The notes beneath the pieces are model-generated. The model did no database searches. It was not told the DNA's origin and worked only from the letters and a program-made list of their open reading frames with translations. A program made the position numbers and the translations under genes. A DNA stretch of 64,000 bases from the NCBI RefSeq assembly GCF_000224785.1, contig NZ_AGAV01000003.1, forward strand, positions 186,001-250,000, in the 5' to 3' direction. Within the stretch, counting starts at the first letter, position 1. Each line of letters begins with the position of its first letter. Positions 1-64,000 of this stretch are shown here, piece after piece. Source of the stretch: Lentibacillus jeotgali. GTDB taxonomy: Bacteria > Bacillota > Bacilli > Bacillales > Amphibacillaceae.

Positions 1-2
1 AC

Positions 3-1232
3 TGGATTGAGCTAACAGCAGATAAAGGGGCAGCATATGACATTTTGGAAGAAGTCGATCTCTCGGAACTCGAACCGCTGATTGCCAAGCCATCGAGCCC
101 GGGCAATGTTGTCGCTGTCAGGGAATTGGCCGGTACACCAATTTATCAATCGTATGTCGGATCTTCCGCCAACCCTGGATACCGTGATTTTGCTATTGCA
201 GCAGAAATTGTAAACGGTATGAATATTGCCGATGGCGTATCATTTGATATTAACCCGACATCGAGGCAGATGCTGACAGACTTAGTACAAGAAAGTCACA
301 TTGCCAGTCTGCTGCAGGCCGGTGCACGGATGCATCAGGCGGGATGCAATGGGTGCATTGGCATGGGACAGGCTCCTGCAACAGGCAGGAATAGTCTGCG
401 CACAACGCCACGAAATTTCCCCGGACGCTCCGGGACACGAGAGGACAGTGTGTTTCTGTGCAGCCCGGAGACGGCGGCTGCATCTGCATTGACAGGGCAG
501 ATAACCGATCCGCGCTCGCTTGAAGCAGACTATCCAAAAATAAAGGAGCCGAAGCACGCAACAGCGAACATGGATCTGCTTGATGAACCGCTTCCGTATG
601 AGCAGGCGAAAGATGTTGAATTAAAGAAGGGTCCGAATATCGCTTCCATCCCTAAGATGGATGAAATGCCTGACCGTCTGGAATTGCCGATCCTCTTGAA
701 AATGGACGATAATATATCGACCGATGAAATTTTGGCCGGCGGCGCCCGGGTTCTTCCATACCGAAGCAACCTGCCGGAAATCAGCAAGTTTACGTTCGAG
801 ATCATCGACGATACGTACTATAAACGTGGAAAGGCAACCGTTGACGACGGCGGTCATGCGATTGTTGGAGGCTATAACTATGGCCAGGGTTCCAGTCGTG
901 AACATGCAGCCCTGGCACCACGCTTTTTGGGACTGCGTGTTGCGCTTGTGAAAGATTTCGCGCGCATTCACTGGCAGAACCTTGTGAATTTTGGGGTGTT
1001 GCCGCTAACATTCGTCAACGAAGCGGATTATGATTTACTGTCCTCCGGTGACGTTTTGGTGCTGTCCGATTTGCGGAATAAAATCCAGCAGGGGAATGAA
1101 TTTTCAATCGATGTAAAAGATAAGAATGAACAAATCAATGTACAACACGGCCTTTCTGAACGGCAAATTGAGATTATGCTGAAAGGCGGCATTATTAATT
1201 GGGCAAAAGATCGGCAACAGATAGGAGGGTAA
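3..1232 (+). CDS. Aconitate hydratase, Aquifex-type (5' truncated)
   Basis: C-terminal ~409 residues of an aconitase-superfamily enzyme that isomerises citrate and isocitrate through a [4Fe-4S] cluster. The reading frame is open to the window edge, so the true start lies upstream and the first in-window TTG is not the start. Visible: the cluster-ligand and active-site stretch GCNGCIGMGQ followed by RNSLRTTPRNFPGRSGT, then the swivel domain with DNISTDEILAGG, YNYGQGSSREHAALAPR and the FARIHWQNLVNFG signature near the end. The family (about 640-660 residues, mitochondrial/Aquifex-like) differs from the ~900-residue CitB of Bacillus. A homoaconitase or isopropylmalate-dehydratase-like substrate cannot be excluded. 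The downstream mini-gene starts three bases after the stop. Confidence 0.9.
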   Translation, partial: WIELTADKGAAYDILEEVDLSELEPLIAKPSSPGNVVAVRELAGTPIYQSYVGSSANPGYRDFAIAAEIVNGMNIADGVSFDINPTSRQMLTDLVQESHIASLLQAGARMHQAGCNGCIGMGQAPATGRNSLRTTPRNFPGRSGTREDSVFLCSPETAAASALTGQITDPRSLEADYPKIKEPKHATANMDLLDEPLPYEQAKDVELKKGPNIASIPKMDEMPDRLELPILLKMDDNISTDEILAGGARVLPYRSNLPEISKFTFEIIDDTYYKRGKATVDDGGHAIVGGYNYGQGSSREHAALAPRFLGLRVALVKDFARIHWQNLVNFGVLPLTFVNEADYDLLSSGDVLVLSDLRNKIQQGNEFSIDVKDKNEQINVQHGLSERQIEIMLKGGIINWAKDRQQIGG

Positions 1233-1235
1233 ACC

Positions 1236-1409
1236 ATGGCACGCGAAAATACATGCAAAGCTTGTGAAGGAACAGGCATGCTTTCCGATGACGAAGGCTG
1301 GCAATACCAATGCAGTGTATGTCATGGCGACGGAACACGCGATATTGAGGACATTACAAGATCGGCACGCGTCATGTCCGTTGACGAAAATAATCGGCTG
1401 CTGGATTAA
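1236..1409 (+). CDS. 57-residue zinc-ribbon-like protein
   Basis: A 57-residue protein with two CxxCxGxG motifs (CKACEGTG near residue 7 and CSVCHGDG near residue 26), as in DnaJ central zinc fingers, so one zinc site is likely. GGAGG lies 8 bases before the ATG, and the gene starts directly behind the aconitase stop, so the two are probably cotranscribed. The C-terminal half is acidic and has no recognisable domain. The function is unknown; a small metal-binding or chaperone-accessory role is inference. A strong hairpin terminator follows. Confidence 0.75.
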   Translation: MARENTCKACEGTGMLSDDEGWQYQCSVCHGDGTRDIEDITRSARVMSVDENNRLLD

Positions 1410-1430
1410 CCATGCGGTACAGAGTGAAAA

Positions 1431-1460
1431 GAAGGAATCGGCTCATTTGCCGATTCCTTC
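1431..1460. terminator. Bidirectional intrinsic terminator
   Basis: A perfect 12-bp stem, GAAGGAATCGGC with GCCGATTCCTTC, around a 6-base loop, followed by a T-rich stretch on both strands. It separates the rightward aconitase unit from the leftward CotF-like gene. Confidence 0.85.
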
Positions 1461-1485
1461 TTTATTTAGCCTTGGCAGCCTTAGA

Positions 1486-2097
1486 TTAATGCGGCATTGT
1501 GCCCTGGGTCGGGGCGTAGCTTTGCTGGAATGCCTGCATATCCTGCTGCTGAAGCTGAGGCACTTGATAATATTGATTCTTGTTTTGATAAAGGAATACT
1601 TCATAGGCCATTTCAATTAAGTTCGGGACACTGTCTGCCAACACACGCCGCATAACGGGGTTGGTCATTTCCAGTGAAGCATTCGTAAATGCTGTTGCCG
1701 CTGATTTCAGCGAACTCATCATGAAGCCGGATACTTTCTCGTCATTGATTTCGCTGACCGATTGGATGGGAGCGGACGGCTGTGACGGAGGCTGCATACC
1801 ATACATAACGTTATTGTTCTGATCCATCTTGTAGGACTGGGTATCAACAGCCGGATCCTGTCCGGATTGGAAAGTGTCCACAATTGTATTATAAAGCTGG
1901 CTGCAAAAAGCCCGGTGTTTTTGTGACATCGTTTGCAATTCCGGATCCTGGATGTACTGTTCATAAAGCACACATTGATCCAGTGCGCCGGTCAGCGCTG
2001 ATAAAGCTTCATGTCCGTCAAACATATCATGACCGCCATAATGCTGTTGCGGTGGCAGTTGTGTCGTGTCCGTAAAATTTTGCTGCTGGTTAAGCAT
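1486..2097 (-). CDS. CotF-like spore coat protein
   Basis: A 203-residue protein of the coat protein F family. The N-terminus is Gln-rich (LNQQQNF, LPPQQHYGGHD). A helical region (residues ~25-75) contains DQCVLYEQYIQDPELQTM, and a second helical part (~115-175) contains SLKSAATAFTNASLEMTNPVMRR and ends in a Gln/Tyr-rich tail. The four-helix ferritin-like arrangement is typical of CotF/YhcQ proteins deposited in the spore coat. AGGAGG lies upstream of the ATG. It appears monocistronic. Coat localisation is inferred from the family. Confidence 0.85.
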   Translation of the reverse strand: MLNQQQNFTDTTQLPPQQHYGGHDMFDGHEALSALTGALDQCVLYEQYIQDPELQTMSQKHRAFCSQLYNTIVDTFQSGQDPAVDTQSYKMDQNNNVMYGMQPPSQPSAPIQSVSEINDEKVSGFMMSSLKSAATAFTNASLEMTNPVMRRVLADSVPNLIEMAYEVFLYQNKNQYYQVPQLQQQDMQAFQQSYAPTQGTMPH

Positions 2098-2209
2098 CTA
2101 CATAACCTCCTAAAAGTATTCCTTTTTATTTTGGGATAAAAGGGAATGATTATGTGTCATATAGCTACTTTGCCTATTGCCATTTTTTACGTGTAGCTAG
2201 CCGTATGTG

Positions 2210-2302
2210 TTTCGCGCGACAATCACAGAATTTCGCGCGAACACAGCGTGAAATCGCGCAACGACCCTGGAATTTCGCGCGACAACCTCGAAATTTCAAG
2301 CA
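2210..2302. repeat. Short array of TTTCGCGCGA units
   Basis: Five degenerate units of about 19-23 bases, each starting with TTTCGCGCGA or a variant (TCGCGCAACG, TTTCAAGCAA), in the ~540-bp gap between the cotF-like gene and the TctA-type operon. The core TCGCGCGA is palindromic. No coding potential was seen here. The rest of the gap is AT-rich with no clear feature. Confidence 0.6.
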
Positions 2303-2639
2303 ACTACATATGAAATCAAGGGGCTCATCTTCTAAAACCTTCCCTCACCTTTATAATCGAAAAGAAATCCTAAAAAGTGGCATGAAAATAAAAAATATAT
2401 ATTTTTTCTCTGGATTTGCCCCTTTTTTCACACTTGTTTCGATTGTAGTTAAAAGAGGGGATTCTGATACGGTGTCCTCTGTTAATACCTCTGAACCAAT
2501 TGTTGCAGCAAAAATTTAAATAAACAACTTTCTTAAACAATGTTGAATAGGTATAATTTAATGTCATGAAGGATATTTTCACTTCAGCGCTTTGACACAT
2601 GGTTTTTGTCAAGGCTTGAGATGAAGGAGTTGTTAGACA

Positions 2640-2870
2640 ATGTCTGCAGAAGATAAAGAGAACATTGAAGTATGGGAGGACCTTGTTCATATTAAGGATC
2701 TGGTCATAAGCCTCGCTATCTGCAGTGTGACGTCACTTGGCGGATATCTGATTGCCCCTGAAGGTCAGCAGCCGCTCATATACGGGCTTATAGGAGCAGT
2801 GTTAGGCTTTATTACCAGTACGATTGTCATTAAGCCAAAACGAAATTTCAGTTATACAGATGAGGAGTAG
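2640..2870 (+). CDS. Small two-helix membrane protein with TctA partner
   Basis: 76 residues: an acidic N-terminus, then two predicted membrane segments (about residues 21-40 and 47-66) and a charged tail. The TctA-type permease starts six bases after its stop, so both are in one operon. Position and topology suggest the small membrane subunit (TctB role) of a tripartite tricarboxylate-type transporter, but it is shorter than ordinary TctB. No binding-protein gene (TctC) is visible beside it. A GGAG lies 9-10 bases before the ATG. Confidence 0.65.
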   Translation: MSAEDKENIEVWEDLVHIKDLVISLAICSVTSLGGYLIAPEGQQPLIYGLIGAVLGFITSTIVIKPKRNFSYTDEE

Positions 2871-2876
2871 GCATTT

Positions 2877-4229
2877 ATGGATGTTGTTTTAATTGGACAG
2901 ATGGCTGCTATAGCATTGCTTGGTGCTGCATTATATACAATCATCGGTATTGCACCCGGTACGGATGAAACCGCCGTTCTTGCACCGGTTACGCTTGTGC
3001 TTGTTATTTCCGGTCTTGAGCCGATTCTTGTTTTGACATTTTTTATTGCGGCCATTGTAGCGAAAAAATTGACCGATTCCATTCCGGTGGCAGTTGCCGG
3101 TATCCCGGGCGGTGTCATGTCCGCGCCAATGGTTGAGCATGCAATGGTTCTGAAAAAATACGGGAAACCGGATGTGAGTATTCGCAAAATGGCCTCGGGT
3201 TCTGTGATTGGGACGATCATTTCCGTCCCATTGAGTTTGCTGCTGGCGACCGCACTGGTACCGCTAGCCGACGTTATCGAGCAGTATTCAAGTCAGATAT
3301 TTTTCTTTGGAGCGATTTTCCTGGCATTGATGACGAAAAATCGCTGGTTTGCGGTATTGTCGATTGTTCCATTTGCATTCGTTATCCAGGGGCTGCGGAA
3401 TCTATATTGGGAACTGGATATTGTACCTGAAGATACGACCGTCTTCACATCATTTTTTCTCGGTATTACGATTGGACCGGTGATATTAAAATTATTCGAA
3501 TTACTGAATGGACGGGTCAGGAGAAACCTGCCGCGTTATGGTACAAAAACGATTGAAATGAGACGAACAAAAGCAGAAAAAGGCTTTCCGAATCCGTTCA
3601 AAATTTTGAATAAGAATGAAACAATCTCAAGTGCTGTCAGTTCGGTGCTTGGGGTGCTGACTTTCTTTATGAGTCCTGTCGGCATGACCATCTTTCTTGG
3701 AGAAATGATCACCAGCCGCATCAAGGATCCAGTCAAGCGAGCAGCCCGTGCGATCTCCAGTATGGACGGGCTGACGAACGCAGCATACCTTTCAGGTACA
3801 CTGGTCCCGTTGATTGCGATAGGCTATCCTCTTTCCCCGACAGCTCTGGGGCCCGGACATGCTTTATTTAATGCGCCGCCGGTCTACACATATGAACATA
3901 ATCTGCACCATATCCTGTCGATGAACGATTTTGTGATGGCGACAGTTATCGGAGCTGTGATTGCAATTGGTCTGACCTTCTTTATAACCATTAAATATGC
4001 GCAGCCGATATGTGCGTTTGTGTTCAAATATATTCCGCATGAAGCAATGCTTGGTTTATTTTTCGGACTTGTCATGATGCTCGCATACATGGATGCAGGA
4101 GTTCTGAACATTGCCGGAGTTCTGGTGATCGGGCTGGTGGCAGGTTTTATGCATCGAAAGGGTGTCAATTATGGCGTCCAGTTCATGACGTTATATGCAG
4201 CCCCATGGCTTGTGGGACTGATATTTTAA
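2877..4229 (+). CDS. TctA-family tripartite transporter permease
   Basis: A 450-residue integral membrane protein with about 10-12 hydrophobic segments. Characteristic TctA features include the conserved GIAPGTDETAVLAP stretch near residue 24 (GxxPG loop), a second glycine-rich loop VAGIPGGVMSAPMVEH near residue 73, and GYPLSPTALGPGHALF near residue 318. The duplicated loop pattern marks the large permease of tripartite tricarboxylate transporters, which import carboxylates using periplasmic-type binding proteins. The substrate is unknown, and the binding protein must be encoded elsewhere. Length fits the family (~450-500). Confidence 0.85.
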   Translation: MDVVLIGQMAAIALLGAALYTIIGIAPGTDETAVLAPVTLVLVISGLEPILVLTFFIAAIVAKKLTDSIPVAVAGIPGGVMSAPMVEHAMVLKKYGKPDVSIRKMASGSVIGTIISVPLSLLLATALVPLADVIEQYSSQIFFFGAIFLALMTKNRWFAVLSIVPFAFVIQGLRNLYWELDIVPEDTTVFTSFFLGITIGPVILKLFELLNGRVRRNLPRYGTKTIEMRRTKAEKGFPNPFKILNKNETISSAVSSVLGVLTFFMSPVGMTIFLGEMITSRIKDPVKRAARAISSMDGLTNAAYLSGTLVPLIAIGYPLSPTALGPGHALFNAPPVYTYEHNLHHILSMNDFVMATVIGAVIAIGLTFFITIKYAQPICAFVFKYIPHEAMLGLFFGLVMMLAYMDAGVLNIAGVLVIGLVAGFMHRKGVNYGVQFMTLYAAPWLVGLIF

Positions 4230-4295
4230 ACGTCAATGCCGTGAAACCTTCTGCTGATCATCAACGTAGTACTGGCAGATAGAGAGGGGATTCCT

Positions 4296-5591
4296 GTGAG
4301 AAAATCCGCGTATATGTTTTGTTTGTCTTTCTTTATGCTGACGGTGGCTGCCGGATGCAGTGATGGCGTTGAAGAAAGTAAGGAGGATGCAACTGTGAAC
4401 GGCAAATGGACAGGGGCAATTGATGTTCCTAATCAGCAGCTTGATATCATTGTTAAACTAACTAAAGATAACGAGTGGTCGGGAACGATCAGTATCCCTG
4501 TCCAGGGCATCAAGGATTATCCGCTTTCCGCGGTAACTGTTGATGGAAATGATATCGCTTTTTTCATGGAACTACAGGGGCAGCAGATTTCATTTGATGG
4601 CGAGTTGAAGAAAGATGTGATCGAAGGCAACTTTAGCCAGCATGGGCAGACGTTTCCCTTTAGTCTGACAAAAGGCGGACCTGTAGATGAAAACGATAAG
4701 AATTTTTTAAGTGTCGAAACAAATGAAGGAACGCTTTATGGTGAAGTGGAGAAGCCTGATGGGAAAGGGCCTTTTCCGGTTATGCTGATCATTCCCGGTT
4801 CAGGTCCGACTGACCGCAATGGTAATTCAAACGGCGTTCAGGGAGACAATAACAGCCTTAAGATGCTGGCTGAAAGCTTGGCCGAATATGGTGTTGCGAG
4901 TGTGCGTTATGATAAGCGGGGCGCCGGGAAAAACTTGGAGGCAGCCATCCCTGAAAATGAGCTCAGGTTTGATCAATTCGTGGATGACGCGGTCAAGTGG
5001 ACAGATTCGCTGGCACAGGAAGACGATTTTTCAAAGGTCGGAATCATCGGGCACAGTCAGGGCTCACTGGTAGGTATGCTGGCGGCACAGAAAGGTCAGG
5101 CTGATGTCTTTATTTCACTTGCTGGGGCAGGACGTTCGATTGACCAGGTGCTCTATGATCAGCTGGAGAGCCAATTGTCCGGAAATTTGCTGCAGGAAGC
5201 GATGAGTATTCTGGAAAAGCTAAAGCAGGGAGAAAGAATCGAGAATGTAAGCCAGGAACTGCAAGGCGCCTTCCGCCCATCTGTTCAGGGATTCATAGCT
5301 TCCTGGATGCAGTATGATCCGGCCGAGGAGATCACTGAACTCGAAGTGCCGGTGTTGATTGCCGGCGGCGGCCGTGATTTGCAGGTTCCGGCGAATGAAG
5401 CGGAACTACTTTATGAGGCTCAGCCGAACGCTAATAAATTGATTCTAGAAAAAATGAATCATGTGCTGAAAGAGGCACCAGCAGATGAAGAAGGAAATAA
5501 AGCGACTTACAGCGATCCTGAACTTCCATTGGCAGACGGATTGATGGAAGGAATCATCGACTTTTTAAAGGAAAATGAGTTTATGAAGTAA
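4296..5591 (+). CDS. Lipoprotein alpha/beta hydrolase
   Basis: 431 residues from a GTG start preceded by GAGAGGGG. The N-terminal signal ends in a lipobox (VAAGC, Cys ~21), so the enzyme is probably anchored outside the membrane. Residues ~35-130 form a beta-rich domain of unknown role, and residues ~140-425 form a S33/dienelactone-type hydrolase. Visible are the oxyanion stretch IPGSGPTDRNG, the nucleophile elbow GHSQGS (Ser254), a likely acidic residue in GGGRDLQVP and the catalytic His in MNHVLKE. The substrate is unknown. An MBL-fold hydrolase gene follows 20 bases downstream. Confidence 0.85.
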   Translation: MRKSAYMFCLSFFMLTVAAGCSDGVEESKEDATVNGKWTGAIDVPNQQLDIIVKLTKDNEWSGTISIPVQGIKDYPLSAVTVDGNDIAFFMELQGQQISFDGELKKDVIEGNFSQHGQTFPFSLTKGGPVDENDKNFLSVETNEGTLYGEVEKPDGKGPFPVMLIIPGSGPTDRNGNSNGVQGDNNSLKMLAESLAEYGVASVRYDKRGAGKNLEAAIPENELRFDQFVDDAVKWTDSLAQEDDFSKVGIIGHSQGSLVGMLAAQKGQADVFISLAGAGRSIDQVLYDQLESQLSGNLLQEAMSILEKLKQGERIENVSQELQGAFRPSVQGFIASWMQYDPAEEITELEVPVLIAGGGRDLQVPANEAELLYEAQPNANKLILEKMNHVLKEAPADEEGNKATYSDPELPLADGLMEGIIDFLKENEFMK

Positions 5592-5611
5592 AGACGAATG
5601 GGGGATTGGAA

Positions 5612-6562
5612 ATGGAGGATAAACAACCGATTCAATTGGACGAACGCATTCATTTAATCGATGGTTTTGATTTGGGCGTATCCGAGCGTACAGGTACATA
5701 TGTCATTAATGAGGATGCGCTTACACTCATCGAAACAGGACCGAGTCCGTCGGTGAAATATATCAAAAAGGGACTCGATAATCTTAGTTTCTCCCTTGAA
5801 GATGTTCAATACATCATCGTCACACATGTTCACCTCGATCATGCAGGCGGGGCCGGGCTACTGCTAAAGGAGTGTCCGAATGCGACCGTCGTTGTACATC
5901 CAAAAGGGGCCAGACATTTAGTAAATCCCAAAAAGCTAGCTGCAGGAGCCAGAGGGGTATATGGCGACAGTTTCACCGACTTATTTGATCCGATCGTGCC
6001 AGTGCCTGAAGACCGTCTGATTGAAAAAGGCGAAGGAGCCACACTGACAATTGGCGAGAAGTGCACCTTAGAATTTCTCGATACACCCGGCCATGCCAGA
6101 CATCACTTCAGTATTTATGACCCTGTTACCAATGGCTTGTTTACAGGTGATACGGTTGGCATCCGGTATAAGCAGCTGATTGATGAAGGCATTGATTTCT
6201 TTTTACCGTCAACCTCCCCAAACCATTTTGATCCAAATGCGATGCATGCGTCTATCGATCGTATTCGAAACATGAATCTGAAGAGGATTTATTACGGGCA
6301 TTTCGGCATGACGGAGAATGTTAATCAAGCGCTAGATCAGGTATCGGAGTGGCTCGATATTTTTGTTGGAATTGGTGAAGAAGCCATGTCGGAAGGAAAA
6401 GCGTATGATGTGCTACCATCACGCATGCTGGAGCAGGTCAAAGGCGATTTATCGATAAAAGGTTTGCGGACCGATCATGATGTCTACATCCTGCTTAATC
6501 TGGATATGCAGGTGTGTGCCCTTGGTTTGGTGGATTATTTTAGGAAATTGGAGCAAAAATAA
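5612..6562 (+). CDS. MBL-fold metallo-hydrolase
   Basis: 316 residues of the metallo-beta-lactamase fold. The HxHxDH zinc motif is seen as HVHLDHAGG near residue 73, with further ligands in DTPGHARHH (~His161), FTGDTVG and the C-terminal YYGHFG. The ATG is chosen because GGGGG sits 7 bases upstream; a TTG two codons earlier would overlap this site. Related enzymes include hydroxyacylglutathione hydrolase-like and YqjP/YflN-type hydrolases. The substrate is not predictable. It is likely cotranscribed with the preceding hydrolase gene. Confidence 0.85.
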   Translation: MEDKQPIQLDERIHLIDGFDLGVSERTGTYVINEDALTLIETGPSPSVKYIKKGLDNLSFSLEDVQYIIVTHVHLDHAGGAGLLLKECPNATVVVHPKGARHLVNPKKLAAGARGVYGDSFTDLFDPIVPVPEDRLIEKGEGATLTIGEKCTLEFLDTPGHARHHFSIYDPVTNGLFTGDTVGIRYKQLIDEGIDFFLPSTSPNHFDPNAMHASIDRIRNMNLKRIYYGHFGMTENVNQALDQVSEWLDIFVGIGEEAMSEGKAYDVLPSRMLEQVKGDLSIKGLRTDHDVYILLNLDMQVCALGLVDYFRKLEQK

Positions 6563-6650
6563 AATAAACTTCATGTAGCTTAAAACAAAACTCTCTTTAA
6601 TGACATCAAAGCAGGCTTTTTTTCATACAATATTTTGGGGTGAAGAAAAA

Positions 6651-7085
6651 ATGCCATTCGTAAGATACACAGAAGCAGACGTTAACTTGATGGCAAGGAT
6701 GATGAGAGCGGAGGCTGTAGGTGAAGGAAAGCAAGGAATGTTGTATGTCGGAAATGTAATTGTTAACCGTGCTAAAGCGGATTGTTTAGATTTTACAAAT
6801 GTAAGAACTATTCGAGACGTCATTTTTCAGGTACAAGGAGGAAATTATTCGTTTGAGGCTGTCCAAAAAGGCAATGTATTTTATCAAAGAGCAAGGTCTA
6901 CTGAAAAAAGATTAGCAAGAAAGAATTTGAAATATTGGAGGCAACACCCAGCGAAATATGCTCTTTGGTATTTCAATCCATATGGTCCATGTCCTCCAAC
7001 ATGGTACGGTCAGCCTTTTTCCGGCCAATATAAAAATCATTGTTATTATGAACCAGCGGCTGGAACATGTGCCAGTGTTTATTGA
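6651..7085 (+). CDS. cwlJ: CwlJ-type spore cortex hydrolase
   Basis: 144 residues of the SleB/CwlJ hydrolase domain without signal peptide or LysM domain, as in CwlJ. The N-terminus reads MPFVRYTEADVNLMARMMRAEA, carrying the conserved catalytic Glu of the RAEA motif, followed by GNVIVNRA and the C-terminal WYFNPYGPCPPTWYGQP and KNHCYYEP. CwlJ degrades cortex peptidoglycan during germination and is activated by Ca-dipicolinate. The start follows GGGGTGA with 7-base spacing, which excludes the longer upstream frame. No gerQ-like partner is adjacent. Confidence 0.88.
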   Translation: MPFVRYTEADVNLMARMMRAEAVGEGKQGMLYVGNVIVNRAKADCLDFTNVRTIRDVIFQVQGGNYSFEAVQKGNVFYQRARSTEKRLARKNLKYWRQHPAKYALWYFNPYGPCPPTWYGQPFSGQYKNHCYYEPAAGTCASVY

Positions 7086-7136
7086 GTAATTCGTTAGAAA
7101 ATCGAATAAGATAATGAGCTGATATAAATTAAAAAG

Positions 7137-7171
7137 GGAGCGGCGCTTTTTTAATAAAGAAGCGCCGCTCC
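7137..7171. terminator. Strong intrinsic terminator after cwlJ
   Basis: A 12-bp GC-rich stem, GGAGCGGCGCTT with AAGCGCCGCTCC, with T-runs near the loop. It closes the cwlJ unit and marks the left edge of the accessory region. The 320 bases that follow hold no convincing gene. Confidence 0.8.
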
Positions 7172-7499
7172 TTATACATAAGCTAAGATTTGTTTTTTCC
7201 GGAACATATATCTTATTTCACCTTTTGAGGGGGAACTCTTAATGCATGGCTGGAAAGTACAGGCTGATAGGAGAATTATGGAAGAAAGGGAAGCCGCAAG
7301 ATTGTTCGATTTTCCCTGTGTCCTGGAATAACGGTTTGTCTTCAACTCCGTTGAGGAAGTTATATTCATATTCCAAAGTTTTACCCCTTGGGACTTTGCA
7401 TTGGCCAAAGGGTTTACTACGGTAAATTAAAAAGGAATTGTTCCATTATAGGGCCAGATTGTGGAAGACTAGAACATAAAATTTTTTGTGCAAAACATG

Positions 7500-7528
7500 T
7501 TTACAAACATATAAAAACGTGGTATATA
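7500..7528 (+). promoter_or_regulatory. SigA promoter of heat-shock locus 1
   Basis: TTTACA and TATATA separated by exactly 17 bases, placed so that transcription would start at the edge of the CIRCE operator. Two other promoters in the window (near 13.5 and 14.8 kb) have the same architecture and almost the same spacer, ending in GTGGTATATA or GTGATATATA. Confidence 0.8.
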
Positions 7529-7539
7529 AAGAATAGAAG

Positions 7540-7566
7540 TTAGCACTCATATTTACCGAGTGCTAA
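7540..7566. promoter_or_regulatory. CIRCE operator 1 (HrcA binding site), perfect
   Basis: A perfect consensus CIRCE, TTAGCACTC-N9-GAGTGCTAA, 11 bases past the -10 hexamer. CIRCE binds the HrcA repressor, which is released on heat shock. It should control the mini-ORF and hsp20 genes downstream. Confidence 0.95.
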
Positions 7567-7590
7567 CAACACATCATAAAGGAGTGGTTA

Positions 7591-7722
7591 ATGATGACTA
7601 GATTGATTCCTTTCAACAAAAGGGTTCGAGGTCTCAGTAGGGACGGGCCGGGGAATTTTATCAACATGGTTGGCGACTTCTTTCATGACCCGTGGTTTAC
7701 GAATAGAAACCCAATGATTTAA
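7591..7722 (+). CDS. 43-residue Hsp20 N-terminal-like mini-protein
   Basis: A complete short frame with an AAAGGAG ribosome site, directly behind CIRCE. Its sequence follows the first ~40 residues of the Hsp20 gene 69 bases downstream: LIPFN near the start, then a loop, then a NFINMVGDFFHDPWF stretch matching NPFNMIDDFFDEAFSDF. It stops where the alpha-crystallin domain would begin. It may be a truncated hsp20 duplicate, or a functional helper or leader peptide. A similar, more decayed frame precedes the second hsp20 at 13.6 kb, which favours an ancestral arrangement over accident. Confidence 0.6.
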   Translation: MMTRLIPFNKRVRGLSRDGPGNFINMVGDFFHDPWFTNRNPMI

Positions 7723-7790
7723 AACAAAAATCACCACTCATTAACTGAATGAGTACAACAATTAAAATTTTATAAAAGGAGTGATTAATA

Positions 7791-8264
7791 ATGGCTGGAT
7801 TGATTCCTTTCAACCGAAAAAATCGTAATGTGGTTAGTGCAAGCCCAAGGAATCCTTTCAACATGATTGATGACTTCTTTGATGAAGCCTTTAGTGATTT
7901 CCCGTCCCTTAGAAGAAACTTGACTACAGACCCATTCAAGGTTGATGTAAGGGAAACCGACAACGAATACCTGGTTGAGGCTGAACTTCCAGGGGTAAAA
8001 AAAGAAGACATTAATGTCAATTTAAGCGACGACGGTAGGCTTTCTATTGCTGTAAATCGAAACGAGGATGTTGAGAGCAAAGACGAAGATGGTAATTATA
8101 TTCACAGGGAACGTCGTTCTAAGGCTATGCAACGTTCTCTTTATTTGGAAAACGCCAAACCAGATGGCGTCAGTGCAAGGTTGGAAGATGGTTTGCTCAA
8201 AATTAATGTGACCAAAGAAGAACAGGCGAATAACGATAACACGCATAGGGTAGAAATCGAATAG
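7791..8264 (+). CDS. Hsp20/alpha-crystallin small heat-shock protein 1
   Basis: A 157-residue small heat-shock protein, an ATP-independent holdase for unfolding proteins. The N-terminal arm (residues 1-45) has LIPFNRKNRN and NPFNMIDDFFDEAF. The alpha-crystallin domain (~50-145) contains DPFKVDVRETDNEYLVEAELPGVKKEDI and the signature LEDGLLKINV. The short C-terminal tail ends HRVEIE, containing an IxI/V-like VEI. AAAGGAG lies 7 bases upstream. Control by HrcA is expected from the perfect CIRCE ahead of the mini-ORF. A close paralogue lies at 13.8 kb. Confidence 0.92.
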   Translation: MAGLIPFNRKNRNVVSASPRNPFNMIDDFFDEAFSDFPSLRRNLTTDPFKVDVRETDNEYLVEAELPGVKKEDINVNLSDDGRLSIAVNRNEDVESKDEDGNYIHRERRSKAMQRSLYLENAKPDGVSARLEDGLLKINVTKEEQANNDNTHRVEIE

Positions 8265-8343
8265 GTCACAAAACGCCTGTTACCCCTTGAACTCTACATT
8301 ACTTAATGTAGGGGGCTCCCTTAATAAATGGGGGTGATATAAC

Positions 8344-8571
8344 ATGATTTTACAAGTGATACAAGAACAATACGAGGCTCTTATGAAGTCACATTTGCCT
8401 CCAAAACGTAAAAATCAAATGCTTGGTGTTTTGATGTCACGGCTAGAAGAATCATTTTATGTTAGTCCGTTTGAAGAACATCCAGATGAAAGGGTGATGG
8501 CCCTGTATAAAAAGATTAATCAAAGCAGAAAAAATATACAAAAACAAGGAAATGACGTGGCAGAAAATTAA
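8344..8571 (+). CDS. Uncharacterised 75-residue protein
   Basis: A small, charged, probably helical soluble protein without signal or membrane segment (MLGVLMSRLEESFYVSPFEE in the middle, basic C-terminal helix). GGGGGTGAT lies 5-9 bases before the ATG. It lies 79 bases after hsp20, before the terminator, so it is likely the last gene of the heat-shock transcript and may be heat-induced. I do not recognise a family. Confidence 0.6.
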   Translation: MILQVIQEQYEALMKSHLPPKRKNQMLGVLMSRLEESFYVSPFEEHPDERVMALYKKINQSRKNIQKQGNDVAEN

Positions 8572-8589
8572 ATTGAAAAAGGTTGTCAA

Positions 8590-8621
8590 AGTAAGCCCCC
8601 GCTTGACCACGGGGGCTTACT
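8590..8621 (+). terminator. Intrinsic terminator of hsp20 unit
   Basis: Perfect 11-bp stem AGTAAGCCCCC with GGGGGCTTACT around a 10-base loop, followed by TTGTTGATT. It closes the first CIRCE-controlled transcript. Confidence 0.8.
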
Positions 8622-8713
8622 TGTTGATTCAATGAGCAAAAATACCAAAAAGGGTTATGAATATTTTGCAGGGTAAGGTTAAAGATATTTATAAAACCTT
8701 GGAGGAATATCTT

Positions 8714-9727
8714 ATGAATACACAGCCTAATCCTGAATTGACCTCGGCTGAAATCGCAAGTCTTTGGAGTAATTATTTAAGCGATTCAATGGCTGTACAG
8801 ACTATTAGTTATACATTGAGCCAGGTTGAAGATGAAGACATACGCTCTGTATTGGAGTTTGCTTTAAGTTTATCCCAGCAACACGTCCAATTTATCGAAA
8901 ACCTGTTTACCAATGAGCAAATTGCTGTACCCGATGGATTTTCAACCCAGGATGTGAATTTAAACGCACCAAGATTATACACCGATGATTTTTTCCTCTT
9001 GTATATCCAAAACTTAGGGAAATTAGGTATGACTACCTATACGATGGCTTTATCTAATGCCGCACGTTCTGATATTGTGCAATATTTTAAACAAAACTTA
9101 AGCACATCTGCAGACTTACTGGATCAAGCCACGCAAGTAAAATTAACAAAAGGGATTTTTTCAAGAGCCCCCTATATTCCCAAACCTGAAAGGGTCGAAT
9201 ACATTAACGACCAACATTATTTGAGTGGGGGATGGTTTAGTGACAAACGCCCGTTAAATGCCATTGAAATTACGAATTTATATTACAATATTGAAAGGAA
9301 TAGGGTGGGTGCAGCGCTGATTATGGGATTTAGTCAGGTAGCCCAATCGCCAGAAGTTCGAAAGTATTTGGTACGAGGACGGGATATATCAGAAAAACAC
9401 GTGAATATTTTCAATAAAATTATGCACAATGACCATCTTTCAACACCGTCAGTATGGGATGCTCAACCAACGGATTCAACCGAATCTCCGTTTTCGGACA
9501 AACTTATGATGTTCCATATTACAACAATGAACACAGCCGGGATTGGTCAATATGGGGCGGCAATTGGATCCAGTCAAAGGACTGACTTGATTGCAACGTA
9601 CACTCGTCTTACAGCTGAAATTGCGAAATACGCCGAAGATGGTGCTAATCTTATGATTAAAAATCGATGGTTGGAAAAACCGCCCCAAGCACCGGATCGA
9701 AATCAAATTGCAAGAGATAAGGGTTAG
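8714..9727 (+). CDS. DUF3231 family protein
   Basis: 337 residues, two tandem helical repeats of the DUF3231 family (related to coat-F/ferritin-like four-helix bundles): the first at residues ~8-150 (NPELTSAEIASLWSNYL, SQQHVQFIENLF) and the second at ~165-320 (RPLNAIEITNLYYN, SEKHVNIFNKIM). The ATG is chosen because GGAGG sits 8 bases upstream; an ATG 57 bases earlier has only a weak site too close. These proteins occur in spore formers, but their role is unknown. The next gene follows nine bases after the stop. Confidence 0.82.
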   Translation: MNTQPNPELTSAEIASLWSNYLSDSMAVQTISYTLSQVEDEDIRSVLEFALSLSQQHVQFIENLFTNEQIAVPDGFSTQDVNLNAPRLYTDDFFLLYIQNLGKLGMTTYTMALSNAARSDIVQYFKQNLSTSADLLDQATQVKLTKGIFSRAPYIPKPERVEYINDQHYLSGGWFSDKRPLNAIEITNLYYNIERNRVGAALIMGFSQVAQSPEVRKYLVRGRDISEKHVNIFNKIMHNDHLSTPSVWDAQPTDSTESPFSDKLMMFHITTMNTAGIGQYGAAIGSSQRTDLIATYTRLTAEIAKYAEDGANLMIKNRWLEKPPQAPDRNQIARDKG

Positions 9728-9736
9728 GTCTTATGA

Positions 9737-10192
9737 ATGGATAAATTGCTGTGGAGCATCGCATTACCTGGTTTTGGCCAATTATTAAATAAAAAATACA
9801 TCAAAGGGATTGTACTAATTTTCTTAGTGTTTTTGGTCAACGTACAGGGAAACTTTAACGAGGTCATCCTTCTAAGTTTTCATGGGGAGATAGAAAAAGC
9901 GATTCAATATGCAGATTATCAGTGGCACATGTTCTATCCTTGTTTATACTTTTTTGCCATGTGGGATGCCTTTAAAGATGCAGGTGGCGGAAAAAAGCCA
10001 TATTCCTTTTTACCATTTGTATTTTCAGCCTATTTTGTGACTGTAGGAACGATCTATTCATCTAAACTAACTTTATTCAGCATATTGCTCGGTCCAATTT
10101 GGCTTCCAATATTAAGCGTCATTCCGGGTTTGGTTGTGGGATTCTTATTGCAGCACATCATGATGATAAAAAAGCTGGCTAATCAGTTTTAG
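9737..10192 (+). CDS. Small multi-pass membrane protein
   Basis: 151 residues with four to five hydrophobic segments. The N-terminal LPGFGQLLNKKYIKGIVLI resembles the TM2-type motif PGxGQxxxxxxxKG found in small membrane proteins of Firmicutes. The ATG lies nine bases downstream of the DUF3231 stop, so the two genes probably form one unit. No enzymatic motif is seen. The function is unknown. Confidence 0.6.
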   Translation: MDKLLWSIALPGFGQLLNKKYIKGIVLIFLVFLVNVQGNFNEVILLSFHGEIEKAIQYADYQWHMFYPCLYFFAMWDAFKDAGGGKKPYSFLPFVFSAYFVTVGTIYSSKLTLFSILLGPIWLPILSVIPGLVVGFLLQHIMMIKKLANQF

Positions 10193-10763
10193 CTTTTGCA
10201 TCAGGGGGGTCACAGGCTTGGGTATTACCAACTTTATTCCTTTAACGGGTGCCTTTCCGTATCAGCGCGCGTATTGTACATAAGGGGGTCCTACCGACAT
10301 TTTGACATCTAACCCGCGCTAAGCCACTTTCTTCCATATGAATCCTTATTATAGGCTCGTTAAGGGGTAATTTTATAATTCTACGCAAAAATCTCACCTC
10401 ATTAAACCCCTTTTAGAAGCTATGATTCTCCCACTTAGGGCAGTATTTTATCGTAGAATCCATCTACGCTATTTTTAGGTCATTTTTGTAAGAAAATGGA
10501 TTAGCGTTGTTTTTTTGTCATTATGTTGGCAAGACCGCTATTTCTTCAACTGTTAACTTTTTTTATCAATATTGCGTATTTTTTGTATTCTGTAGACTGA
10601 ATATTGCGGTATCCAAAATCCATGGAGCTGTACAATTAACCAATTTTTAGATTGCTTATTCAACAGGATGTTCCAGGATGCAGCTTGATAATTTAATTTA
10701 CTTTAGCCTTTTACATCAAGTGTCGGGGGCTTATTTTTTATGTCCAAGATTGAGTATCTTATT
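10193..10763. other. 571-bp intergenic stretch, no gene seen
   Basis: AT-rich and full of short T-runs. I find no open frame with a ribosome site, no convincing terminator and no known RNA motif. It separates a rightward membrane-protein gene from a convergent leftward gene. Confidence 0.5.
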
Positions 10764-11927
10764 TTAACCATCTTTGGTTTCGTTTCTTTCTTCATCTTGC
10801 TGACCCCGATAGTATTTGGAACGTTGGCTTTGTCGGTATCCATACATAATGTTTCGTACCATTTCTTCGTTTTCAAGGCCGACACCAATTGATCCCGCAA
10901 AAGTTGCTATGGAAGTGGCCAACCAGGCCAATTTTGTATAATTCCAGAAGCTAACAGATTCGTTTAAATCACCTAATGATTGAAATAAATCCGGCGGAAC
11001 AAACAAAAGGACTGTCAGCAGGAATAATACAAAAAGCGTAATATAGTAACATAATACTGCTACTGTTAAAGTAGCTACTGTTGTTCGGTTATATAATTTT
11101 CTGACAGCTTTATCATTATTTATAGCTGGCTTTTCCCACAGATTATGCGAGATGATAATCCATACCACGATACTGAAGATTGCACCAACCATTAAGCCCA
11201 AAAAGCGAAAAAGTTCAAATGCTCCACTTAACTTCCATAAAGTAGGGAAAATAAGGCCATAAGCCCCTGTAGCAAAAGCCACTGCAACGACAGGCTTAAA
11301 TGATGGAATAATGCCCCATGGGCGATTTGCATAGGTCATTCCCGCTAAAACACGCAGTTTAGCCTGAAAACGTGGGCGAATAACAAGATGCAGATCCATT
11401 TTTTTACCCATAGGGGTTGAATGTTCACGACGAATCAGTGAAAACAAAAATTGTCTGGATACAGCGCCTTTTTCACGATCAGACATGCCTTCTTTTGCGG
11501 TAACAGCAGTTTTTTTCATACTATTATTCGATTGATGGCTGTGTAACTCTTTTACAACTTGTAGCAATACTTTCCTTATGCGTGCGGTTAAAGGAAAAGA
11601 TCCAAATGCTGGAATCGATATTTGCCCGACTTGCCGATTATAATCACCATCTGCCACGACCAAATCCTTATCATCAAACAATGGGAGGTCTGTTAAACAT
11701 ATGGCAAAATCCCAGTTTTTTTGCTTTTTTATAGACTCAGTTTCCTCCATCAGTTCTTGCGTGTCTTCAGCTGAGCCAATAAGAGGGTCTGTTGTAACTT
11801 CAACAGACCATTTGACTTGATCTGAAACCTTTGCAGATAAGAATTCAGGTAATTTATTTTTGAAACTTTTAGCTAATTTTTCTGGCGTATCGGGACAAGG
11901 AATAAGTCCAATAGTTAATCGTGACAA
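10764..11927 (-). CDS. Uncharacterised soluble-plus-membrane protein
   Basis: 387 residues. The N-terminal ~200 residues look cytosolic and alpha/beta-like (TIGLIPCPDTPEKLAKSF, WDFAICLTDLPLFDDKDLVVAD). About four to five membrane segments follow (from ~215: PVVAVAFATGAYGLIFP, then ~245-270, 295-320, 345-365), with a basic C-terminal tail. AGGTGAGG lies before the ATG. Homologues are often annotated as methylene-tetrahydrofolate dehydrogenase in my recollection, but no FolD motif is visible and I do not support that name. The function is unknown. Confidence 0.65.
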   Translation of the reverse strand: MSRLTIGLIPCPDTPEKLAKSFKNKLPEFLSAKVSDQVKWSVEVTTDPLIGSAEDTQELMEETESIKKQKNWDFAICLTDLPLFDDKDLVVADGDYNRQVGQISIPAFGSFPLTARIRKVLLQVVKELHSHQSNNSMKKTAVTAKEGMSDREKGAVSRQFLFSLIRREHSTPMGKKMDLHLVIRPRFQAKLRVLAGMTYANRPWGIIPSFKPVVAVAFATGAYGLIFPTLWKLSGAFELFRFLGLMVGAIFSIVVWIIISHNLWEKPAINNDKAVRKLYNRTTVATLTVAVLCYYITLFVLFLLTVLLFVPPDLFQSLGDLNESVSFWNYTKLAWLATSIATFAGSIGVGLENEEMVRNIMYGYRQSQRSKYYRGQQDEERNETKDG

Positions 11928-12097
11928 TTACCTCACCTCCAATAAATATAAGAATTGGTTCATTTTATTTACCCGATTTTTTTGAATAAACACATAGTGA
12001 AAATTTACAATTCATTAACTCGCTGGTCTGAAAAGTAGGTACCGTCAAGAAGTTTGTGTAAATAAATAGGATACTCCTCAGAATAGGTGGTGTTGGT

Positions 12098-12141
12098 ATT
12101 TTCAGATATTATCCCGGGTACCCGGGATAATATCTGAAAAT
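12098..12141. repeat. Perfect 44-bp palindrome
   Basis: Two 22-bp arms with no loop, centred on CCCGGGTACCCGGG. The right arm is the end of the transposase coding sequence and the left arm is its exact inverted copy. The duplicated arm supplies the stop codon of the transposase. It could be a fold-back duplication or an assembly artefact. Confidence 0.85.
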
Positions 12142-13332
12142 TCGATCGTTTGTGATCCGCTGTGCTTGCCGTATCTCGTTTCAAACATTTCCTGTAACGC
12201 TTGATAAGCACTTGCGAAGCCTCTGAGCTTCCGCTCTGACCATCTTTGGTTATATTCGGTTGATTGAAGGTATACCACCTTTTCTGCTGCCTTTTCACTG
12301 GGAAGGCTGTTCATCGTTTTTTGTACGCTTCTTGATTTCCTTCATCGTCCGCTCAATGATATTCGTGGTATAAATCATGCGCTGGATTGATGAGGGATAT
12401 TTCAAGAATGTCAGAAGCACATTTAAGTCCTCTTCCCATGATTTGACGACTTTTGGATGCTTGCCTTGCCAGTTCTCTTGAAAAGTTTTAAATTGACTCA
12501 TGGCTTCTTCACTCGTGCTGGCCTCATAAATAGCCTTTAAATCCTCGGCTACAGCTGTTTGATCCTTTTTACGAACGGCGTTGATGGCATTACGAACTTT
12601 ATGTACCACACAGCGCTGGACGTCAGCCTTTGGATAAATTTCTTTCATCGCTGCTTCAAGTCCGGGCAGGCCATCAAAAACACCAAGCAACACTTCCTCA
12701 ACACCCCGATTGTAAAGATCGCGGAGAATTTCTTTCCAGCCGAGTGAGCTTTCCTGGCCACCGACATAGAAACCGAGAATCTCGCGGTAACCGTCTTCAG
12801 ACACACCGATGACCAAGTACACGACTTCATTGGCGACATCATCGCGGCGCAGCTTCAGGTAAGTCCCGTCAAGATAAAGGATTGAATAACGTTTCTTTAG
12901 TGGGCGCTGCTGCCATGTTTCGATATTTTCGAGTGTAACGTCTGTGATGTTACTAACCGTTGTTGCCGAATAAGCAGAGCCCAGCATGTGCTCAATCATT
13001 TGCCCGATTTCACGCGTGCTGACACCTTTCTGATACATTCTCGTTACCGTTTCGCCAACCCATTGATCACGGCGTTGGTAAGGTGAGAACAATTCCGTTT
13101 GAAATTCACCATGGCGGTCGCGGGGCACAGCAAGATCATCAATATGGCCGTGCTTGGTATCAAGCGTTCGTTTGTAGTAACCATTTTTTACTTGCTTCAA
13201 TTCAGGATGTTCTTCGTTGAAAAACTGTTCCCTTTCCTCTACCAAAATCGTTTCGAGCTGGTCTTTGACAAAATCACGTACAAGACTATCCAGTTGATTC
13301 ATAAAGCCATCATTCGTTATACTTTGAGTCAT
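12102..13332 (-). pseudogene. IS256 transposase, frameshifted
   Basis: A Mutator/IS256 DDE transposase. The first frame covers residues 1-345, with LYLDGTYLK (first Asp), GVFDGLPGLEAAM (second Asp) and QRCVVHKVRNAI, plus TTNIIERTMKEIKKRTK near its end. At a run of six A (coding strand) about 1 kb from the start, the frame shifts; the C-terminal helix continues in the next frame as MNSLPSEKAAEKVVYLQ and FASAYQALQEMFETRYG. The start ATG follows GAGGAG. IS256 elements are not known to need frameshifting, so I read this as inactivation or a sequencing error in the homopolymer. Confidence 0.85.
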
Positions 13333-13484
13333 GGTAGGGTTTCTCCTCTCTCTATTTATAGCCAATTCCGAGGGTACCCTACCTCTTTTTTTGTCTCAAA
13401 GAATTTACACAAACTATTTTACGTCATCGAAAAGTAAAAAGATATAAAAAATTATTTAATAAAAATGTAACTCCAATAATTATG

Positions 13485-13513
13485 TTTATAAATATATTAA
13501 AATGTGGTATATA
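13485..13513 (+). promoter_or_regulatory. SigA promoter of heat-shock locus 2
   Basis: TTTATA and TATATA with a 17-base spacer ending AAAATGTGG. It is nearly the same sequence as the promoter of locus 1 and the leftward promoter near 14.8 kb. It begins about 70 bases beyond the IS256 end. Confidence 0.75.
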
Positions 13514-13524
13514 AAAAATAGAAC

Positions 13525-13551
13525 TTAGCACTCGGATGGTTCTAGTGCTAA
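13525..13551. promoter_or_regulatory. CIRCE operator 2, one mismatch
   Basis: TTAGCACTC-N9-TAGTGCTAA: the left arm is perfect and the right arm has one change (T for G at its first base). It is placed as in locus 1. It should bring the mini-ORF remnant and second hsp20 under HrcA. Confidence 0.9.
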
Positions 13552-13586
13552 GTCAGAGAAAATATTAAGAAAGGAGTTGATTTATT

Positions 13587-13673
13587 CTGATTAAATTTAT
13601 TCCTTTTAGTATGATGGAAGACTTTTCAAACGGATTTTGGTTGAGGGGAAGGGTGCCCTTGGATAGGGCTTAG
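13587..13673 (+). pseudogene. Remnant of Hsp20-like mini-ORF
   Basis: A 28-codon frame behind CIRCE 2 reading IKFIPFSMMEDFSNGFW after a CTG where its counterpart at locus 1 has ATG. AAGGAG lies 10 bases before that CTG. It again mimics the Hsp20 N-terminus (IPF, then hydrophobic DFF-like segment) and stops early. It could still be translated from CTG or an upstream ATT, but I treat it as decayed. Confidence 0.45.
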
Positions 13674-13779
13674 CAAGCATTTTAATTGAAAGTTTATCTC
13701 TTTTTGTAATATGAAATTCACCTCCGTTAGTATTGAAATGAAGTGCTAATGTCAATATTTATTTGAAAAGGAGTGAGTC

Positions 13780-14256
13780 ATGATGTCAAGTTTAATACCT
13801 TTCAATAGAAAAAATCGAAATGTATCAAATGTGACACCAACAAACCCTTTTAACATGATTGACGACTTTTTTGATGATGCTTTTAAAGATTTTCCATTGG
13901 CCAGAAGAAACCTTGTTACAGATCCGTTCAAGGTAGATATTCAGGAAACAGATAATGAATATTTAGTAGATGCTGAACTTCCAGGGATAAAGAAAAATGA
14001 TATTGATGTCACGTTAAATGATGAAGGTCGTTTAACTATCTCGGTGAACCGGGAAGAAAATGTTGATACGAAAGATGAAGATAACAACTATATTCATCAA
14101 GAAAGACGTTACGATTCAATGCAGCGTTCACTCTTTTTGGCAAATGCCAAGACCGATGATGTAAAGGCGAAGCTAGAAGATGGATTGCTGAGAATCACTG
14201 TGGGTAAAGATGAACAAGCAGTGAAGGATAATTCACGTAAAATTGAAATTGAATAA
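13780..14256 (+). CDS. Hsp20/alpha-crystallin small heat-shock protein 2
   Basis: 158 residues, clearly paralogous to the 157-residue Hsp20 at locus 1: the same LIPFNRKNRNV start, NPFNMIDDFFDDAF, DPFKVDIQETDNEYLVDAELPGIKK and LEDGLLRITV, and the tail ends KIEIE. An ATP-independent holdase is expected. AAAGGAG precedes two adjacent ATG codons; the second has the better 9-base spacing. The gene lies about 230 bases downstream of CIRCE 2 and is followed by a strong terminator. Confidence 0.92.
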   Translation: MMSSLIPFNRKNRNVSNVTPTNPFNMIDDFFDDAFKDFPLARRNLVTDPFKVDIQETDNEYLVDAELPGIKKNDIDVTLNDEGRLTISVNREENVDTKDEDNNYIHQERRYDSMQRSLFLANAKTDDVKAKLEDGLLRITVGKDEQAVKDNSRKIEIE

Positions 14257-14265
14257 TGTTGTACA

Positions 14266-14301
14266 AGAAAAGCCTCACGGTCAATTTCGCGAGGCTTTTC
14301 T
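14266..14301. terminator. Terminator between hsp20 and convergent gene
   Basis: Stem AGAAAAGCCTC with GAGGCTTTTCT, loop of 14 bases including a CG/CG extension. It has A- and T-rich flanks, so it can work on both strands between the convergent genes. Confidence 0.75.
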
Positions 14302-14333
14302 TTGGTTATTATTAGTTTTAGACTATTTACCGA

Positions 14334-14741
14334 TTAACACATCAATTGAAAAAAATTTTGATTTCGATTATTTGGGAGAATGTCATATTTATGACCATAT
14401 TGTTTGATTATTTCATGAATCATTTTGTAACCAATTTCGTCACTTCTATAGGAAGGATTAACTGAAACGTGTTGGATAATCACGTTTACGTCACTTTTAA
14501 TTTTAAAACCAATTGCTCCAATAATATTATTTGACTGTTTCCAAAGATAAAGATGCCAATTAGGGTTATTCTCATATTGGTCAACAATTTCTTGTAATGA
14601 TTTGATATCTCTTTTATTCAACGTGAATGAAAGAAGACCCATCGCAATTTTTCTGTAGCATTTTTTATAACGAATTAACATACAGTTTGAACTCTCCCTA
14701 ACAGGTGACGGATTTGTTCTATCAAGAACTATTGCAACCAT
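14334..14741 (-). CDS. RibT-like GNAT acetyltransferase under CIRCE
   Basis: From residue 21 (MLIRYKKCYRKIAMGLLSF) onward the protein follows RibT, the small GNAT-type acetyltransferase of the riboflavin operon: LWKQSNNIIGAIGF, then IIQHVSVNPSYRSDEIGYKM (acetyl-CoA loop region; RSDEIG replaces the usual RxxGIG) and a C-terminal LPNNRNQNFFQ. A ribosome site (AAAGGAG, 8 bases) supports a start 20 codons earlier, giving the extra N-terminus MVAIVLDRTNPSPV. The MLIRYKK start has a weaker site. No rib genes are nearby. The upstream CIRCE and promoter imply heat induction of this copy. The substrate is unknown. Confidence 0.7.
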   Translation of the reverse strand: MVAIVLDRTNPSPVRESSNCMLIRYKKCYRKIAMGLLSFTLNKRDIKSLQEIVDQYENNPNWHLYLWKQSNNIIGAIGFKIKSDVNVIIQHVSVNPSYRSDEIGYKMIHEIIKQYGHKYDILPNNRNQNFFQLMC

Positions 14742-14767
14742 CCAAATCACTCCTTTAAAGAAAGTTT

Positions 14768-14794
14768 TTGGCACTCAAAAGAGGTGAATGCTAA
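14768..14794. promoter_or_regulatory. CIRCE operator 3, one mismatch per arm
   Basis: TTGGCACTC-N9-GAATGCTAA, with the 9-base spacing kept and a single change in each arm. It sits between a leftward promoter and the RibT-like gene. Confidence 0.8.
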
Positions 14795-14802
14795 TTATTT
14801 TT

Positions 14803-14831
14803 TATATATCACATTTTAATCATTTTGTAAA
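14803..14831 (-). promoter_or_regulatory. Leftward SigA promoter, third heat-shock copy
   Basis: On the minus strand TTTACA and TATATA with a 17-base spacer ending AAAATGTGA. It is almost identical to the promoter at locus 2 but in opposite orientation, with CIRCE 3 just downstream. Confidence 0.75.
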
Positions 14832-14977
14832 TTAATTTACATTTAAAAAACTATATATTTTTATTTATGATAAAATGGTAGTGACTGTGCCACGAACGGG
14901 CGCAGTTGCCGAACAATTGTGTGTTGAAGTTGGGCCATTGAATAAAAAAAGAAGAACCTACGACGAATTTTGGGGGT

Positions 14978-15475
14978 ATGATGACAATTTATGTGAATTG
15001 GGGAAACGACAAAGTTAAATTGACATGGAAGCTGGAAAGCGAAATGCCACCATATAATTTAATTACAAGCGCTCATGGATTTTGCTTTTATAAAAACGAG
15101 TTGTTATTGGTTGACCTTAAGCACCGTGGATGGGACATTCCGGGAGGTCATATTGAATTATATGAATCTCCAGAGGAATGTTTTAAACGTGAAGCCATGG
15201 AAGAAGGGTACGTTGAAGGCAAATGCAATTTTCTTGGATGTATCGAAGTCGATCATAACGAAAATCCAAATTGGACCGAAAATAGTCCTTATCCCAAGGT
15301 AGGATACCAGGCATATTATCGTATGGATGTTGACCATTTACATCAATTTTCAAGCGAGTATGAGTCCACTCAAAGAATTTTTATAGATCCTAATAAAGCT
15401 TCTAATTATCATCACGAATGGCATGAGATATTTCAAGAGGCACTTAATCATGCTTTGTTGGTAAAAGAACCTTGA
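14978..15475 (+). CDS. NUDIX hydrolase
   Basis: 165 residues. The Nudix box reads GGHIELYESPEECFKREAMEEG, with the REAxEE metal-binding core, so it is a Mg-dependent nucleotide-diphosphate-type hydrolase. The N-terminus has MTIYVNWGNDKVKLTWK and the middle EVDHNENPNWTENSPYPKVGYQAYYRM. GGGGG lies 3-8 bases before two adjacent ATGs. It stands alone between a leftward acetyltransferase and IS110. The substrate is not predictable. Confidence 0.85.
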   Translation: MMTIYVNWGNDKVKLTWKLESEMPPYNLITSAHGFCFYKNELLLVDLKHRGWDIPGGHIELYESPEECFKREAMEEGYVEGKCNFLGCIEVDHNENPNWTENSPYPKVGYQAYYRMDVDHLHQFSSEYESTQRIFIDPNKASNYHHEWHEIFQEALNHALLVKEP

Positions 15476-15619
15476 CTATACCGCAATACCAGCCAATAGC
15501 TGTCAACACTTAGGACTAAAAAAGTTCGAAAATACATGTTATACTAAAATTAGACATACCAAAAAGCCTTACCGTTGAACCGATAAGGTTTTTGAATATT
15601 GTGAATTGGAATAACTCCC

Positions 15620-16822
15620 TTATGATTGATCTACAAAGACTTCCTGACGTTTTAACATGGCATGGATCCAGTGAACAAGTTTGTTGGCACAGGCAATGAC
15701 AGCGACCTTGTGTGGCTTGCCCTCGTTTCTTTTGCGATCATAAAAACCTATAAGTTTTTTGTTCCGGTTTTTGGCCAGACCGCATTGCACAGCTGAATAA
15801 AGGGCTTGACGTAATCTTGATGATCCTCTTTTCGTGATGCGGTTAATGGATGCTTTATATTTGCCTGACTCAAAAACACTTGGATCTAGTCCTGCATAGG
15901 CAGCCAGTTGCTTAGGGCGTTCAAACAGATTGATTCCCCCGATTTCGGAGATGATTGTTGCCCCAATCTTTTCTCCGATACCAGGAACTGATTGGACCAA
16001 GTCATAGTCTTCAAAGGTCTTAGCCAGGGCATCTATTTCTTTTTGTAATTGGGATAGGTGCTCCTGGTATTGAAAAAGCATCTGGATATACATTTGTATA
16101 CTGACAACGTGACCATGACAAACAGGATGTTGAAAGGGATTACGATCCGCCGCGGCTTTCAGTTGGGCTGCTTTGTCCAGAAACCATGCGTAGGAACGCT
16201 TCGCTCCGAATTGATGCATCTCCATAGCCAACGTCTGTTGAGAGACTTCTTGAATAGCCGCAGAAGTCGGATAATGCAGTAAGGTGTTCAGGGACAATTT
16301 GCCACAAAGATCACTAAAAACGCTATGATATTCCGGGAAAGTATGATCCACAGCAGCCTGAAACTGAAGTTTGATTTCAACGTAGCTGTCCGTTAAAGCG
16401 CTGTGTTGTCTGGTTAATTGCCGCAGATTCAGGTATTGTTCGTTTTTCCTCTGAAACACTTCCAGATCTTCTTTGTAATACAACTCCCCCAGATGGAAGG
16501 CATCGATTTTGTCCGTTTTCACCTTACGCAGGCTTGTTTTTCGAGCCTCATAGGAAATGACCGGATTGATAACATAATAAGTTATAGCTTGATCTTCAAG
16601 AAATTGAAGCACAGGTTCATGATAGTGCCCGGTGGATTCAAAGATGACAGCCGGAGGTTGTCCGGAAACCTGTTCCACTTCCTGATAAAACTGATAAAAA
16701 GCGTGAAGTCCTTGTAGATGGTGTTCAAATTTAAAGCTTTTTTTATATGGTTTTTTCCTTTTTAAAAAAGCTTGGACCTGGCTTTCCCCTTTGGCGACAT
16801 CCAGGCCGATGACAGGATTCAT
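15620..16822 (-). CDS. IS110-family transposase
   Basis: A 400-residue DEDD recombinase. The N-terminal RuvC-like domain has GLDVAKGESQVQAF (first Asp), FESTGHYHEPVLQFL (Glu) and KTDKIDAFHLGELY (the DxxD pair). The C-terminal Tnp domain has VQSVPGIGEKIGATIISEIG, FERPKQLAAYAGLDPSVFESG and GSSRLRQALY with the catalytic Ser. It is intact by length and motifs. GGAG lies upstream of the ATG. Such enzymes use a bridge RNA from the element's noncoding end to choose their target. Confidence 0.93.
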   Translation of the reverse strand: MNPVIGLDVAKGESQVQAFLKRKKPYKKSFKFEHHLQGLHAFYQFYQEVEQVSGQPPAVIFESTGHYHEPVLQFLEDQAITYYVINPVISYEARKTSLRKVKTDKIDAFHLGELYYKEDLEVFQRKNEQYLNLRQLTRQHSALTDSYVEIKLQFQAAVDHTFPEYHSVFSDLCGKLSLNTLLHYPTSAAIQEVSQQTLAMEMHQFGAKRSYAWFLDKAAQLKAAADRNPFQHPVCHGHVVSIQMYIQMLFQYQEHLSQLQKEIDALAKTFEDYDLVQSVPGIGEKIGATIISEIGGINLFERPKQLAAYAGLDPSVFESGKYKASINRITKRGSSRLRQALYSAVQCGLAKNRNKKLIGFYDRKRNEGKPHKVAVIACANKLVHWIHAMLKRQEVFVDQS

Positions 16823-16839
16823 AGGTAATCACAACTCCT

Positions 16840-17060
16840 TTGATAGATTCGTCGGTGCGCCCCTCACATCCCTTGTAGTTTCATAGCTTCGCTTGTTATA
16901 CGGGATCATGTCCCAACCAGCCTCAAACATGTTTCTACAAGGAAGGGGTGGACAGTATTGCGGACGGGATCGAGTCCCACGGGCGCCAGCGTCCTCCCCC
17001 GACTTCCTCAAGCATATGAAACCTATAAAAAATAGGTCAACCAGTTCAATGACCGGCTGA
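16840..17060 (-). ncRNA. Candidate bridge RNA of IS110
   Basis: The noncoding end upstream of the transposase is the place where IS110-group elements encode their bridge RNA. It is unusually GC-rich for the region and strongly structured: a 5' hairpin on the minus strand pairing GGTCA-CCGGT with ACTGG-TGACC, then a GC-rich stretch around GACTCGATCCCGTCC and a paired TTGTAG/CTACAA segment. This is assigned from position and structure. I cannot identify the guide loops. Confidence 0.4.
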
Positions 17061-17070
17061 CCATATAATA

Positions 17071-17106
17071 CGATCGGGCGCCATTCCGGAATAAGACTTG
17101 GTGTGC
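17071..17106 (+). repeat. Dispersed GGGCGC hairpin repeat
   Basis: CGATCGGGCGCC, ATTCCGGAATAAG and then CTTGGTGTGC. It belongs to a family of short imperfect hairpins in intergenic spaces from 17 to 36 kb; the best match is the copy at 24.69 kb, with the same ATTCCGGAATAAG core. Confidence 0.55.
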
Positions 17107-17167
17107 AATTCTGCGGTAAAGGACCAGATAATTGAATTTATTTGCTAAAGATTTAGGGGGATAAGAA

Positions 17168-17458
17168 ATGGCTAAGACAATTAAAAAAATCAGCTGGATA
17201 AGTTATTGCGCACTGTTGTTAAGTGTAATCCCTGTACTGTTTTTCTTTGCTTTACTTTATAGCATAAACTGGGAAGGCATTATCACAATGCCTTTAATCA
17301 TAACCATTATGATTATGGCTTTCATCTTATCGCTTATTGGTTTTTTCAAGAAAACGGAAAATAAGGTAGTTCCTTCAGTGGCTCTACTAATTACCCTGGG
17401 GAGTGGTTTTTTTATAGGTTTAATTGTTATTGTGTCCGGAATGGGCCAACCAACATAA
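17168..17458 (+). CDS. Small three-helix membrane protein
   Basis: 96 residues with three hydrophobic segments (about 9-31, 37-58, 69-91), a short basic loop FFKKTENKV and a charged N-terminus. AGGGGGATAAGAA precedes the ATG. No motif suggests a function. It sits between dispersed repeats as a stand-alone gene. Confidence 0.6.
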   Translation: MAKTIKKISWISYCALLLSVIPVLFFFALLYSINWEGIITMPLIITIMIMAFILSLIGFFKKTENKVVPSVALLITLGSGFFIGLIVIVSGMGQPT

Positions 17459-17490
17459 AACCAAATGGAATTAAGTTACTAAATGTTCAT

Positions 17491-17530
17491 CAATAGGGCG
17501 CGAATCGAATAAGTGCGCTCTTCTGAATAG
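17491..17530 (+). repeat. Dispersed GGGCGC hairpin repeat
   Basis: AGGGCGCGAATCGAATAAG followed by TGCGCTCTTCTGAATAG. GGGCGC can pair with GCGCTC. It is very like the copy at 21.15 kb, and both lie just before a small membrane-protein gene. Confidence 0.6.
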
Positions 17531-17555
17531 ATCCATATTGTTGAGGGGGTTGAGA

Positions 17556-17864
17556 ATGTCAGATTTCGTTATTCCCGTGCTTATTACATTATTTGTTGTT
17601 ATTATTTTATCCATCATTTTTAAAGGAAAGGATAAAGTGGATAGAGGCTTTAAAATAAATTACTTTAAACTATCTTATAGAAGAAAAATGATTAGAACTA
17701 TTATATTTACCCCTATAAATATTTTGTTACTCATTTTTATTTACGTATATACTGACTGGAGTATGGTAGTAAACGTACTTGTTGGATTATTACTGATTAT
17801 AGCTGGTTTAGTCCAGCTAATTTATAATTTCAATATGTGGAAGAAAAATGAAAAAGAAATATAG
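17556..17864 (+). CDS. Small membrane protein
   Basis: 102 residues: an N-terminal membrane helix (VIPVLITLFVVIILSIIF), a basic middle (KGKDKVDRGFKINYFKLSYRRK in part), and two further helices (~55-72 and 77-97). The start is the ATG that follows AGGGGG by 6 bases. No family is recognised. Confidence 0.6.
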   Translation: MSDFVIPVLITLFVVIILSIIFKGKDKVDRGFKINYFKLSYRRKMIRTIIFTPINILLLIFIYVYTDWSMVVNVLVGLLLIIAGLVQLIYNFNMWKKNEKEI

Positions 17865-17890
17865 CCTAATTCAATTATAGCCCAATTCAA

Positions 17891-17919
17891 TTATCGGGCG
17901 CTTTTTTCTAATAAGGCTT
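17891..17919 (+). repeat. Dispersed GGGCGC hairpin repeat
   Basis: TTATCGGGCGC, T-run, then CTAATAAGGC. A degenerate member just after the preceding small membrane-protein gene, preceded by a duplicated ATTCAATTATAGCCC-like segment. Confidence 0.4.
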
Positions 17920-17950
17920 AGTGGTTGCAGTATATAGTGTTGATTTTTTA

Positions 17951-18001
17951 GTGTATTAACCGTATAATACATGACAGATGTGTATTATTCGGTTAATACA
18001 C
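17951..18001. promoter_or_regulatory. Two YtrA-type operators before DUF418 gene
   Basis: Two perfect TGTATTA-N6-TAATACA palindromes (17952-17971 and 17981-18000), centres 29 bp apart. Together they also form a larger near-perfect 21-bp-arm inverted repeat. The same palindrome occurs three times before the GntR/YtrA-type operon at 40.2 kb. The regulator encoded there is the likely ligand. Confidence 0.85.
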
Positions 18002-18051
18002 TGTTATTATAGCGTATTTGTAACAAAATAAAGTGATTAAGGTGGATGAGA

Positions 18052-19092
18052 ATGAAACCAACAATGACTACGCATCGAATAAATGTCCTTGATTTAATTC
18101 GAGGATTTGCCCTGATTGGACTTCCGTTTGTTAATGTGCTGGCTCTTTGGGACAGCGTTAATTTATCTGGTACACAAGGAGATATCTGGATTCAGCGTTT
18201 CCTGTATATCTTTGTTGAAGGGCGTTTTTATGCAATATTTTCCTTCCTGTTCGGATTAGGATTTTGGATTTTTTTATCACGGGCACAGGGAAAAACCAAT
18301 CATCCATATGTCCTTTTTATTCGGCGCATGCTGATCTTACTTGCAGCTGGTATACTGCACCATTTAATTAATCCCGGTGAAGTACTGTTGTTTTACGCGA
18401 TTTTCGGAATGATTGTTTTATTGTTTTACAAGGCTCCTAAACAGATTAACCTTATCTTAGGAATAGCAGGCATTATTGTCGGAAGTTTTATTGGAGCAAA
18501 GACGCTTTTACCACTGCCCCTTATGATGCTTGGTCTGGCGTTCGGGCAATATCGTGTATTTGAAACTTTGTGGGAGAACAAAAAGAAATGGTTGGGCGTC
18601 GCTATTTTTTCATTTATTGCAACGAGTGCTATCACAGTTTTCCTGTGGCAGAAGGCGCCTGATGCCGGATTATTGACATATATGGAAGGATTTGACTATG
18701 ATATAACCGAAATGCAAGTAGAAGCAAATCGTGCTTTTTATGATTTTATAGATTTGTCCATGGTTTTTGCACCCGTTTTCTCTATTTTCTACATTAGCAT
18801 TCTCGTTTTGCTAGAACCTGTAGCAGGGAAATGGTCGTCCCCTTTACATTCATTTGGACGAATGGCATTGACAAATTATATTGGTCAGTCGATTATATTG
18901 TTTAGCTTTCTAGCGTTTATTCCCGTAGATACAATCGTTTCATATAAGGTAGCGATGATTGTTTGTTCAATTGTAGTGGCAGTACAAATCATTGTTTCAT
19001 CACTATGGCTTAGATTTTTCAATTATGGACCGTTAGAATGGCTATGGCGCTGCGGAACTTATCGGAATTGGGTTCCAATACGGAAGAAATAG
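18052..19092 (+). CDS. DUF418 family membrane protein
   Basis: 346 residues with about 8-9 membrane segments. The N-terminal HRINVLDLIRGFALIGLPFVN and FSFLFGLGFWIFLSRA, and the C-terminal GRMALTNYIGQSI with FNYGPLEWLWRCGTY, mark the DUF418/YeiB family, with a role probably in lipid or cell-envelope chemistry but not established. The second ATG is used because AAGGTGG ends 6 bases before it. Two YtrA-type operators overlap its promoter region. The C-terminus is slightly shorter than usual. Confidence 0.85.
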   Translation: MKPTMTTHRINVLDLIRGFALIGLPFVNVLALWDSVNLSGTQGDIWIQRFLYIFVEGRFYAIFSFLFGLGFWIFLSRAQGKTNHPYVLFIRRMLILLAAGILHHLINPGEVLLFYAIFGMIVLLFYKAPKQINLILGIAGIIVGSFIGAKTLLPLPLMMLGLAFGQYRVFETLWENKKKWLGVAIFSFIATSAITVFLWQKAPDAGLLTYMEGFDYDITEMQVEANRAFYDFIDLSMVFAPVFSIFYISILVLLEPVAGKWSSPLHSFGRMALTNYIGQSIILFSFLAFIPVDTIVSYKVAMIVCSIVVAVQIIVSSLWLRFFNYGPLEWLWRCGTYRNWVPIRKK

Positions 19093-19164
19093 AGGTTACA
19101 AGACCAAGGTGGGTAACAAAACAAGGGAAACGTATGCTGATTTTTATCAATCAATTAATCTTAA

Positions 19165-19190
19165 GCAATACCAGCCAATAGCTGTCAACA
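19165..19190. repeat. Solo copy of IS110-end 26-bp motif
   Basis: Identical over 26 bases to the sequence at the right edge of the IS110 element (starting GCAATACCAGC, ending CTGTCAACA), but with no IS110 sequence on either side. It may be an empty target site or a scar. Confidence 0.7.
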
Positions 19191-19194
19191 AATA

Positions 19195-19411
19195 TGTGTA
19201 AAATTATTCTCGGGGGTATTCGAGGCTAAATTCTGGCAAAAAAATGAGAAGGCACTCTATCATAAATGTATGCTTACGACGGCAAATACATTTAGAAAGA
19301 GACCATCTCATGAAAGATATTATATCAAGTTTATACACGATAATAAAGGAAACAGATAATTTAATTGATTTTGAAGAGCGTGTGCGGTTGTACATGCTCA
19401 TAAGCCCCTAA
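19195..19411 (+). pseudogene. ISLre2-family left end and transposase fragment
   Basis: About 115 bases of an element end, then an ATG-started frame of 33 residues (KDIISSLYTIIKETDNLID, FEERVRLYMLI) matching the N-terminus of ISLre2/UPF0236 transposases, which are normally about 400-480 residues. The frame is cut where the next IS begins, so the rest was lost. Confidence 0.65.
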
Positions 19412-19472
19412 ATGGACTTGGACAATAAGAATGTTAACTACTATAATTCTTATATACCAAGGAGGAAGCCTC

Positions 19473-19784
19473 ATGAGACGAACAAGATACTCAGAAGAAT
19501 TCAAAATGCAGGCTGTAAAGGAAGCCATGGATACGGAAAAACCTTCTGTGGTTGCCCGTCGTTATGACTTAAATGCGAATATGGTGGGACGCTGGGTCCG
19601 TGAATATAAAAACGGGAAATTTGGTAACACAGATGTCGCATCCGTGCCTGATATCGACACCAAAGAGCTTTCCAGTGAAAATGATCACTTAAAGCAGCTA
19701 TTAGGTGAAAAAGACCTTGAAATTGCCGTATTACGGGATCTTGTGAAAAAGCAGAACCCTCACTTACTGAAAAACTTGAAGTAG
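19473..19784 (+). CDS. IS3 OrfA, helix-turn-helix protein
   Basis: 103 residues: an HTH_8/transposase_8 domain (RRTRYSEEFKMQAVKEA, VARRYDLNANMVGRWVREY) followed by a coiled coil with leucine heptads (LSSENDHLKQLLGEKDLEIAVLRDLVKK). The ATG follows GGAGG by 7 bases. The end of the frame carries G AAA AAG, a possible -1 slippery site leading to OrfB. Confidence 0.88.
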   Translation: MRRTRYSEEFKMQAVKEAMDTEKPSVVARRYDLNANMVGRWVREYKNGKFGNTDVASVPDIDTKELSSENDHLKQLLGEKDLEIAVLRDLVKKQNPHLLKNLK

Positions 19785-19813
19785 CCGAGAAATGGATCCA
19801 AAAAGGCTATACG

Positions 19814-20693
19814 GTGACGATTATCTTAAAAGTTATTGGCATACCGCGTTCCACCTACTATCATCGAAAATACTACAGGGTGGAAGAAAAGCAAGTAAGT
19901 GAGGGACGCCCAGCACCAGGATACTCGACCCATCAGGACGGGCATAAAGTTCCTGACGACCAAATTAAAGCGTTTTTATTAGAGCTTATCGCCGGCGAAT
20001 ACCATAATTTCGACTATCGGAAATTGACCAAAATGCTCCGTCGTGCTTATAAGCTGCAAATCAATAAAAAGAAAGTGTACCGCCTGTGTAAGGAACTGGA
20101 TATCCTGCGCCCACAGAAAAGAAAAACGAATAAGGAAATTAGCGCGCAATCGCACCATAACAGCTTCTGACCAACTTTGGGAGGCTGATATCAAATATGG
20201 CTATATTCAAGGCGAGGATCGGTTTCTCTTCATCTGTTCGATTATTGATATCTGTGACAGGTCCATTATTGACTACCATGTTGGGCTTGAATGCACAGCC
20301 AAAAATGTCGTACAGATTCTTAACAGTGCCCTGTCAAAAAGGCAGCTATTTGACCAGCAGGATAAGCCTGTGATGCGAACGGACAACGGTCCACAGTTTA
20401 TCTCGCATGAGTTTGAGGCCTTCTGTGAGGATCAGGAGATGGAACATGAACGGATTCCGCCTAAAACGCCAAATATGAACGCCCATATTGAGTCCTTTCA
20501 TCGCATTATGGAAGATGATTGTCTCTCAGATCGTGAGTTAAAGACTTATGGAGAAGCCTATCAAGCTATCATGGAATTTATGGACTTTTATAATAATCGA
20601 CGCATTCATTCCAGTATTCTAGACCTGACACCAATGGAATTTTATGAGCTGCAAGAAGTTGGCAAGACGGGAATTAAAGACATTCGGGTTTAA
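19814..20693 (+). pseudogene. IS3 OrfB integrase, frameshifted
   Basis: A DDE integrase split between two frames. The first part has VIGIPRSTYYHRKYY and YRKLTKMLRRAYKLQINKKKVYRL, then breaks near 20130-20150 just after RPQKRKTNK. The rest continues one frame over with ASDQLWEADIKYGY (first Asp), MRTDNGPQFISHEF (second Asp) and NAHIESFHRIMEDD (Glu), ending at a normal C-terminus. All catalytic residues remain, so the break is a single recent frameshift (or sequence error). Confidence 0.85.
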
Positions 20694-20735
20694 CACCTTC
20701 CCATTTTTTCTTCGTTTTGTCCCTGCCCTAAAGTC

Positions 20736-20816
20736 AGCCAATTCCGGAATGGAATCAAGGGCTGAGCGTAAGCGAAGGGCGGAGCCTTTACCCTTGATAT
20801 AATGGAGGCATTGGCT
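20736..20816 (+). repeat. Long stem-loop beside the IS3 right end
   Basis: AGCCAATTCC and ATCAAGGG on the left pair with CCCTTGAT and GG-ATTGGCT on the right, around a GC-rich loop containing GGGCGGAGCC. An imperfect hairpin of about 80 bases; it could be the element end, a terminator or a structured RNA. Confidence 0.45.
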
Positions 20817-20890
20817 ATCATCTTGAAAGGGACAAAAGAGAAGATACTATAAGAAAAAGCAAGGAATTTTAAATATGAGCTAGTTTAAGA

Positions 20891-21103
20891 GTGCTATGGG
20901 TTTGCTATATTTGTTCGCTTTTGAATCCTCATGCTGTACTTGATACGGTAGGGGCTATTGGAATCAATTCCATAAGGTATTCTGCAACCTCTGAATTAAT
21001 TGGATTTACGGAAGCGTGTATTGTTGTAAATAAAATTTCAGCAGTGATTATTTGTGGAGTAGCCATCTTTCTAGGATATCAACTGTATTTTCTCACCCAA
21101 TAA
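20891..21103 (+). CDS. Doubtful 70-codon frame
   Basis: A GTG-started frame without a good ribosome site. The C-terminal half (ACIVVNKISAVIICGVAIFLGYQLYFL) is a plausible membrane helix, so this may be the remains of a membrane protein whose N-terminal part was lost when the IS arrived. No homologue is recognised. Confidence 0.2.
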   Translation: MLWVCYICSLLNPHAVLDTVGAIGINSIRYSATSELIGFTEACIVVNKISAVIICGVAIFLGYQLYFLTQ

Positions 21104-21145
21104 TGATCGTTTACGAGGAAAATGTAGTTAAAATGATCTGCCGCA

Positions 21146-21190
21146 ATACGATCGGGCGCGCTAATCGAATAAGTGCATCCTTCCGAATAG
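21146..21190 (+). repeat. Dispersed GGGCGC hairpin repeat
   Basis: ATACGATCGGGCGCGC, TAATCGAATAAGTGCATCC, then TTCCGAATAG. It is the closest relative of the copy at 17.49 kb and lies directly before the DUF3953-like gene. Confidence 0.6.
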
Positions 21191-21199
21191 GACAAGAAT

Positions 21200-21445
21200 A
21201 TGGGGGAGAAGAATATTTTGAAGATATTAAGAGTTATTTTATCAATAGTTATTGTAGTATTAGCAAGCTTTATGCTAATAACTCAAAATTTTGAGTTTAT
21301 GCCTTACTTGATGTTGGTATTAGGTATATCTACCTTGATTACTGGAATAGTTGAAATTCAAAAAGATAAAGGGAACGAGAACAGAATAAGAAGCGTGCAG
21401 TTGTCCTGTAAAAGTATATGCCATAACTTTACAGTAATCATTTAA
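21200..21445 (+). CDS. DUF3953-like small membrane protein, altered end
   Basis: 81 residues. The first 55 (LKILRVILSIVIVVLASFML, FEFMPYLMLVLGISTLITGIVEIQKDK) look like the N-terminal two helices of DUF3953/YczI-type proteins. In those families a third hydrophobic segment follows, but here the sequence turns into an unrelated polar tail (GNENRIRSVQLSCKS), so the gene is probably 3'-truncated or shifted. The function is unknown. Confidence 0.45.
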   Translation: MGEKNILKILRVILSIVIVVLASFMLITQNFEFMPYLMLVLGISTLITGIVEIQKDKGNENRIRSVQLSCKSICHNFTVII

Positions 21446-21520
21446 AGAGCTGTAGTCTGGAGAGAAATGTGGACGCGGGAAGTCGTTACCATGTCATAAT
21501 TTCAAGTTTTGACGGTTCCA

Positions 21521-21555
21521 CAATAGGGCAAGAATGGATTAACGCTTGCGCCCGT
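21521..21555 (+). repeat. Dispersed hairpin repeat, degenerate
   Basis: AATAGGGCAAGAATGGATTAA, then CGCTTGCGCCCG; GGGCAAG pairs with CTTGCGCCC. Same family as the GGGCGC hairpins. Confidence 0.4.
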
Positions 21556-21595
21556 TTTGCATATATTGGCTACACCCACTTGATTAACTTGTCCA

Positions 21596-21958
21596 TTATC
21601 TTGTGGCTTTAATTTTGGTTTTAATCGAAATTGAATCAAGCTCATATTCTGTTGCTAAACGCTCAACAATATTTCTGATGTTATCATTAGTCTGCTTATC
21701 ATTATGTTTACTGGTAGGAATTTCAATAGTAATTATGATGTCATTATTTTTTGGACTTTTTCTTTCGTATGTAGTGATGCGAGCTCCTTCTTCTTGATGT
21801 AAGGTTTTATTAAGTTGTTCAGTAAAACTGTGAATACGCTGCACTATGGTTTCACTTTCTTCCTTTGCATTTACATTATTAAAATGATTAACAACAATGA
21901 ACGTTCCCACCAGCAACATTAGACAGCCTAAGATTGTTAACATAGTAGTTTTTTTCAT
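21596..21958 (-). CDS. Secreted or anchored protein of unknown function
   Basis: 120 residues. An N-terminal hydrophobic helix (MLTILGCLMLLVGTFIVV) acts as a signal or anchor; the rest is polar, with a helix (ETIVQRIHSFTEQLNKTLH) and a beta-rich C-terminus (NNDIIITIEIPTS, DSISIKTKIKA). AAAGGAGTGAAT lies upstream of the ATG. It has no recognisable family and appears monocistronic. Confidence 0.6.
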   Translation of the reverse strand: MKKTTMLTILGCLMLLVGTFIVVNHFNNVNAKEESETIVQRIHSFTEQLNKTLHQEEGARITTYERKSPKNNDIIITIEIPTSKHNDKQTNDNIRNIVERLATEYELDSISIKTKIKATR

Positions 21959-22236
21959 TTAAGATTCACTCCTTTGAGTATTAACAACTTTGTAATCATA
22001 GCACGATAGCTACCTGTGTTTAACCGTCTTACTAGTTCTTAGTAATAACTAAAAGCAGGATCGCACCTACAAGTGGTATTATTTTATTTTGTATTCACTT
22101 TTTTAATCTTATGCACCCTAATCTGGAGTTATACAAGTTTCCTAGACCTTATGTTCAACTTGCTTATTTACTTTTATTTGTTTTGTTTTTACCCTATTTG
22201 TAAGTGGGTTAGCACGATGTAAGGTGGGGTATCTAT

Positions 22237-22558
22237 AATACCAGCTAATAACTGTCAACATTTAAAGGTAAAAAAGTTCAAAAAAACATGTTACATCTTT
22301 TTGTAGCTTGGATAGATGCTCTTGGTATTGAAAAAGCATCTGTATATACAGCCGCAAGCTAATAAACTGACCCTGATTGACAGGATATTGAAAGGGATTA
22401 CGTTCTGCGGCATCTTTTAATTGAGATGCTTTATCCAAAAACCATGCATGGGAACGTTTAGGTCCAAATTGACGCATTTCCATGGCTAACACCTGGTGAG
22501 AAACGTTTTGGATATCTGAAGAAGTCGGATACTGCAGTAAGATGTTCAAAGAAAGGAT
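22237..22558 (-). mobile_element. IS110 relic: internal fragment plus right end
   Basis: Minus-strand codons for about 95 residues (LSLNILLQYPTSSDIQNV, LAMEMRQFGPKRSHAWFLDKA, QMLFQYQEHLSKLQKD) align with the middle of the intact IS110 transposase at 15.6 kb but are diverged. The sequence then jumps directly to the right-end noncoding motif (AAAAAAGTTC, ATACCAGCTAATA). Both halves of the transposase are missing, so it cannot move. Confidence 0.8.
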
Positions 22559-23165
22559 TGATTCCCACCAGGCTGGGATTTCTTTTAATGTCCGCTCCCA
22601 GTTGGAAACACCGAACACGTCCACACCAACTTTAAACGCATTGGGTTTAAATGCTAATGCAGCAAGAACCATATAGAAGATTGGATTGTAATCGACCATT
22701 GATTGTCCGCCAGGCCCCCCGTGTACCCACACAAGTGCAGGCACCTTTGTTTCGCTGGCTGTGATCGGTTCATAATAGATTGCCGGAATGGAAAGCCTAT
22801 TAAACGATTCATAATGTATAATGTTTGCTTCCACGAGGTCATTTTGGTCAATTTCCGGACTAAGCGTATCAGTTAAACATTGTAGCTTATCTCCGTTAAA
22901 ATCATAAATGTACAGGTTCGCAGATGCATTGGAACTGTTTAATAGAAACGCCAGTTGGTTCTCGCTTTCAGAAATGGTTACACCACTAATCTGCCCATCT
23001 GGAAGACCGGGGATTTCCACGTGATTTCCAGTTTGGTTTCTAGAACGTTCATCTCAATTTTTCCAATGTTGTTAAATGCATAAACCAGATACTTATGATT
23101 CGGAGAAATTTTGGCCATCATAATATCCCAGTCTTCTTCAGCTACTGTTTTCACAATGCCTTTTC
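22558..23165 (-). pseudogene. S9 prolyl oligopeptidase remnant
   Basis: Pieces of an S9-family peptidase: AEEDWDIMMAKISPNHKYL in one frame, then, after a shift near 23020, MEIPGLPDGQISGVTISES, PALVWVHGGPGGQSMVDYNP and ALAFKPNAFKVGVDVFGVSNW. The stretch that would hold the catalytic serine (GGSYGGYM in the family) is deleted between NPIFYM and VLAALAF. The reading frame runs on into the IS110 relic, making a chimeric 252-codon frame. Not functional as a peptidase. Confidence 0.8.
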
Positions 23166-23512
23166 TTAAGAATCCATTATATGTATTCTATTTCGAAGGG
23201 ATCGAGCCCTTTATTTGTTATAATAATTTTTAAAAAATTGAATTTAACTTTCTAACAGGAGTTGACTTTTTATTATTGTGGATTAGTATTGTTGAGTTAT
23301 GAGTTATTTTCCGTTAAAGGGTAAGGTGGACCCCATTGTCAAGACACATATTTTATAAAAATAAGGTGGGGGGTGAGTTATCATTGTTTTCCCTTTCCCA
23401 TCTTACTAACTAGCTCTTTCTTGTGTCAGGTTCTGTCAAGGGCGTATTTTCCCTTGACAGGTTCTGGCACAGGAAAGATAATTGCCCAAGATGGAAAGGA
23501 TAACGGTACGGG

Positions 23513-24325
23513 CTACCCGAAATAAATAGATGCCGGTGTTTGATAATCTAATGATTGATGAGGCCGTTCATGATTATAAAGGTTCATATAATCCCTTATA
23601 TTGCTTCTTGCCGCTCTTGGTGACCCATAGTCCTTTAAATAGACTTCTTCGTACTTAAGGCTTCTCCAAAAGCGTTCAATCATGATATTATCCAATGCCC
23701 GCCCCCTTGAGTCCATACTAATTTGTACGGATGGATGCTCTTTTAAAAGATTAATGTATTTTGGGCTGGTAAAATGACTGCCTTGATCACTGTTAAATAT
23801 TTCAGGTGTACCGTGCGTGAATGCGTGTTGTACGGCATCCAGGACAAAGTCAATTGCCAACGTCTGATCCAGTTCCCAACTGATAATGTAACGGGAATAC
23901 CAGTCGATAATGGCCGTTAGATACATCCAGCTATTATGCAAGCGAATGTATGTAATATCAATGCTCCAAACCTGGTTGGGCCGAGTAATATTCACTCCTT
24001 TCAGCAGATATGGATAAATACGGTGCTGTAGATTGCGTTTACTCAAATTAGGACCCGGATAAATGGCTTGTATACCCATTTCACGCATGTGACGCCGCAC
24101 TCTTTTACGGTTGATATTCACTCCTTTTTTCTTTAGTATTTCAGCAATCCTGCGTGAACCAAAATACGGATATTTGGTATAAATCTCATCAATCCAATGT
24201 TTCATGGCAACCTCTTCCGGTGACGGTTGAACAGGCTTATAGTAAAGGCTTGAACGATTGATTCCGAGTAGTTTAGCCTGCTGGGAGATAGGCAGTTCCG
24301 GATCTACCCAGTCCACCATCTCCAT
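23513..24325 (-). CDS. IS3 OrfB integrase
   Basis: 270 residues with the HTH_21 region (ISQQAKLLGINRSSLYYKP, YPYFGSRRIAEIL) and an rve integrase core: VWSIDITYIRLHNSW (first Asp), IFNSDQGSHFTSPKY (second Asp) and DNIMIERFWRSLKYEEV (Glu), then HERPHQSLDYQTPASIYFG at the C-terminus. All DDE residues are present. It begins 10 bases after the OrfA stop. Confidence 0.93.
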   Translation of the reverse strand: MEMVDWVDPELPISQQAKLLGINRSSLYYKPVQPSPEEVAMKHWIDEIYTKYPYFGSRRIAEILKKKGVNINRKRVRRHMREMGIQAIYPGPNLSKRNLQHRIYPYLLKGVNITRPNQVWSIDITYIRLHNSWMYLTAIIDWYSRYIISWELDQTLAIDFVLDAVQHAFTHGTPEIFNSDQGSHFTSPKYINLLKEHPSVQISMDSRGRALDNIMIERFWRSLKYEEVYLKDYGSPRAARSNIRDYMNLYNHERPHQSLDYQTPASIYFG

Positions 24326-24335
24326 CCGTTCCCGT

Positions 24336-24632
24336 CTAGTCGTGGTATATGCCAGATTTTTTTTTGATCCACGACAATTGCGTGGTTAACTTTCCGACTT
24401 CTGCATAGAGATTTTCAAGCTTTTCTTCATAGTCGGCTTTCATTTTTTCCTGGTCCTCATTCTGCTTGTTAAAGAGCTTCGGCATTTCTTGCAGGAATTG
24501 TGTTTTCCACTTATGAAGTTGGTTCACATGGATTCCGTTTTCCGAAGCAATTTGGCTCATTGGTTTTTCTTCCTTCAAGATTTCCAACACGATTTGTGAT
24601 TTGAATTCTGGTGTATATCTTTTGCGTTTCAT
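24336..24632 (-). CDS. IS3 OrfA, helix-turn-helix protein
   Basis: 98 residues: KRKRYTPEFKSQIVLEIL and SQIASENGIHVNQLHKWKTQFL form the helix-turn-helix; a charged coiled coil (KMKADYEEKLENLYAEVGKL) leads to the C-terminus. It forms the DNA-binding partner of the adjacent integrase. Confidence 0.9.
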   Translation of the reverse strand: MKRKRYTPEFKSQIVLEILKEEKPMSQIASENGIHVNQLHKWKTQFLQEMPKLFNKQNEDQEKMKADYEEKLENLYAEVGKLTTQLSWIKKKSGIYHD

Positions 24633-24680
24633 ATACCTACCTTAACATCTCCTTTTTTCGTGTCTAAAATCTTGGGTCCA

Positions 24681-24750
24681 TTATAGGGTGCCATTCCGGA
24701 ATAAGTCTTGCGTCTATCCCATACGAAGGGCCATTTAATGGAATAAGGGA
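24681..24750 (+). repeat. Two tandem dispersed hairpin repeats
   Basis: TTATAGGGTGCC-ATTCCGGAATAAG-TCTTGCGTC followed directly by GAAGGGCCATTTAATGG-AATAAGGG. The first unit shares ATTCCGGAATAAG with the copy at 17.07 kb. It abuts the end of the IS3 element, which may have inserted into it. Confidence 0.55.
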
Positions 24751-24856
24751 TATTCGACTAGGGGATAGAAAAATTAGTTCAGCATTGACATTAATACGGT
24801 ATAGGGGTATATTTTAATTTAAAGTCTTAAAATTCTTCAGTAGGAGGAAGGGATTT

Positions 24857-25483
24857 GTGAAAAAAAAGAAAATAACACTCGGGTTGCTTGCATTAATTAC
24901 AACATTAGTTTTAGCAGCTTGTGGCGAAAATGAAGAAGCTACTCCAAATGATGATGCCAATACAGGGAATGAATCTCAAGAACAGATGGATATGAATGAA
25001 GGAGAGTCTGATTCCATGGAAGGAATGGATCACTCAGGGATAAATCATTCAAGTTCTGGGAAAGTTTCTGCTGGTTTACAGGAAGCCGAAAATTCTACGT
25101 ATCCAGTTGGTAGTGAAGCAATGATAAATGCGCAACATATGGGAGGTATGGATGGTGCTACAGCAACCATTACGGGTGCATTTGATACCACTGCGTATGA
25201 GGTTTCTTATACACCAACAAACGGTGGCGAACCAGTGAATAATCATAAATGGATCATACATGAGGAACTTCTTGTTGAAAAACCGGGAGATGCTCCTATA
25301 GAAACAGGTACTGAAGTTACCTTGAACGCAGATCATATGGATAGCATGAATGGTGCTACAGCTACGATTGATTCGGCTGAACAAACAACAGTATATATGG
25401 TGAGCTACACGGATACGGAAACTGGTAAAGAAGTAACAAATCATAAATGGGTAATAGAAAGCGAACTTTCACCAGTGAAATAA
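24857..25483 (+). CDS. YdhK-like lipoprotein (two DUF1541 domains)
   Basis: 208 residues. The signal peptide ends in a lipobox (LAACG, Cys ~22). A Met/Asp/Ser-rich linker follows (MDMNEGESDSMEGMDHSGINHSS in parts), then two DUF1541 repeats (~80-140 and ~145-205), each with GxxxxxxxxHMxxMxGATATI and a HKWxIxEEL end. The Met/His-rich linker suggests metal (copper) contact outside the cell. GTG start, with TAGGAGGAAGGG ending 4-9 bases before it. The neighbouring Cys-rich copper-storage-type protein supports a copper role. Confidence 0.82.
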   Translation: MKKKKITLGLLALITTLVLAACGENEEATPNDDANTGNESQEQMDMNEGESDSMEGMDHSGINHSSSGKVSAGLQEAENSTYPVGSEAMINAQHMGGMDGATATITGAFDTTAYEVSYTPTNGGEPVNNHKWIIHEELLVEKPGDAPIETGTEVTLNADHMDSMNGATATIDSAEQTTVYMVSYTDTETGKEVTNHKWVIESELSPVK

Positions 25484-25490
25484 AATCAAT

Positions 25491-25522
25491 GATAAAGTTC
25501 TGACCATGGTGAGAACTTTATC
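25491..25522. terminator. Terminator between ydhK-like and csp-like genes
   Basis: Perfect stem GATAAAGTTCT with AGAACTTTATC around a 10-base loop, with AT-rich flanks on both sides. It suits the convergent genes. Confidence 0.7.
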
Positions 25523-25530
25523 ATTAATTC

Positions 25531-25875
25531 CTAAGCGGTCATCTGTCTGCATGCATTCGCACAAGAACGACAAATAACTGCACATTCCTGACAGTGAGTA
25601 TCCTTGAATTTTTCGCATTCTGTTGCACACGCATCACAATGAGTAGCACAGAGTTTGCAAAATTCTGCTGCGCTTAGGCTATTCCTAGCCATGTATGCTG
25701 CAGCCTGAAAACACATATCTGAACAATCATTTAAATGTTGGATACACATTATACGTGCTTGAACATCCGGTTCCTGCAAACATGCTGTAGTACATTCTTC
25801 ACAAGCACGAGCACATTTTAAGCATTCATCAATACATTGATCCATATGTGTTGGGGAACTAGAAAGTACTCCCAT
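25531..25875 (-). CDS. Csp/YhjQ-type four-helix Cys-rich copper protein
   Basis: 114 residues with 18 cysteines spaced along four helices (CIDECLKCARACEECTTAC, CIQHLNDCSDMC, CKLCATHCDACATEC, CQECAVICRSCANAC). This is the pattern of cytosolic copper storage proteins (Csp3/DUF326), which load Cu(I) inside a four-helix bundle. There is no signal peptide, so it is cytosolic. GGGTGGTGAG lies before the ATG. Its convergent neighbour is a Met-rich lipoprotein. Confidence 0.88.
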   Translation of the reverse strand: MGVLSSSPTHMDQCIDECLKCARACEECTTACLQEPDVQARIMCIQHLNDCSDMCFQAAAYMARNSLSAAEFCKLCATHCDACATECEKFKDTHCQECAVICRSCANACRQMTA

Positions 25876-25960
25876 GACGACTCACCACCCTTTTATAATT
25901 TACAATAGTATTGTCTTAACAAATAAAGTAATTATACATGTTACGTAGAAAAATCTAGAA

Positions 25961-25990
25961 TCGGGCGCTTTCGCGGAATAAAAAAGCGTC
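25961..25990 (+). repeat. Dispersed GGGCGC hairpin repeat
   Basis: TCGGGCGCTTT, CGCGGAATAA, AAAAGCGTC; GGCGCTTT pairs with AAAGCGTC. A clear hairpin of the family. Confidence 0.55.
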
Positions 25991-26059
25991 AAAATCTGCA
26001 TTATCAGTCCATTTTGTCTAATAAATGTATTGCTTTAAAACGTTCAGGGAGGCAGGAAT

Positions 26060-26464
26060 ATGATAAGAGTAGATGTTGCTTACGCATTGATTTGTAAAGG
26101 AAACGAAGTTCTTGTGGTTAATAATCAAGGTGGTACCTGGTCTCTTCCTGGTGGAGCAGTTGAACAAGGTGAAACACTAGAGCAGGCAGTTATCCGTGAA
26201 GTTGCAGAGGAAACAGGGTTAACGATAAAAGTTGGAGAAATTGTTTCAGTTAACGAGGCCTTTTTCAAAGAAAATGGTCATCACGCACTATTTATAACAT
26301 TTAAAGCAGAGGCAATTGAAGGAAAACCCTCAATACAAGATACAGGGGAAATATCAGAAATAAAATGGACGGACTTCCAAACAGCAAATAACTTAATGCC
26401 TTATCATCCCGATGGAGTAGAAGGTTTATTAAAATCTTCATCACCTTATACATTCCAGGGTTAG
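26060..26464 (+). CDS. NUDIX hydrolase
   Basis: 134 residues. Nudix box GGAVEQGETLEQAVIREVAEETG, complete with REVAEE. The N-terminal VDVAYALICKGNEVLVVNNQGG and C-terminal TGEISEIKWTDFQTAN fit the MutT/NUDIX fold. GGGAGGCAGGAAT lies before the ATG. It differs from the Nudix protein at 15 kb. The substrate is unknown. Confidence 0.88.
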   Translation: MIRVDVAYALICKGNEVLVVNNQGGTWSLPGGAVEQGETLEQAVIREVAEETGLTIKVGEIVSVNEAFFKENGHHALFITFKAEAIEGKPSIQDTGEISEIKWTDFQTANNLMPYHPDGVEGLLKSSSPYTFQG

Positions 26465-26488
26465 TTATAACCCCTTTCTTCACTAAAT

Positions 26489-26517
26489 GGGAGCGTTATC
26501 GTAATAAGGAGGCGTCC
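26489..26517 (+). repeat. Dispersed hairpin repeat
   Basis: GGGAGCG, TTATCGTAATAAGGA, then GGCGTCC, followed by a T-run, so it may terminate the nudix gene transcript. Confidence 0.4.
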
Positions 26518-26676
26518 TTTTTTCGATATGTGAACCAGATATTTGAATAGGAATTTTGGAATTTCCATTTTATGCTAAAGGTGCTTTCATAATCTCATCA
26601 ATCTGTGCCTGATATTGTTTAACAGGGCCAAATTGCGTAGAAATGTATGTTAGAGTTTAGTTAGAGAGATGGATTT

Positions 26677-26799
26677 ATGCAACAAAATAGCTTCAAAGAA
26701 ATGAAGTCGAGAGAATTTTCCTTATCAAACCAAAATCTGATTCTTGTTGCTGGTGTAGGTATGACTATAGGAATTTTATTCGGAACTGGCATAATTTAA
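26677..26799 (+). CDS. 40-residue single-helix membrane peptide
   Basis: ATG-started frame with a polar N-terminus (MQQNSFKEMKSREFSLS) and one membrane helix (LILVAGVGMTIGILFGTGII). TTAGAGAGATGG, a moderate ribosome site, precedes it. Too short for family assignment. Confidence 0.35.
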   Translation: MQQNSFKEMKSREFSLSNQNLILVAGVGMTIGILFGTGII

Positions 26800-26813
26800 T
26801 TTGTTACTTAAAA

Positions 26814-26845
26814 AGGGCGCATTTCCTAAGTAAGGATTTGCACCC
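26814..26845 (+). repeat. Dispersed GGGCGC hairpin repeat
   Basis: AGGGCGCATTTCC, TAAGTAAGG, ATTTGCACCC; GGGCGCA pairs with TTGCACCC. It lies between the 40-residue gene and the lysE-type gene. Confidence 0.5.
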
Positions 26846-26860
26846 CGATTTAATAATTAG

Positions 26861-27496
26861 TTACACATACGTTATAAGTTGAGTTATTAATTCATAGCCA
26901 AAATAGGCACTAAATCCAAATAAAATAATTGCTGCCACAATCGCAGCCCATTTTAATACCGTCTGGTTTAAAAATCTTCTTGAAAAATGAATGATACTCA
27001 TTAACCCTATATCGTGGACTAATATCCCAAGTAAAATCCCTAGTGCTACTATTATAAACTGTGCTTGGTTCTCCCCATTTATAGAAAATACCAATAATGG
27101 ACTAAATATACCAATCCAAAATACGATATTACCCGGAGAAACTGCCATTAAGAAGCCCGAAGTATAAGCTTTTGCCAATGATTTTTTGGGGGTAGCTTCA
27201 CTAAAATCAACTTTATTTTTCGATTCTTTTAAGCTGTCAATCCCAATAATTAATAAAAATATACTTCCGATGAACCACATAATAAGTTCAACCATTGGAT
27301 GGGCTAAGACATGAGAAAATCCAAAGTAAACTAATATAATTAATGCTAAGTCTATTGTCATACCACCCAATCCCACAAACCATCCACTTAAAAACCCTTT
27401 TCTCAATGCCTGATTAACCATTTGTACAGTCATTGCTCCAGGAGTTACAGATATTACTAAACCTAATAAAAAATATGTAATGAAAGCTGTTATCAT
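26861..27496 (-). CDS. LysE/RhtB-family exporter
   Basis: 211 residues, six membrane segments. The N-terminal LLGLVISVTPGAMTVQMVNQALRKGF and the second half's SGFLMAVSPGNIVFWIG carry the paired (S/T)PGP-like loops of LysE-type amino-acid exporters. GGAGGAGTACAAAGA lies before the ATG. The substrate (amino acid or metal) cannot be told from sequence. Confidence 0.85.
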   Translation of the reverse strand: MITAFITYFLLGLVISVTPGAMTVQMVNQALRKGFLSGWFVGLGGMTIDLALIILVYFGFSHVLAHPMVELIMWFIGSIFLLIIGIDSLKESKNKVDFSEATPKKSLAKAYTSGFLMAVSPGNIVFWIGIFSPLLVFSINGENQAQFIIVALGILLGILVHDIGLMSIIHFSRRFLNQTVLKWAAIVAAIILFGFSAYFGYELITQLITYV

Positions 27497-27575
27497 TCTT
27501 TGTACTCCTCCGCAAAAAAATCACTAACAGACTAATTATAATTGAAAATGTATATTTATGAAGAACAAATGCTCA

Positions 27576-27605
27576 TTCCATTAACCGGCGCTTTTGTTGA
27601 AAAAA
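27576..27605 (+). repeat. Dispersed hairpin repeat, degenerate
   Basis: CCATTAACCGGCGCTTTTGTTG, with A-rich continuation. A weak member of the GGGCGC family. Confidence 0.3.
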
Positions 27606-27714
27606 GTAAAGGACTTTATTTTCAATTAACACTGGGGGCAGAATGAGCGGCGGATTCATTATTACATTCATTGATTGAATATACAGGATCAGGAATTTTG
27701 TTTGGTCGCCATGT

Positions 27715-28018
27715 AGAATGCGTACGAGAATTACGGACCTGATAAAGAAATGATGGCGACGTACTTTAACTACATGATTCGCAATCGCATGATGATTTGA
27801 TGCGGAAGCAGAATAAAGAGACAGAAAAGATAGCGCATTACGCTCACGAACACAGGGTTCATATTGATGAGGGAGGGTAATTATTACCGGAATCGAATTG
27901 GAACTATCCGATAGTAAGCCAGGAGCCAGACCATGAGGAATGCTACGCAGCATTTTGGCAGAAAGTGCGCGGGGCAGTGGTAAGTGAAGAATCCATCTGC
28001 CGGTTATATGCGGGATAA
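27715..28018 (+). pseudogene. Degenerate sigma-factor-like gene
   Basis: One frame gives NYGPDKEMMATYFNYMIRNRM, which resembles region 2 of sigma-70-type factors (YFNYxIRNRxID). It breaks by frameshift and continues as DLMRKQNKETEKIAHYAHEH. A later frame gives EPDHEECYAAFWQKVRGAV and ESICRLYAG, plausible as the C-terminal region. No intact frame remains. Confidence 0.4.
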
Positions 28019-28039
28019 ACGGTCGTTATATCATTTGAA

Positions 28040-28321
28040 TTATTTCATTCGGTGCTTAATCTTTTCATAAACGTCTTCTTCGCCTGTTCCTGCTAGTAAT
28101 GGAACACCATCAATCGCTTTTTCCTGTAAACTTTCGGGAACAATCGTGGTGGAGATCATGAGGTCATATTCATTCGCTTTATTAATAGCATCTTGAACAT
28201 TTGCTTGATGTAATGTCACGTGTTCGTTCAGCTGTTCTTTATCGAGCCATTCTTTTAACTTTTCGATAACAACGGTGGATGTTGCAATTCCTGTACCGCA
28301 AATAACGAGTATTTTTTTCAT
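28040..28321 (-). CDS. gatB: PTS galactitol-type IIB component
   Basis: 93 residues. The phosphocysteine loop LVICGTGIATSTVVIEKL has its Cys at residue 8, as in GatB/SgcB-type IIB proteins that take phosphate from IIA and pass it to the sugar in IIC. The stop-start junction overlaps the IIC gene by 4 bases. No IIA gene or polyol dehydrogenase is nearby, so the phosphoryl chain would need a partner elsewhere. The polyol substrate is an inference from the family. Confidence 0.85.
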   Translation of the reverse strand: MKKILVICGTGIATSTVVIEKLKEWLDKEQLNEHVTLHQANVQDAINKANEYDLMISTTIVPESLQEKAIDGVPLLAGTGEEDVYEKIKHRMK

Positions 28322-29435
28322 TGATTATTCTCCTTATGTTTCCATTTATGAATATATAGAAGTGCGGCAAAGGCCATGATTCCAATCAAGCCAATACCAA
28401 ACCAGCCCAGCCATTGTCCGGATCCGGTGAATATAAATGTTGTCCAAACGACACCATCAATCAGCGAGGAAATAATGGTGTTGGTTTCTGTATCAAAATC
28501 TGCATTAATAGCCATTTCCGTAAATAATGGGGCGATCCAGGTCGCAATGTATAATCCGGCACCGATATAAATCGTTGCTGTGATCACTGTACGAATGATA
28601 TTGCCCCGATAGACAGGTACCATTAAACAAAATAAAAACGGGAGAGAGGCTAAGTCGCCGAATGGCAGGACATGATTTCCCGGCAGGATAACAGCCATGG
28701 CCAGCGTAATCGGCACCATCAATAAGGAAGCGGATAGAACAGCAGGATGCCCAATCGTCAGTGCACTGTCCATACCGATGTACAGGTCACGATCCGGAAA
28801 TCTTTTTTTGATGCGGTTGCTGGCAGCTTCCGAAATAGGGGTCAGTCCTTCCATTAATAAGGCAACCATTTTCGGCATTAACAGCATGACAGCTGCTGTT
28901 TGAACAGCCAATTGCAATGTTTCCTGAATACCGTAGCCTGCCAACAGACCTATCAGGAGCCCAAGAAGCGCGCCCAGCACGGTGGAATCCCCGAACAAAC
29001 CAAATCGCCGCTGAATGGTTTCCGGATTGGACTGGATTTGATTAAATTTGGGAATACGGTCAAATAATGCATTCATCGGTTTTGCTAAAAAATAGGATGG
29101 TGCAGAAGCCGCGTGTGGAAAAGTCATTTTCTGATAACCGAAATACGATTCCACATCATCGGCTAATAGATCTCCCGCTAACAATACAACCATGGCATGA
29201 ACACCGATTGTTAATATCCCAAGGGTAAAATCATTGGTAATGGCATAGACAAGTGACCCGGTAAAAGCCATATGCCAATAGTTCCAAATATCAACATTTA
29301 CGGTTTTGGTAAGCCCGAAGGTTAAAAGGAGGATGTTGACACCGATGCTGATCGGAATAGCCAGACTTCCTAGTACGGTCCCATAGGAAATAGCTGAAGC
29401 GGCCGGCCAGCCGACATCAATAATTTGTAAATCCA
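28318..29435 (-). pseudogene. gatC: PTS galactitol-type IIC, 5' end lost
   Basis: From MDLQIIDVGWPAASAISYGT onward, a good GatC-type IIC: GLTKTVNVDIWNYWHMAF, DDVESYFGYQKMTFPHAAS, KRFPDRDLYIGMDSALTIGHPAV, GNIIRTVITATIY. Family members have two more membrane segments in front (about 70 residues). Here the upstream open frame (up to 29631) encodes a hydrophilic Cys/Pro-rich sequence unlike GatC, so the N-terminus was replaced or frameshifted. A truncated translocator is unlikely to work, so the adjacent IIB is probably orphaned. Confidence 0.7.
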
Positions 29436-29639
29436 TTTCAAAATGGCGTAACATCGATAAAAGTATTGTCAATGGTTCAAATTTTCTATCACATTGAGGT
29501 GCTGTGAAGTTAATAAGATCACTACGTGGAGGATAGGATGGGTCGTTCAAAAAAAGACACGTAAGATTACGGCAATGGCGGCCACAGAACTGATACCGGT
29601 GGTTACCATCCATTTTAATAAAGTAAATCAAGTGTTACA

Positions 29640-30080
29640 TGAAGAATTCTAGGATGAAATATGTCATGACCAAGAAGAATCGCCTTCTGAAAAGGAGAAG
29701 AAGATGTTTGATGTTGCCATGAGGTCAGAAAACGATTTGTTAGGGGAAAACGCTGAATTGATAGTTGAACAGTCTCTAACCTATAACTATTTCGGGACCC
29801 TGTCGCTTATAGTGAAGATGCTCGTCAATGGATTGATTATCATATATCACAAGGAAATTTTGAAGCGGCAATAAATAGTCATAGGAGGGTGCAGTCATTG
29901 AATAAGAGCTGCGTTCGTCTTACTTATAAGGGCCAGATTTAATAAATGAAACTCTTTAAAAGAATTATCGTAGGTAGACTAGGATTTAATCGGTTTTTAC
30001 AGAATGATTATAGAACAAAAAATTTTTAAATGCCCGTAATTGATTTGACAATTAAAAAAGAGTTGACGCCCGGGATATCA
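29640..30080 (+). other. 440-bp stretch of decayed coding fragments
   Basis: Two short coding-like segments in different frames (EKEKKMFDVAMRSENDLLG, then DPVAYSEDARQWIDYHISQG) with stops between and no start signals. They look like remains of one lost gene that I cannot identify. A degenerate dispersed repeat (AAGGGCCAGATTTAATAA) lies near 29.93 kb. Confidence 0.4.
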
Positions 30081-30091
30081 ACTCCAATTTA

Positions 30092-30469
30092 TTATAGCTT
30101 TTGAAATTGCTGTACACTGACAGGTCCCCTGCCACGGGGAATTTCCATTTTCTCACTGATTTTTGACTCTAATGACCGGGCAATGTATTCTGCAGCGACA
30201 TTGGGATCCATCTTATCACCGCATGTATATATATCGATACTTGCATAGGCCTGTTCCGGAAAGCTGTGGATGGTTAAATGTGATTCAGAAATAATAACAA
30301 CTCCACTCACGCCATGTGGTGCAAAACGATGAAAGGCAACCTCGCGAATTTCTGCACCGGCCTTCAATGCAGCATCCACAAATATACGCTCGATTAATTC
30401 GATATCGTTTAATGTATCAATATTACAATCCCACAGTTCTGCAATTAATTGTCTTCCCATAATTTCCAT
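30092..30469 (-). CDS. speD: S-adenosylmethionine decarboxylase proenzyme
   Basis: 125 residues, the small bacterial class of AdoMet decarboxylase (SpeH/SpeD). The self-cleavage site lies in [17 protein letters not shown], where the internal Ser becomes the pyruvoyl cofactor; [16 protein letters not shown] carries the proton-donor Cys. It supplies the aminopropyl donor for polyamine synthesis. AAGGGGAA precedes the ATG. The divergent gene cluster ends in a spermidine synthase, so the two halves of the pathway are linked here. Confidence 0.93.
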
Positions 30470-30689
30470 TGGTAAAAATTCCCCTTAATACTTGAACAAA
30501 TCACATATCGAAAGTATAAACTGTTTTCCTCTCATTTGCAATTCTGTTAAGGTGTAAGACGTGGAATTAGGGTTTGTGAATTTCCCGTCTGAAACTTTTC
30601 TCCCATTTATAATTGTTTTTTTGAAACCTTTATGAAACAAATACGTAATACATGCAGAAGATAGAATTTGAACTTGCGGGGGTGATCGT

Positions 30690-31202
30690 ATGGGCCTGTT
30701 TTCTAAAATCTTTTCAAAAAATAAAGAGGAGAAACCTGCGCCTAAGGAAAGAACGGTATTATCAATACAAATAGGAGACATCTTGACCTATGATCTCAGG
30801 GACTATGAGGTCGTAGGGAAAATCACATACCGGGATGGAAATTATGAATGGTATGGGTATCAGTTACTGGAAGGGCATGATACAGTTTGGTTATCGGCTG
30901 AAATGGATGATGAACTGGAGCTTGGTATTTACAATAAAATTCAATTAGCCGTGTCAAAGCCATACCCTAAAGAAGTGACCTATGAAGACAAAACCTATTA
31001 TTTGCAGGAATCAGGTACGGCCAGGGTAATTGGTGAAGGCAGAAGCTCGAATTTACATGGCTCAGAAATTGACTATGCTGATTATGCTGATACTGATGAG
31101 CAGAATTATATCAGTTTAGAAGCATGGGAAACCGAAGTTGAAGCAAGCCACGGGTATCCGGTTGAGGCATATGAAATTAAAATTATGGCAGGATCCATCT
31201 AA
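30690..31202 (+). CDS. DUF4178 protein of PspA-polyamine cluster
   Basis: 170 residues: a short basic N-terminal segment (GLFSKIFSKNKEE) resembling an amphipathic membrane anchor, then a beta-rich DUF4178 domain (GDILTYDLRDYEVVGKITYR, YEWYGYQLLEGHDTVWLSAE, LQESGTARVIGEGRSS). GGGGGTGAT precedes the ATG. It starts a five-gene rightward unit that ends with spermidine synthase. In other bacteria DUF4178 (YjfK) proteins travel with PspA and DUF350. Its molecular role is not established. Confidence 0.82.
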   Translation: MGLFSKIFSKNKEEKPAPKERTVLSIQIGDILTYDLRDYEVVGKITYRDGNYEWYGYQLLEGHDTVWLSAEMDDELELGIYNKIQLAVSKPYPKEVTYEDKTYYLQESGTARVIGEGRSSNLHGSEIDYADYADTDEQNYISLEAWETEVEASHGYPVEAYEIKIMAGSI

Positions 31203-31274
31203 ATGCTTGTAACAATGATTCAAAATGAAACGTTTACCCCTACTGCATTTTATATCATTCGAGGAGGAATATAG

Positions 31275-31946
31275 ATGTTTAAATTTTTTAAACGGATGTC
31301 AACAGTTGTAAGTTCGGAGTTAAATGCAATGCTGGACAAAGCAGAGGACCCGGTGAAAATGCTGGATCAATTTATGCGCGATATGGCCGAGGATATTCGT
31401 GAGGTGGAAACAGCTGTTGCAAAGCAAATTGCCAATGAAAAAAAACTTAAGCGCAAAGCAACTGACGCCGATTCGATGGTGGAAAAAAGACAGAAACAAG
31501 CTGAACAGGCAATCGAAGCAGGTAATGAGGATTTAGCGCGCCGTGCACTGCAGGACAAAAGTGATCATGAAGCGACTGCAGCTACTTTAAATGAGTCATG
31601 GGAAAGGGCTAAAAATGACTCTGAAGTTCTTCGGTCCAAATTGGATGAAATGAAAAAAGAGTATCAGGAAATGGAGCTTAAAAAGGATTCATTAAAAGCA
31701 CGTGCCGAATCTGCAAAAACACGGACAAAAATGAATCGTACGATGTCCTCTATAGGCAATGATGAATCCAAGCAAGGGTTTGAACGGATGGAAGAAAAAG
31801 TTATGCAATTTGAAGCAGAAGCAGAAACAAGTGAAGATATGTCAAAGGAGAGCCGAACATTGGATGACGAGTTTGAAGAATTGAATAAAAAAAATAACGT
31901 TGACGATGAATTAGCTGCATTAAAAGACAAAATGGGAAAAAAATAA
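31275..31946 (+). CDS. PspA/IM30 family membrane-stress protein
   Basis: 223 residues, almost wholly helical and highly charged. The N-terminal FKFFKRMSTVVSSELNAMLDKAEDP is the amphipathic helix plus start of the PspA/Vipp1 domain; DQFMRDMAEDIREVETAVAKQIANEKKL and long coiled coils follow. These ESCRT-III-like proteins assemble on damaged inner membrane. GAGGAGGAATATAG precedes the ATG. Neighbours suggest a dedicated envelope module rather than the liaH system. Confidence 0.9.
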   Translation: MFKFFKRMSTVVSSELNAMLDKAEDPVKMLDQFMRDMAEDIREVETAVAKQIANEKKLKRKATDADSMVEKRQKQAEQAIEAGNEDLARRALQDKSDHEATAATLNESWERAKNDSEVLRSKLDEMKKEYQEMELKKDSLKARAESAKTRTKMNRTMSSIGNDESKQGFERMEEKVMQFEAEAETSEDMSKESRTLDDEFEELNKKNNVDDELAALKDKMGKK

Positions 31947-32146
31947 AGGCACGCAGCACAGGGGCAGCATCTCTCCTAAAAAGCTGCTCCTTGTTTTGTT
32001 TGCGTATTTTCCGGCAGCATAAGCAGGCTGAGGCTTTTGCTATAAAGCTTCTCATAAGCCAATGGTTGACCTTACAGGAAAAACTTTAGCTGTTGCCATA
32101 AAGAAGGTTGCGATAAGCCGGGTTTTTCTAAGAAGGGGGGATTGAT

Positions 32147-32755
32147 TTGTTAAAAAAATGGAGTATATGTATCGGACTTTTATCTCTCATCATACTGTTA
32201 ACTGCATGTTCATCCAGAGGGGGGCAACAGGGAATAGTCATTACGGCTGATGATATTCCGCAAGAAACTCAAAAAGAGGAGATTATAGCTGCTATCAATC
32301 AAACTGCAAACAATGAAATCGATGATATCATCGAGGCCAATTTTCCTTTAATGGATACGGTTAATGGTGAGACGAATGACGCTGAAATTTATGCTACACA
32401 GCAATTTGAACTTGAGGAGCTTGCTTCTGTCTTTATGGAGGCAATAGAGCCGGAGAAAGTTAGTGACATAGAGGATAACCAGCAAATATTAATCTACCCT
32501 GATCATTTTATTACACTGCGGGAAAGTGATGAGGATCAGGATGTAGTCATGATAGAAGTTGCAGATGATGAGTTTGTGAGACGAAATTATTCACCAAATT
32601 TTTTAAGTACATATTTTTCTATCAGGTTATTAGAGAGTATGCTGGGAGCAGATAATTGGGGCAGTCGGCAATCAGGCGGATATACAGGTATGGGAGGCAC
32701 ACCCGGACGTGGAAACACTACATTCAGAGGAGGCGGCCCTGGAGCAGGTAAATAA
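32147..32755 (+). CDS. DUF4247 lipoprotein
   Basis: 202 residues, TTG start with GGGGGG 6 bases upstream. Signal peptide with lipobox LLTACS (Cys ~22). Acidic middle portion with FELEELASVFMEAIEPEKVSDIE and VMIEVADDEFVRRNYSPNFLSTYF, then a Gly-rich tail (GGYTGMGGTPGRGNT). DUF4247 proteins recur next to DUF350 and PspA genes. It lies outside the membrane; role unknown. Confidence 0.8.
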   Translation: MLKKWSICIGLLSLIILLTACSSRGGQQGIVITADDIPQETQKEEIIAAINQTANNEIDDIIEANFPLMDTVNGETNDAEIYATQQFELEELASVFMEAIEPEKVSDIEDNQQILIYPDHFITLRESDEDQDVVMIEVADDEFVRRNYSPNFLSTYFSIRLLESMLGADNWGSRQSGGYTGMGGTPGRGNTTFRGGGPGAGK

Positions 32756-32770
32756 AAGGAGTGTGATAAC

Positions 32771-33166
32771 ATGGGACCATATATAGCTACACTAGCCTAT
32801 TTTGCAATTTCTGTGGTCATTATTTTAATTGGTTTGTTTATCTTCGAGAATATGACCCGAAAATATAAGGACATGGAAGAAGTGAAAAATGGCAATCAAT
32901 CGGTTGCATTATCCATCGTCGGAAAAATAATCGGAATCTGTATCATATTAGCGTTTGCAATTTACAATAGTGATATCATTTATGAAACAATCATTTGGGG
33001 AGTAGTCGGTGTTGTTTTACAAATGATCGCATATTGGCTCTTTGATTTGTTTACAAGGAATTTTTCAGTCGAAGAACAGTTGTTGAAAAATAATATTGCA
33101 GTTGGCATTATGTCTATGGGTGTATCGATTGGATTGGCGTTTGTAATCGGTGCGTCCATTACGTAA
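32771..33166 (+). CDS. DUF350 (YjfL-type) membrane protein
   Basis: 131 residues with four membrane segments arranged as two repeats (FAISVVIILIGLFIFENMTRKY and NNIAVGIMSMGVSIGLAFVIG; a conserved N-xAVA/IxxxG pattern appears as NQSVALSIVGKIIG and NNIAVGIMSMG). AAGGAGTGTG precedes the ATG, 15 bases after the previous stop. This is a partner of PspA clusters in many bacteria. Confidence 0.85.
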   Translation: MGPYIATLAYFAISVVIILIGLFIFENMTRKYKDMEEVKNGNQSVALSIVGKIIGICIILAFAIYNSDIIYETIIWGVVGVVLQMIAYWLFDLFTRNFSVEEQLLKNNIAVGIMSMGVSIGLAFVIGASIT

Positions 33167-33177
33167 AATTTAAAAAG

Positions 33178-33201
33178 CGCGGCCAGGCATTTGCTTGGCC
33201 G
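33178..33201 (+). terminator. Hairpin between DUF350 and spermidine synthase genes
   Basis: GCGGCCAGGC and GCTTGGCCGC form a strong stem with a short loop, but the T-run after it is weak (CTGTTATTATT). It may attenuate rather than end transcription before the spermidine synthase gene. Confidence 0.45.
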
Positions 33202-33245
33202 CCTGTTATTATTCGACCAGGTTTTTATCATGGAGTGAATCAGAA

Positions 33246-34796
33246 TTGAATGAGACAGCAGTAAGAAAAAGCAAAATAATTTATTGGTCATCGGGAATTG
33301 TATCGATCTGCGGAATTATATTCGAGGTATTATTTGGCGCATTAGGGTCATACATACTGGGGGATGGAGTGAAACAATATACGTTGACGATTTCTCTGTT
33401 CCTGACCGGTATGGGAATTGGTGCCAGTTTAAGTGAAAAGGTGATGAAGCATTTAATTATCACCTTTGTATGGATTGAATTCGGTGTAGCCATCGTTGGG
33501 GGATTTTCAAGTTTTACAATGTTTGGAATCACCGCCTTTGCGCCAGCTGGAACAGATGCATTTTATTTATATTTTATTACACTATTAGTTGGCGGATTAA
33601 CAGGGATAGAATTGCCGGTTCTTATTCGGAAAGCGAATGAGATTGGTGTCACATTAAATAAAAGTACAGCACGTGTTTTATTTTCCGATTACGCAGGGGG
33701 GTTAATTGGAGGCTTATTATTTGTCTTTTTATTGCGTCCCCAGTTCGGCATGGTCAAATCAGCATTTCTGGTCGGGTGTATAAATTTAACGGTAGCACTA
33801 CTTGTTCTGTGGTTGTTCCGTAAAGAAATCCGCCACTTTGCGGTACATGCTGTTATTGGACTATGTATCGGATTTTTGTTAATTGCAGGGGTACTTTTCG
33901 GGGAAGCAATGGCATTCAGCTTTGAACAGAAACTTTACAAAGATCCAATTATACATATGGAAGAAAGCAAATATCAAAGAATTACATTAACACGGGGTGG
34001 AGAAGATGTGCGGCTCTATTTGAATGGATCGTTGCAATTTAGCACAATAGATGAGCATCGCTATCATGAAGTGCTTGTCCATCCAACGATGGCTTCTGCG
34101 GAAAATCCCGAAAATATATTGATATTAGGCGGTGGTGACGGCATTGCTGCCAAAGAAGTCCTCAAATATGAGGAAGTAAAAGATATTACTGTTGTTGAGC
34201 TGGATCCGGCGGTTGTGAAATTGGCTAATTCAAATAAACATTTACTGGAGTTAAATGAAGGTTCTCTGAAACATGAAAAAGTGGATGTCATAAACCGTGA
34301 CGCTTTTGAGTTTTTGGAAAGTGCAAATGAATGGTTTGATGTCATCATTGTTGATTTGCCTGATCCAAATAATGAAAGCCTAAACAAGCTTTATACAAGG
34401 GAATTTTACTCATTGGTTCGGAATCATTTAGTGCCCGGTGGTACAACAATGGTCCAGGCAACGAGTCCGGTCTTTGCAACAGAAGTTTATTGGACGATAT
34501 CCGAGACCATTGCATCCACAGGATTGCATACTAAAAATTTGCATGTCGATGTGCCAAGCTTTGGCAATTGGGGATTTGTTATGGCAAGCCGTGGTGCCAT
34601 AAACCTGAATGAAGTGGACATAGATGCTCAAACGAATTTTTTAACGGATGATATGATTCCCACTTTGACAGCTTTTGGGAAAGATGAAGATAAACAAATT
34701 ACTGATGACAATGGTGACCCTATTGAGTTGAAGCCCAATACATTAATCGATCCGCACTTAATTCAAATTTACGAAGATGCATGGAAACATTATTAG
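33246..34796 (+). CDS. Membrane-fused polyamine aminopropyltransferase
   Basis: 516 residues. Residues ~1-225 hold about seven membrane segments (YWSSGIVSICGIIFEVLFGALGSYILGDG, GLTGIELPVLIR). Residues ~235-515 are a spermidine-synthase domain: YQRITLTRGGEDVRLYLNGSLQFSTIDEHRYHE, NILILGGGDGIAAKEVLKY (AdoMet-type loop) and DVIIVDLPDPNNESLNKLY with the catalytic Asp. The TTG is chosen as start because GGAGTGA lies 10 bases upstream and the upstream extension looks noncoding. With speD next door it likely makes spermidine or a related polyamine at the membrane. Confidence 0.88.
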   Translation: MNETAVRKSKIIYWSSGIVSICGIIFEVLFGALGSYILGDGVKQYTLTISLFLTGMGIGASLSEKVMKHLIITFVWIEFGVAIVGGFSSFTMFGITAFAPAGTDAFYLYFITLLVGGLTGIELPVLIRKANEIGVTLNKSTARVLFSDYAGGLIGGLLFVFLLRPQFGMVKSAFLVGCINLTVALLVLWLFRKEIRHFAVHAVIGLCIGFLLIAGVLFGEAMAFSFEQKLYKDPIIHMEESKYQRITLTRGGEDVRLYLNGSLQFSTIDEHRYHEVLVHPTMASAENPENILILGGGDGIAAKEVLKYEEVKDITVVELDPAVVKLANSNKHLLELNEGSLKHEKVDVINRDAFEFLESANEWFDVIIVDLPDPNNESLNKLYTREFYSLVRNHLVPGGTTMVQATSPVFATEVYWTISETIASTGLHTKNLHVDVPSFGNWGFVMASRGAINLNEVDIDAQTNFLTDDMIPTLTAFGKDEDKQITDDNGDPIELKPNTLIDPHLIQIYEDAWKHY

Positions 34797-34797
34797 A

Positions 34798-34933
34798 CTG
34801 GTGGGGGCACAATCTAAAACGCCTAATGCGAATTTGATAGAGTGGGATATTTCAAATGACCCGCCACGTGAGATTACGGGGAATAAATATGATTCGATTG
34901 TAAGCACATATACATTGCACCATCTGGAAATAG
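34798..34933 (+). pseudogene. Methyltransferase fragment
   Basis: About 45 codons reading NANLIEWDISNDPPREITGNK and YDSIVSTYTLHHL, the motif II/III region of a class I AdoMet methyltransferase (YrrT-like). Neither the AdoMet-binding N-terminus nor the C-terminus is present. It starts at the spermidine-synthase stop and is cut by a dispersed hairpin repeat. Confidence 0.6.
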
Positions 34934-34963
34934 GGCACCATTCTTGAATAAAAAGCGATGCTC
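34930..34963 (+). repeat. Dispersed hairpin repeat
   Basis: ATAGGGCACCATTCTTGAATAA then AAAGCGATGCTC. It has the ATTC-GAATAA core seen at 17.07 and 24.69 kb, and its left arm directly abuts the truncated methyltransferase frame. Confidence 0.5.
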
Positions 34964-35024
34964 AACTTTAAATGATAAAAAATTTGTTATAGTATTATTA
35001 AAGTAAGTGAAAAGGAGAATGGAA

Positions 35025-35330
35025 ATGGCATATTTATTACAGATGGATTTTAGCCACCCGGGGCCATTTGGCCATGAGATGTCCAATGAATTTTCTGATT
35101 TAGCGAAAGGTATCAATGAAGAAAAAGGTTTTAGGTGGAAGATTTGGACAGAGAATAAACAAACGAAAGAAGCTGGTGGAATATATGTGTTCGAGACAAA
35201 GGATGATGCGGAAAATTATCTTAATAAACATACAAAAAGATTAAATAAGTTTGGCATTGAGGATGTCAATGCTAAAATATTTGAAGTTAATGAACAGCTC
35301 ACCCAAATGAATCACGGGCCTTTGAAATAG
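35025..35330 (+). CDS. YdhR-type putative monooxygenase
   Basis: 101 residues of the dimeric alpha/beta-barrel fold (ABM-like): AYLLQMDFSHPGPFG, then EEKGFRWKIWTENKQTKEAGGIYVF and DDAENYLNKHTKRLNKFG. YdhR proteins are putative monooxygenases without cofactor; the substrate is unknown. The ATG is chosen because GGAG lies 7 bases upstream; an earlier ATG overlaps that site. Monocistronic. Confidence 0.8.
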   Translation: MAYLLQMDFSHPGPFGHEMSNEFSDLAKGINEEKGFRWKIWTENKQTKEAGGIYVFETKDDAENYLNKHTKRLNKFGIEDVNAKIFEVNEQLTQMNHGPLK

Positions 35331-35390
35331 CAATTCTTTAAACGTGCCGAAGAAAGCTAAATTGGCGTTCTATTTTTCAATTCTAAACAA

Positions 35391-35440
35391 TAGGGCGGTA
35401 AGCCGAATATAAGGGCTAGATTCTGGAATAAGACATTCTT
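35391..35440 (+). repeat. Two dispersed hairpin units in tandem
   Basis: TAGGGCGGTAAGCCGAATATAAG followed by GGCTAGATTCTGGAATAAGAC. The second unit keeps the ATTC-GGAATAAG core. The array lies just before the fluoride riboswitch promoter region. Confidence 0.5.
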
Positions 35441-35488
35441 TCTTTTTATAAAGCTAGAGTGTATACTTAAAGAAATATAACAGTATTA

Positions 35489-35557
35489 AAGGTGATGGGG
35501 TTCACCATTAACCGCCATTGGCTAATGACTCCTGCTGGTATTTTTACTTGCAGGAGT
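35489..35557 (+). promoter_or_regulatory. Fluoride riboswitch (crcB motif)
   Basis: The aptamer core is GGTGATGGGGTTCACC, then TTAACCGCC, then GGCTAATGACTCCTGC, matching the crcB/fluoride motif (GGxGATGGxGTTCxCC, AACCGCC, TGATGACTCCT). The expression platform is an ACTCCTGC/GCAGGAGT hairpin followed by a T-rich tail, so fluoride binding should free transcription into the two crcB genes. Confidence 0.92.
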
Positions 35558-35605
35558 CTGTTTATTTTCAAATGGGGAAATTTTAAATATTTAGAGGAGG
35601 TAATT

Positions 35606-35977
35606 ATGCTTTATTTATGGATTGGTATTGCTGGAGCTTTGGGGTCTATTTTAAGATACTTAATTGGAATTACCTTCACACATAACATTTTTCCTTATAC
35701 AACGTTAATTGTCAATTTGTCAGGAAGCTTTTTGTTAGCTTGGCTGACAACAGCTTTATTTAAAAGAATTTCTATTTCGCCAATGGCGGAAAGTGCAATA
35801 GGAACGGGTTTTGTTGGTTCATTTACAACCTTTTCAACTTTAAGTGTAGAAACCGTTACGATGTTTAAAAATGGGTATTTATTATTAGGAATTGTATATG
35901 TGGTTGTAAGTATTGTAGGTGGTTTGTTAATGAGTCGGTTAGGATTTAAAGGAAGAAAGAATGTCTACAAGGCGTGA
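35606..35977 (+). CDS. crcB: CrcB fluoride channel subunit 1
   Basis: 123 residues, four membrane segments. Typical Fluc features: GALGSILRYLIG at the N-terminus, the Asn-containing TLIVNLSGSFLLAW and the GFVGSFTTFSTLSVE motif with the Phe/Thr/Ser ion-track residues. The ATG follows GAGGAGG by 5-6 bases; the longer upstream frame is riboswitch sequence. It exports fluoride passively as a dual-topology dimer. Overlaps the next crcB by 4 bases (GTGA). Confidence 0.93.
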   Translation: MLYLWIGIAGALGSILRYLIGITFTHNIFPYTTLIVNLSGSFLLAWLTTALFKRISISPMAESAIGTGFVGSFTTFSTLSVETVTMFKNGYLLLGIVYVVVSIVGGLLMSRLGFKGRKNVYKA

Positions 35978-36345
35978 CATTTATATACATATTTTTAGTT
36001 GGTATAGGTGGTTTTGCCGGAGCTATTGCTCGTTTTTCGATTAGTAATGCTTTAAACAAATCTGAATATTCAATTCCAATTGGCACCCTCACGGTAAACT
36101 TATTGGGAGCTTTGCTTTTGGGTGTAATCACGGGCTTAAAGTCAGAAGAAATTGCTTTATTATTTGGAACTGGTTTTATGGGAGCATTTACAACGTTTTC
36201 AACCTTCAAATTTGAAGCAATAAAGCTGCATCAAAAGCAGAAGAAATCATTTGCCTTTTATATCATAATACCCTATGGCTCAGGCATTGTTCTTGCTTTC
36301 TTGGGGTATGTGATTGGAAAAACGTTTTATAGATTTTTTATGTAA
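35974..36345 (+). CDS. crcB: CrcB fluoride channel subunit 2
   Basis: 123 residues, GTG start overlapping the stop of the first copy. Motifs GGFAGAIARFSISN, TLTVNLLGALLLG and GFMGAFTTFSTFKFE match Fluc. In genomes with paired genes, the two subunits often have opposite fixed orientations and form a heterodimer; charge distribution here was not computed. Both are expected to be under the upstream fluoride riboswitch. Confidence 0.93.
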   Translation: MTFIYIFLVGIGGFAGAIARFSISNALNKSEYSIPIGTLTVNLLGALLLGVITGLKSEEIALLFGTGFMGAFTTFSTFKFEAIKLHQKQKKSFAFYIIIPYGSGIVLAFLGYVIGKTFYRFFM

Positions 36346-36414
36346 GTTGTTTTTTGTTACAAAATTATACAAAGGATTTCTTCTGCAATATCAGCTAATA
36401 TTAGAAAAGACTGT

Positions 36415-36442
36415 TCCATTATCAGGCGCGTTCATGGAACAA
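36415..36442 (+). repeat. Dispersed hairpin repeat
   Basis: CCATTATCAGGCGCGTTCATGGAAC. The rightmost clear member of the GGGCGC family, preceded by GCAATATCAGCTAATA, which resembles the IS110-end motif. Confidence 0.4.
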
Positions 36443-36574
36443 TTTTTCCTCATGAAGTGGGCTAGTTAATAATGGGATTGAGGTCGGTTCCCTGTTTTGT
36501 CAGGTAAGGACGTTTTAGACGATTTATATTTTATGATAAAATTTTTATAGAATGAGAATTAAAGGTGATAGGAA

Positions 36575-36880
36575 ATGAATAATCAAGAAAAAGGGACACA
36601 AAACACTAAATCGGAAATTGATATTGATATTGGAGATCATGAAATTGCTATTAAAAAACGTTATGAACTCTACTACAACCTGAACGATATTCTTATTGCC
36701 GTTTGGTTTATAGTTGGAAGTATTTTCTTCTTCTGGGAGGTCACTAAAGATGCTGGAACATGGTTATTTCTTATAGGAAGTCTTGAGCTTCTTATTCGAC
36801 CGTTTATTCGCATTGGTCGAAAGACTCATTTACGACGCATTAATTCCTCAGTGTCCAGATCATCCACGAATGATCAATAG
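36575..36880 (+). CDS. YrhK-domain small membrane protein
   Basis: 101 residues: a polar N-terminus, then KKRYELYYNLNDILIAVWFIVGS and WEVTKDAGTWLFLIGSLELLIRPFIR, the two-helix YrhK domain. The C-terminus is basic/Ser-rich. GGTGATAGGAA precedes the ATG. The function of YrhK proteins is unknown. Confidence 0.78.
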   Translation: MNNQEKGTQNTKSEIDIDIGDHEIAIKKRYELYYNLNDILIAVWFIVGSIFFFWEVTKDAGTWLFLIGSLELLIRPFIRIGRKTHLRRINSSVSRSSTNDQ

Positions 36881-37181
36881 ATTTCGGAGCTGAGGAGAGA
36901 CCCAGTCTGCGGTCAAGAAATCTGGGCGATTGGCAGTGCGGTCGCCTATCAGAGCTGCTTTTTCTTGTCTGACAGGGGAAGCAGATTCCTCGGAAGACTA
37001 TGAGATTGACGAGGTGTGCTGGCATTAGAAAATGCCTTGTTTGAGACTGGCTATCGTATCGGAGAGGTTGCAAAAGAATCCATTTAGAAAAAATTGTTCA
37101 AAAATGGATTCTTTCGTTATAGCAATATAAAAGTTCAAAAGGTGTTTACGATCAACAAATTTTAAAAGGCCAACAGCCTGG

Positions 37182-37375
37182 CTTATTGCTTCGTATAGTT
37201 CAGCTCCCACATTATCTTTCACGATGGCATGTTTCGCACCTCAAAAGGTATCCTGCAATTGCATCTGTACGTCTCCGTCTTCAGCCAGCTGGGTATTGTT
37301 GATTTCACCGCCAAACACCTTCTGGTAGTATTTCACTTCTTTTTTACAATTTTCAAGTCTGATATGCGGCACCAT
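37182..37375 (-). pseudogene. VOC/PhnB-like protein remnant
   Basis: PHIRLENCKKEVKYYQKVFGG and EINNTQLAEDG (N-terminal half of a PhnB-type VOC protein) are joined directly to VQMQLQDTF, a stop codon in place of the expected Trp, and GAKHAIVKDNVG from the C-terminal end. So the middle is deleted and a TGG has become TGA. The region between 36.9 and 37.18 kb holds further short fragments that I cannot assign. Confidence 0.65.
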
Positions 37376-37479
37376 TTTTTCAATATTATGCCCTCCGTTT
37401 TTGATGCTGCTGAAGTTGTCACAGATTGGCTCGAATTCACAATCAAATCGACTCAAATGTACACAAATACAACTTATTA

Positions 37480-37872
37480 CTACACCTCATCTTCTGTCTT
37501 CATAAACGTCAGCAGACCGAACAACACAAAACTCAGCAGCAAAATCGATCCGCCGACAATAAAGAATACGGTCACAAGGCCGTCAGCCAAGGCAAATGGA
37601 CGTACGTAATAGAGCCACATGCCGGCGGTCAGCCCGATTGCACCGATAATGGCCGTCCAGACATGAAGGGTGGCGATGATGGTTCTGGCCGGGGTGAAAA
37701 TTTTGTAATAAACGGCCCAGGCGAATAATGTCAGCCAGCCGACAACAAGAATGTGGGCGTGTACGGTCTTGAAGGCCAGGCTGCCGGCACCTGCCATGTG
37801 TGACCCGATAAAAGCGCCGAGTACTGCGAAAAGGGCGGAGAATCTGAGCAAAATCTTACTGTATTTTTCCAA
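37480..37872 (-). CDS. Four-helix membrane protein with HAHILVVGW motif
   Basis: 130 residues, four membrane helices. FSALFAVLGAFIGSHMAGAG and VHAHILVVGWLTLFAWAVYYKIF look like pieces of heme-copper-oxidase subunit I-type helices, with His pairs in the membrane. Related short proteins accompany respiratory or cytochrome genes, but no such gene is adjacent. TTG start with AAGGAG 8 bases upstream. Heme binding is speculation. Confidence 0.55.
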   Translation of the reverse strand: MEKYSKILLRFSALFAVLGAFIGSHMAGAGSLAFKTVHAHILVVGWLTLFAWAVYYKIFTPARTIIATLHVWTAIIGAIGLTAGMWLYYVRPFALADGLVTVFFIVGGSILLLSFVLFGLLTFMKTEDEV

Positions 37873-37981
37873 TATCAACTCTCCTTGTAGTTAAAATAAA
37901 AAACTATGATGATTTAACATCCACCTTAAGTGTATGACATGCATATGAACAGAAGATGAACGCCATATTTCATTCCACGTA

Positions 37982-39037
37982 TTACACAGATTTTGTCTTT
38001 TGCGCGTACATTTCAGCAAGTTCATGCTCAATTTGAGAAAGGGCATCTTCCATCTCGGCGGCCTTAAGGATCTTCGTTTTATCTTCCGGGTGCTTTTCGA
38101 ACATATGCTCATACCTTGGGTCATAGTAGTATTCAAGCAACAGCCGGATCGCCTGATGGTAATTTTCTCCCTTTAAGTCCTCATCAATCCGCTTGGCAAC
38201 GGGTGTATGGATTCGCTTTTTGATGCGGTCAAATGCCTCGATAAATTTTTCCGGGTGGTTCCAGGGCTGGTAATCATCTAAAATATTCCGGACGCGCTGC
38301 TCCATTGGCAGATCGATGAACAACTGTGTGCTTTGCTCTTTTTTAGCAAACAAAAATTCAGGCATGGTGACTTTGCCAATTCGTTTGCTTTCACCTTCCA
38401 TTAAAACAAACGGTGCTTCCCGGAATTTGTGTATCACTTGAACAAGCTGTGATTCAAATTCTTTTTGGATATTGGGTTCAAGCCCGATATGGCCAAAAAT
38501 AGATCCTCTGTGCCCCGCCATTCTTTCCAGATCGATGACGGGATAGCCTTTATCAGCAAGCTGATGAAGAAGCTTTGTTTTGCCTGTTCCGGTATTGCCG
38601 TTCAAGACCACAATATCGGGCGGGAAGTCTGCTTTTTCCAGTTCACTAACCACCCATTGCCGGTATGCCCGAACGCCGCCTTGTAGCCGGTTGACATCAA
38701 TACCCATCAAGTCTGTCAACGTTGCGGCTGTTTTGCTGCGCATGCCGCCGCGCCAGCAGAAGACGGTCTTGGGTGTGTCAATCTGCCGGAATTTGGCGAT
38801 GAAATCAGGCATTTTTGCCGACATGATCTCCATTCCGCGTTCTTTGGCAGCTTCCTTGCCAACTTGGGTATAGATCGTGCCAACTTCTGCGCGTTCCTCG
38901 TCTGTAAACACCGGGATGTTAATACTGCCCGGTATGGTTGTTTCTTTATATTCTTTTGGTGAACGGACATCAATGATGGTGTGATTTTCGTTATGCTGTT
39001 TTTTAAGCAATTCTTCTAAATTTATGTCACGAAACAT
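37982..39037 (-). CDS. mnmH: tRNA 2-selenouridine synthase MnmH
   Basis: 351 residues. N-terminal rhodanese domain with the active Cys in KTVFCWRGGMRSKTAATL (~97), then a P-loop domain (VVLNGNTGTGKTKLLHQL) with DLERMAGHRGSIFGHIG. MnmH (YbbB/SelU) replaces sulfur by selenium at U34 of certain tRNAs using selenophosphate, through a geranylated intermediate. It lies 18 bases downstream of selD, which makes that selenophosphate, so the two form a dedicated unit. Confidence 0.93.
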   Translation of the reverse strand: MFRDINLEELLKKQHNENHTIIDVRSPKEYKETTIPGSINIPVFTDEERAEVGTIYTQVGKEAAKERGMEIMSAKMPDFIAKFRQIDTPKTVFCWRGGMRSKTAATLTDLMGIDVNRLQGGVRAYRQWVVSELEKADFPPDIVVLNGNTGTGKTKLLHQLADKGYPVIDLERMAGHRGSIFGHIGLEPNIQKEFESQLVQVIHKFREAPFVLMEGESKRIGKVTMPEFLFAKKEQSTQLFIDLPMEQRVRNILDDYQPWNHPEKFIEAFDRIKKRIHTPVAKRIDEDLKGENYHQAIRLLLEYYYDPRYEHMFEKHPEDKTKILKAAEMEDALSQIEHELAEMYAQKTKSV

Positions 39038-39055
39038 ACTGTCATCACTTCCTGA

Positions 39056-40099
39056 CTAATCGACTGTGATATGACCATTATTGCCATCTGTAATATTACC
39101 TATGATGTGTGCGTCGACGCCTTTTTGCTGTAAATCAGCAAGAAGGGCTTCGGCATCACTGCTGTCTGCTGAGATGAGCAGTCCTCCCGAAGTAACCGCA
39201 TCGCACAGTATATACTTATCCAGCTGATCGAGGTCATCGGAAAACGATACAATGTCTTTTATGTGATTAAAGTTATTTTTCGTCCCGCCTGGTATAACAC
39301 CGGAAACAGCAAGTTCCTTTATCCGCGGCAGTACAGGAACTGATTTGGAATCAATCCGCACTTCCACATTGCTGCCAGCTGCTATTTCTGAGGCATGACC
39401 GAGCAGTCCGAATCCGGTCACATCTGTACTGGCGTTCACATTATAACCTTTCATCGTCTCGGAAGCTGTTTTGTTCAACGTTGTCATCACCTGAGTAACC
39501 CGGTCAATTTCCTCCTGGTTCAGCAAATCCCTTTTCAGGGAACTGCTCATAATACCGACACCAATCGGCTTGGTCAAAATCAGCTTGTTCCCAGGCTTTG
39601 CACCAGTATTTGCCAGAACGTTATCGGGATGCACGGTTCCCGTTACAGCCAATCCGAATTTTGGTTCCTGGTCATCAATCGAGTGGCCGCCGACAAGCGA
39701 AACTTCGGCCTCTTCCAGTTTATCACCGGCTCCGCGTAGAATTTCTGCGAGAATGCTTTCATCCAGTGTGGAGATGGGGAACGCCACGATATTCAAAGCT
39801 GTAATCGGTGTTCCCCCCATGGCATACACGTCACTGATGGCATTGGCGGCAGCCACCTGACCGAATGCATATGGGTCATCGACAATTGGTGTGAAAAAGT
39901 CGGTTGTCTGCACAAGGGCAAGCTCATCGGTTAATTTATAGACACCTGCATCGTCGCTAGTATCGAGTCCGACAAGCAAATTCGGGTTCGGAACAGTTTG
40001 CGGGAGTGAACGGAGAACATTTTCAAGATCGGCCGGACCAATTTTGCATCCGCATCCGCCTTTGGAGGAGAGAGATGTCAGTTTAACGGCATTAGCCAT
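39056..40099 (-). CDS. selD: Selenide, water dikinase
   Basis: 347 residues. Start set at MANAVKLTSLSSKGGCGCK because GGATG-type site lies upstream; the N-terminal GGCGCKI contains the active Cys (no selenocysteine) and the following Lys. GLDTSDDAGVYKL, GQVAAANAISDVYAMGG, and LVGGHSIDDQEPKFGLAVTG are AIRS/PurM-fold ATP-binding motifs. It makes selenophosphate from selenide and ATP. As mnmH is the only selenium gene seen, use in tRNA modification is the best-supported role. Confidence 0.93.
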   Translation of the reverse strand: MANAVKLTSLSSKGGCGCKIGPADLENVLRSLPQTVPNPNLLVGLDTSDDAGVYKLTDELALVQTTDFFTPIVDDPYAFGQVAAANAISDVYAMGGTPITALNIVAFPISTLDESILAEILRGAGDKLEEAEVSLVGGHSIDDQEPKFGLAVTGTVHPDNVLANTGAKPGNKLILTKPIGVGIMSSSLKRDLLNQEEIDRVTQVMTTLNKTASETMKGYNVNASTDVTGFGLLGHASEIAAGSNVEVRIDSKSVPVLPRIKELAVSGVIPGGTKNNFNHIKDIVSFSDDLDQLDKYILCDAVTSGGLLISADSSDAEALLADLQQKGVDAHIIGNITDGNNGHITVD

Positions 40100-40208
40100 G
40101 TTAATCATCCTTTCAGTAAACTCATGCATTCTATTTTATCATACAAACAAGGGAATTTCTTTTTACGGTATTCCACAGTTGAAATCAAATTGGTTATTGA
40201 CTCCTTAC

Positions 40209-40292
40209 TGTATTAAATATATAATACAGTGCAGAGTGTATTACGCACTTAATACATATTTTTCAATCATAGTGTATTAACTGATTAATACA
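40209..40292. promoter_or_regulatory. Three YtrA-type operators
   Basis: Three perfect TGTATTA-N6-TAATACA palindromes at 40209-40228, 40237-40256 and 40273-40292, all before the GntR gene. They probably mediate autorepression. The same palindrome occurs twice before the DUF418 gene at 18 kb. Confidence 0.88.
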
Positions 40293-40326
40293 CTTGCGTT
40301 CATCTGAAGAAATGGGAGCTGTGGTT

Positions 40327-40713
40327 ATGAATGTGAATTTTAATAAACGGGATCCAGTCTATATGCAGGTTATCCGGCATTTTAAGGAACGGATTGCTAC
40401 CGGCGTATTTGAGCCTGGCCAGGAAATTCCGTCAAGGCGGGAGCTGGCAGGCAGGCTGAAAATCAATCCAAATACCGCACAGCGGGCTTATAAAGAAATG
40501 GAGGAAGCGGGTTTGATATACACGGAGCGGAATTTGCCGAGCAGAATTACGAAAGATGAAGCGATTTTGAAGTCTGTGAGGGGAGAGTTGATAGAGGAAG
40601 CGGTGGATTCCTTTGTGCATTCGATCCGTTCGATTGATGTTCCGGTTGAAGAAGTTCTGGAACTTGTTAAAGAAAAATACAAGAATGATGGTGAGGAGGT
40701 TCAAGATGATTGA
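40327..40713 (+). CDS. GntR-family regulator, YtrA type
   Basis: 128 residues: a winged helix (KRDPVYMQVIRHFKERIATGVFEPGQEIPSRRELAGRLKINPNTAQRAYKEMEEAGLIYTER in parts) and a short C-terminal dimerisation helix, the YtrA-subfamily layout. The ATG follows GGGAG by 6-7 bases; the longer TTG-started frame would begin inside the operator array. Its gene overlaps the ATPase gene by 8 bases. Likely a repressor binding the palindromes upstream, relieved by an envelope signal (in B. subtilis, cell-wall antibiotics); the inducer here is unknown. Confidence 0.9.
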   Translation: MNVNFNKRDPVYMQVIRHFKERIATGVFEPGQEIPSRRELAGRLKINPNTAQRAYKEMEEAGLIYTERNLPSRITKDEAILKSVRGELIEEAVDSFVHSIRSIDVPVEEVLELVKEKYKNDGEEVQDD

Positions 40714-41395
40714 GGTAAATGATATAACGAAAAAATTTGGGCGCAAAAAAGTGCTTAAAGGCGTATCATTCACAGCGGAACAGGGTGAGATTACCTGTAT
40801 TATCGGCATAAACGGTGTCGGCAAGACCACGATCCTGAATGCGATCATGAATCTAACACCGCTAAACGAAGGTCAAATACTTATAAATGGTGAAACGATC
40901 CATAAACATAGCTATGAAAAAATCACATTCATTCCGGATGCGATCATTATGCAGCCGAATATGACGATAGCTGAATCAATGCAGTTCATGGCGGATTTTT
41001 ATGACAGCTGGAACCAGGAGCGCGCAACGGAATTGCTCGATTTCTTCAAACTGCAGGAAGACGAAAAAATCAATGATTTATCAAAAGGAAACAGAGCCAA
41101 AGTGAACCTGCTCCTTGGCTTGGCATTGGACGTTGACTATTTACTGATGGATGAGCCATTTTCCGGGATTGATATTTTCAGCCGAGAACAGATTGCTGAG
41201 GTGTTCACGAGTCACCTGGTTGAAGATCGCGGCGTGATTATTACGACCCATGAAATCGGTGATATTGAACATTTGATTGATAAAGTGGTACTGCTTGATG
41301 ACGGGAAAGTTTTAAAACAATTTAACAGCGAGGAAGTCAGGGAAGAGGAAGGCAAGTCAGTTGTAGATGTGATGCGGGAGGTGTATCAGCCATGA
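40706..41395 (+). CDS. ABC transporter ATP-binding protein
   Basis: 229 residues. Walker A is GINGVGKTT, the signature LSKGNRAKVNLLLGLAL, Walker B VDYLLMDEPFSGID, followed by the switch TTHEIGD. The ATG with GAGGAGGT upstream lies inside the end of the regulator gene. Forms the motor of an ABC-2/YtrB-type transporter with the next gene. Confidence 0.92.
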   Translation: MIEVNDITKKFGRKKVLKGVSFTAEQGEITCIIGINGVGKTTILNAIMNLTPLNEGQILINGETIHKHSYEKITFIPDAIIMQPNMTIAESMQFMADFYDSWNQERATELLDFFKLQEDEKINDLSKGNRAKVNLLLGLALDVDYLLMDEPFSGIDIFSREQIAEVFTSHLVEDRGVIITTHEIGDIEHLIDKVVLLDDGKVLKQFNSEEVREEEGKSVVDVMREVYQP

Positions 41396-42222
41396 ATCGT
41401 TTCGTTAAATTAGTGAACTTTGAATTAAGTCGGTTTATGAAAGTCTATCTGACACTGGCTGCGCTGACAATCATCGTGCAGGTTGCTGGTGTGATTGTGA
41501 AAGCCAATGAGTACATGGCAAAAGCTAATGAGGCGATCAATGAAGACAGGATACCAATGGCACAGTTCGTTGAACAAAATGGTGCCATGTCGTTCATGGA
41601 TTTTACTCGGAGCTTATGGTTTATGGGGCCGATTGCGATCTGTGCTGCAGCGTTGATCTTCTACATTTTTATGATCTGGTATCGTGACTGGCTTGGGAAG
41701 AATACATTCATCTATCGGTTGCTGATGCTACCAACTGCACGGTTGAATGTTTACCTGGCAAAAGCGGCATCAATTGTATTAATGGTACTTGGGCTTGTTT
41801 CCGTTCAGCTCATCATCCTGCCGTTGGAAAATAGTGTTTTTAAGTGGATGGTACCGGTGGATTTCAGATCGGATATGACAGTAGGCCAGATTATCAACTG
41901 GGATTACTTATCCATGATCATTCCACAGACGTTTACCGAATTTATCCTGTATTATGGTGCCGGATTTATGGCGGTATCGATTCTGTTTACGGCGATTCTA
42001 TTCGAGCGCAGTTTCAAGTGGAAAGGAATAATCGCGGGCATTGGATACATTGCGATTTCAGTCATTATTTTTGCCCTGCCTGTTCTATCGATGATTTTCT
42101 TGAACCGTGAGTATTTATATCCACTTGAAATACTTGGTCTTGAAGTGGCGCTGGGAATCGTTGTGACAGCTATGTCCATTGGTGTTGGCAACTACCTATT
42201 GAAGAAAAAAGTAACGGTGTGA
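41392..42222 (+). CDS. ABC-2-type permease
   Basis: 276 residues with six membrane segments (~17-37, 75-98, 120-142, 178-202, 212-232, 244-266) and a short extracytoplasmic stretch after the first. It overlaps the ATPase stop by 4 bases. It resembles YtrC/YtrD-like permeases. The substrate is unknown; by analogy with Ytr, lipid or cell-wall precursor handling is possible. Confidence 0.8.
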   Translation: MNRFVKLVNFELSRFMKVYLTLAALTIIVQVAGVIVKANEYMAKANEAINEDRIPMAQFVEQNGAMSFMDFTRSLWFMGPIAICAAALIFYIFMIWYRDWLGKNTFIYRLLMLPTARLNVYLAKAASIVLMVLGLVSVQLIILPLENSVFKWMVPVDFRSDMTVGQIINWDYLSMIIPQTFTEFILYYGAGFMAVSILFTAILFERSFKWKGIIAGIGYIAISVIIFALPVLSMIFLNREYLYPLEILGLEVALGIVVTAMSIGVGNYLLKKKVTV

Positions 42223-42236
42223 AAGGAGACATAAAA

Positions 42237-43409
42237 ATGAAACGGTATTGGAGATTAATCGCAATTGTCACAATTGTCGTTCTGACCATAGGAACGTTCT
42301 ATATACAGTCAGCAATAGCAGCGGTCAGTTATTCGGAAATCAAGATTGAAAAGATAAGCGGCAATGAGGAACTGATCGAACCAGTCATTCTAAATGGCAG
42401 TTATAATACTGGAACTGGCATGAATGTAGCTATTAACGTGACGCCTGATGGTTCTGAATATATCAGAAATCAGTCATTTTTTGAGCGTATTCAAGGAATG
42501 TACAGCAATGAGGTCAAGCGACTGCAGGAGGAATACCGCAGCTTTATGCGCGGAAAATCCGGGAGCAACACTTCCTACCTGGAAACAGAGGATACGCTGG
42601 CCTCTGCTGAAGTGATTAATCAGTCAGTACGCGGTTCAGACAGTGGTGATATGGAATTTGATATTGCCGTTCTGAATAAGGAAAATGGTGAAATAACATC
42701 ATTCACAGTGTCAGTACCAAACAGGGCAATGTATGCACAAGTTTTCGTTGAAGATGTACAAATGGCAGACGATACATTGAAGGTAGTTACGCGCAATTAT
42801 TCCAAAGATGGCGAGAATGCACTCTATATGTATCATTTCGATATGACGAATCAGGAAATAACCGGAGATAAAAGAATTGCAATTACCGGTGACAATGGAG
42901 AAAATGCTGGGAGTCACCTTATGATTGAGCCTGAATCAGATCAGACAGCACCAAGTGAATATATCATTTTCAGTAAAGACAGCCCGGGCGGTCAGGATGT
43001 GCAAGAATATATTGTATATAACCTGGAAACGGGAGACAAGCAGCAATTGGAGACCCCGGAAAAGTTATCTGGGGATGCACTCCTTTCTGACAAGGAACAT
43101 CTTTATTTCAATACCGGAAATCAAATTGTGCAGTATAATATTGAAACAGATGAAATGACAGCTGAAATAGACCTGCCCTCACAGGACACCAGTAATGGTG
43201 ATATGCAGCGGAATACACGACCGCTGCTACATGTAACAAATGATAAAATGTACCTGCTTACGGCAAGTCCCGGAAAGAAAATAGGTCAAAATATAACGAT
43301 TATTGATACAACGTCAGGCGAAACATTATACAATGGGAAGCTGACGATTGAGAAGCCTGTTGACCAAAATGAATCATTGCATATATTTGATATTCAGGTT
43401 GGCTCTTGA
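42237..43409 (+). CDS. Membrane-anchored extracytoplasmic protein of ytr-like operon
   Basis: 390 residues. One N-terminal membrane helix (LIAIVTIVVLTIGTFYIQSAIAA), then a large outside domain rich in beta strands with repeated short blocks (VVTRNYSKDGENALYMYHFD, LSDKEHLYFNTGNQIVQYNIETD) suggestive of a beta-propeller. The ATG follows AAAGGAG by 8 bases. It is the last gene of the operon, so it may sense or present the transporter's substrate. No family is recognised with certainty. Confidence 0.7.
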   Translation: MKRYWRLIAIVTIVVLTIGTFYIQSAIAAVSYSEIKIEKISGNEELIEPVILNGSYNTGTGMNVAINVTPDGSEYIRNQSFFERIQGMYSNEVKRLQEEYRSFMRGKSGSNTSYLETEDTLASAEVINQSVRGSDSGDMEFDIAVLNKENGEITSFTVSVPNRAMYAQVFVEDVQMADDTLKVVTRNYSKDGENALYMYHFDMTNQEITGDKRIAITGDNGENAGSHLMIEPESDQTAPSEYIIFSKDSPGGQDVQEYIVYNLETGDKQQLETPEKLSGDALLSDKEHLYFNTGNQIVQYNIETDEMTAEIDLPSQDTSNGDMQRNTRPLLHVTNDKMYLLTASPGKKIGQNITIIDTTSGETLYNGKLTIEKPVDQNESLHIFDIQVGS

Positions 43410-43539
43410 TTAAAATCTAAGGCTGCCATTTAAAAAGTACTTATGGCAAAAAAACCAGATAAATGAAAAAGCACTTGTAACCCTCTTAAAGTGAAAGTAT
43501 AAATCAAATCCACAATAGCGAGGCGCTACAAGTGTATTT

Positions 43540-44640
43540 TCATTCTATCCCTTCGTCCTCCAAAATCTTTGATAGTTTTTTTACATCAACCATAAGGTTT
43601 TTGATGACTTCATGTGTTCTGGAACCGGGATTCGCATTCCTGCATTTCAGAAGATAATAATCCAAACCTAAATACTGTCCAATTTTTACGAATTCGTCTG
43701 ATGTTGAGGTGAATAATTGAATGATTTTCGTTCCCGGCTGACAGAACATAATATTTGCTAATCCTGCACCATTCGGGCTTATGATTACGTTGGCTGAAGA
43801 AAATATATCAATTTGCTGCTGCACAGTTAAGGAACTCAGCACAATTTTTTTAAACCCCTTTTTGGTCAAAAGTTTCATGAGTTTGGGCTCATTGGCAACT
43901 TTTCGCCAAGAAGCATCTTCCCGGCTGATATAGATGCGGTCATAGCCATTTGAGCTTGTATGGCGGCCTTCCTTCAATAAGGTGTTCCGGAGAAAATCAA
44001 CTGTCCACTTCACAGAGGTTCCTGCATTAAATGGTATGGATGGCAAAATTAAGTTTTCAGCTTTCACGTGTTTTCCCGGAGTAAGTTGTAAGATCTTATC
44101 CTCAGGGATGCCGAGCATTTCAACTGTTTCCCGTTGGAATGGTAATGTCAGGGGCGGGAGCACATATTTATCGATCTTAAAACCGCTGAGCTGAAGCAAA
44201 TGATACCGCCCTAATGTATCATGCAGCCAATGCCAGTAATTGGAATGCCCAGCCCATGCTAAAACACCTAATGTGCCATAATAAGGGGAGGCAGGAGGTA
44301 TTTGATCAAACGCAGTCTTATTAAAATATCTCCAATATAAATGAAAGACCATGTCATGCAAACACTTGTAATCAGGTGTCAGTGCGTACACCATGCCTTC
44401 TCCTTTATCGCACATCCATATGCTTCCATCTTGAATCTTTGAAACATAAGACTTGTAAAATTTGTGACTCTCCCCGAACTGTGGCGGATACACCCAATCA
44501 ACCCATTGCGGCGGATCTCCTTTGGGAAGCGTATACGTTACTGATTCGTTTGTATAGAATTCCTTATAAACATCTTGTATATCTTCTATTTTTGTGTTTT
44601 TGTCTATCCATTCTTTTGTATGAACATATAAATCCTGCAT
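43540..44640 (-). CDS. Glycosyltransferase family 61 protein
   Basis: 366 residues of the DUF563/GT61 type. LGVLAWAGHSNYWHWLHDTLGR in the middle and SSANVIISPNGAGLANIMFCQPGTKIIQLF near the C-terminus are the family signatures; RIYISREDASWRKVANEP lies between. GT61 enzymes add xylose, GlcNAc or related sugars. It begins the surface-glycan region, opposite in orientation to the next genes. Confidence 0.85.
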   Translation of the reverse strand: MQDLYVHTKEWIDKNTKIEDIQDVYKEFYTNESVTYTLPKGDPPQWVDWVYPPQFGESHKFYKSYVSKIQDGSIWMCDKGEGMVYALTPDYKCLHDMVFHLYWRYFNKTAFDQIPPASPYYGTLGVLAWAGHSNYWHWLHDTLGRYHLLQLSGFKIDKYVLPPLTLPFQRETVEMLGIPEDKILQLTPGKHVKAENLILPSIPFNAGTSVKWTVDFLRNTLLKEGRHTSSNGYDRIYISREDASWRKVANEPKLMKLLTKKGFKKIVLSSLTVQQQIDIFSSANVIISPNGAGLANIMFCQPGTKIIQLFTSTSDEFVKIGQYLGLDYYLLKCRNANPGSRTHEVIKNLMVDVKKLSKILEDEGIE

Positions 44641-44805
44641 ACCAGACTTTCTCCTTTCCGATTACTGGCCTTGGCCTATGCCCTGTTTTTGCACGTATCC
44701 AGAAGTACTCCATAATATGTAGAAAAGTCTTCAACAGTGTTGAACGATTGACCTGCTATATCAATCTGATAAACACATGACGTACAGAAATGGAGGGATT
44801 ACTAA

Positions 44806-45936
44806 ATGATTAACGTATTGATAACCGGTGCAGGCGGGTTTATCGGTAAGAATCTTATCGATAGACTGCATAGAGAAAAGGAAGTCCGCCTCAAACAATA
44901 TCATCATGGGGATGACCTGTCGCTGTTGTATGAACATTTAAACGATGCAGATATTATCTATCATCTGGCAGGGGTGAACAGACCCCAAAATAATGAGGAA
45001 TTTGCAAGGGTCAATAGAGGCCTTACTGAATTGATTGTCAATTATTTAAAAGAGCATCATAAGAACCCGAAGATCGTTTTATCATCCTCCACTCAAGCAG
45101 AACTTGATATACCTTATGGTTTAAGTAAAAGAGAGGCCGAAGAAGTGCTGAAAAATTATAGCAACGAGACTGGTGCAGACGTCTGCATTTACAGACTGCC
45201 AGGGGTTTTTGGAAAGTGGTGCAGGCCGCATTATAATTCGGTTGTCGCGACTTTTTGCCATGAATTGGCATATGGCCGGGACATTGACATTCATGACGCG
45301 AACAAACCGCTTGAACTCGTGTATATTGACGATGTAGTAGACAGTTTCACTGATTGTCTGGCAAACACCAAGACGAAAGAAGAATTTTATTTTTATATCA
45401 ATCAAACTTTCCATACAACGGTAGGGGGACTGACTCAAAAGCTTTACGAGATAAAGGACATGCGAAAAACGCTGATCATACCTGATTTGTCCGACAAATT
45501 AACCAAGTATTTGTACACGACCTATCTATCTTATTTAGACGAGAATAATTTTTCATATGAATTGCCGGTACATCAAGATGAAAGGGGAAGTCTAGTTGAG
45601 TTAATCAAATCACACGAGGCTGGTCAAATATTTATGTCAACCTCACGGGAGGGTGTTATAAGAGGGAATCACTATCACCATACGAAAGTCGAAAAATTTT
45701 GTGTCATTAAAGGCGCAGCAAATATTAAATTAAGAAAGATCGATTCCGATCAACTGAACACTTATGCAGTCTCAGATCAAAACATTGAGATTGTAGACAT
45801 CCCTCCAGGTTATACCCATTCAATTGAAAATGTATCGGATGGTGAGATGATTGTTTTGTTTTGGGCCAATGAACTTTTTGATCCGAATAACCCGGATACT
45901 TTTTTCTTGAAAGTCCAACAAGACGAGAACGATTAA
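44806..45936 (+). CDS. CapF/WbjC-type reductase-cupin protein
   Basis: 376 residues. N-terminal short-chain dehydrogenase with NVLITGAGGFIGKNLIDRL, YHLAGVNRPQ and Y-x3-K as YGLSKREAE; C-terminal cupin domain (~255-370: GNHYHHTKVEKFCVIKGAANI, PPGYTHSIENV). This fusion is typical of CapF/WbjC/FnlB, the second enzyme of UDP-N-acetyl-L-fucosamine synthesis. A CapE-type protein is encoded 3 kb away, but no CapG-type epimerase is seen. GGAGG lies before the ATG. Confidence 0.87.
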   Translation: MINVLITGAGGFIGKNLIDRLHREKEVRLKQYHHGDDLSLLYEHLNDADIIYHLAGVNRPQNNEEFARVNRGLTELIVNYLKEHHKNPKIVLSSSTQAELDIPYGLSKREAEEVLKNYSNETGADVCIYRLPGVFGKWCRPHYNSVVATFCHELAYGRDIDIHDANKPLELVYIDDVVDSFTDCLANTKTKEEFYFYINQTFHTTVGGLTQKLYEIKDMRKTLIIPDLSDKLTKYLYTTYLSYLDENNFSYELPVHQDERGSLVELIKSHEAGQIFMSTSREGVIRGNHYHHTKVEKFCVIKGAANIKLRKIDSDQLNTYAVSDQNIEIVDIPPGYTHSIENVSDGEMIVLFWANELFDPNNPDTFFLKVQQDEND

Positions 45937-45944
45937 AAGAAAGG

Positions 45945-46691
45945 ATGATAACCGTGTCAGCAAATAGGATATATACATGTCAGGAAGACGATATTTGTCT
46001 TGTAGCCTATCCTAAATCAGGGAACAATTTTTTACTATTTCTTGTCGCTATGTTATTGTACCGGAAAAAAATGGACTGGGCCACTAAAGGGGAGATGATT
46101 CAAAACGTGTCAAGTGAACCAATCGAAAACTTGCCAAATCCGCATCTTGTATGGAGTCATGATCGTTACGATCCATCATATCCCAAAGTCATTTACTTAG
46201 TTAGGGATCCCAGGGATGTAGTCATTTCCTATTACCATCATTTCCGGAAATATTACGGTGAAAGCCGTGATTTTGATAAATTTTTCGAGGCGTTTATGGA
46301 AGGTGATGTTGGGCCCGGAATGTGGGATGCGAGTATAGAAAGCTGGCTTGACAATCAGGAAAAGGTCAAAAATGGCTTTCTGCTTGTTAAATACGAGGAG
46401 CTGCTTGAAAACACATCTAAAGAAGCAAAGAGGATTATAAGCTTTTTAAACCTGGATAGATCAGAACAAGAAATTAACGAAGCAGTCAATTGGGCCTCTT
46501 TCGATAATATGAAAACATTGGAACAAAAACAGCAGACGCATTTAAACGGCCCTTCACCGTTAGTCAATCAAAATATGCCATTTGTGCGAGAAGGCAAAGC
46601 GAATAATTGGAAATCTGTTTTAAGCAACGAACAGCAGCAGCAAATCAATCAAGCATTTGATACGACCTTATCAAGGTTAGGGTATAAATAA
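45945..46691 (+). CDS. Sulfotransferase-domain protein
   Basis: 248 residues. The 5'-phosphosulfate loop is YPKSGNNFLLFLV near residue 27, the 3'-phosphate motif YLVRDPRDVVISYYHHF near 83, and the C-terminal RxGKxxxWK-like VREGKANNWKSVL near 222 completes the PAPS site. It transfers sulfate from PAPS to an acceptor, here probably a glycan. Unusual in Bacillaceae. Start: ATG shown; a GTG three codons on has better spacing from AAAGGA. Lies 8 bases after the CapF-like gene, so same operon. Confidence 0.88.
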   Translation: MITVSANRIYTCQEDDICLVAYPKSGNNFLLFLVAMLLYRKKMDWATKGEMIQNVSSEPIENLPNPHLVWSHDRYDPSYPKVIYLVRDPRDVVISYYHHFRKYYGESRDFDKFFEAFMEGDVGPGMWDASIESWLDNQEKVKNGFLLVKYEELLENTSKEAKRIISFLNLDRSEQEINEAVNWASFDNMKTLEQKQQTHLNGPSPLVNQNMPFVREGKANNWKSVLSNEQQQQINQAFDTTLSRLGYK

Positions 46692-46701
46692 AGAACTCAT
46701 T

Positions 46702-46733
46702 ATAAGCGCCTTCCGATCATAGAAGGTGCTTAT
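46702..46733 (+). terminator. Terminator after sulfotransferase gene
   Basis: Stem ATAAGCGCCTTC with GAAGGTGCTTAT (one G-T pair), followed by TATTTTGG. Confidence 0.7.
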
Positions 46734-46758
46734 TATTTTGGAAAGGTGTGACTAACCG

Positions 46759-47688
46759 ATGCTAAAATTATTGCTGATTGCGGCTGACACATCTCACTTC
46801 ACAAATAATAATTATCACGTTTTGGAGAAAGAGTTAGCAAAGGTGACGAATCTGACAGTCTATCGAAAATCCGGCCATATCAATCAAATATTACGAAGGG
46901 TTCCTGAAAGACCGGATTTCATTTTAATCATAAATGATGTTGGTAAAACGTTCGGTCCTGTCGTGGCTGGTTTATCCGATATCAGCATACCTGTAGGGCT
47001 GATGGTAAATGATGCTCACCGGTTTGTCGGGCAGCGCAGAAGGTATATTATGAATAATCGTATCAGGACATTCTTTGTTATATGCCGGCATAACTTTTAT
47101 AATTACTATCCGCGTCAAAAGCATGATCAGGTATTCTTTCTCCCTCAGTTTGCCAATACTGCCCTCTTTAAAGACTACGATGTTGAAAAAACGATCGACT
47201 TAATGTTGCTGGGAGAAGCTTCTCTTCCACACATCTATCCATTAAGAGAGAAAATTTTACAGCATTATAAAGGTGATCCGGAATTTGTTAACCGTCCTCA
47301 TCCGGGATGGCGAGACTTTACAAAGGAACAAGTAAGAGAATCGTTAATAGGGGAAAACTATGCCAGATCCATAAATCAGGCGAAGCTGTTTTTTGCATGT
47401 GGTTCTGTACGGCAGGTTGTAACATTCAAATATTTTGAAGTCCCCGCATGCCGCACATTATTAATGGCTCCTTCTTTGCCGGAACTTAAAGAGATTGGCT
47501 TGATACCAGGCAAGCATTTTGTAGATATAAACGAGGAAAACTTTTCAGAAAGGGCTGATTATTATCTGAAAAATACTAAAGAGCGGGAACAGATTATAGA
47601 AGAGGGGTATCGTTTCGTTCATAGTAACCATTCAACTGTTCATCGGGCAAGGCAATTAGTCCAGCAGATAGAGAGCATATGTCAGTAG
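46759..47688 (+). CDS. CgeB-like glycosyltransferase
   Basis: 309 residues. LKLLLIAADTSHFTNNNYHVLEK at the N-terminus and FACGSVRQVVTFKYFEVPACRTLLMAP with a HFVDINEENFSERADYYL end resemble the CgeB/glycosyltransferase-1-like proteins, in which a conserved Glu (FKYFEVPAC) contacts the nucleotide sugar. In B. subtilis CgeB acts in spore crust glycosylation. GGAAAGGTGTGA precedes the ATG. Confidence 0.82.
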   Translation: MLKLLLIAADTSHFTNNNYHVLEKELAKVTNLTVYRKSGHINQILRRVPERPDFILIINDVGKTFGPVVAGLSDISIPVGLMVNDAHRFVGQRRRYIMNNRIRTFFVICRHNFYNYYPRQKHDQVFFLPQFANTALFKDYDVEKTIDLMLLGEASLPHIYPLREKILQHYKGDPEFVNRPHPGWRDFTKEQVRESLIGENYARSINQAKLFFACGSVRQVVTFKYFEVPACRTLLMAPSLPELKEIGLIPGKHFVDINEENFSERADYYLKNTKEREQIIEEGYRFVHSNHSTVHRARQLVQQIESICQ

Positions 47689-47696
47689 CGACTGTT

Positions 47697-47743
47697 GAAC
47701 AAACATCCCTTACCACATTTAGCGTGGTAAGGGATGCTTGTTC
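47697..47743. terminator. Long bidirectional terminator
   Basis: A 20-bp stem with one mismatch: GAACAAACATCCCTTACCAC pairs with GTGGTAAGGGATGCTTGTTC around a 7-base loop. It separates the convergent CgeB-like and CapE-like genes. Confidence 0.8.
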
Positions 47744-47774
47744 GGATAATATGACGGCATATTTTGGATCACTT

Positions 47775-48797
47775 TCACTGAGCACCACCTTTAAAAAGGG
47801 CCTGAGAGGATGTGATAAAGTTTGCGTTCATAAGAATTTGCTCAATTTCGCTGAATGACATTAACTCATCATTGGATTGATACCGATTAAAAGTGACCTT
47901 TGGCAAATGTTCATATCTTTTCCTTACCTTCTCTGAAATATCTTCAGGTAAAATGACATAGTAATTTTCATCAAATTTATAAGTGTTCCGTGATTCAGCA
48001 TTTGATACGAGTACTTCATGGAGCTTCTCTCCTGGACGAATCCCAAACTCATTTATAGCAACATCTTTTGTAGCAAAGTGTCTTTCCAGGACTTCAACTA
48101 AATCGACAATCCGGCATGCTTTCATTTTCATGACAAATATTTCGCCGCCGATCGCTTGTTCAGATGCGTATAACAGTAAATCAATAGCTTGAGAAACGGT
48201 CAGGAAGAAACGCGTCATTTCCTTAGATGTAAGCGGAACTGTATGATGGCTAGTCATTTGTTCTTTAAAAAACGGGATAACACTGCCGTTTGTTCCAATA
48301 ACATTGCCGCCACGAATACAGACAAAACGTGTATGATTGCTTAATTGATTGGCCTGAATGATTAATTTTTCACCAATCGCTTTCGTAAGCCCATAAAAAT
48401 TGATCGGTTCCACAGCTTTATCTGTTGAAACATCAATGACTTTTTTAACATTTTGATTTAAACTTGCTTTGATAATATTCTCCGTGCCATATACGTTGGT
48501 TTTTAACGCTTCCGACGGCTGATCTTCACATATTGGAACATGTTTGAGCGCTGAAAGATGGAATATATAATCGACATTCATTGCCGCTTCGTTCACAGCT
48601 TCAAAATCTCTTACATCACCGATCACAAATTTTATATAAGAATCATCCAAGAATGCCCTTTTCATTTTCACCTGAGCAAATTCATTACGTGAAAAGATTC
48701 TTATTTCCTTTGGTTGAAATGGCAGCAGCTTTTTTACTAGTTCATGTCCCCAGGAACCCGTCCCTCCGGTAATCAATATTGTCTTATTTTGAAACAC
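47775..48797 (-). CDS. CapE/PseB-type UDP-sugar dehydratase-epimerase
   Basis: 340 residues, extended SDR. TILITGGTGSWGHELVKKLL is the NAD(P) site; FHLSALKHVPICEDQPSEALKTNVYGTENII, VSTDKAVEPINFYGLTKAIGEKL (Tyr-x3-Lys) and RPGEKLHEVLVSN are family marks. CapE/WbjB proteins normally have Met in place of that Tyr, whereas PseB-type have Tyr, so the exact product (UDP-sugar for FucNAc or another deoxy-amino sugar) is unsure. It may feed the CapF-like enzyme nearby. Confidence 0.82.
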   Translation of the reverse strand: MFQNKTILITGGTGSWGHELVKKLLPFQPKEIRIFSRNEFAQVKMKRAFLDDSYIKFVIGDVRDFEAVNEAAMNVDYIFHLSALKHVPICEDQPSEALKTNVYGTENIIKASLNQNVKKVIDVSTDKAVEPINFYGLTKAIGEKLIIQANQLSNHTRFVCIRGGNVIGTNGSVIPFFKEQMTSHHTVPLTSKEMTRFFLTVSQAIDLLLYASEQAIGGEIFVMKMKACRIVDLVEVLERHFATKDVAINEFGIRPGEKLHEVLVSNAESRNTYKFDENYYVILPEDISEKVRKRYEHLPKVTFNRYQSNDELMSFSEIEQILMNANFITSSQALFKGGAQ

Positions 48798-49464
48798 ATT
48801 TAAACAACTCCTTCTAGCGATAATGCCTATTGTTTAAATCATAAGGATAGTAGGTATTCGAACACTTCTAATAACTTGGATGACAGAAATTCTTCTCAAA
48901 TAGGTTCCCGAATTGGCCCGTTTGCACCTGTTTGATTACTGACATCATTTAATTCAATTAGGTTATATCTCAGTTTATGAAGAAAAATAGGAGATTGTAT
49001 ATGATATATGTTTAAGTTAAGGCAAAAAAGGCAGTTGCTTTGAGTCCAAATGTGTCATACGGAGATAGTCTTTTCCTACACACGGAGATTTGAACATGGG
49101 TGGAGTAACTATACGTTGCCCTTCTGAATTTCAAAATAAAGATAAAAATTGCAACTAAGAAGAAAGCCGGTGATCAGCCGGCTTTCCAAGGGTTAAATTC
49201 ATGGGGTGTGGACTCTCAACAAGACTTGTATCGATTACAATATAGTATGTATAGCATAGCAATTCGAATCGGCACATCCACTAAGAGATTTGCACATTCT
49301 TATAATATATTGGACAGATAACTGTTAGTTCACAACAAGAGATATCGTACAAATATCAGGTAATCGAAAATTTTCTTATATGCACATGAGTTTATTCAGA
49401 ATCATATCATGTACAGGGGCGTTGTAGGCTTTTTAGACAAATTTGAGCGATCGGAGGGGCTTTG
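48798..49464. other. 667-bp intergenic stretch with orphan terminator
   Basis: No gene is convincing here. A hairpin terminator (GAAAGCCGG with CCGGCTTTC, 49162-49186) stands in the middle, so a short transcript or lost gene probably preceded it; the only frame before it with a start is about 20 codons. Confidence 0.45.
49162..49186 (+). terminator. Orphan intrinsic terminator
   Basis: GAAAGCCGG and CCGGCTTTC around TGATCAG, a compact GC-rich hairpin with no evident gene in front of it. A small RNA could end here. Confidence 0.55.
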
Positions 49465-50742
49465 TTGAGCGATATAACAGTCTTCCTTATCCATTATTCT
49501 GATCAAACAGCATTGTATAAAGCGTTTATGTCGTTAAATTCTATTCGGTCCAGACTGAGAGCGGTAATTGTTTTTCAACAAGGGGAAAGCACTATTAGAC
49601 GAGTGCCTGATGTAAATTGGTCTGAAAAGGTTCGATTCTTGAAGATCGAGGATAAGAAAGAAGAGGATATATTGCAAGATACTATTAGTACGCTTGATAC
49701 CACTTATGTATTACTGCTGAGCAGCAATGGTTATCTTTCAACTAACATGCCACCTCATTCCCTGCAGCTTGCCGGAAATCAGTCTGTTTTGGGTACCTTT
49801 AAACATAATCGGGATATTACAATTCGGCTGCCTTTACTCGTTCGCACGTCATTTCTAAAACAGCAATGTTTGCTCACTACTTCAGAGCTGCCGTTCAAAG
49901 AAGCACTTTTCCCTGCCTGGCTTTCACGGATGGAAGGTTCCACGAAAAGGTTTAAAGAAGGTTTAGTTAAACAGACCAGAAACAATAGATCCAGGAATAT
50001 ATCCGAGAGACAAAAGCTTATCGAAAAATACCAATTGGAAAAATCGAATACCGATCATCCCAGCCTGTCGATCATCATGTCTAATTATAACATGGAGAGA
50101 TATGTTCAAACGGCTGTTAGCAGTTGTCTGCTGCAAAATGAACAGACAGAGCAGTTACTGATCATGGATGATGGTTCGACCGATGATTCGCGCCAACGAT
50201 TAGAGCGGTATTGCGGTAACGCAAGTGTACAGCTGTTCAGCAAAGAGAATGGGGGAAAGGCAAGGGCTTTAAACGCATTATTGCCGCACGTTACGTCTGA
50301 CTTTATTTTGGAGCTTGATGCTGATGACTGGCTTGATCCTGATGCTGTCTCTGTCATAAAAAAACATCTCACTAAGCTCCCGGATGATGTAGCGGTGTTG
50401 TACGGTAATCTAAGAAAATGGAAGCAATTGGAGGAGGATGTCATGTTTAAAGGAATTGCCAAAGGCAGACCCATTAAGGGGAGGAAAAACCTTTTAGCAT
50501 ATCGTTTTCCGCTCGGGCCGCGTGTCTATCGTACTTCTTCGTTAAAAAGGCGAGGCGGCTTTCCGGTTATTGATTTTGCAGATGGCAGGCTTTATGAAGA
50601 TGTCAGTGTATTAAATCGGTTAATAGACCATTACCGGTTTCAGTATCAGGATTTCACCGTATACAATGTCAGGGAGCATAAGAAAAGTATTACTAAGCAA
50701 AACCTTGACAATTGGAATGCTTTCTTAAAGTCACTAAATTAA
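49465..50742 (+). CDS. Glycosyltransferase family 2 protein
   Basis: 425 residues. The GT2 domain occupies residues ~198-420: LSIIMSNYNMERYVQTAVSS, LLIMDDGSTDDSRQRLERY (nucleotide-binding DD), GGKARALNALLPHVTSDFILELDADDWLDPDAV with the DxD motif. The first ~190 residues are an unrecognised domain, possibly a degenerate second GT fold. TTG start with GGAGGGG 5 bases upstream. Probably the last of the surface-glycan genes. Confidence 0.85.
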   Translation: MSDITVFLIHYSDQTALYKAFMSLNSIRSRLRAVIVFQQGESTIRRVPDVNWSEKVRFLKIEDKKEEDILQDTISTLDTTYVLLLSSNGYLSTNMPPHSLQLAGNQSVLGTFKHNRDITIRLPLLVRTSFLKQQCLLTTSELPFKEALFPAWLSRMEGSTKRFKEGLVKQTRNNRSRNISERQKLIEKYQLEKSNTDHPSLSIIMSNYNMERYVQTAVSSCLLQNEQTEQLLIMDDGSTDDSRQRLERYCGNASVQLFSKENGGKARALNALLPHVTSDFILELDADDWLDPDAVSVIKKHLTKLPDDVAVLYGNLRKWKQLEEDVMFKGIAKGRPIKGRKNLLAYRFPLGPRVYRTSSLKRRGGFPVIDFADGRLYEDVSVLNRLIDHYRFQYQDFTVYNVREHKKSITKQNLDNWNAFLKSLN

Positions 50743-50800
50743 AAAAATAGTGGGGATTTCCCATCCATTGTTCTCCAAATTTCTTCTTTGTTTAAAAGAA

Positions 50801-50832
50801 AAGTCCCCGGCTTTTAATGAGCCAGGGACTTA
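50801..50832. terminator. Terminator between GT2 gene and coat genes
   Basis: AAGTCCC-GGCT pairs with AGCC-GGGACTT; on the minus strand it is followed by TTTTCTTTT, so it mainly ends the leftward coat unit. Confidence 0.7.
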
Positions 50833-50845
50833 TCAAACTTTTAAT

Positions 50846-51061
50846 CTAAGCAGCTGCAGCAGGAAAACGGACAAAGCTGATAGCATCTATTGACAGGAAT
50901 TGTGTGGTGTTTTCCCCATAGCCACCGGCAATCTCGACAACAAGAACTAAATTTGCGGTGACAGAGGAGAGAATGCCCTCTATCATACTGTTATCGGTCA
51001 TTATTTCAATCCTTGAGCCAATCCGTGTGGCCAGTTCAGCCGCAAACGTATCTTGAAACAT
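50846..51061 (-). CDS. DUF2642 small spore-coat-type protein
   Basis: 71 residues, beta-rich SH3/Sm-like fold: LATRIGSRIEIMTDNSMIEGILSSVTANLVLVVE and FLSIDAISFVRFP. DUF2642 proteins are found in spore coat gene groups. The ATG follows AAAGGAGGGA by 5 bases; the upstream ATG overlaps the ribosome site. It is the last gene of the leftward coat cluster. Confidence 0.78.
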   Translation of the reverse strand: MFQDTFAAELATRIGSRIEIMTDNSMIEGILSSVTANLVLVVEIAGGYGENTTQFLSIDAISFVRFPAAAA

Positions 51062-51074
51062 GTGAATCCCTCCT

Positions 51075-51455
51075 TTATAATTCACTGACTAATTCAATGC
51101 TCTCAATAGGGACGAGAACTTGAGATCCATCGGCTTCAACAAGTACCACGTAGTCATTCTGTACCGAAATGACAGTGCCTGTTACTGGGCCAAAAGGGGT
51201 AGTTACTTCCACTTGTTCATTCTGTAATTCAAGCAATACATCCCTTAGCGTTTCAGGAGTGGAAGGTGAAGGATCAACGGGTGTAACTGTTTCATCATCT
51301 GTACCAAGATCCACATTGAATCCGGCATCGAAGTCAAAACCTGGTAAATCAACAGAAAAATTCAAACCGTTATCCGTATTATCATTATTTAAGTTTTGGG
51401 ATAACTGGTTGGCCAGACGCAGCAGGCCCCGTTGACGGTTTGTCAGGTTAACCAT
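51075..51455 (-). CDS. Second DUF2642-type coat protein
   Basis: 126 residues. The N-terminus has NLTNRQRGLLRLANQLSQNL, then an acidic Asp/Asn/Pro-rich linker (DLPGFDFDAGFNVDLGTDD, TPVDPSPSTPE), then a C-terminal DUF2642-like domain (QVEVTTPFGPVTGTVISVQNDYVVLVE, SIELV). Of the three clustered ATGs the last has the best distance (8 bases) from GAAAGGA. Cotranscription with the 71-residue DUF2642 gene is likely (gap 13 bases). Confidence 0.72.
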   Translation of the reverse strand: MVNLTNRQRGLLRLANQLSQNLNNDNTDNGLNFSVDLPGFDFDAGFNVDLGTDDETVTPVDPSPSTPETLRDVLLELQNEQVEVTTPFGPVTGTVISVQNDYVVLVEADGSQVLVPIESIELVSEL

Positions 51456-51608
51456 TTCATTCATTCCTTTCGTTATCGATATTTTGTGCTCTTGCCCTAT
51501 TCTGATAGAAAACCAAACAGGACTTAAAATACAGAGTTCCGGGGAGAAGGGAGAGTATTGTCTCCGCTTCACTTGCTAACTCCCCATCCCCGGGGTTTCT
51601 TCAGACCA

Positions 51609-52049
51609 TTACAATATATCCAGGCTGACAACAATAGCAGCGAGAATCTGGAATAACAATTGGATGTTCACAGCTACATCTGTGTCCCTTGTGGTGATTT
51701 CAACATCCCTTGATTGTTCAACAATTGTTTTCTGATGGTTCCCTTGTCTTGTATTGACCATTTGTTTGATGCTTTGGGATACACTGTCTGATTGTGTTCC
51801 GTCACCAATAGAAATATTAATAACGGCTGCAATCGCTGCTTCAATACCAAGCTGTAAGGAGACAGCGGCCTGCCTGTCGGTCGTTGTGACATCAATATCC
51901 TGGGAGTCCTTAATGATAATCCATTCATCTGAAATTTGCTTATTGGAGAAAGCCTGATCCGCGTCTTGCATCACTTCTGCATCATTTTGGTCACGTGTTT
52001 CATCACAATGGTCAAGTGCACGCCATTTCGTTTTTGTCATATGACCCAT
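51609..52049 (-). CDS. CotX-domain spore crust protein 1
   Basis: 146 residues with the CotX domain in two related halves: DEWIIIKDSQDIDVTTTDRQAAVSLQLGIEAAIA and KTIVEQSRDVEITTRDTDVAVNIQLLFQILAAIVV. Each half has a D(I/V)xVTTxDxxxAVxxQ block and a hydrophobic end. CotX proteins form the outer spore crust in B. subtilis. The ATG follows AAAGGAGCG by 9 bases. Confidence 0.9.
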   Translation of the reverse strand: MGHMTKTKWRALDHCDETRDQNDAEVMQDADQAFSNKQISDEWIIIKDSQDIDVTTTDRQAAVSLQLGIEAAIAAVINISIGDGTQSDSVSQSIKQMVNTRQGNHQKTIVEQSRDVEITTRDTDVAVNIQLLFQILAAIVVSLDIL

Positions 52050-52073
52050 AGTTTTACGCTCCTTTCATTATTT

Positions 52074-52904
52074 TTATAAAATGTCAATCATTACAACCAG
52101 CAATAGCAGCAATTGCAGCAGAACCTGAATGTTAACGGCAAGGTCTGTGTCTCTCGTTGTCACATTGGCGTCTTTAGTATTATAGATGAAGATTTTTTGT
52201 CTATTGATTTGGTCGGAGTTAAAAGACTGCATAAGATCCTGTGATATGGCTTCACTTCTTGCTGAATCAGCTATGGCAATGTTAACTACCAGGGAGATAG
52301 CTAGCTGTAAACTAGCCTGAAGTGAAAGCCCGATCTGGGTGTCTCTTGAATCAACCGTAATATTACAGGACTCCTTCACCCAAATCATTTCTGCTGATTC
52401 CTGATCCATAAAGGAATATTGACTTGCATCCTGTGACACAAGTGCATCGGAATCGACCTCCACCATTTCAAAGCGGTCATGCTGGTTATGGTGTTTATGA
52501 TGCGTGTGTTTATCCTTGCACTTTTTGCATTGGCTTGATTCATAGGAACAATCGTTGGATCCACAGCTCTGGCAGCGGTGGTGACGTTCATGTTTACATT
52601 CTTCTTTTTGATCTTGTTGCTTATATGCGTCTTTGCAGCTGTCGCATTGGCTTGATTCATAGGAACAGTCATTGGATCCACAGCCCTGGCAGCGGTGGTG
52701 ACGTTCATGTTTACATTTTTCTTTTTGATCTTGCTGCTTATATACTTCTCTGCAGCTGTCGCATTTGTTGGACTCAAATGAACAATCATTGGATCCGCAA
52801 TCCTGACAGCAGTGGTGATAACGGTGTTTGCGCTTATCCCTAAGGTAAAAGTATTTACTCTTGCCATAGGAATTCATGATACCGTGTCTCTTATCTGAGT
52901 TCAT
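52074..52904 (-). CDS. CotX-domain protein fused to Cys/His-rich repeats
   Basis: 276 residues. Residues ~33-135 carry two and a half 39-residue repeats, each with CxxCGSNDCSYES-QCxxC and a CKHERHHR end, so four or more Cys per unit plus His clusters, likely metal-binding or disulfide-forming. A His-rich stretch (HTHHKHHNQH) follows. Residues ~165-276 are a CotX domain (AEMIWVKESCNITVDSRDTQIGLSLQ, ANVTTRDTDLAVNIQ). The start is the ATG behind AAAGGAGTG. The upstream frame extension lacks coding character. Expected in the spore crust. Confidence 0.85.
   Translation of the reverse strand: MNSDKRHGIMNSYGKSKYFYLRDKRKHRYHHCCQDCGSNDCSFESNKCDSCREVYKQQDQKEKCKHERHHRCQGCGSNDCSYESSQCDSCKDAYKQQDQKEECKHERHHRCQSCGSNDCSYESSQCKKCKDKHTHHKHHNQHDRFEMVEVDSDALVSQDASQYSFMDQESAEMIWVKESCNITVDSRDTQIGLSLQASLQLAISLVVNIAIADSARSEAISQDLMQSFNSDQINRQKIFIYNTKDANVTTRDTDLAVNIQVLLQLLLLLVVMIDIL
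52515..52808 (-). repeat. 117-bp coding tandem repeat
   Basis: Two and a half copies of a 117-bp unit inside the CotX fusion gene, strongly conserved at DNA level (for example CGTTCATGTTTACA twice on the plus strand). Recent internal duplication is likely, and copy number may vary between strains. Confidence 0.75.
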
Positions 52905-52998
52905 ATTTACACTCCTTTCTTTAGTTAATACTACTCTATGGATATTCCTACTAATCAGATTGTACACATTCACTAGATTATCGTTTTTAGGCAAAATT

Positions 52999-53031
52999 AA
53001 AGAAAACACCTACGAAATAGGTGTTTTCTTT
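52999..53031. terminator. Terminator after CotW-like gene
   Basis: Perfect 14-bp stem AAAGAAAACACCTA with TAGGTGTTTTCTTT, 5-base loop, T-rich on the leftward strand. Confidence 0.8.
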
Positions 53032-53040
53032 AATAGACTG

Positions 53041-53259
53041 CTATTCATCTGTTTTCTTCGTGTCTTTATCGCCTTTGTTAAATTGATTGACTTGTTCTCT
53101 TAGATCCTCAACCATTTCTTTCAGCATTTGTTTTTGGTCGTTCGATATATTATTTTTGATTTCTTCAGGTTTTACATTGTTTTTCCGAAAAATTTCATCA
53201 ACCATAACTTTTGCAACCTTTTCGGGGATTGCGTTGTGATTCGGTGACTTGTTGTCCAT
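53041..53259 (-). CDS. CotW-like spore crust protein
   Basis: 72 residues, helical and charged: KVAKVMVDEIFRKNNVKPE and SNDQKQMLKEMVEDLREQVNQF. This resembles the N-terminal part of CotW (IFSKHGV, DEEKEMLLNLVKDLQ), and the position next to CotX genes matches the cotVWXYZ grouping. GCAGGTGAAATAACT lies before the ATG. The assignment is moderate because the protein is short. Confidence 0.6.
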   Translation of the reverse strand: MDNKSPNHNAIPEKVAKVMVDEIFRKNNVKPEEIKNNISNDQKQMLKEMVEDLREQVNQFNKGDKDTKKTDE

Positions 53260-53446
53260 AGTTATTTCACCTGCTTTCTTTAAGCTTTAGTGTATGTTAT
53301 GGCTTATGACGATTTTTGATTGTATTGTTGTCTATGATTTTTAGGGATTATGAATCACCGATAGACTATTATCCTATGATAGGTATATGAGGGACAGATA
53401 TCCATCGTATTTGAAAGGGTGGAGGAAGAATTCAGACAATAAAAAA

Positions 53447-53469
53447 AGCGCAGTTAGCTGCACTGCGCT
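53447..53469 (-). terminator. Terminator after tRNA genes
   Basis: AGCGCAGT and ACTGCGCT with a 7-base loop, followed by a run of seven T on the minus strand. It ends the leftward tRNA transcript. Confidence 0.8.
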
Positions 53470-53566
53470 GCTATACCAGACAGTATATTGATTCTGTTTA
53501 TCCCGTATTTATAAAAAATTAAACTGCCGCCAGTGGAGCGACAGTTTTGCATTAAATGTTATGAAA

Positions 53567-53654
53567 CGGAGGAGGTGGGATTCGAACCCACGCGGGCGTT
53601 AACCCCTAACGCATTTCGAGTGCGTCCCCTTCAGCCGGGCTTGGGTACTCCTCC
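53567..53654 (-). tRNA. tRNA-Ser (anticodon CGA)
   Basis: 88-nt class II tRNA on the minus strand: acceptor GGAGGAG/CTCCTCC, anticodon arm ACGCA-CTCGAAA-TGCGT giving CGA, a long variable arm, and GGTTCGAATCC T-loop. No CCA is encoded. It reads UCG codons. Confidence 0.95.
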
Positions 53655-53668
53655 ATATGATTGAATGG

Positions 53669-53741
53669 TGCTGGTGAGAGGACTTGAACCTCCGACCTGT
53701 TCATTACGAGTGAACCGCTCCACCAACTGAGCTACACCAGC
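53669..53741 (-). tRNA. tRNA-Thr (anticodon CGT)
   Basis: 73-nt tRNA on the minus strand: acceptor GCTGGTG/CACCAGC, D-arm AGCTCAGTTGGTGGAGC, anticodon arm GTTCA-CTCGTAA-TGAAC giving CGT, T-arm GGTTCAAGTCC. It reads ACG. It lies 14 bases upstream of tRNA-Ser in the same transcript. Confidence 0.95.
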
Positions 53742-53800
53742 AAGGGACATGCAACTTTTAAGTCCATTAAAGATAATAATATAAATTTTTTATTTATGCA

Positions 53801-54067
53801 ATGGATTTGCCTGGAATTTTTTCTGTGCTTAAATTTGGAAGCATAGGGAAGATTAACAGTGGAGGTGATCTCATCACAGTGGAAGGTTATATCAGGCTAG
53901 GTTTGGGCATTGTTGTTTTGGTTATGATTATCATCATCCTATATAGGTTCAATTCGGGTAAAAGCAACTGGCGGCAAAGTTCATTGGAAATTATGAAAAA
54001 GCGATATGAAAAAGGTGAGATCACGAAGGAAGAATATGAAAAAGCGAGAAAAAAGCAGGGGAAATAG
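53801..54067 (+). CDS. SHOCT-domain membrane protein
   Basis: Up to 88 residues: one membrane helix (LGLGIVVLVMIIIILYRF) followed by a C-terminal SHOCT motif (LEIMKKRYEKGEITKEEYEKARKK), a short helical module for oligomerisation. The ATG shown lacks a clear ribosome site; a GTG 78 bases later (62 residues) follows GGAGGTGATC and may be the true start. The function is unknown. Confidence 0.68.
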   Translation: MDLPGIFSVLKFGSIGKINSGGDLITVEGYIRLGLGIVVLVMIIIILYRFNSGKSNWRQSSLEIMKKRYEKGEITKEEYEKARKKQGK

Positions 54068-54110
54068 CAACTGCCGCTTGCCGAAAATGCCCGGCAAGCG
54101 ACAGCCGAGT

Positions 54111-54884
54111 TTAAATGCTTTTTTGAATCAGCTGTTTGATATCCTCTGTCCGTCCATTATGAAACCAATCCACAATTCTGCTGCCAATTACCACACCGTC
54201 ACAGCTGGCGGCCAGGTCATGTGCCTGTTCGGGGGTTGAAACACCAAACCCTGCCAGCACGGGTGTATCCGTCATTTGCTTCAGATTCTGCAAATACGTT
54301 CCGACATTGTCTCCATGTGACGCACGGGCACCAGTTGTTCCAGTTACAGAAACAGCATAGAGGAAACCTTCCGTACGCCGGGCAATTTCAGTGAGCCGCT
54401 CATCGGGGCTTGTCATGGCGGCAAGCCGAATATTCGAAATTGAATAGTGCTCAAGGTATTCAGTGATGAAGCCTTCCTCTTCCAATGGCAGGTCTGGAAT
54501 GATCACACCATTAGCTCCGGCGTTTGCACAATCTTTGGCAAAGCGTTCGATCCCATATGTGAAAATAGGGTTTATATACGTCATCAGAATAACCGGAATC
54601 GACCGTCTCTCCTTAAATGTCTCCAATTTTTCCAGAACGCCTTGCAATGTCGTACCGTTCTTCAGTGACCGCTGCCCCGCATCCTGAATGGTAGGACCGT
54701 CTGCGGTCGGGTCGGAAAAGGGGATGCCCAATTCAACAGCCGCCGCTCCGCATTCTTCAAGAAAGCTGAGGCGTTCTTCGAGGATATTAAGCCCGCCATC
54801 ACCGGCCATAATGTATGGGACGACAATGTTTTCGCCTGCTGAACGTTTGTCTTCCAGCGCTTTATCCAAAAATTGATTACTCAT
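54111..54884 (-). CDS. trpA: Tryptophan synthase alpha chain
   Basis: 257 residues, TIM barrel. [49 protein letters not shown] holds the catalytic Glu and Asp; [13 protein letters not shown] and [12 protein letters not shown] follow. It splits indole-glycerol phosphate to indole for TrpB. The ATG overlaps the trpB stop by 8 bases and follows GGGAGGGA. Last gene of the operon; a CGCTTGCC/GGCAAGCG hairpin lies just after its stop. Confidence 0.96.
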
Positions 54885-56082
54885 CAACATTCCCTCCCAA
54901 TACTTCTTTAACTGATTCAACATCTTTGTCACCGCGACCGGATAAGCAAATAACCAGTGACTCTGATTCATCCATTTCCTTTGCCAGCTTCCCAGCAAAG
55001 GCGACAGCATGAGCACTTTCTAATGCTGGAATAATCCCTTCTGTCTGTGATAGAAGTTTAAAGGCATCAATAGCCTCCCGGTCCGTGATAGATGTGTAGG
55101 TAACGCGCTCGGTACTATGAAGATGGCTGTGTTCAGGGCCGACCCCAGGATAATCGAGGCCTGCTGAAATGGAATTGGCCTCTTCAATCTGACCATTCTC
55201 ATCCTGCAGCAGATGGGTCATCGTGCCATGCAAAATACCAACACTTCCAGCTGTTAATGTTGCGGCATGTTTTTGCGTTTTGATGCCGGTTCCGCCAGCT
55301 TCCACACCATAAATTTTGACGTCTTGATCCTCAACAAACGGATAAAACATGCCCATTGCGTTGCTGCCGCCGCCGACACAGGCGACAACCGCATCCGGCA
55401 GTTGCCCGGTTTCTTTCTGGTGCTGCCGCTTCGTTTCATTTCCAATAACAGATTGAAAATCACGCACCATTTTTGGGAATGGATGAGGTCCGACAACAGA
55501 GCCGATGATATAATGTGTATCTTCCACATGGCTTACCCAATAACGCAATGCTTCATTAACTGCATCTTTCAATGTACCGCTGCCCTGTGACACACTTTCA
55601 ACTTTTGCACCGAGCAGCTCCATCCGGAACACGTTCAGTTTTTGCCGTTGGATATCTTCTTCACCCATAAAAACAACACATTCCAGTCCTAGGAGTGCAC
55701 AGACTGTTGCGGTGGCCACACCATGCTGCCCCGCACCCGTTTCAGCAACGACTTTCTTTTTGCCCATCCGCAGAGTCAGCAAAGCCTGACCGACCGTATT
55801 ATTGATTTTATGGGCCCCCGTGTGATTCAGATCTTCGCGCTTCAAATATATGGAAGGCCCACCCAGTTTTTTGGATAGATTTCTGGCGTGAAAAAGCGGC
55901 GTTTCCCGGCCGACATAGTCCTTTAAATAATAATCAAGTTCCGCTTTGAAAGAAGGATCCTTCATGGCTGTGTCGTAAGCTGCCTCAAGTTCAAGCAGTG
56001 CTGGCATCAATAATTCGGGGACAAATCGTCCGCCGAAGTTGCCGTATCTTCCTGTTGCATTCGGAAATGTATATGTGGTCAT
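54877..56082 (-). CDS. trpB: Tryptophan synthase beta chain
   Basis: 401 residues, PLP enzyme. [21 protein letters not shown] carries the PLP Lys; [18 protein letters not shown] and [15 protein letters not shown] are the substrate and phosphate sites. It condenses indole with serine. I use the second ATG since AAAGGA lies 8 bases before it; the first, three codons earlier, would have the site immediately adjacent. The gene follows trpF almost without a gap. Confidence 0.96.
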
Positions 56083-56087
56083 AGCAG

Positions 56088-56693
56088 TCATCCTTTCATT
56101 TTGGCGTTATTAATAAATTGATTGATTTTTTTCAAGTCTTTGGCACCGTCAGTCTCAACACCGCTTGATACGTCTACCCCAGCCGGTTTGGCGATTGAAA
56201 TGGCTGATTGCACATTTACGGGGTTAAGCCCGCCGGCGAGGATCGTTTTTCGCGGGTCAAGACCGGCATCTGCCAGCCGGGTCCAGTCAAAGGTTGTTCC
56301 ATTGCCACCTCGGTTGGGCCCTTTAGGGCTGTCGATCAGATAGTAGTGGCACGGATATGATCTTATTTCAGATGTGTCATGTTTCCCCATCCGGAAAGCC
56401 TTAATCACAGGGAAGGGGAGTGATTCGGCAAATGACGCTGACTCATCCCCATGCAGCTGAATGACATCCAGGCCCGCTGTTTCGGCAGTCTCTATAATCG
56501 CATTCTTAGTTTCATTGACAAATACACCGACTTTTTTGACTGATGACGGCATCTCTTTACTGATTGCAGCTGCTTTTTCCGGTGTCAATTGACGTTTGCT
56601 TGGTGCGAAGACAAAACCGATGAAATCCGCGCCGGCGTAGGCAGCCTCCTTTGCTGCTTCAACAGTAGTCATGCCGCAGATTTTAACGTACAT
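56088..56693 (-). CDS. trpF: Phosphoribosylanthranilate isomerase
   Basis: 201 residues, TIM barrel. [16 protein letters not shown] at the N-terminus has the catalytic Cys, and [10 protein letters not shown] plus [17 protein letters not shown] and GVDVSSGVE are the conserved phosphate-binding motifs. It overlaps trpC by 11 bases. Separate from TrpC, as in other Bacillaceae. Confidence 0.95.
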
Positions 56694-57483
56694 TGGTCTG
56701 TTCCCCTTTCGGTAATGGTACTTTTAAATCGCTGATTGTTCCTGGCACGTCATCAGTACGCATCAATGTTTCACCGATAAGGATGGCCCCAGCACCGTTG
56801 TACGCAGCTTCAAGGACATCCTCACGCGTTTTAACGCCGCTTTCGCTGATCAGAATGGTGTCAGGGTTCGTTACCATGGATGCCAGCCGGGCGGTGGTAT
56901 TTAAATCAACGTCAAACGATTTTAAATTCCGGTTGTTAATCCCAATAACGTCAGGCCCTAATTCAATAGCCGTTTTCATTTCATCTTCATCGTGCACTTC
57001 ACAAAGCACATCAAGCCCGTTTTCTTTGGCATAGGTATAAAGTTCCTGCAATTTAGACGGCGTCACGGCTGCGACAATCAACAGAATGATGGAAGCCCCC
57101 GCAGCCTTGGCATGATCAATTTGCACCTTATCGATGAAAAAATCTTTACACAGAAGCGGAATGTCGACCGCTTCACGAACGGCACGCAGGTCATCCATTG
57201 ATCCTTTGAAGAATGTTTCATCAGTCAGGACCGATATAGCTCCGGTGCCGTTTGATGCATATAATTTTGCCTGCTTGACCGGATCAACATCGAGGTCAAT
57301 TGATCCTTTGGACGGGGAGGCCCGTTTGATTTCGGCGATAATGTTCATGTGATCCGTATTTTGAAAAGTCTGGGCAATGGATGTCACTTGATCGGCGGTC
57401 ACCGGAGAGTCAGGGATTGGCCGCTTCTTCAGTTGTTCAACTTCAATTTGTTTTTGCCGGACAATTTTATCTAAAATAGTCAT
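56683..57483 (-). CDS. trpC: Indole-3-glycerol phosphate synthase
   Basis: 266 residues. IIAEIKRASPSKGSID (catalytic Glu and Lys), LLCKDFFIDKVQI, VIGINNRNLKSFDVDL and ISESGVKTREDVLEA are the family motifs. The ATG lies after GAGGCGA and overlaps the end of trpD by translation-coupling distance. Longer upstream extension is not supported. Confidence 0.95.
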   Translation of the reverse strand: MTILDKIVRQKQIEVEQLKKRPIPDSPVTADQVTSIAQTFQNTDHMNIIAEIKRASPSKGSIDLDVDPVKQAKLYASNGTGAISVLTDETFFKGSMDDLRAVREAVDIPLLCKDFFIDKVQIDHAKAAGASIILLIVAAVTPSKLQELYTYAKENGLDVLCEVHDEDEMKTAIELGPDVIGINNRNLKSFDVDLNTTARLASMVTNPDTILISESGVKTREDVLEAAYNGAGAILIGETLMRTDDVPGTISDLKVPLPKGEQTNVR

Positions 57484-57484
57484 G

Positions 57485-58510
57485 TTATATCGCCTCACTT
57501 GTGATTTTGCTACTGTAATCGATCAAACGCTGCAGCTTTTCCATGGCTGCACCGCTTTGAATGCTTTCTTCGGCCTTTAAGACGCCATCTTCAATCGACG
57601 CTGCTGCCCCATTGGCAAATAAGCCAAGACCGGCATTCAGCAGAGCGGTATCGTAATAAGGCCCCTTCTTGCCCTTTAAGACGTTCAGCAAAATAGTGGC
57701 ATTCTCTTTGGCGTCACCGCCTCGGATTTCGTCGTTGTCATATACCGGTAAGTTAATGTCGGAGGGATGCAGGGTAAATGACGTGACTTTTCCCTCTTCC
57801 AGCAGGGAGATATGGTTGTCGCCGGCAAGTGACGCTTCATCCATATAATCCGGGCCATTGATGACCAATGCACGCTTTCGCTCGAGCTGATACAATGTTT
57901 CAGCAAGTACTGGCAGCATATCCCGGCGATATGATCCCAATAGCTGTGTGTCAAGATTGACCGGGTTTGTCAGCGGGCCAATCAGATTAAAGATCGTTGG
58001 GATGCCTAAGTTTTTCCGGACGGTCATGAACCGCTTCATACCCGGAAGTACATGGGGGGCATAAAGAAAGGCGATATTATTTTCCTGAATCATTTCCTCC
58101 ACGTGTTTTTTTGAAAAAGATAACGAGATGCCTAAATGCTCCAGCACATCCGCACTTCCTGTCTTGCTGGAAACACTGCGATTCCCGTGCTTGGCGACTT
58201 TAACACCGGCGCCTGCAAGCACAAACGCGGCAGTTGTGCTGATGTTAAAACTGTGTGAGCCGTCCCCTCCAGTACCGCAGTTATCCATCACATCCGTTAA
58301 TGTATCTATTGTTTGACTGGATTGTGCTCGGATAACATCAGCAAGTCCGGCGATTTCTTCGGGCGTTTCGCCTTTCGTTTTTAAAGCGGTCAGGAATGAT
58401 GCGAGTTCGCTTTCGCTGATGTGCTCATCAAATGACGTTGTGGCAGCATCCTTCATTTCCTCTAAAGTAAGACTTTCCTGATTCAACAGCTTTTCAAGAT
58501 AGAATTTCAT
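57485..58510 (-). CDS. trpD: Anthranilate phosphoribosyltransferase
   Basis: 341 residues. Signature DNCGTGGDGSHSFNISTTAAFV binds PRPP; KHGNRSVSSKTGSADVLE binds anthranilate and Mg. It joins anthranilate to PRPP. Overlaps trpG by 17 bases, so translation is probably coupled. Confidence 0.96.
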   Translation of the reverse strand: MKFYLEKLLNQESLTLEEMKDAATTSFDEHISESELASFLTALKTKGETPEEIAGLADVIRAQSSQTIDTLTDVMDNCGTGGDGSHSFNISTTAAFVLAGAGVKVAKHGNRSVSSKTGSADVLEHLGISLSFSKKHVEEMIQENNIAFLYAPHVLPGMKRFMTVRKNLGIPTIFNLIGPLTNPVNLDTQLLGSYRRDMLPVLAETLYQLERKRALVINGPDYMDEASLAGDNHISLLEEGKVTSFTLHPSDINLPVYDNDEIRGGDAKENATILLNVLKGKKGPYYDTALLNAGLGLFANGAAASIEDGVLKAEESIQSGAAMEKLQRLIDYSSKITSEAI

Positions 58511-59093
58511 GATAAGACTCCTTTCTGATTTCCTTTAAAAAGTTTCGAATCATTTTCTTTCCGGTCACAGTGCCTATGGATTCGGGGTGAAATTGAATGC
58601 CATAGACCGGGCGCTGCCGGTGTTTAATGGCCATAATTTCGTTGTCCTCCAGCGATGTGGCAGTGATTTTAAGCTCACCCGGCAATGTACGCCGGTCAAT
58701 CACCAGTGAATGATAGCGCATCACTTCAAGCGGTTGCGGGAGATAACTGAAAAGCCCGTTGCCATTGTGTGTAATCAATGACGTTTTGCCATGCTTGACG
58801 GTGCCTCCCTGAGAGATGCGTCCCCCTAATGTTTCCGCGATAACCTGATGCCCCAGACAGATACCAAGAATAGGAATATTCCTGTGAAAAGCTTTCACGA
58901 TTTCCGGACAGATGCCAGCCTGACTGGGTGCTCCGGGCCCGGGGGACAGAATGATCGCTTCCGGCGTCATTTCGGAAATACGTGCGATAGTAATCTGGTC
59001 ATTTCGAACAACTTTCACCTCAATACCTTCACTGGCCACGTACTGATAGATGTTGAAAGTAAACGAATCGTAATTATCAATGAGTAATATCAT
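58494..59093 (-). CDS. trpG: Anthranilate synthase glutamine amidotransferase
   Basis: 199 residues, class I amidotransferase. ILGICLGHQVIAE contains the nucleophile Cys; the catalytic His-Glu pair is in YGIQFHPESIGT. The N-terminus ILLIDNYDSFTFNIYQY is typical. GGAGGTGACC precedes the ATG. Unlike B. subtilis, where a shared PabA lies in the folate operon, here the subunit is inside the trp operon. Confidence 0.95.
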   Translation of the reverse strand: MILLIDNYDSFTFNIYQYVASEGIEVKVVRNDQITIARISEMTPEAIILSPGPGAPSQAGICPEIVKAFHRNIPILGICLGHQVIAETLGGRISQGGTVKHGKTSLITHNGNGLFSYLPQPLEVMRYHSLVIDRRTLPGELKITATSLEDNEIMAIKHRQRPVYGIQFHPESIGTVTGKKMIRNFLKEIRKESYHEILS

Positions 59094-60480
59094 ACCTGGT
59101 CACCTCCATCAATGATCTGGCTTTATGCAATGTTTCGTTGTACTCGGTTTCCGGATCTGAATCATAAACAATGCCTGCACCTGCCTGCAAGTAGGCAAAG
59201 TTCTCCTTTACAATGAGTGACCGAATCGCAAGCGCTATGTTTAAATTGTCATTAAAACTGATGTATCCGACACCACCGGCATAAGCACCTCGTTTTACTT
59301 TTTCCAAGTCGTTGATGATTTGCATGGCACGGATTTTGGGTGCGCCCGAGACAGTTCCAGCAGGCAGACAGGCGATGAGGGCATCAATACTGGTGAAGCC
59401 TTCTGCGAGTTTGCCGTGAACTTCTGATACCATGTGCATAACATGCTGATAGTTTTCCACTTTCATATAAGTTGGTACAGAAACGCTGTCGATTTCACAA
59501 ACACGCCCAAGGTCATTCCGGCTCAAGTCAACCAGCATCCGATGTTCTGATATTTCCTTTTCATCAGTCAGCAGTTCATTCCGCAGTGCTCCATCGCCAT
59601 CTGTAGTGCTGCCGCGCGGGCGAGTTCCTGCGATCGGATTTGTCATGATATCCCGGCCGCTTGTTTCAATCAGGCTTTCCGGTGATGCCCCGAGCACAAC
59701 GTAATCATCAAAATTGATATAGAACATGTACGGTGATGGATTAACCTTTCTCAGTTTCCGGTAAAATGTAAATGGATCACCTTGCATGGCAGCTTTCATC
59801 CGCTGTGATAACACGACCTGATAGATATCACCATTTTTGATGTGGTCTTTGGCGATTTCCACGTTGTGCATAAAATGCTGTTTATCCATTTCAGGCTCAA
59901 ACACTACCTCTTTACCAGTCGATACATCTGCTGTCGGGAAAGGAATCAAAGCTTTTTTTAAGAATGCCAGACGGTCATCCAAAACGTGTTCAGGCTGCTG
60001 ATCCAAATTTGTCACCACAAGGAACACTGATTGGTTGCTATGGTCATAGACGATCATGTTTTGGTAAAGCATCAGATGGACGTCCGGCATCTCAATGTCG
60101 TCACGCAGTTCATCACCAATATTTTCATAGCTTCGGATGGCGTCATAGCCGATGTAACCGACTGCGCCGCCGAAAAATGGAAAGGGAAGCTCGGCATCCA
60201 TTTTCGGAAATTCTTTTTGGAAAGCGGTCAGTACAGGTTCACTTCGATTTTCGGAAGTTTCCCTTATATGATTCAGAATGGTGGTTGCATTGTTACTGCC
60301 TTTAAATTCCTGATAAGGATCGGCTCCGATGAAGGAATATTTGCCTTTTTCCTTGTGCTGAATTGAGCTTTCCAATAAAAACTTTTTCCTGCCGTAAAGG
60401 TTTTCGTATATGCCAATTGGCGTCAATGTATCGGCATTCAGCTTGATATACTTATAAGGAAGTGTTTTTGACTCTGCCAT
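59077..60480 (-). CDS. trpE: Anthranilate synthase component I
   Basis: 467 residues, chorismate-binding enzyme. FGGAVGYIGYDAIRSYENI in the N-terminal part; the catalytic C-terminal half has YQVVLSQRM, NPIAGTRPRGST, EHRMLVDLSRNDLGRVC, LPAGTVSGAPKIRAM and LQAGAGIVYDSDPETEY. The allosteric LLES-type motif is FLLESS near residue 34, so feedback by Trp is likely. AAAGGAG lies 8 bases before the ATG. First gene of trpEGDCFBA, directly behind two T-box leaders. Confidence 0.96.
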   Translation of the reverse strand: MAESKTLPYKYIKLNADTLTPIGIYENLYGRKKFLLESSIQHKEKGKYSFIGADPYQEFKGSNNATTILNHIRETSENRSEPVLTAFQKEFPKMDAELPFPFFGGAVGYIGYDAIRSYENIGDELRDDIEMPDVHLMLYQNMIVYDHSNQSVFLVVTNLDQQPEHVLDDRLAFLKKALIPFPTADVSTGKEVVFEPEMDKQHFMHNVEIAKDHIKNGDIYQVVLSQRMKAAMQGDPFTFYRKLRKVNPSPYMFYINFDDYVVLGASPESLIETSGRDIMTNPIAGTRPRGSTTDGDGALRNELLTDEKEISEHRMLVDLSRNDLGRVCEIDSVSVPTYMKVENYQHVMHMVSEVHGKLAEGFTSIDALIACLPAGTVSGAPKIRAMQIINDLEKVKRGAYAGGVGYISFNDNLNIALAIRSLIVKENFAYLQAGAGIVYDSDPETEYNETLHKARSLMEVTRYDITH

Positions 60481-60542
60481 TTTTGCACAACTCCTTTCCT
60501 GGTAATAAAATGGGTCCTGTTAATTATGGTATTGATTCTGAA

Positions 60543-60590
60543 TCCGCTCCAGGCGGGGTGTGCTCGTCGCTTTTCCCGCTGGAGTCGCCG
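60543..60590 (-). repeat. Degenerate Bacillaceae GGAGTC/CCAGCGGG repeat
   Basis: On the minus strand GGCGACTCCAGCGGGAAAAG and CCCCGCCTGGAGCGGA. These are the two ends of a long palindromic repeat that I remember as common in Bacillaceae intergenic DNA, here with the middle reduced to about 15 bases. It lies between the proximal T-box and trpE. Confidence 0.5.
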
Positions 60591-60639
60591 TCTCCTGCTT
60601 CTTCAAATAAATAAAACAGCAATCTCCATAACAAGAGCT

Positions 60640-60935
60640 TTTAAATAAAAAAATCCTCTGCAAACACATATAGAATGTGAATGCAGAGGACGATTGCGAC
60701 CGCGGTGCCACCTCTTTTGGAGATATAAACAAAATCTCCATCTTTGTTTGGATACGGGAATTTCATCCTTCCGATATCCTATCCGTATAACGGCGGAGCC
60801 CCGTGTTTCCATACTAAGATTTCAGGAAACCTCTCGTAAGTCCATTCAGCAATTATTCACGTGCCGGTATTCCACCACCACCGGCTCTCTTGGACGCTTC
60901 AAGAAAGCTTACTCCTCTTACTCGTTGATTTAATG
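60640..60935 (-). promoter_or_regulatory. Proximal Trp T-box leader
   Basis: T-box elements on the minus strand: AAGAGAGCCGGTGG (AG bulge and distal stem-I loop), specifier region GCTGAATGGACTT with TGG (Trp) at complement of 60842-60844, the conserved GGTGGCACCGCGG antiterminator (60700-60712), and a terminator stem TGCAGAGGA/TCCTCTGCA followed by T7. Uncharged tRNA-Trp should favour read-through into trpE. Confidence 0.93.
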
Positions 60936-60954
60936 TTTGCAGTTTTTAGAGTCA

Positions 60955-60995
60955 AGTTGGTTTTGCACCGAGTTTACGAAGGTGCAAAACCAACT
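60955..60995. repeat. 15-bp perfect inverted repeat before the tandem array
   Basis: AGTTGGTTTTGCACC and GGTGCAAAACCAACT around an 11-base loop. The right arm overlaps the first tandem repeat unit (ACCAACT), so array and hairpin share sequence. There is no T-run, so it is not an ordinary terminator. Confidence 0.85.
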
Positions 60996-61115
60996 CGTGC
61001 GAGAAGACCACCAACTCGTGCGAGAAGACCACCAACTCGTGCGAGAAGACCACCAACTCGTGCGAGAAGACCACCAACTCGTGCGAGAAGACCACCAACT
61101 CGTGCGAGAAGACCA
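60990..61115. repeat. Six perfect 21-bp tandem repeats
   Basis: Six identical 21-bp units, each with a CTCGTGCGAG core that can form a 4-bp stem, ending exactly at the edge of the distal T-box region. They lie in the transcribed leader between two T-boxes. On the minus strand one frame reads Trp-Ser-Ser-Arg-Thr-Ser-Trp per unit, but no start codon precedes it. Confidence 0.92.
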
Positions 61116-61132
61116 CTGTTTTTACTAAAATA

Positions 61133-61395
61133 CAAAAAGGTTCCCCATCCGAAAAGGACGAGGAACCCGTGGTGCCACCTTTATTAACTGAAAAACAGCT
61201 CACTTTGGCCATATCGAGCATTTTTGCTCAATAGTGTCTCGTGTAACGATGAGACCTGGTCGCCAAAGCCTACTGCAAAATTGGTTCGGTCTGGAAGCTC
61301 GGAAGTCCATTCATCCAACGTACACACCGGTTCACACCCGCCACCGGCTCTCTTAAGTGCAACAAATAGATTACTACTCTTCGTCTTTGCTTTGT
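61133..61395 (-). promoter_or_regulatory. Distal Trp T-box leader
   Basis: A complete second T-box on the minus strand: AAGAGAGCCGGTGGCGGGTG, specifier region GATGAATGGACTTCC with TGG at complement of 61307-61309, T-box AAAGGTGGCACCACGGG, and the terminator GGTTCCTCGTCC/GGATGGGGAACC followed by TTTTTG. It is transcribed first. Both leaders have the same Trp specifier, so full operon expression requires passing two tRNA-Trp checks. Confidence 0.95.
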
Positions 61396-61417
61396 TCGAA
61401 TTAATTTATTGTTATCC

Positions 61418-61446
61418 ATCATAGTGGAGATTTCTGCTGGTGTCAA
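61418..61446 (-). promoter_or_regulatory. SigA promoter of trp operon
   Basis: TTGACA and TATGAT with exactly 17 bases between them on the minus strand, about 20-25 bases before the distal T-box begins. Consensus at the -35 and 5 of 6 at the -10. Confidence 0.88.
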
Positions 61447-61529
61447 GTGGTTTTTGAAAAATAATTAAATAATGGTGTTTCAAACATGCTATAATGTGCT
61501 ATTTTAGATATATACATTTTCATATTTTC

Positions 61530-61700
61530 ATAAAAAGAGGGAGTTCAAAAAGTCCGGTAACAATGACACATCGAATTTCTGCGTTGGCTTGTTTCTCCGC
61601 AGCTCATGTATCTAAATGCATACATTCCGCTGCTCGAGACTGCGCCGCCTTGAACTTCTCGGTCCTTGTTATCCTCCTTTTTAAACACACATTAAGAGAG
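61530..61700. repeat. Dispersed-type noncoding repeat before ddl
   Basis: Starts AGAGGGAGTTCAAAAAGTCC and ends CTTTTTAAACACAC, followed by AGAGAGGGAGTTCTGAAC, so GAGGGAGTTC is directly repeated at both edges. The inside (CATCGAATTTCTGCGTTGGC, CTTGAACTTCTCGGTCC) resembles a repeat I have seen between genes in related genera. It is open in the ddl frame but not protein-like. Confidence 0.45.
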
Positions 61701-61712
61701 GGAGTTCTGAAC

Positions 61713-62819
61713 ATGCCAAAGAGAAAAGTTGGAATTATTTTTGGCGGAAAATCGGCTGAGCATGAGGTGTCATTGCAATCAGCTAAAAATATCGTCGATG
61801 CGATTGATAAAAATAAATATGAGGTTGTCTTGATCGGAATTGATAAACAGGGGGAATGGCATATCAATGATAAATCCTCCTATCTGATTAATGAAGAGAA
61901 TCCGAAATTAATTCAATTAAATAAATCGAATGAATCTGTTGCCATTGTGCCGGGTAAAACAGATCATCAGCTGATAAGAGCGACAGATGCAGATGTGCTT
62001 GACCAGCTGGATGCGGTATTTCCGATTGTCCATGGAACGCTCGGTGAGGATGGCAGTCTGCAGGGAATGATGCGGATTGCTAACCTGCCGTTTGTTGGAA
62101 CAAGTGTCTTGGGATCGGCCATCTGTATGGATAAAGATATCGCCAAGCGATTGCTGAAGGCGGCTGGCATTAATGTCGCCAAGGGAGTGGCATTTTCACG
62201 TGCCGAGCGGGATCAGATTGATTTTTCCTCGGTAAAAGAGGAGGTCGGCGAGCCGATGTTCATCAAGCCGGCCAATCAGGGATCATCTGTCGGCGTGAGC
62301 AAAGTGTCAACACAAGCCGATTTTGATAAAGCAATTGAGCAGGCGTTTCAGTACGACCAGAAAGTAGTGATTGAAGAAACGCTTAAAGGCCGGGAAATTG
62401 AGTGTGCTGTTCTGGGCAATGAGGATCCCAAGTCGTCAGTCCCGGGCGAGATTTTACCGCAAACTGAATTTTATTCGTATGAATCCAAATATATCGATGA
62501 AACCGGTGCAGAGCTGGAGATGCCTGCCAAGTTGTCGGAAACAGAAGTTGAGCTGCTGCAAAACACAGCTGTGAAAGCCTTCAAGACGCTTGAATGTGAA
62601 GGGCTGGCCCGCGTCGATTTCTTCCTGACTGAAGATGGGCAGGTTTATGTGAACGAGGTTAATACACTGCCCGGCTTCACCCGCATCAGCATGTACCCGA
62701 AACTGTGGGAAATCAGTGGTGTCCCTTACCCGGAGCTGATCGAGCAGCTAATTGAGCTGGCTATTGACCGTCATCAGAAAAACAGCACATTGAAAAGCGC
62801 TGTATGGGATGAGGAATAA
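61713..62819 (+). CDS. ddl: D-alanine--D-alanine ligase
   Basis: 368 residues, ATP-grasp. KVGIIFGGKSAEHEVSLQSA at the N-terminus, FPIVHGTLGEDGSLQGM, FIKPANQGSSVGVSKV (ATP loop) and RVDFFLTEDGQVYVNEVNTLPGFTRISMYPKLW (Mg and substrate). It makes the D-Ala-D-Ala dipeptide of peptidoglycan. The start is the ATG of MPKRKVG, about 10 bases after GGGAG; the long upstream frame is the noncoding repeat. Confidence 0.96.
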   Translation: MPKRKVGIIFGGKSAEHEVSLQSAKNIVDAIDKNKYEVVLIGIDKQGEWHINDKSSYLINEENPKLIQLNKSNESVAIVPGKTDHQLIRATDADVLDQLDAVFPIVHGTLGEDGSLQGMMRIANLPFVGTSVLGSAICMDKDIAKRLLKAAGINVAKGVAFSRAERDQIDFSSVKEEVGEPMFIKPANQGSSVGVSKVSTQADFDKAIEQAFQYDQKVVIEETLKGREIECAVLGNEDPKSSVPGEILPQTEFYSYESKYIDETGAELEMPAKLSETEVELLQNTAVKAFKTLECEGLARVDFFLTEDGQVYVNEVNTLPGFTRISMYPKLWEISGVPYPELIEQLIELAIDRHQKNSTLKSAVWDEE

Positions 62820-62948
62820 CTACTGAAATGTTGTGGCGTGCTAAGACTAGTGCTTAAGTATTGGCAGAAGACCGGGAACATCAGCAGAAGAAATAAAACA
62901 TCGACGGGAAAAGCTTGTCTATCAACACAAGATAGGAAATGTCTATAG

Positions 62949-62987
62949 AAAAAGAGGCTGCGCCACTTAGGGCAAAGCCTCTTTTTT
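62949..62987. terminator. Terminator between ddl and nitroreductase gene
   Basis: AAAAAGAGGCT and AAGCCTCTTTTTT with a GC-containing loop; works on both strands between the convergent genes. The 130 bases before it contain no gene. Confidence 0.8.
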
Positions 62988-62991
62988 ATGT

Positions 62992-63549
62992 TTAACCTTG
63001 AAACGTTGTGAATTTATCCGCTGCTGATGTGCGATCCTTTTTGGCAGGCTTCTCATCAAAATAACCAAGATGCAGGAACCCGACGATTTTTTCGTTTTCG
63101 CCGACATTCAGAATGTCTTTGACTTCTTGATTATAAATATGTGAATTGGTTTTCCAGACGACACCGAGCTGCTGCTCCCAGGCAAGCAGCCAAAAGTTTT
63201 GAATCATGCAGGCGGTCGCTCCAAAATTTTCATCCCATTGTTTTTGACTCTCAGGTTCATCCATTACAACAACGAGAAAAGCGGTTGGTTCACGAAGATA
63301 CTCAAAGCGGTTTTGCTGTCGTTCTTCGGGGTAGGTGGCAGCCACTTTTCCGGCAAAGGTTTCGGCCTGATCAGGTCCGATGAAAATAAAACGCCAGGGC
63401 TGTCGTACGCCATGAGTGGGCGCCCATACAGCATCCTCCAGCAGTCTCTTTACGGTTGCCTCGGCTACCGGTTTATCATTATAATGCTTTTTAACAGAAC
63501 GTCGCTCGCGGATGACCTGCTGCAGGGCTGTTGACCTCTTTGTCAGTAC
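62992..63549 (-). CDS. Nitroreductase-family FMN oxidoreductase
   Basis: 185 residues. ALQQVIRERRSVKKHYNDKPV (FMN-binding RRS), LLEDAVWAPTHGVRQPWRFIFI and a C-terminal GENEKIVGFLHLGYFDEKP match the TdcN/YdjA-like single-domain nitroreductases. The ATG follows GAGGAGGAC by 5-6 bases, which excludes the longer frame. It reduces nitro compounds or quinones with NAD(P)H; the physiological substrate is unknown. Confidence 0.88.
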   Translation of the reverse strand, partial: VLTKRSTALQQVIRERRSVKKHYNDKPVAEATVKRLLEDAVWAPTHGVRQPWRFIFIGPDQAETFAGKVAATYPEERQQNRFEYLREPTAFLVVVMDEPESQKQWDENFGATACMIQNFWLLAWEQQLGVVWKTNSHIYNQEVKDILNVGENEKIVGFLHLGYFDEKPAKKDRTSAADKFTTFQG

Positions 63550-63740
63550 CATAGGTTGTCCTCCTCTGTTCATATACTCCAAATATACATGCATAATTGA
63601 TAATTGTTTTCAATTATGATTGTAGCTGATCAGGAACAAAAAAGCAAAACGACTTAATGTTTAACAAGCTTATGAAACGTCATATGCTGAGCAGGTCTGT
63701 TATACTTTGGACAAAAGAACAAGAAGGGGAGAACCATTCG

Positions 63741-64000
63741 ATGGATCAATTTATGGAACGGGCAGTAGAACTGGCTGCCGAAAACGTCCGCGATGGCGGG
63801 GAACCCTTTGGTGCCGTTCTTGTGAAGAATGACAAACAAGTTGCCGAGGGTATCAACGAACTGCACCAACGATTTGATGTTACTGCACATGCGGAAATTC
63901 AGGCAATGCGGAAGGCACAGAAGATGATGCATTCACATGAACTGAAAAATTACACCATGTATGCCAGTGGTGAGCCGTGCCCGATGTGTCTCACAGCAAT
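63741..64000 (+). CDS. Nucleoside deaminase, guanine deaminase-like (3' truncated)
   Basis: First 86 codons of a cytidine-deaminase-fold protein. GGEPFGAVLVKNDKQVAEG, the zinc/proton-shuttle motif TAHAEIQAMRKA and the second zinc motif SGEPCPMCLTA are present, as in GuaD. AAGGGGAG lies before the ATG. The rest is beyond the window. Confidence 0.88.
   Translation, partial: MDQFMERAVELAAENVRDGGEPFGAVLVKNDKQVAEGINELHQRFDVTAHAEIQAMRKAQKMMHSHELKNYTMYASGEPCPMCLTA

Follow-up and report, generated by a model that had tools for sequence, protein, structure and literature searches.

Two small heat-shock genes and a RibT paralogue behind HrcA-type operators on a horizontally transferred block of Lentibacillus jeotgali

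HrcA represses its targets while GroEL is free, and repression is released on heat or other protein stress. The class I regulon of HrcA and its CIRCE operator comprises the hrcA-dnaK operon and groESL. The locus described here has the same operator sequence just past the -10 box, and hrcA and groES of its own genome carry CIRCE as well, whereas here the operators precede two hsp20 genes and a RibT paralogue located on a transferred block. Enterobacteriaceae have the transmissible locus of stress tolerance, likewise a transferred block that includes small heat-shock genes; its carried genes and its regulation differ from those of our locus.

A CIRCE in front of a small heat-shock protein (sHsp) gene has been described before. 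Lactobacillus acidophilus hsp16 carries one (PMC3179173), as does L. plantarum hsp1, which is also under CtsR and was 3.16-fold up in an hrcA mutant at 28 C and not at 40 C (-1.38) (PMC3842655). Both share this arrangement with the cassettes studied here, and the passage on hsp16 likewise mentions a TNTGNTATAAT -10 box (PMC3179173). Our locus differs in having two copies, with a short ORF of Hsp20 N-terminal type between operator and hsp20; the passages on the Lactobacillus genes mention no such leader. Ten of 16 related loci in the genome collection, all ten assigned to Bacillota by record title, have CIRCE (at most 4 mismatches) close upstream of hsp20, so the target set is less unusual than the original prediction held, and the link between CIRCE and sHsp genes is itself already known. 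An exact-pattern search also placed CIRCE before htpG in 14 other genomes of the family (one of the 14 genes was checked by Pfam). Among the papers listed by word searches of the open-licence literature, mostly off topic, none dealt with CIRCE in Lentibacillus.

All positions are given in the numbering of the window, the stretch of 64,000 nt from L. jeotgali contig NZ_AGAV01000003.1 that was analysed; genomes are referred to by number, G000 being the own genome. Three CIRCE are present in the window versus 0.05 expected by chance, a count reached in 0 of 100 shuffles. The whole genome holds five, the other two lying upstream of hrcA and groES. Pfam confirmed both genes: the ORF that follows the CIRCE at C18:195101 gives a match to HrcA (E 1.3e-53), and groES was likewise recognised behind its own CIRCE.

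The operator pattern TTAGCACTC-N9-GAGTGCTAA of the HrcA/CIRCE regulon is found at all three promoters. Promoter 1 (7500-7528, + strand) consists of TTTACA (7500-7505), a spacer of 17 nt and the extended -10 TGG-TATATA (7523-7528), and is followed by a perfect CIRCE with 0 mismatches (7540-7566, +). Promoter 2 (13485-13513, +) reads TTTATA, 17 nt and TGG-TATATA, followed by a CIRCE with 1 mismatch (13525-13551, +). Promoter 3 (14803-14831, - strand) has TTTACA (14831-14826), 17 nt and TGA-TATATA (14808-14803), and its CIRCE (14768-14794, -) has 2 mismatches, one per half. The predicted architecture of -35 box, 17-nt spacer ending in GTGG, GTGG or GTGA, TATATA and CIRCE was thus confirmed, as was the local grouping of HrcA-type operators that precede two hsp20 genes and a RibT-like acetyltransferase. 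The distance from -10 to CIRCE, predicted to be fixed, measured 11, 11 and 8 nt for promoters 1, 2 and 3. The spacer end looks like an extended -10, a feature shared with hrcA of the same genome, where TTGACA-17-TAATTT with TG before the -10 lies 10 nt from CIRCE (the scoring favours TG); the likely groES boxes have no extended -10. A general sigma-70 scan gave 25 sites versus 25.9 in shuffles and missed the three promoters because it requires a final T in the -10 box.

The operators lie on a block (7465-14903) which is 99.3% identical, by blastn over 4575 and 1475 bp, to sequence at another chromosomal place in another Lentibacillus (G051), and matches L. salicampi (G050) at 98.6% over 4267 bp. 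Identical positions between block and G051 number 4483 of 4497 in coding and 1527 of 1546 (98.8%) in intergenic sequence. The trp operon, representing the backbone, is 67-73% identical in G051 and 78-80% in G050. Such a block at another place, compared with the trp operon of G051, shows recent horizontal transfer. The left flank of the block maps elsewhere in G051 and G050 (65-86% identity), and in G051 mutS-mutL stand to the left of the block. An IS256 copy (12038-13428), whose transposase (12295-13365, -) matches Transposase_mut, PF00872, is present in the own genome and absent from G051; the two G051 matches overlap by 8 nt around its site, as for a target duplication. The IS256 copy is a later arrival than the block.

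Most probably, then, the locus is a horizontally acquired sHsp block which brought its own HrcA operators and joined the HrcA regulon of its host. It would comprise two cassettes, each of promoter, CIRCE, short ORF resembling the Hsp20 N-terminal region, and hsp20, together with one RibT paralogue carrying a CIRCE. Judging from the weak -35 and the extended -10, transcription would start from promoters of the sigma-A type, with the operator over or just past the likely start. HrcA, encoded elsewhere under its own CIRCE, is expected to bind and repress all three putative targets as long as GroEL is free, and heat or other protein stress would release them together. Carrying its operators along with its genes, the block would join the host HrcA regulon wherever it landed. 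A chaperone set spreading between species with its operators would be a simple route to immediate correct regulation of transferred genes.

The third module was predicted to run leftward into a RibT-like acetyltransferase, and this held: RibT of B. subtilis (PDB 5xxr) was the only PDB sequence match at E <= 0.001 for the GNAT at 14334-14744 (-, 136 aa), with E 6.1e-27 over residues 22-133. About 20 N-terminal residues lie outside the stretch matched by relatives. The other RibT copy of G000, and that of G044, lies between cyclophilin and scpA; the window gene is a second copy outside this usual neighbourhood and differs from RibT in its N-terminal extension and CIRCE promoter. The original prediction proposed searching related genomes for the same trio of sites. 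By exact pattern the third site occurs in 2 of 159 genomes of the family (G000 and G051), where the trio is shared by recent transfer, and because these two copies are nearly identical the conservation of CIRCE 3 is uninformative.

Modules 1 and 2 were predicted to drive paralogous hsp20 genes rightward. The genes are indeed paralogues; hsp20-1 (7791-8264, +, 157 aa) and hsp20-2 (13780-14256, +, 158 aa) both contain the alpha-crystallin domain (Pfam PF00011, 66.4 and 71.8 bits versus a curated cut-off of 20.8). They do not follow directly: a short ORF comes first, and 224 and 228 nt separate CIRCE from the start of hsp20-1 and hsp20-2, respectively. This Hsp20 group, at E 1e-25, is present in only one of 397 genomes of the order, the own one. 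CIRCE accompanies 6 of 10 genes of the group in genomes of the family and one more in Oceanobacillus sp. J11TS1; in L. salicampi hsp20-1 is kept without CIRCE or leader.

Leader ORF 1 (7591-7722, +) encodes 43 aa and shows homology to the N-terminal region of Hsp20. Leader ORF 2 (13587-13673, +) has 28 codons, the same length as the leader of G044, and similarly placed ORFs of this type occur in two further cassettes, of G044 and J11TS1. The short ORFs have a ribosome-binding site, and they lack the alpha-crystallin domain, as the alignment covers the N-terminal region only and ends before the domain. In the family, leader 1 as query gave 10 matches in 6 of 159 genomes, two being leader 1 itself (G000, G051) and eight hsp20 N-termini; the search missed the module 2 leaders of G000 and G051 and the leader of G044, so absence from it means little. 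No leader ORF confined to the Hsp20 N-terminal region figured among the papers, mostly off topic, that word searches of the open-licence literature listed. If translated, the short ORFs would offer a natural test of the sHsp N-terminal region acting alone. We consider it doubtful that the block is a repeat-bounded mobile heat-shock cassette of halophilic Bacillaceae, whose own HrcA operators fit it into the recipient's regulon on arrival and which makes microproteins of the Hsp20 N-terminus alone that associate with, or cap, oligomers of the downstream-encoded sHsps.

The leaders may also be what is left of a decaying hsp20 copy upstream, preserved by chance, and we give this a little less than an even chance. 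Leader 1 resembles its neighbour hsp20-1 (42%) less than it does the N-terminus of the Hsp20 of G056 (54% over 37 aa; E 6e-9 among the related loci, 5.2e-8 in the G056 genome), leader 2 starts with CTG where G044 has ATG, and G056 has a CIRCE-hsp20 without leader. However, leader 2 and the G044 leader have kept frame, length and ribosome-binding site, and differ at 11 of 15 synonymous and 17 of 66 nonsynonymous sites (p 0.0016, from rounded counts); J11TS1 moreover has a leader at the same place. Conservation with G044 is higher in the stretch following leader 2 (82 of 106 positions) than in leader 2 itself (53 of 81), which fits decay and means that DNA or RNA may be what is conserved there. 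It would also suit an RNA thermometer or attenuator for hsp20, formed by the short ORF and the following stretch in place of a peptide gene. So would the ensemble predicted for cassettes 1 and 2 at 37 C, where the hsp20 ribosome-binding site is largely paired (unpaired 0.05 and 0.04). We regard such an RNA element as improbable: shuffling the upstream part of the four leader-hsp20 gaps paired the site at least as strongly in 15, 14, 96 and 42 of 100 cases, the site of G044 is predicted open, 45 C shifts the predicted pairing in cassettes 1, 2 and J11TS1 by at most 0.05, and fold z-scores in five stretches were -0.06 to -0.83. No Rfam family reached its gathering score within the block; eight matches below threshold were taken as chance (the best, to a microRNA family, had E 0.00061 and 33.9 bits versus a gathering score of 60). 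The gap was accordingly rejected as an RNA thermometer, no temperature-labile pairing of the site beyond chance being found.

Returning to the promoters, the original prediction had the module duplicated and re-used. Local alignment bore out the likeness beyond CIRCE: for the 100 nt before it the three pairs scored 33, 25 and 27, and none of 500 dinucleotide shuffles per pair attained such a value; against the hrcA and groES promoters of the own genome all six scores were unremarkable, being attained in 188 to 497 of 500 shuffles. Duplication as such is possible and was not demonstrated. In our judgement, local duplication of a single promoter-CIRCE module, with re-use that came last to the acetyltransferase, has somewhat less than an even chance. 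The likeness continues after CIRCE for modules 1 and 2 (0 of 500 shuffles), the promoter core, when as many as 3 mismatches are allowed, is confined to these three places in 3.78 Mb, site 3 using all 3 of them, and hsp20-1 and hsp20-2 stand together in the best tree (support 28/19). Against it, the stretch after CIRCE 3 is weakly like the other two (14 and 75 of 500 shuffles), and the two Hsp20 proteins, 69% identical, are no closer to each other than hsp20-1 is to those of J11TS1, G044 and G056 (72, 71 and 69%). Trees forced to join hsp20-2 with G044 (p 0.31) or hsp20-1 with J11TS1 (p 0.24) were not rejected, and two old lineages brought together would give the same picture. In addition, an hsp20 without CIRCE in another genus (G115) has a nearly identical core, while the CIRCE and leader ORF of G044 stand behind a different one, TTGACT-18-TATATT, at a CIRCE distance of 11; core and operator are therefore separable. 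With at most 2 mismatches the core occurred, among 397 genomes of the order, at two sites of the own genome and one in G199, the latter at chance level since a reversed control pattern gave 6 matches. The promoters might also be read by sigma-B, with CIRCE as a second control, which we think very unlikely. The sigma-B consensus is GTTTA and then TGGTAT; GTTT is present at promoters 1, 2 and J11TS1, with GTGGTA 16, 16 and 14 nt further (counted by eye), but promoter 3 has ATTT and TGATAT, limiting the fit to promoters 1 and 2. The G044 promoter keeps its CIRCE distance with other boxes, and spacing of 17 nt with an extended -10 fits sigma-A.

The remaining genes of the acquired block are an ORF of 75 aa (8344-8571, +; unmatched in Pfam and NCBIfam at E 0.001), which also follows hsp20-1 in L. 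salicampi, a DUF3231 protein (8657-9727, +) with a relative adjoining CIRCE-hsp20 in G056, a protein of 151 aa (9737-10192, +) and one of 387 aa (10764-11927, -). The last two are without Pfam match and by eye hydrophobic, the latter in its C-terminal half. With 387 aa as the longest listed ORF the block has no large Clp ATPase, unlike the transmissible locus of stress tolerance. On its right, the block ends within a copy of a dispersed repeat (14883-14958, +); six repeat copies showed no common fold as DNA hairpins (z -1.63 to 0.96), and the block ends have no clear inverted repeats or target duplications. No phage matched 7465-14903. Among plasmids, hsp20-1 protein was matched in 3 records (41-45%), and 7465-12037 matched 26 records as DNA, the 20 listed of these all at DUF3231 with 66-71% identity. 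The left flanks of G000 and G051 aligned with a local score of 39, the maximum in 200 simple shuffles being 32.

The three promoter-CIRCE sites of the window (contig C29, positions 186001-250000, of the 3.78 Mb L. jeotgali genome) are real and mostly of a known kind. The new parts are a transferred block and short leaders corresponding to an Hsp20 N-terminus only, with functions that are predicted throughout. The operators are found at 7540-7566 and 13525-13551 on the plus strand, ahead of hsp20-1 (7791-8264) and hsp20-2 (13780-14256), and at 14768-14794 on the minus strand, ahead of a RibT-like GNAT gene (14334-14744). With 3 mismatches allowed, chance would give 0.05 such operators in the window, and none of 100 shuffles contained three. 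Only two further CIRCE exist in the genome, giving five in total, and these stand before hrcA and groES (Pfam HrcA and Cpn10).

The original prediction described one promoter module with CIRCE at a fixed distance. The boxes and the 17-nucleotide spacer are indeed shared (TTTACA-17-TATATA at sites 1 and 3, TTTATA-17-TATATA at site 2), but the distance to CIRCE is not constant, being 11, 11 and 8 nucleotides for sites 1, 2 and 3. The predicted likeness outside CIRCE was borne out by local alignments of the 100 nucleotides upstream of each operator, scoring 33 (sites 1 and 2), 25 (1 and 3) and 27 (2 and 3), which 0 of 500 dinucleotide shuffles per pair reached. All six comparisons of these sites with the hrcA and groES promoters of the same genome were ordinary. 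A core pattern, composed after the three sites and a sequence from G115 (a genome of a different genus) had been seen, matches the genome with up to 3 mismatches at the three sites alone, site 3 needing 3.

The GTGG or GTGA ahead of the -10 box reads as an extended -10 (TGN). The hrcA promoter of this genome has TG at the same position; the groES boxes, by our own reading, are without it. Of 159 family genomes, 17 contain the exact pattern GTGRTA followed by CIRCE: at hsp20 or GNAT sites in L. jeotgali, G051 and G056, and upstream of an htpG-like ORF in 14 (loci L036-L043 and L047-L052), one of which was checked and confirmed by Pfam. This pattern requires GTG, and the share of htpG promoters without GTG is not countable from it. 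The HrcA regulon of the family would often include htpG.

Upstream of hsp20 in G115 the sequence TTTACAACCATATTAAAATGTGGTATATAAA occurs, and this region aligns with sites 1, 2 and 3 at scores of 32, 30 and 22 (0 of 500 shuffles each); no CIRCE with up to 4 mismatches was found in the 3.5 kb locus. G044 has CIRCE and a leader, yet its boxes are TTGACT-18-TATATT, and Oceanobacillus sp. J11TS1 and G056 have GTGGTA at differing spacings. Because the core occurs here without the operator, and the operator with other boxes or spacings, the core seems to be an old promoter of hsp20 genes, with which CIRCE may or may not be associated.

The original prediction called a local HrcA sub-regulon of small heat-shock genes and an acetyltransferase unusual; CIRCE upstream of hsp20 is not. 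Of 16 loci retrieved from the genome collection with Hsp20-1 as query, ten (L011-L020) carry CIRCE with up to 4 mismatches close upstream of the hsp20 match, and six (L010, L021-L025) have none at this threshold and position. Eight of the 159 family genomes hold 10 genes of this Hsp20 group, 6 of them with CIRCE. Published cases exist: a perfect CIRCE is described for L. acidophilus hsp16 (PMC3179173), and PMC3842655 reports L. plantarum hsp1 to be 3.16-fold up at 28 C and -1.38 at 40 C in an hrcA mutant, and to be additionally controlled by CtsR. Hsp20-1 and Hsp20-2 are 69% identical; counterparts of hsp20-1 have 72, 71 and 69% identity in J11TS1, G044 and G056, and 55-58% in G115, G018 and G114. 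The Hsp20 tree left the branching without resolution.

The GNAT protein (ACETYLTRANSFERASE) has RibT as its sole PDB match at E 0.001, and has about 20 residues N-terminal to the stretch matched by relatives. Such relatives (E <=1e-12) occur in 157 of the 159 family genomes, with approximately 41-58% identity among the matches listed, and a second L. jeotgali copy is located at C18:20251, flanked by cyclophilin and scpA. With the exact GTGRTA-CIRCE pattern, the acetyltransferase copy with CIRCE was found among the family genomes in L. jeotgali and G051 alone.

All three sites lie in a block (7465-14903) that shares 99.3% identity with G051 over 7465-12037 and 13429-14903, with 4483/4497 coding and 1527/1546 intergenic positions identical. 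The interval 12038-13428, missing from this match, is an IS256 copy of L. jeotgali. For the backbone we used the trp operon, where identity to L. jeotgali is 67-73% in G051, 78-80% in L. salicampi (G050) and 73% in G044. Since the block is this similar, intergenic DNA included, and the backbone far more diverged, the sequence comparison means that the block was recently transferred horizontally. L. salicampi matches 7772-12037 at 98.6% and 13429-13484 at 100%, starting 19 nucleotides upstream of the hsp20-1 start; the other end adjoins sequence, perhaps an IS end, with an 82% counterpart at 43400-43549. The left flank in L. jeotgali has 65-86% matches in G051 and L. salicampi at other places, and in G051 the block is preceded by the mutS and mutL genes and by a group II intron. 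The end of this intron (L083:473-3112; Rfam RF02004, RF00029) coincides exactly with the block's left boundary. A DUF3231 gene, possibly a stress gene, adjoins CIRCE-hsp20 in both L. jeotgali (8657-9727) and G056 (L088:3733-4746).

On its right side the block ends within the 18-nucleotide core TGTGCCACNANCGGGCGC of a dispersed repeat. Allowing 1 mismatch, this core has 8 copies in L. jeotgali, 9 in G051, 12 in L. salicampi and 2 in G044, and the reversed pattern has none in all four. The repeat is approximately 85 nucleotides long, with the core TGTTCCATNANCGGGCGC ... GGAATAA ... GGGCCA, and is dispersed over 10233-36471 of the window. A profile built from 20 copies, including the right-end copy, gave 16 window matches at E up to 10; the 11 with E <0.01 are without exception plus-strand matches, located from 10.2 to 36.5 kb. 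Neither the reversed window nor any of five shuffles produced a match. Some copies stand directly upstream of plus-strand ORFs (17168, 17538, 26060). At the left end in L. jeotgali, sequence resembling the 3' part of the repeats is seen by eye only, and the profile gives no match there. Exchange at the dispersed repeats could move the block. The region has the appearance of a gene-cassette array, here in a member of the Bacillota, whose repeats resemble recombination sites; among the papers listed in our literature search there was no account of such a repeat array.

Leader 1 (7591-7722), a 43-codon ORF between CIRCE 1 and hsp20-1, has a good ribosome-binding site. Over 37 residues the encoded peptide shares 54% identity with the G056 Hsp20 N-terminus (E 6e-9 among the fetched loci, 5.2e-8 in a separate search), and it is 42% and 52% identical to Hsp20-1 and Hsp20-2; the peptide stops where the alpha-crystallin domain would start. 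Of the group's 7 CIRCE-hsp20 cassettes, 6 have a leader (two each in L. jeotgali and G051, one in G044 and one of 48 codons in J11TS1); the G056 cassette has none. A role of the encoded peptide may be proposed, although the sample is tiny, with four distinct leaders as the G051 pair is near-identical to that of L. jeotgali. Leader 2 (13587-13673, 28 codons) aligns without gaps to a G044 leader ORF of equal length, with changes at 11/15 synonymous and 17/66 nonsynonymous sites (p 0.0016, rounded counts). Against a peptide role, leader 2 lacks an ATG, having CTG at the position of the G044 ATG, and conservation with G044 is higher in the DNA 3' of it (82/106) than in the leader itself (53/81). 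This gap before hsp20-2 (13674-13779; in G044, L029:1395-1500) contains a half CIRCE, AGTGCTAATG, and is possibly a second operator or an RNA element.

Elsewhere in the window, the interval 35482-36345 holds a fluoride riboswitch and, downstream of it, two genes for small membrane proteins, of which the first matches Pfam CrcB. At 60683-61396 two T-box leaders lie on the minus strand upstream of the trp operon, and on the plus strand of the same interval an overlapping frame with five full RARRPPT copies reflects a short tandem DNA repeat between and under the T-boxes.
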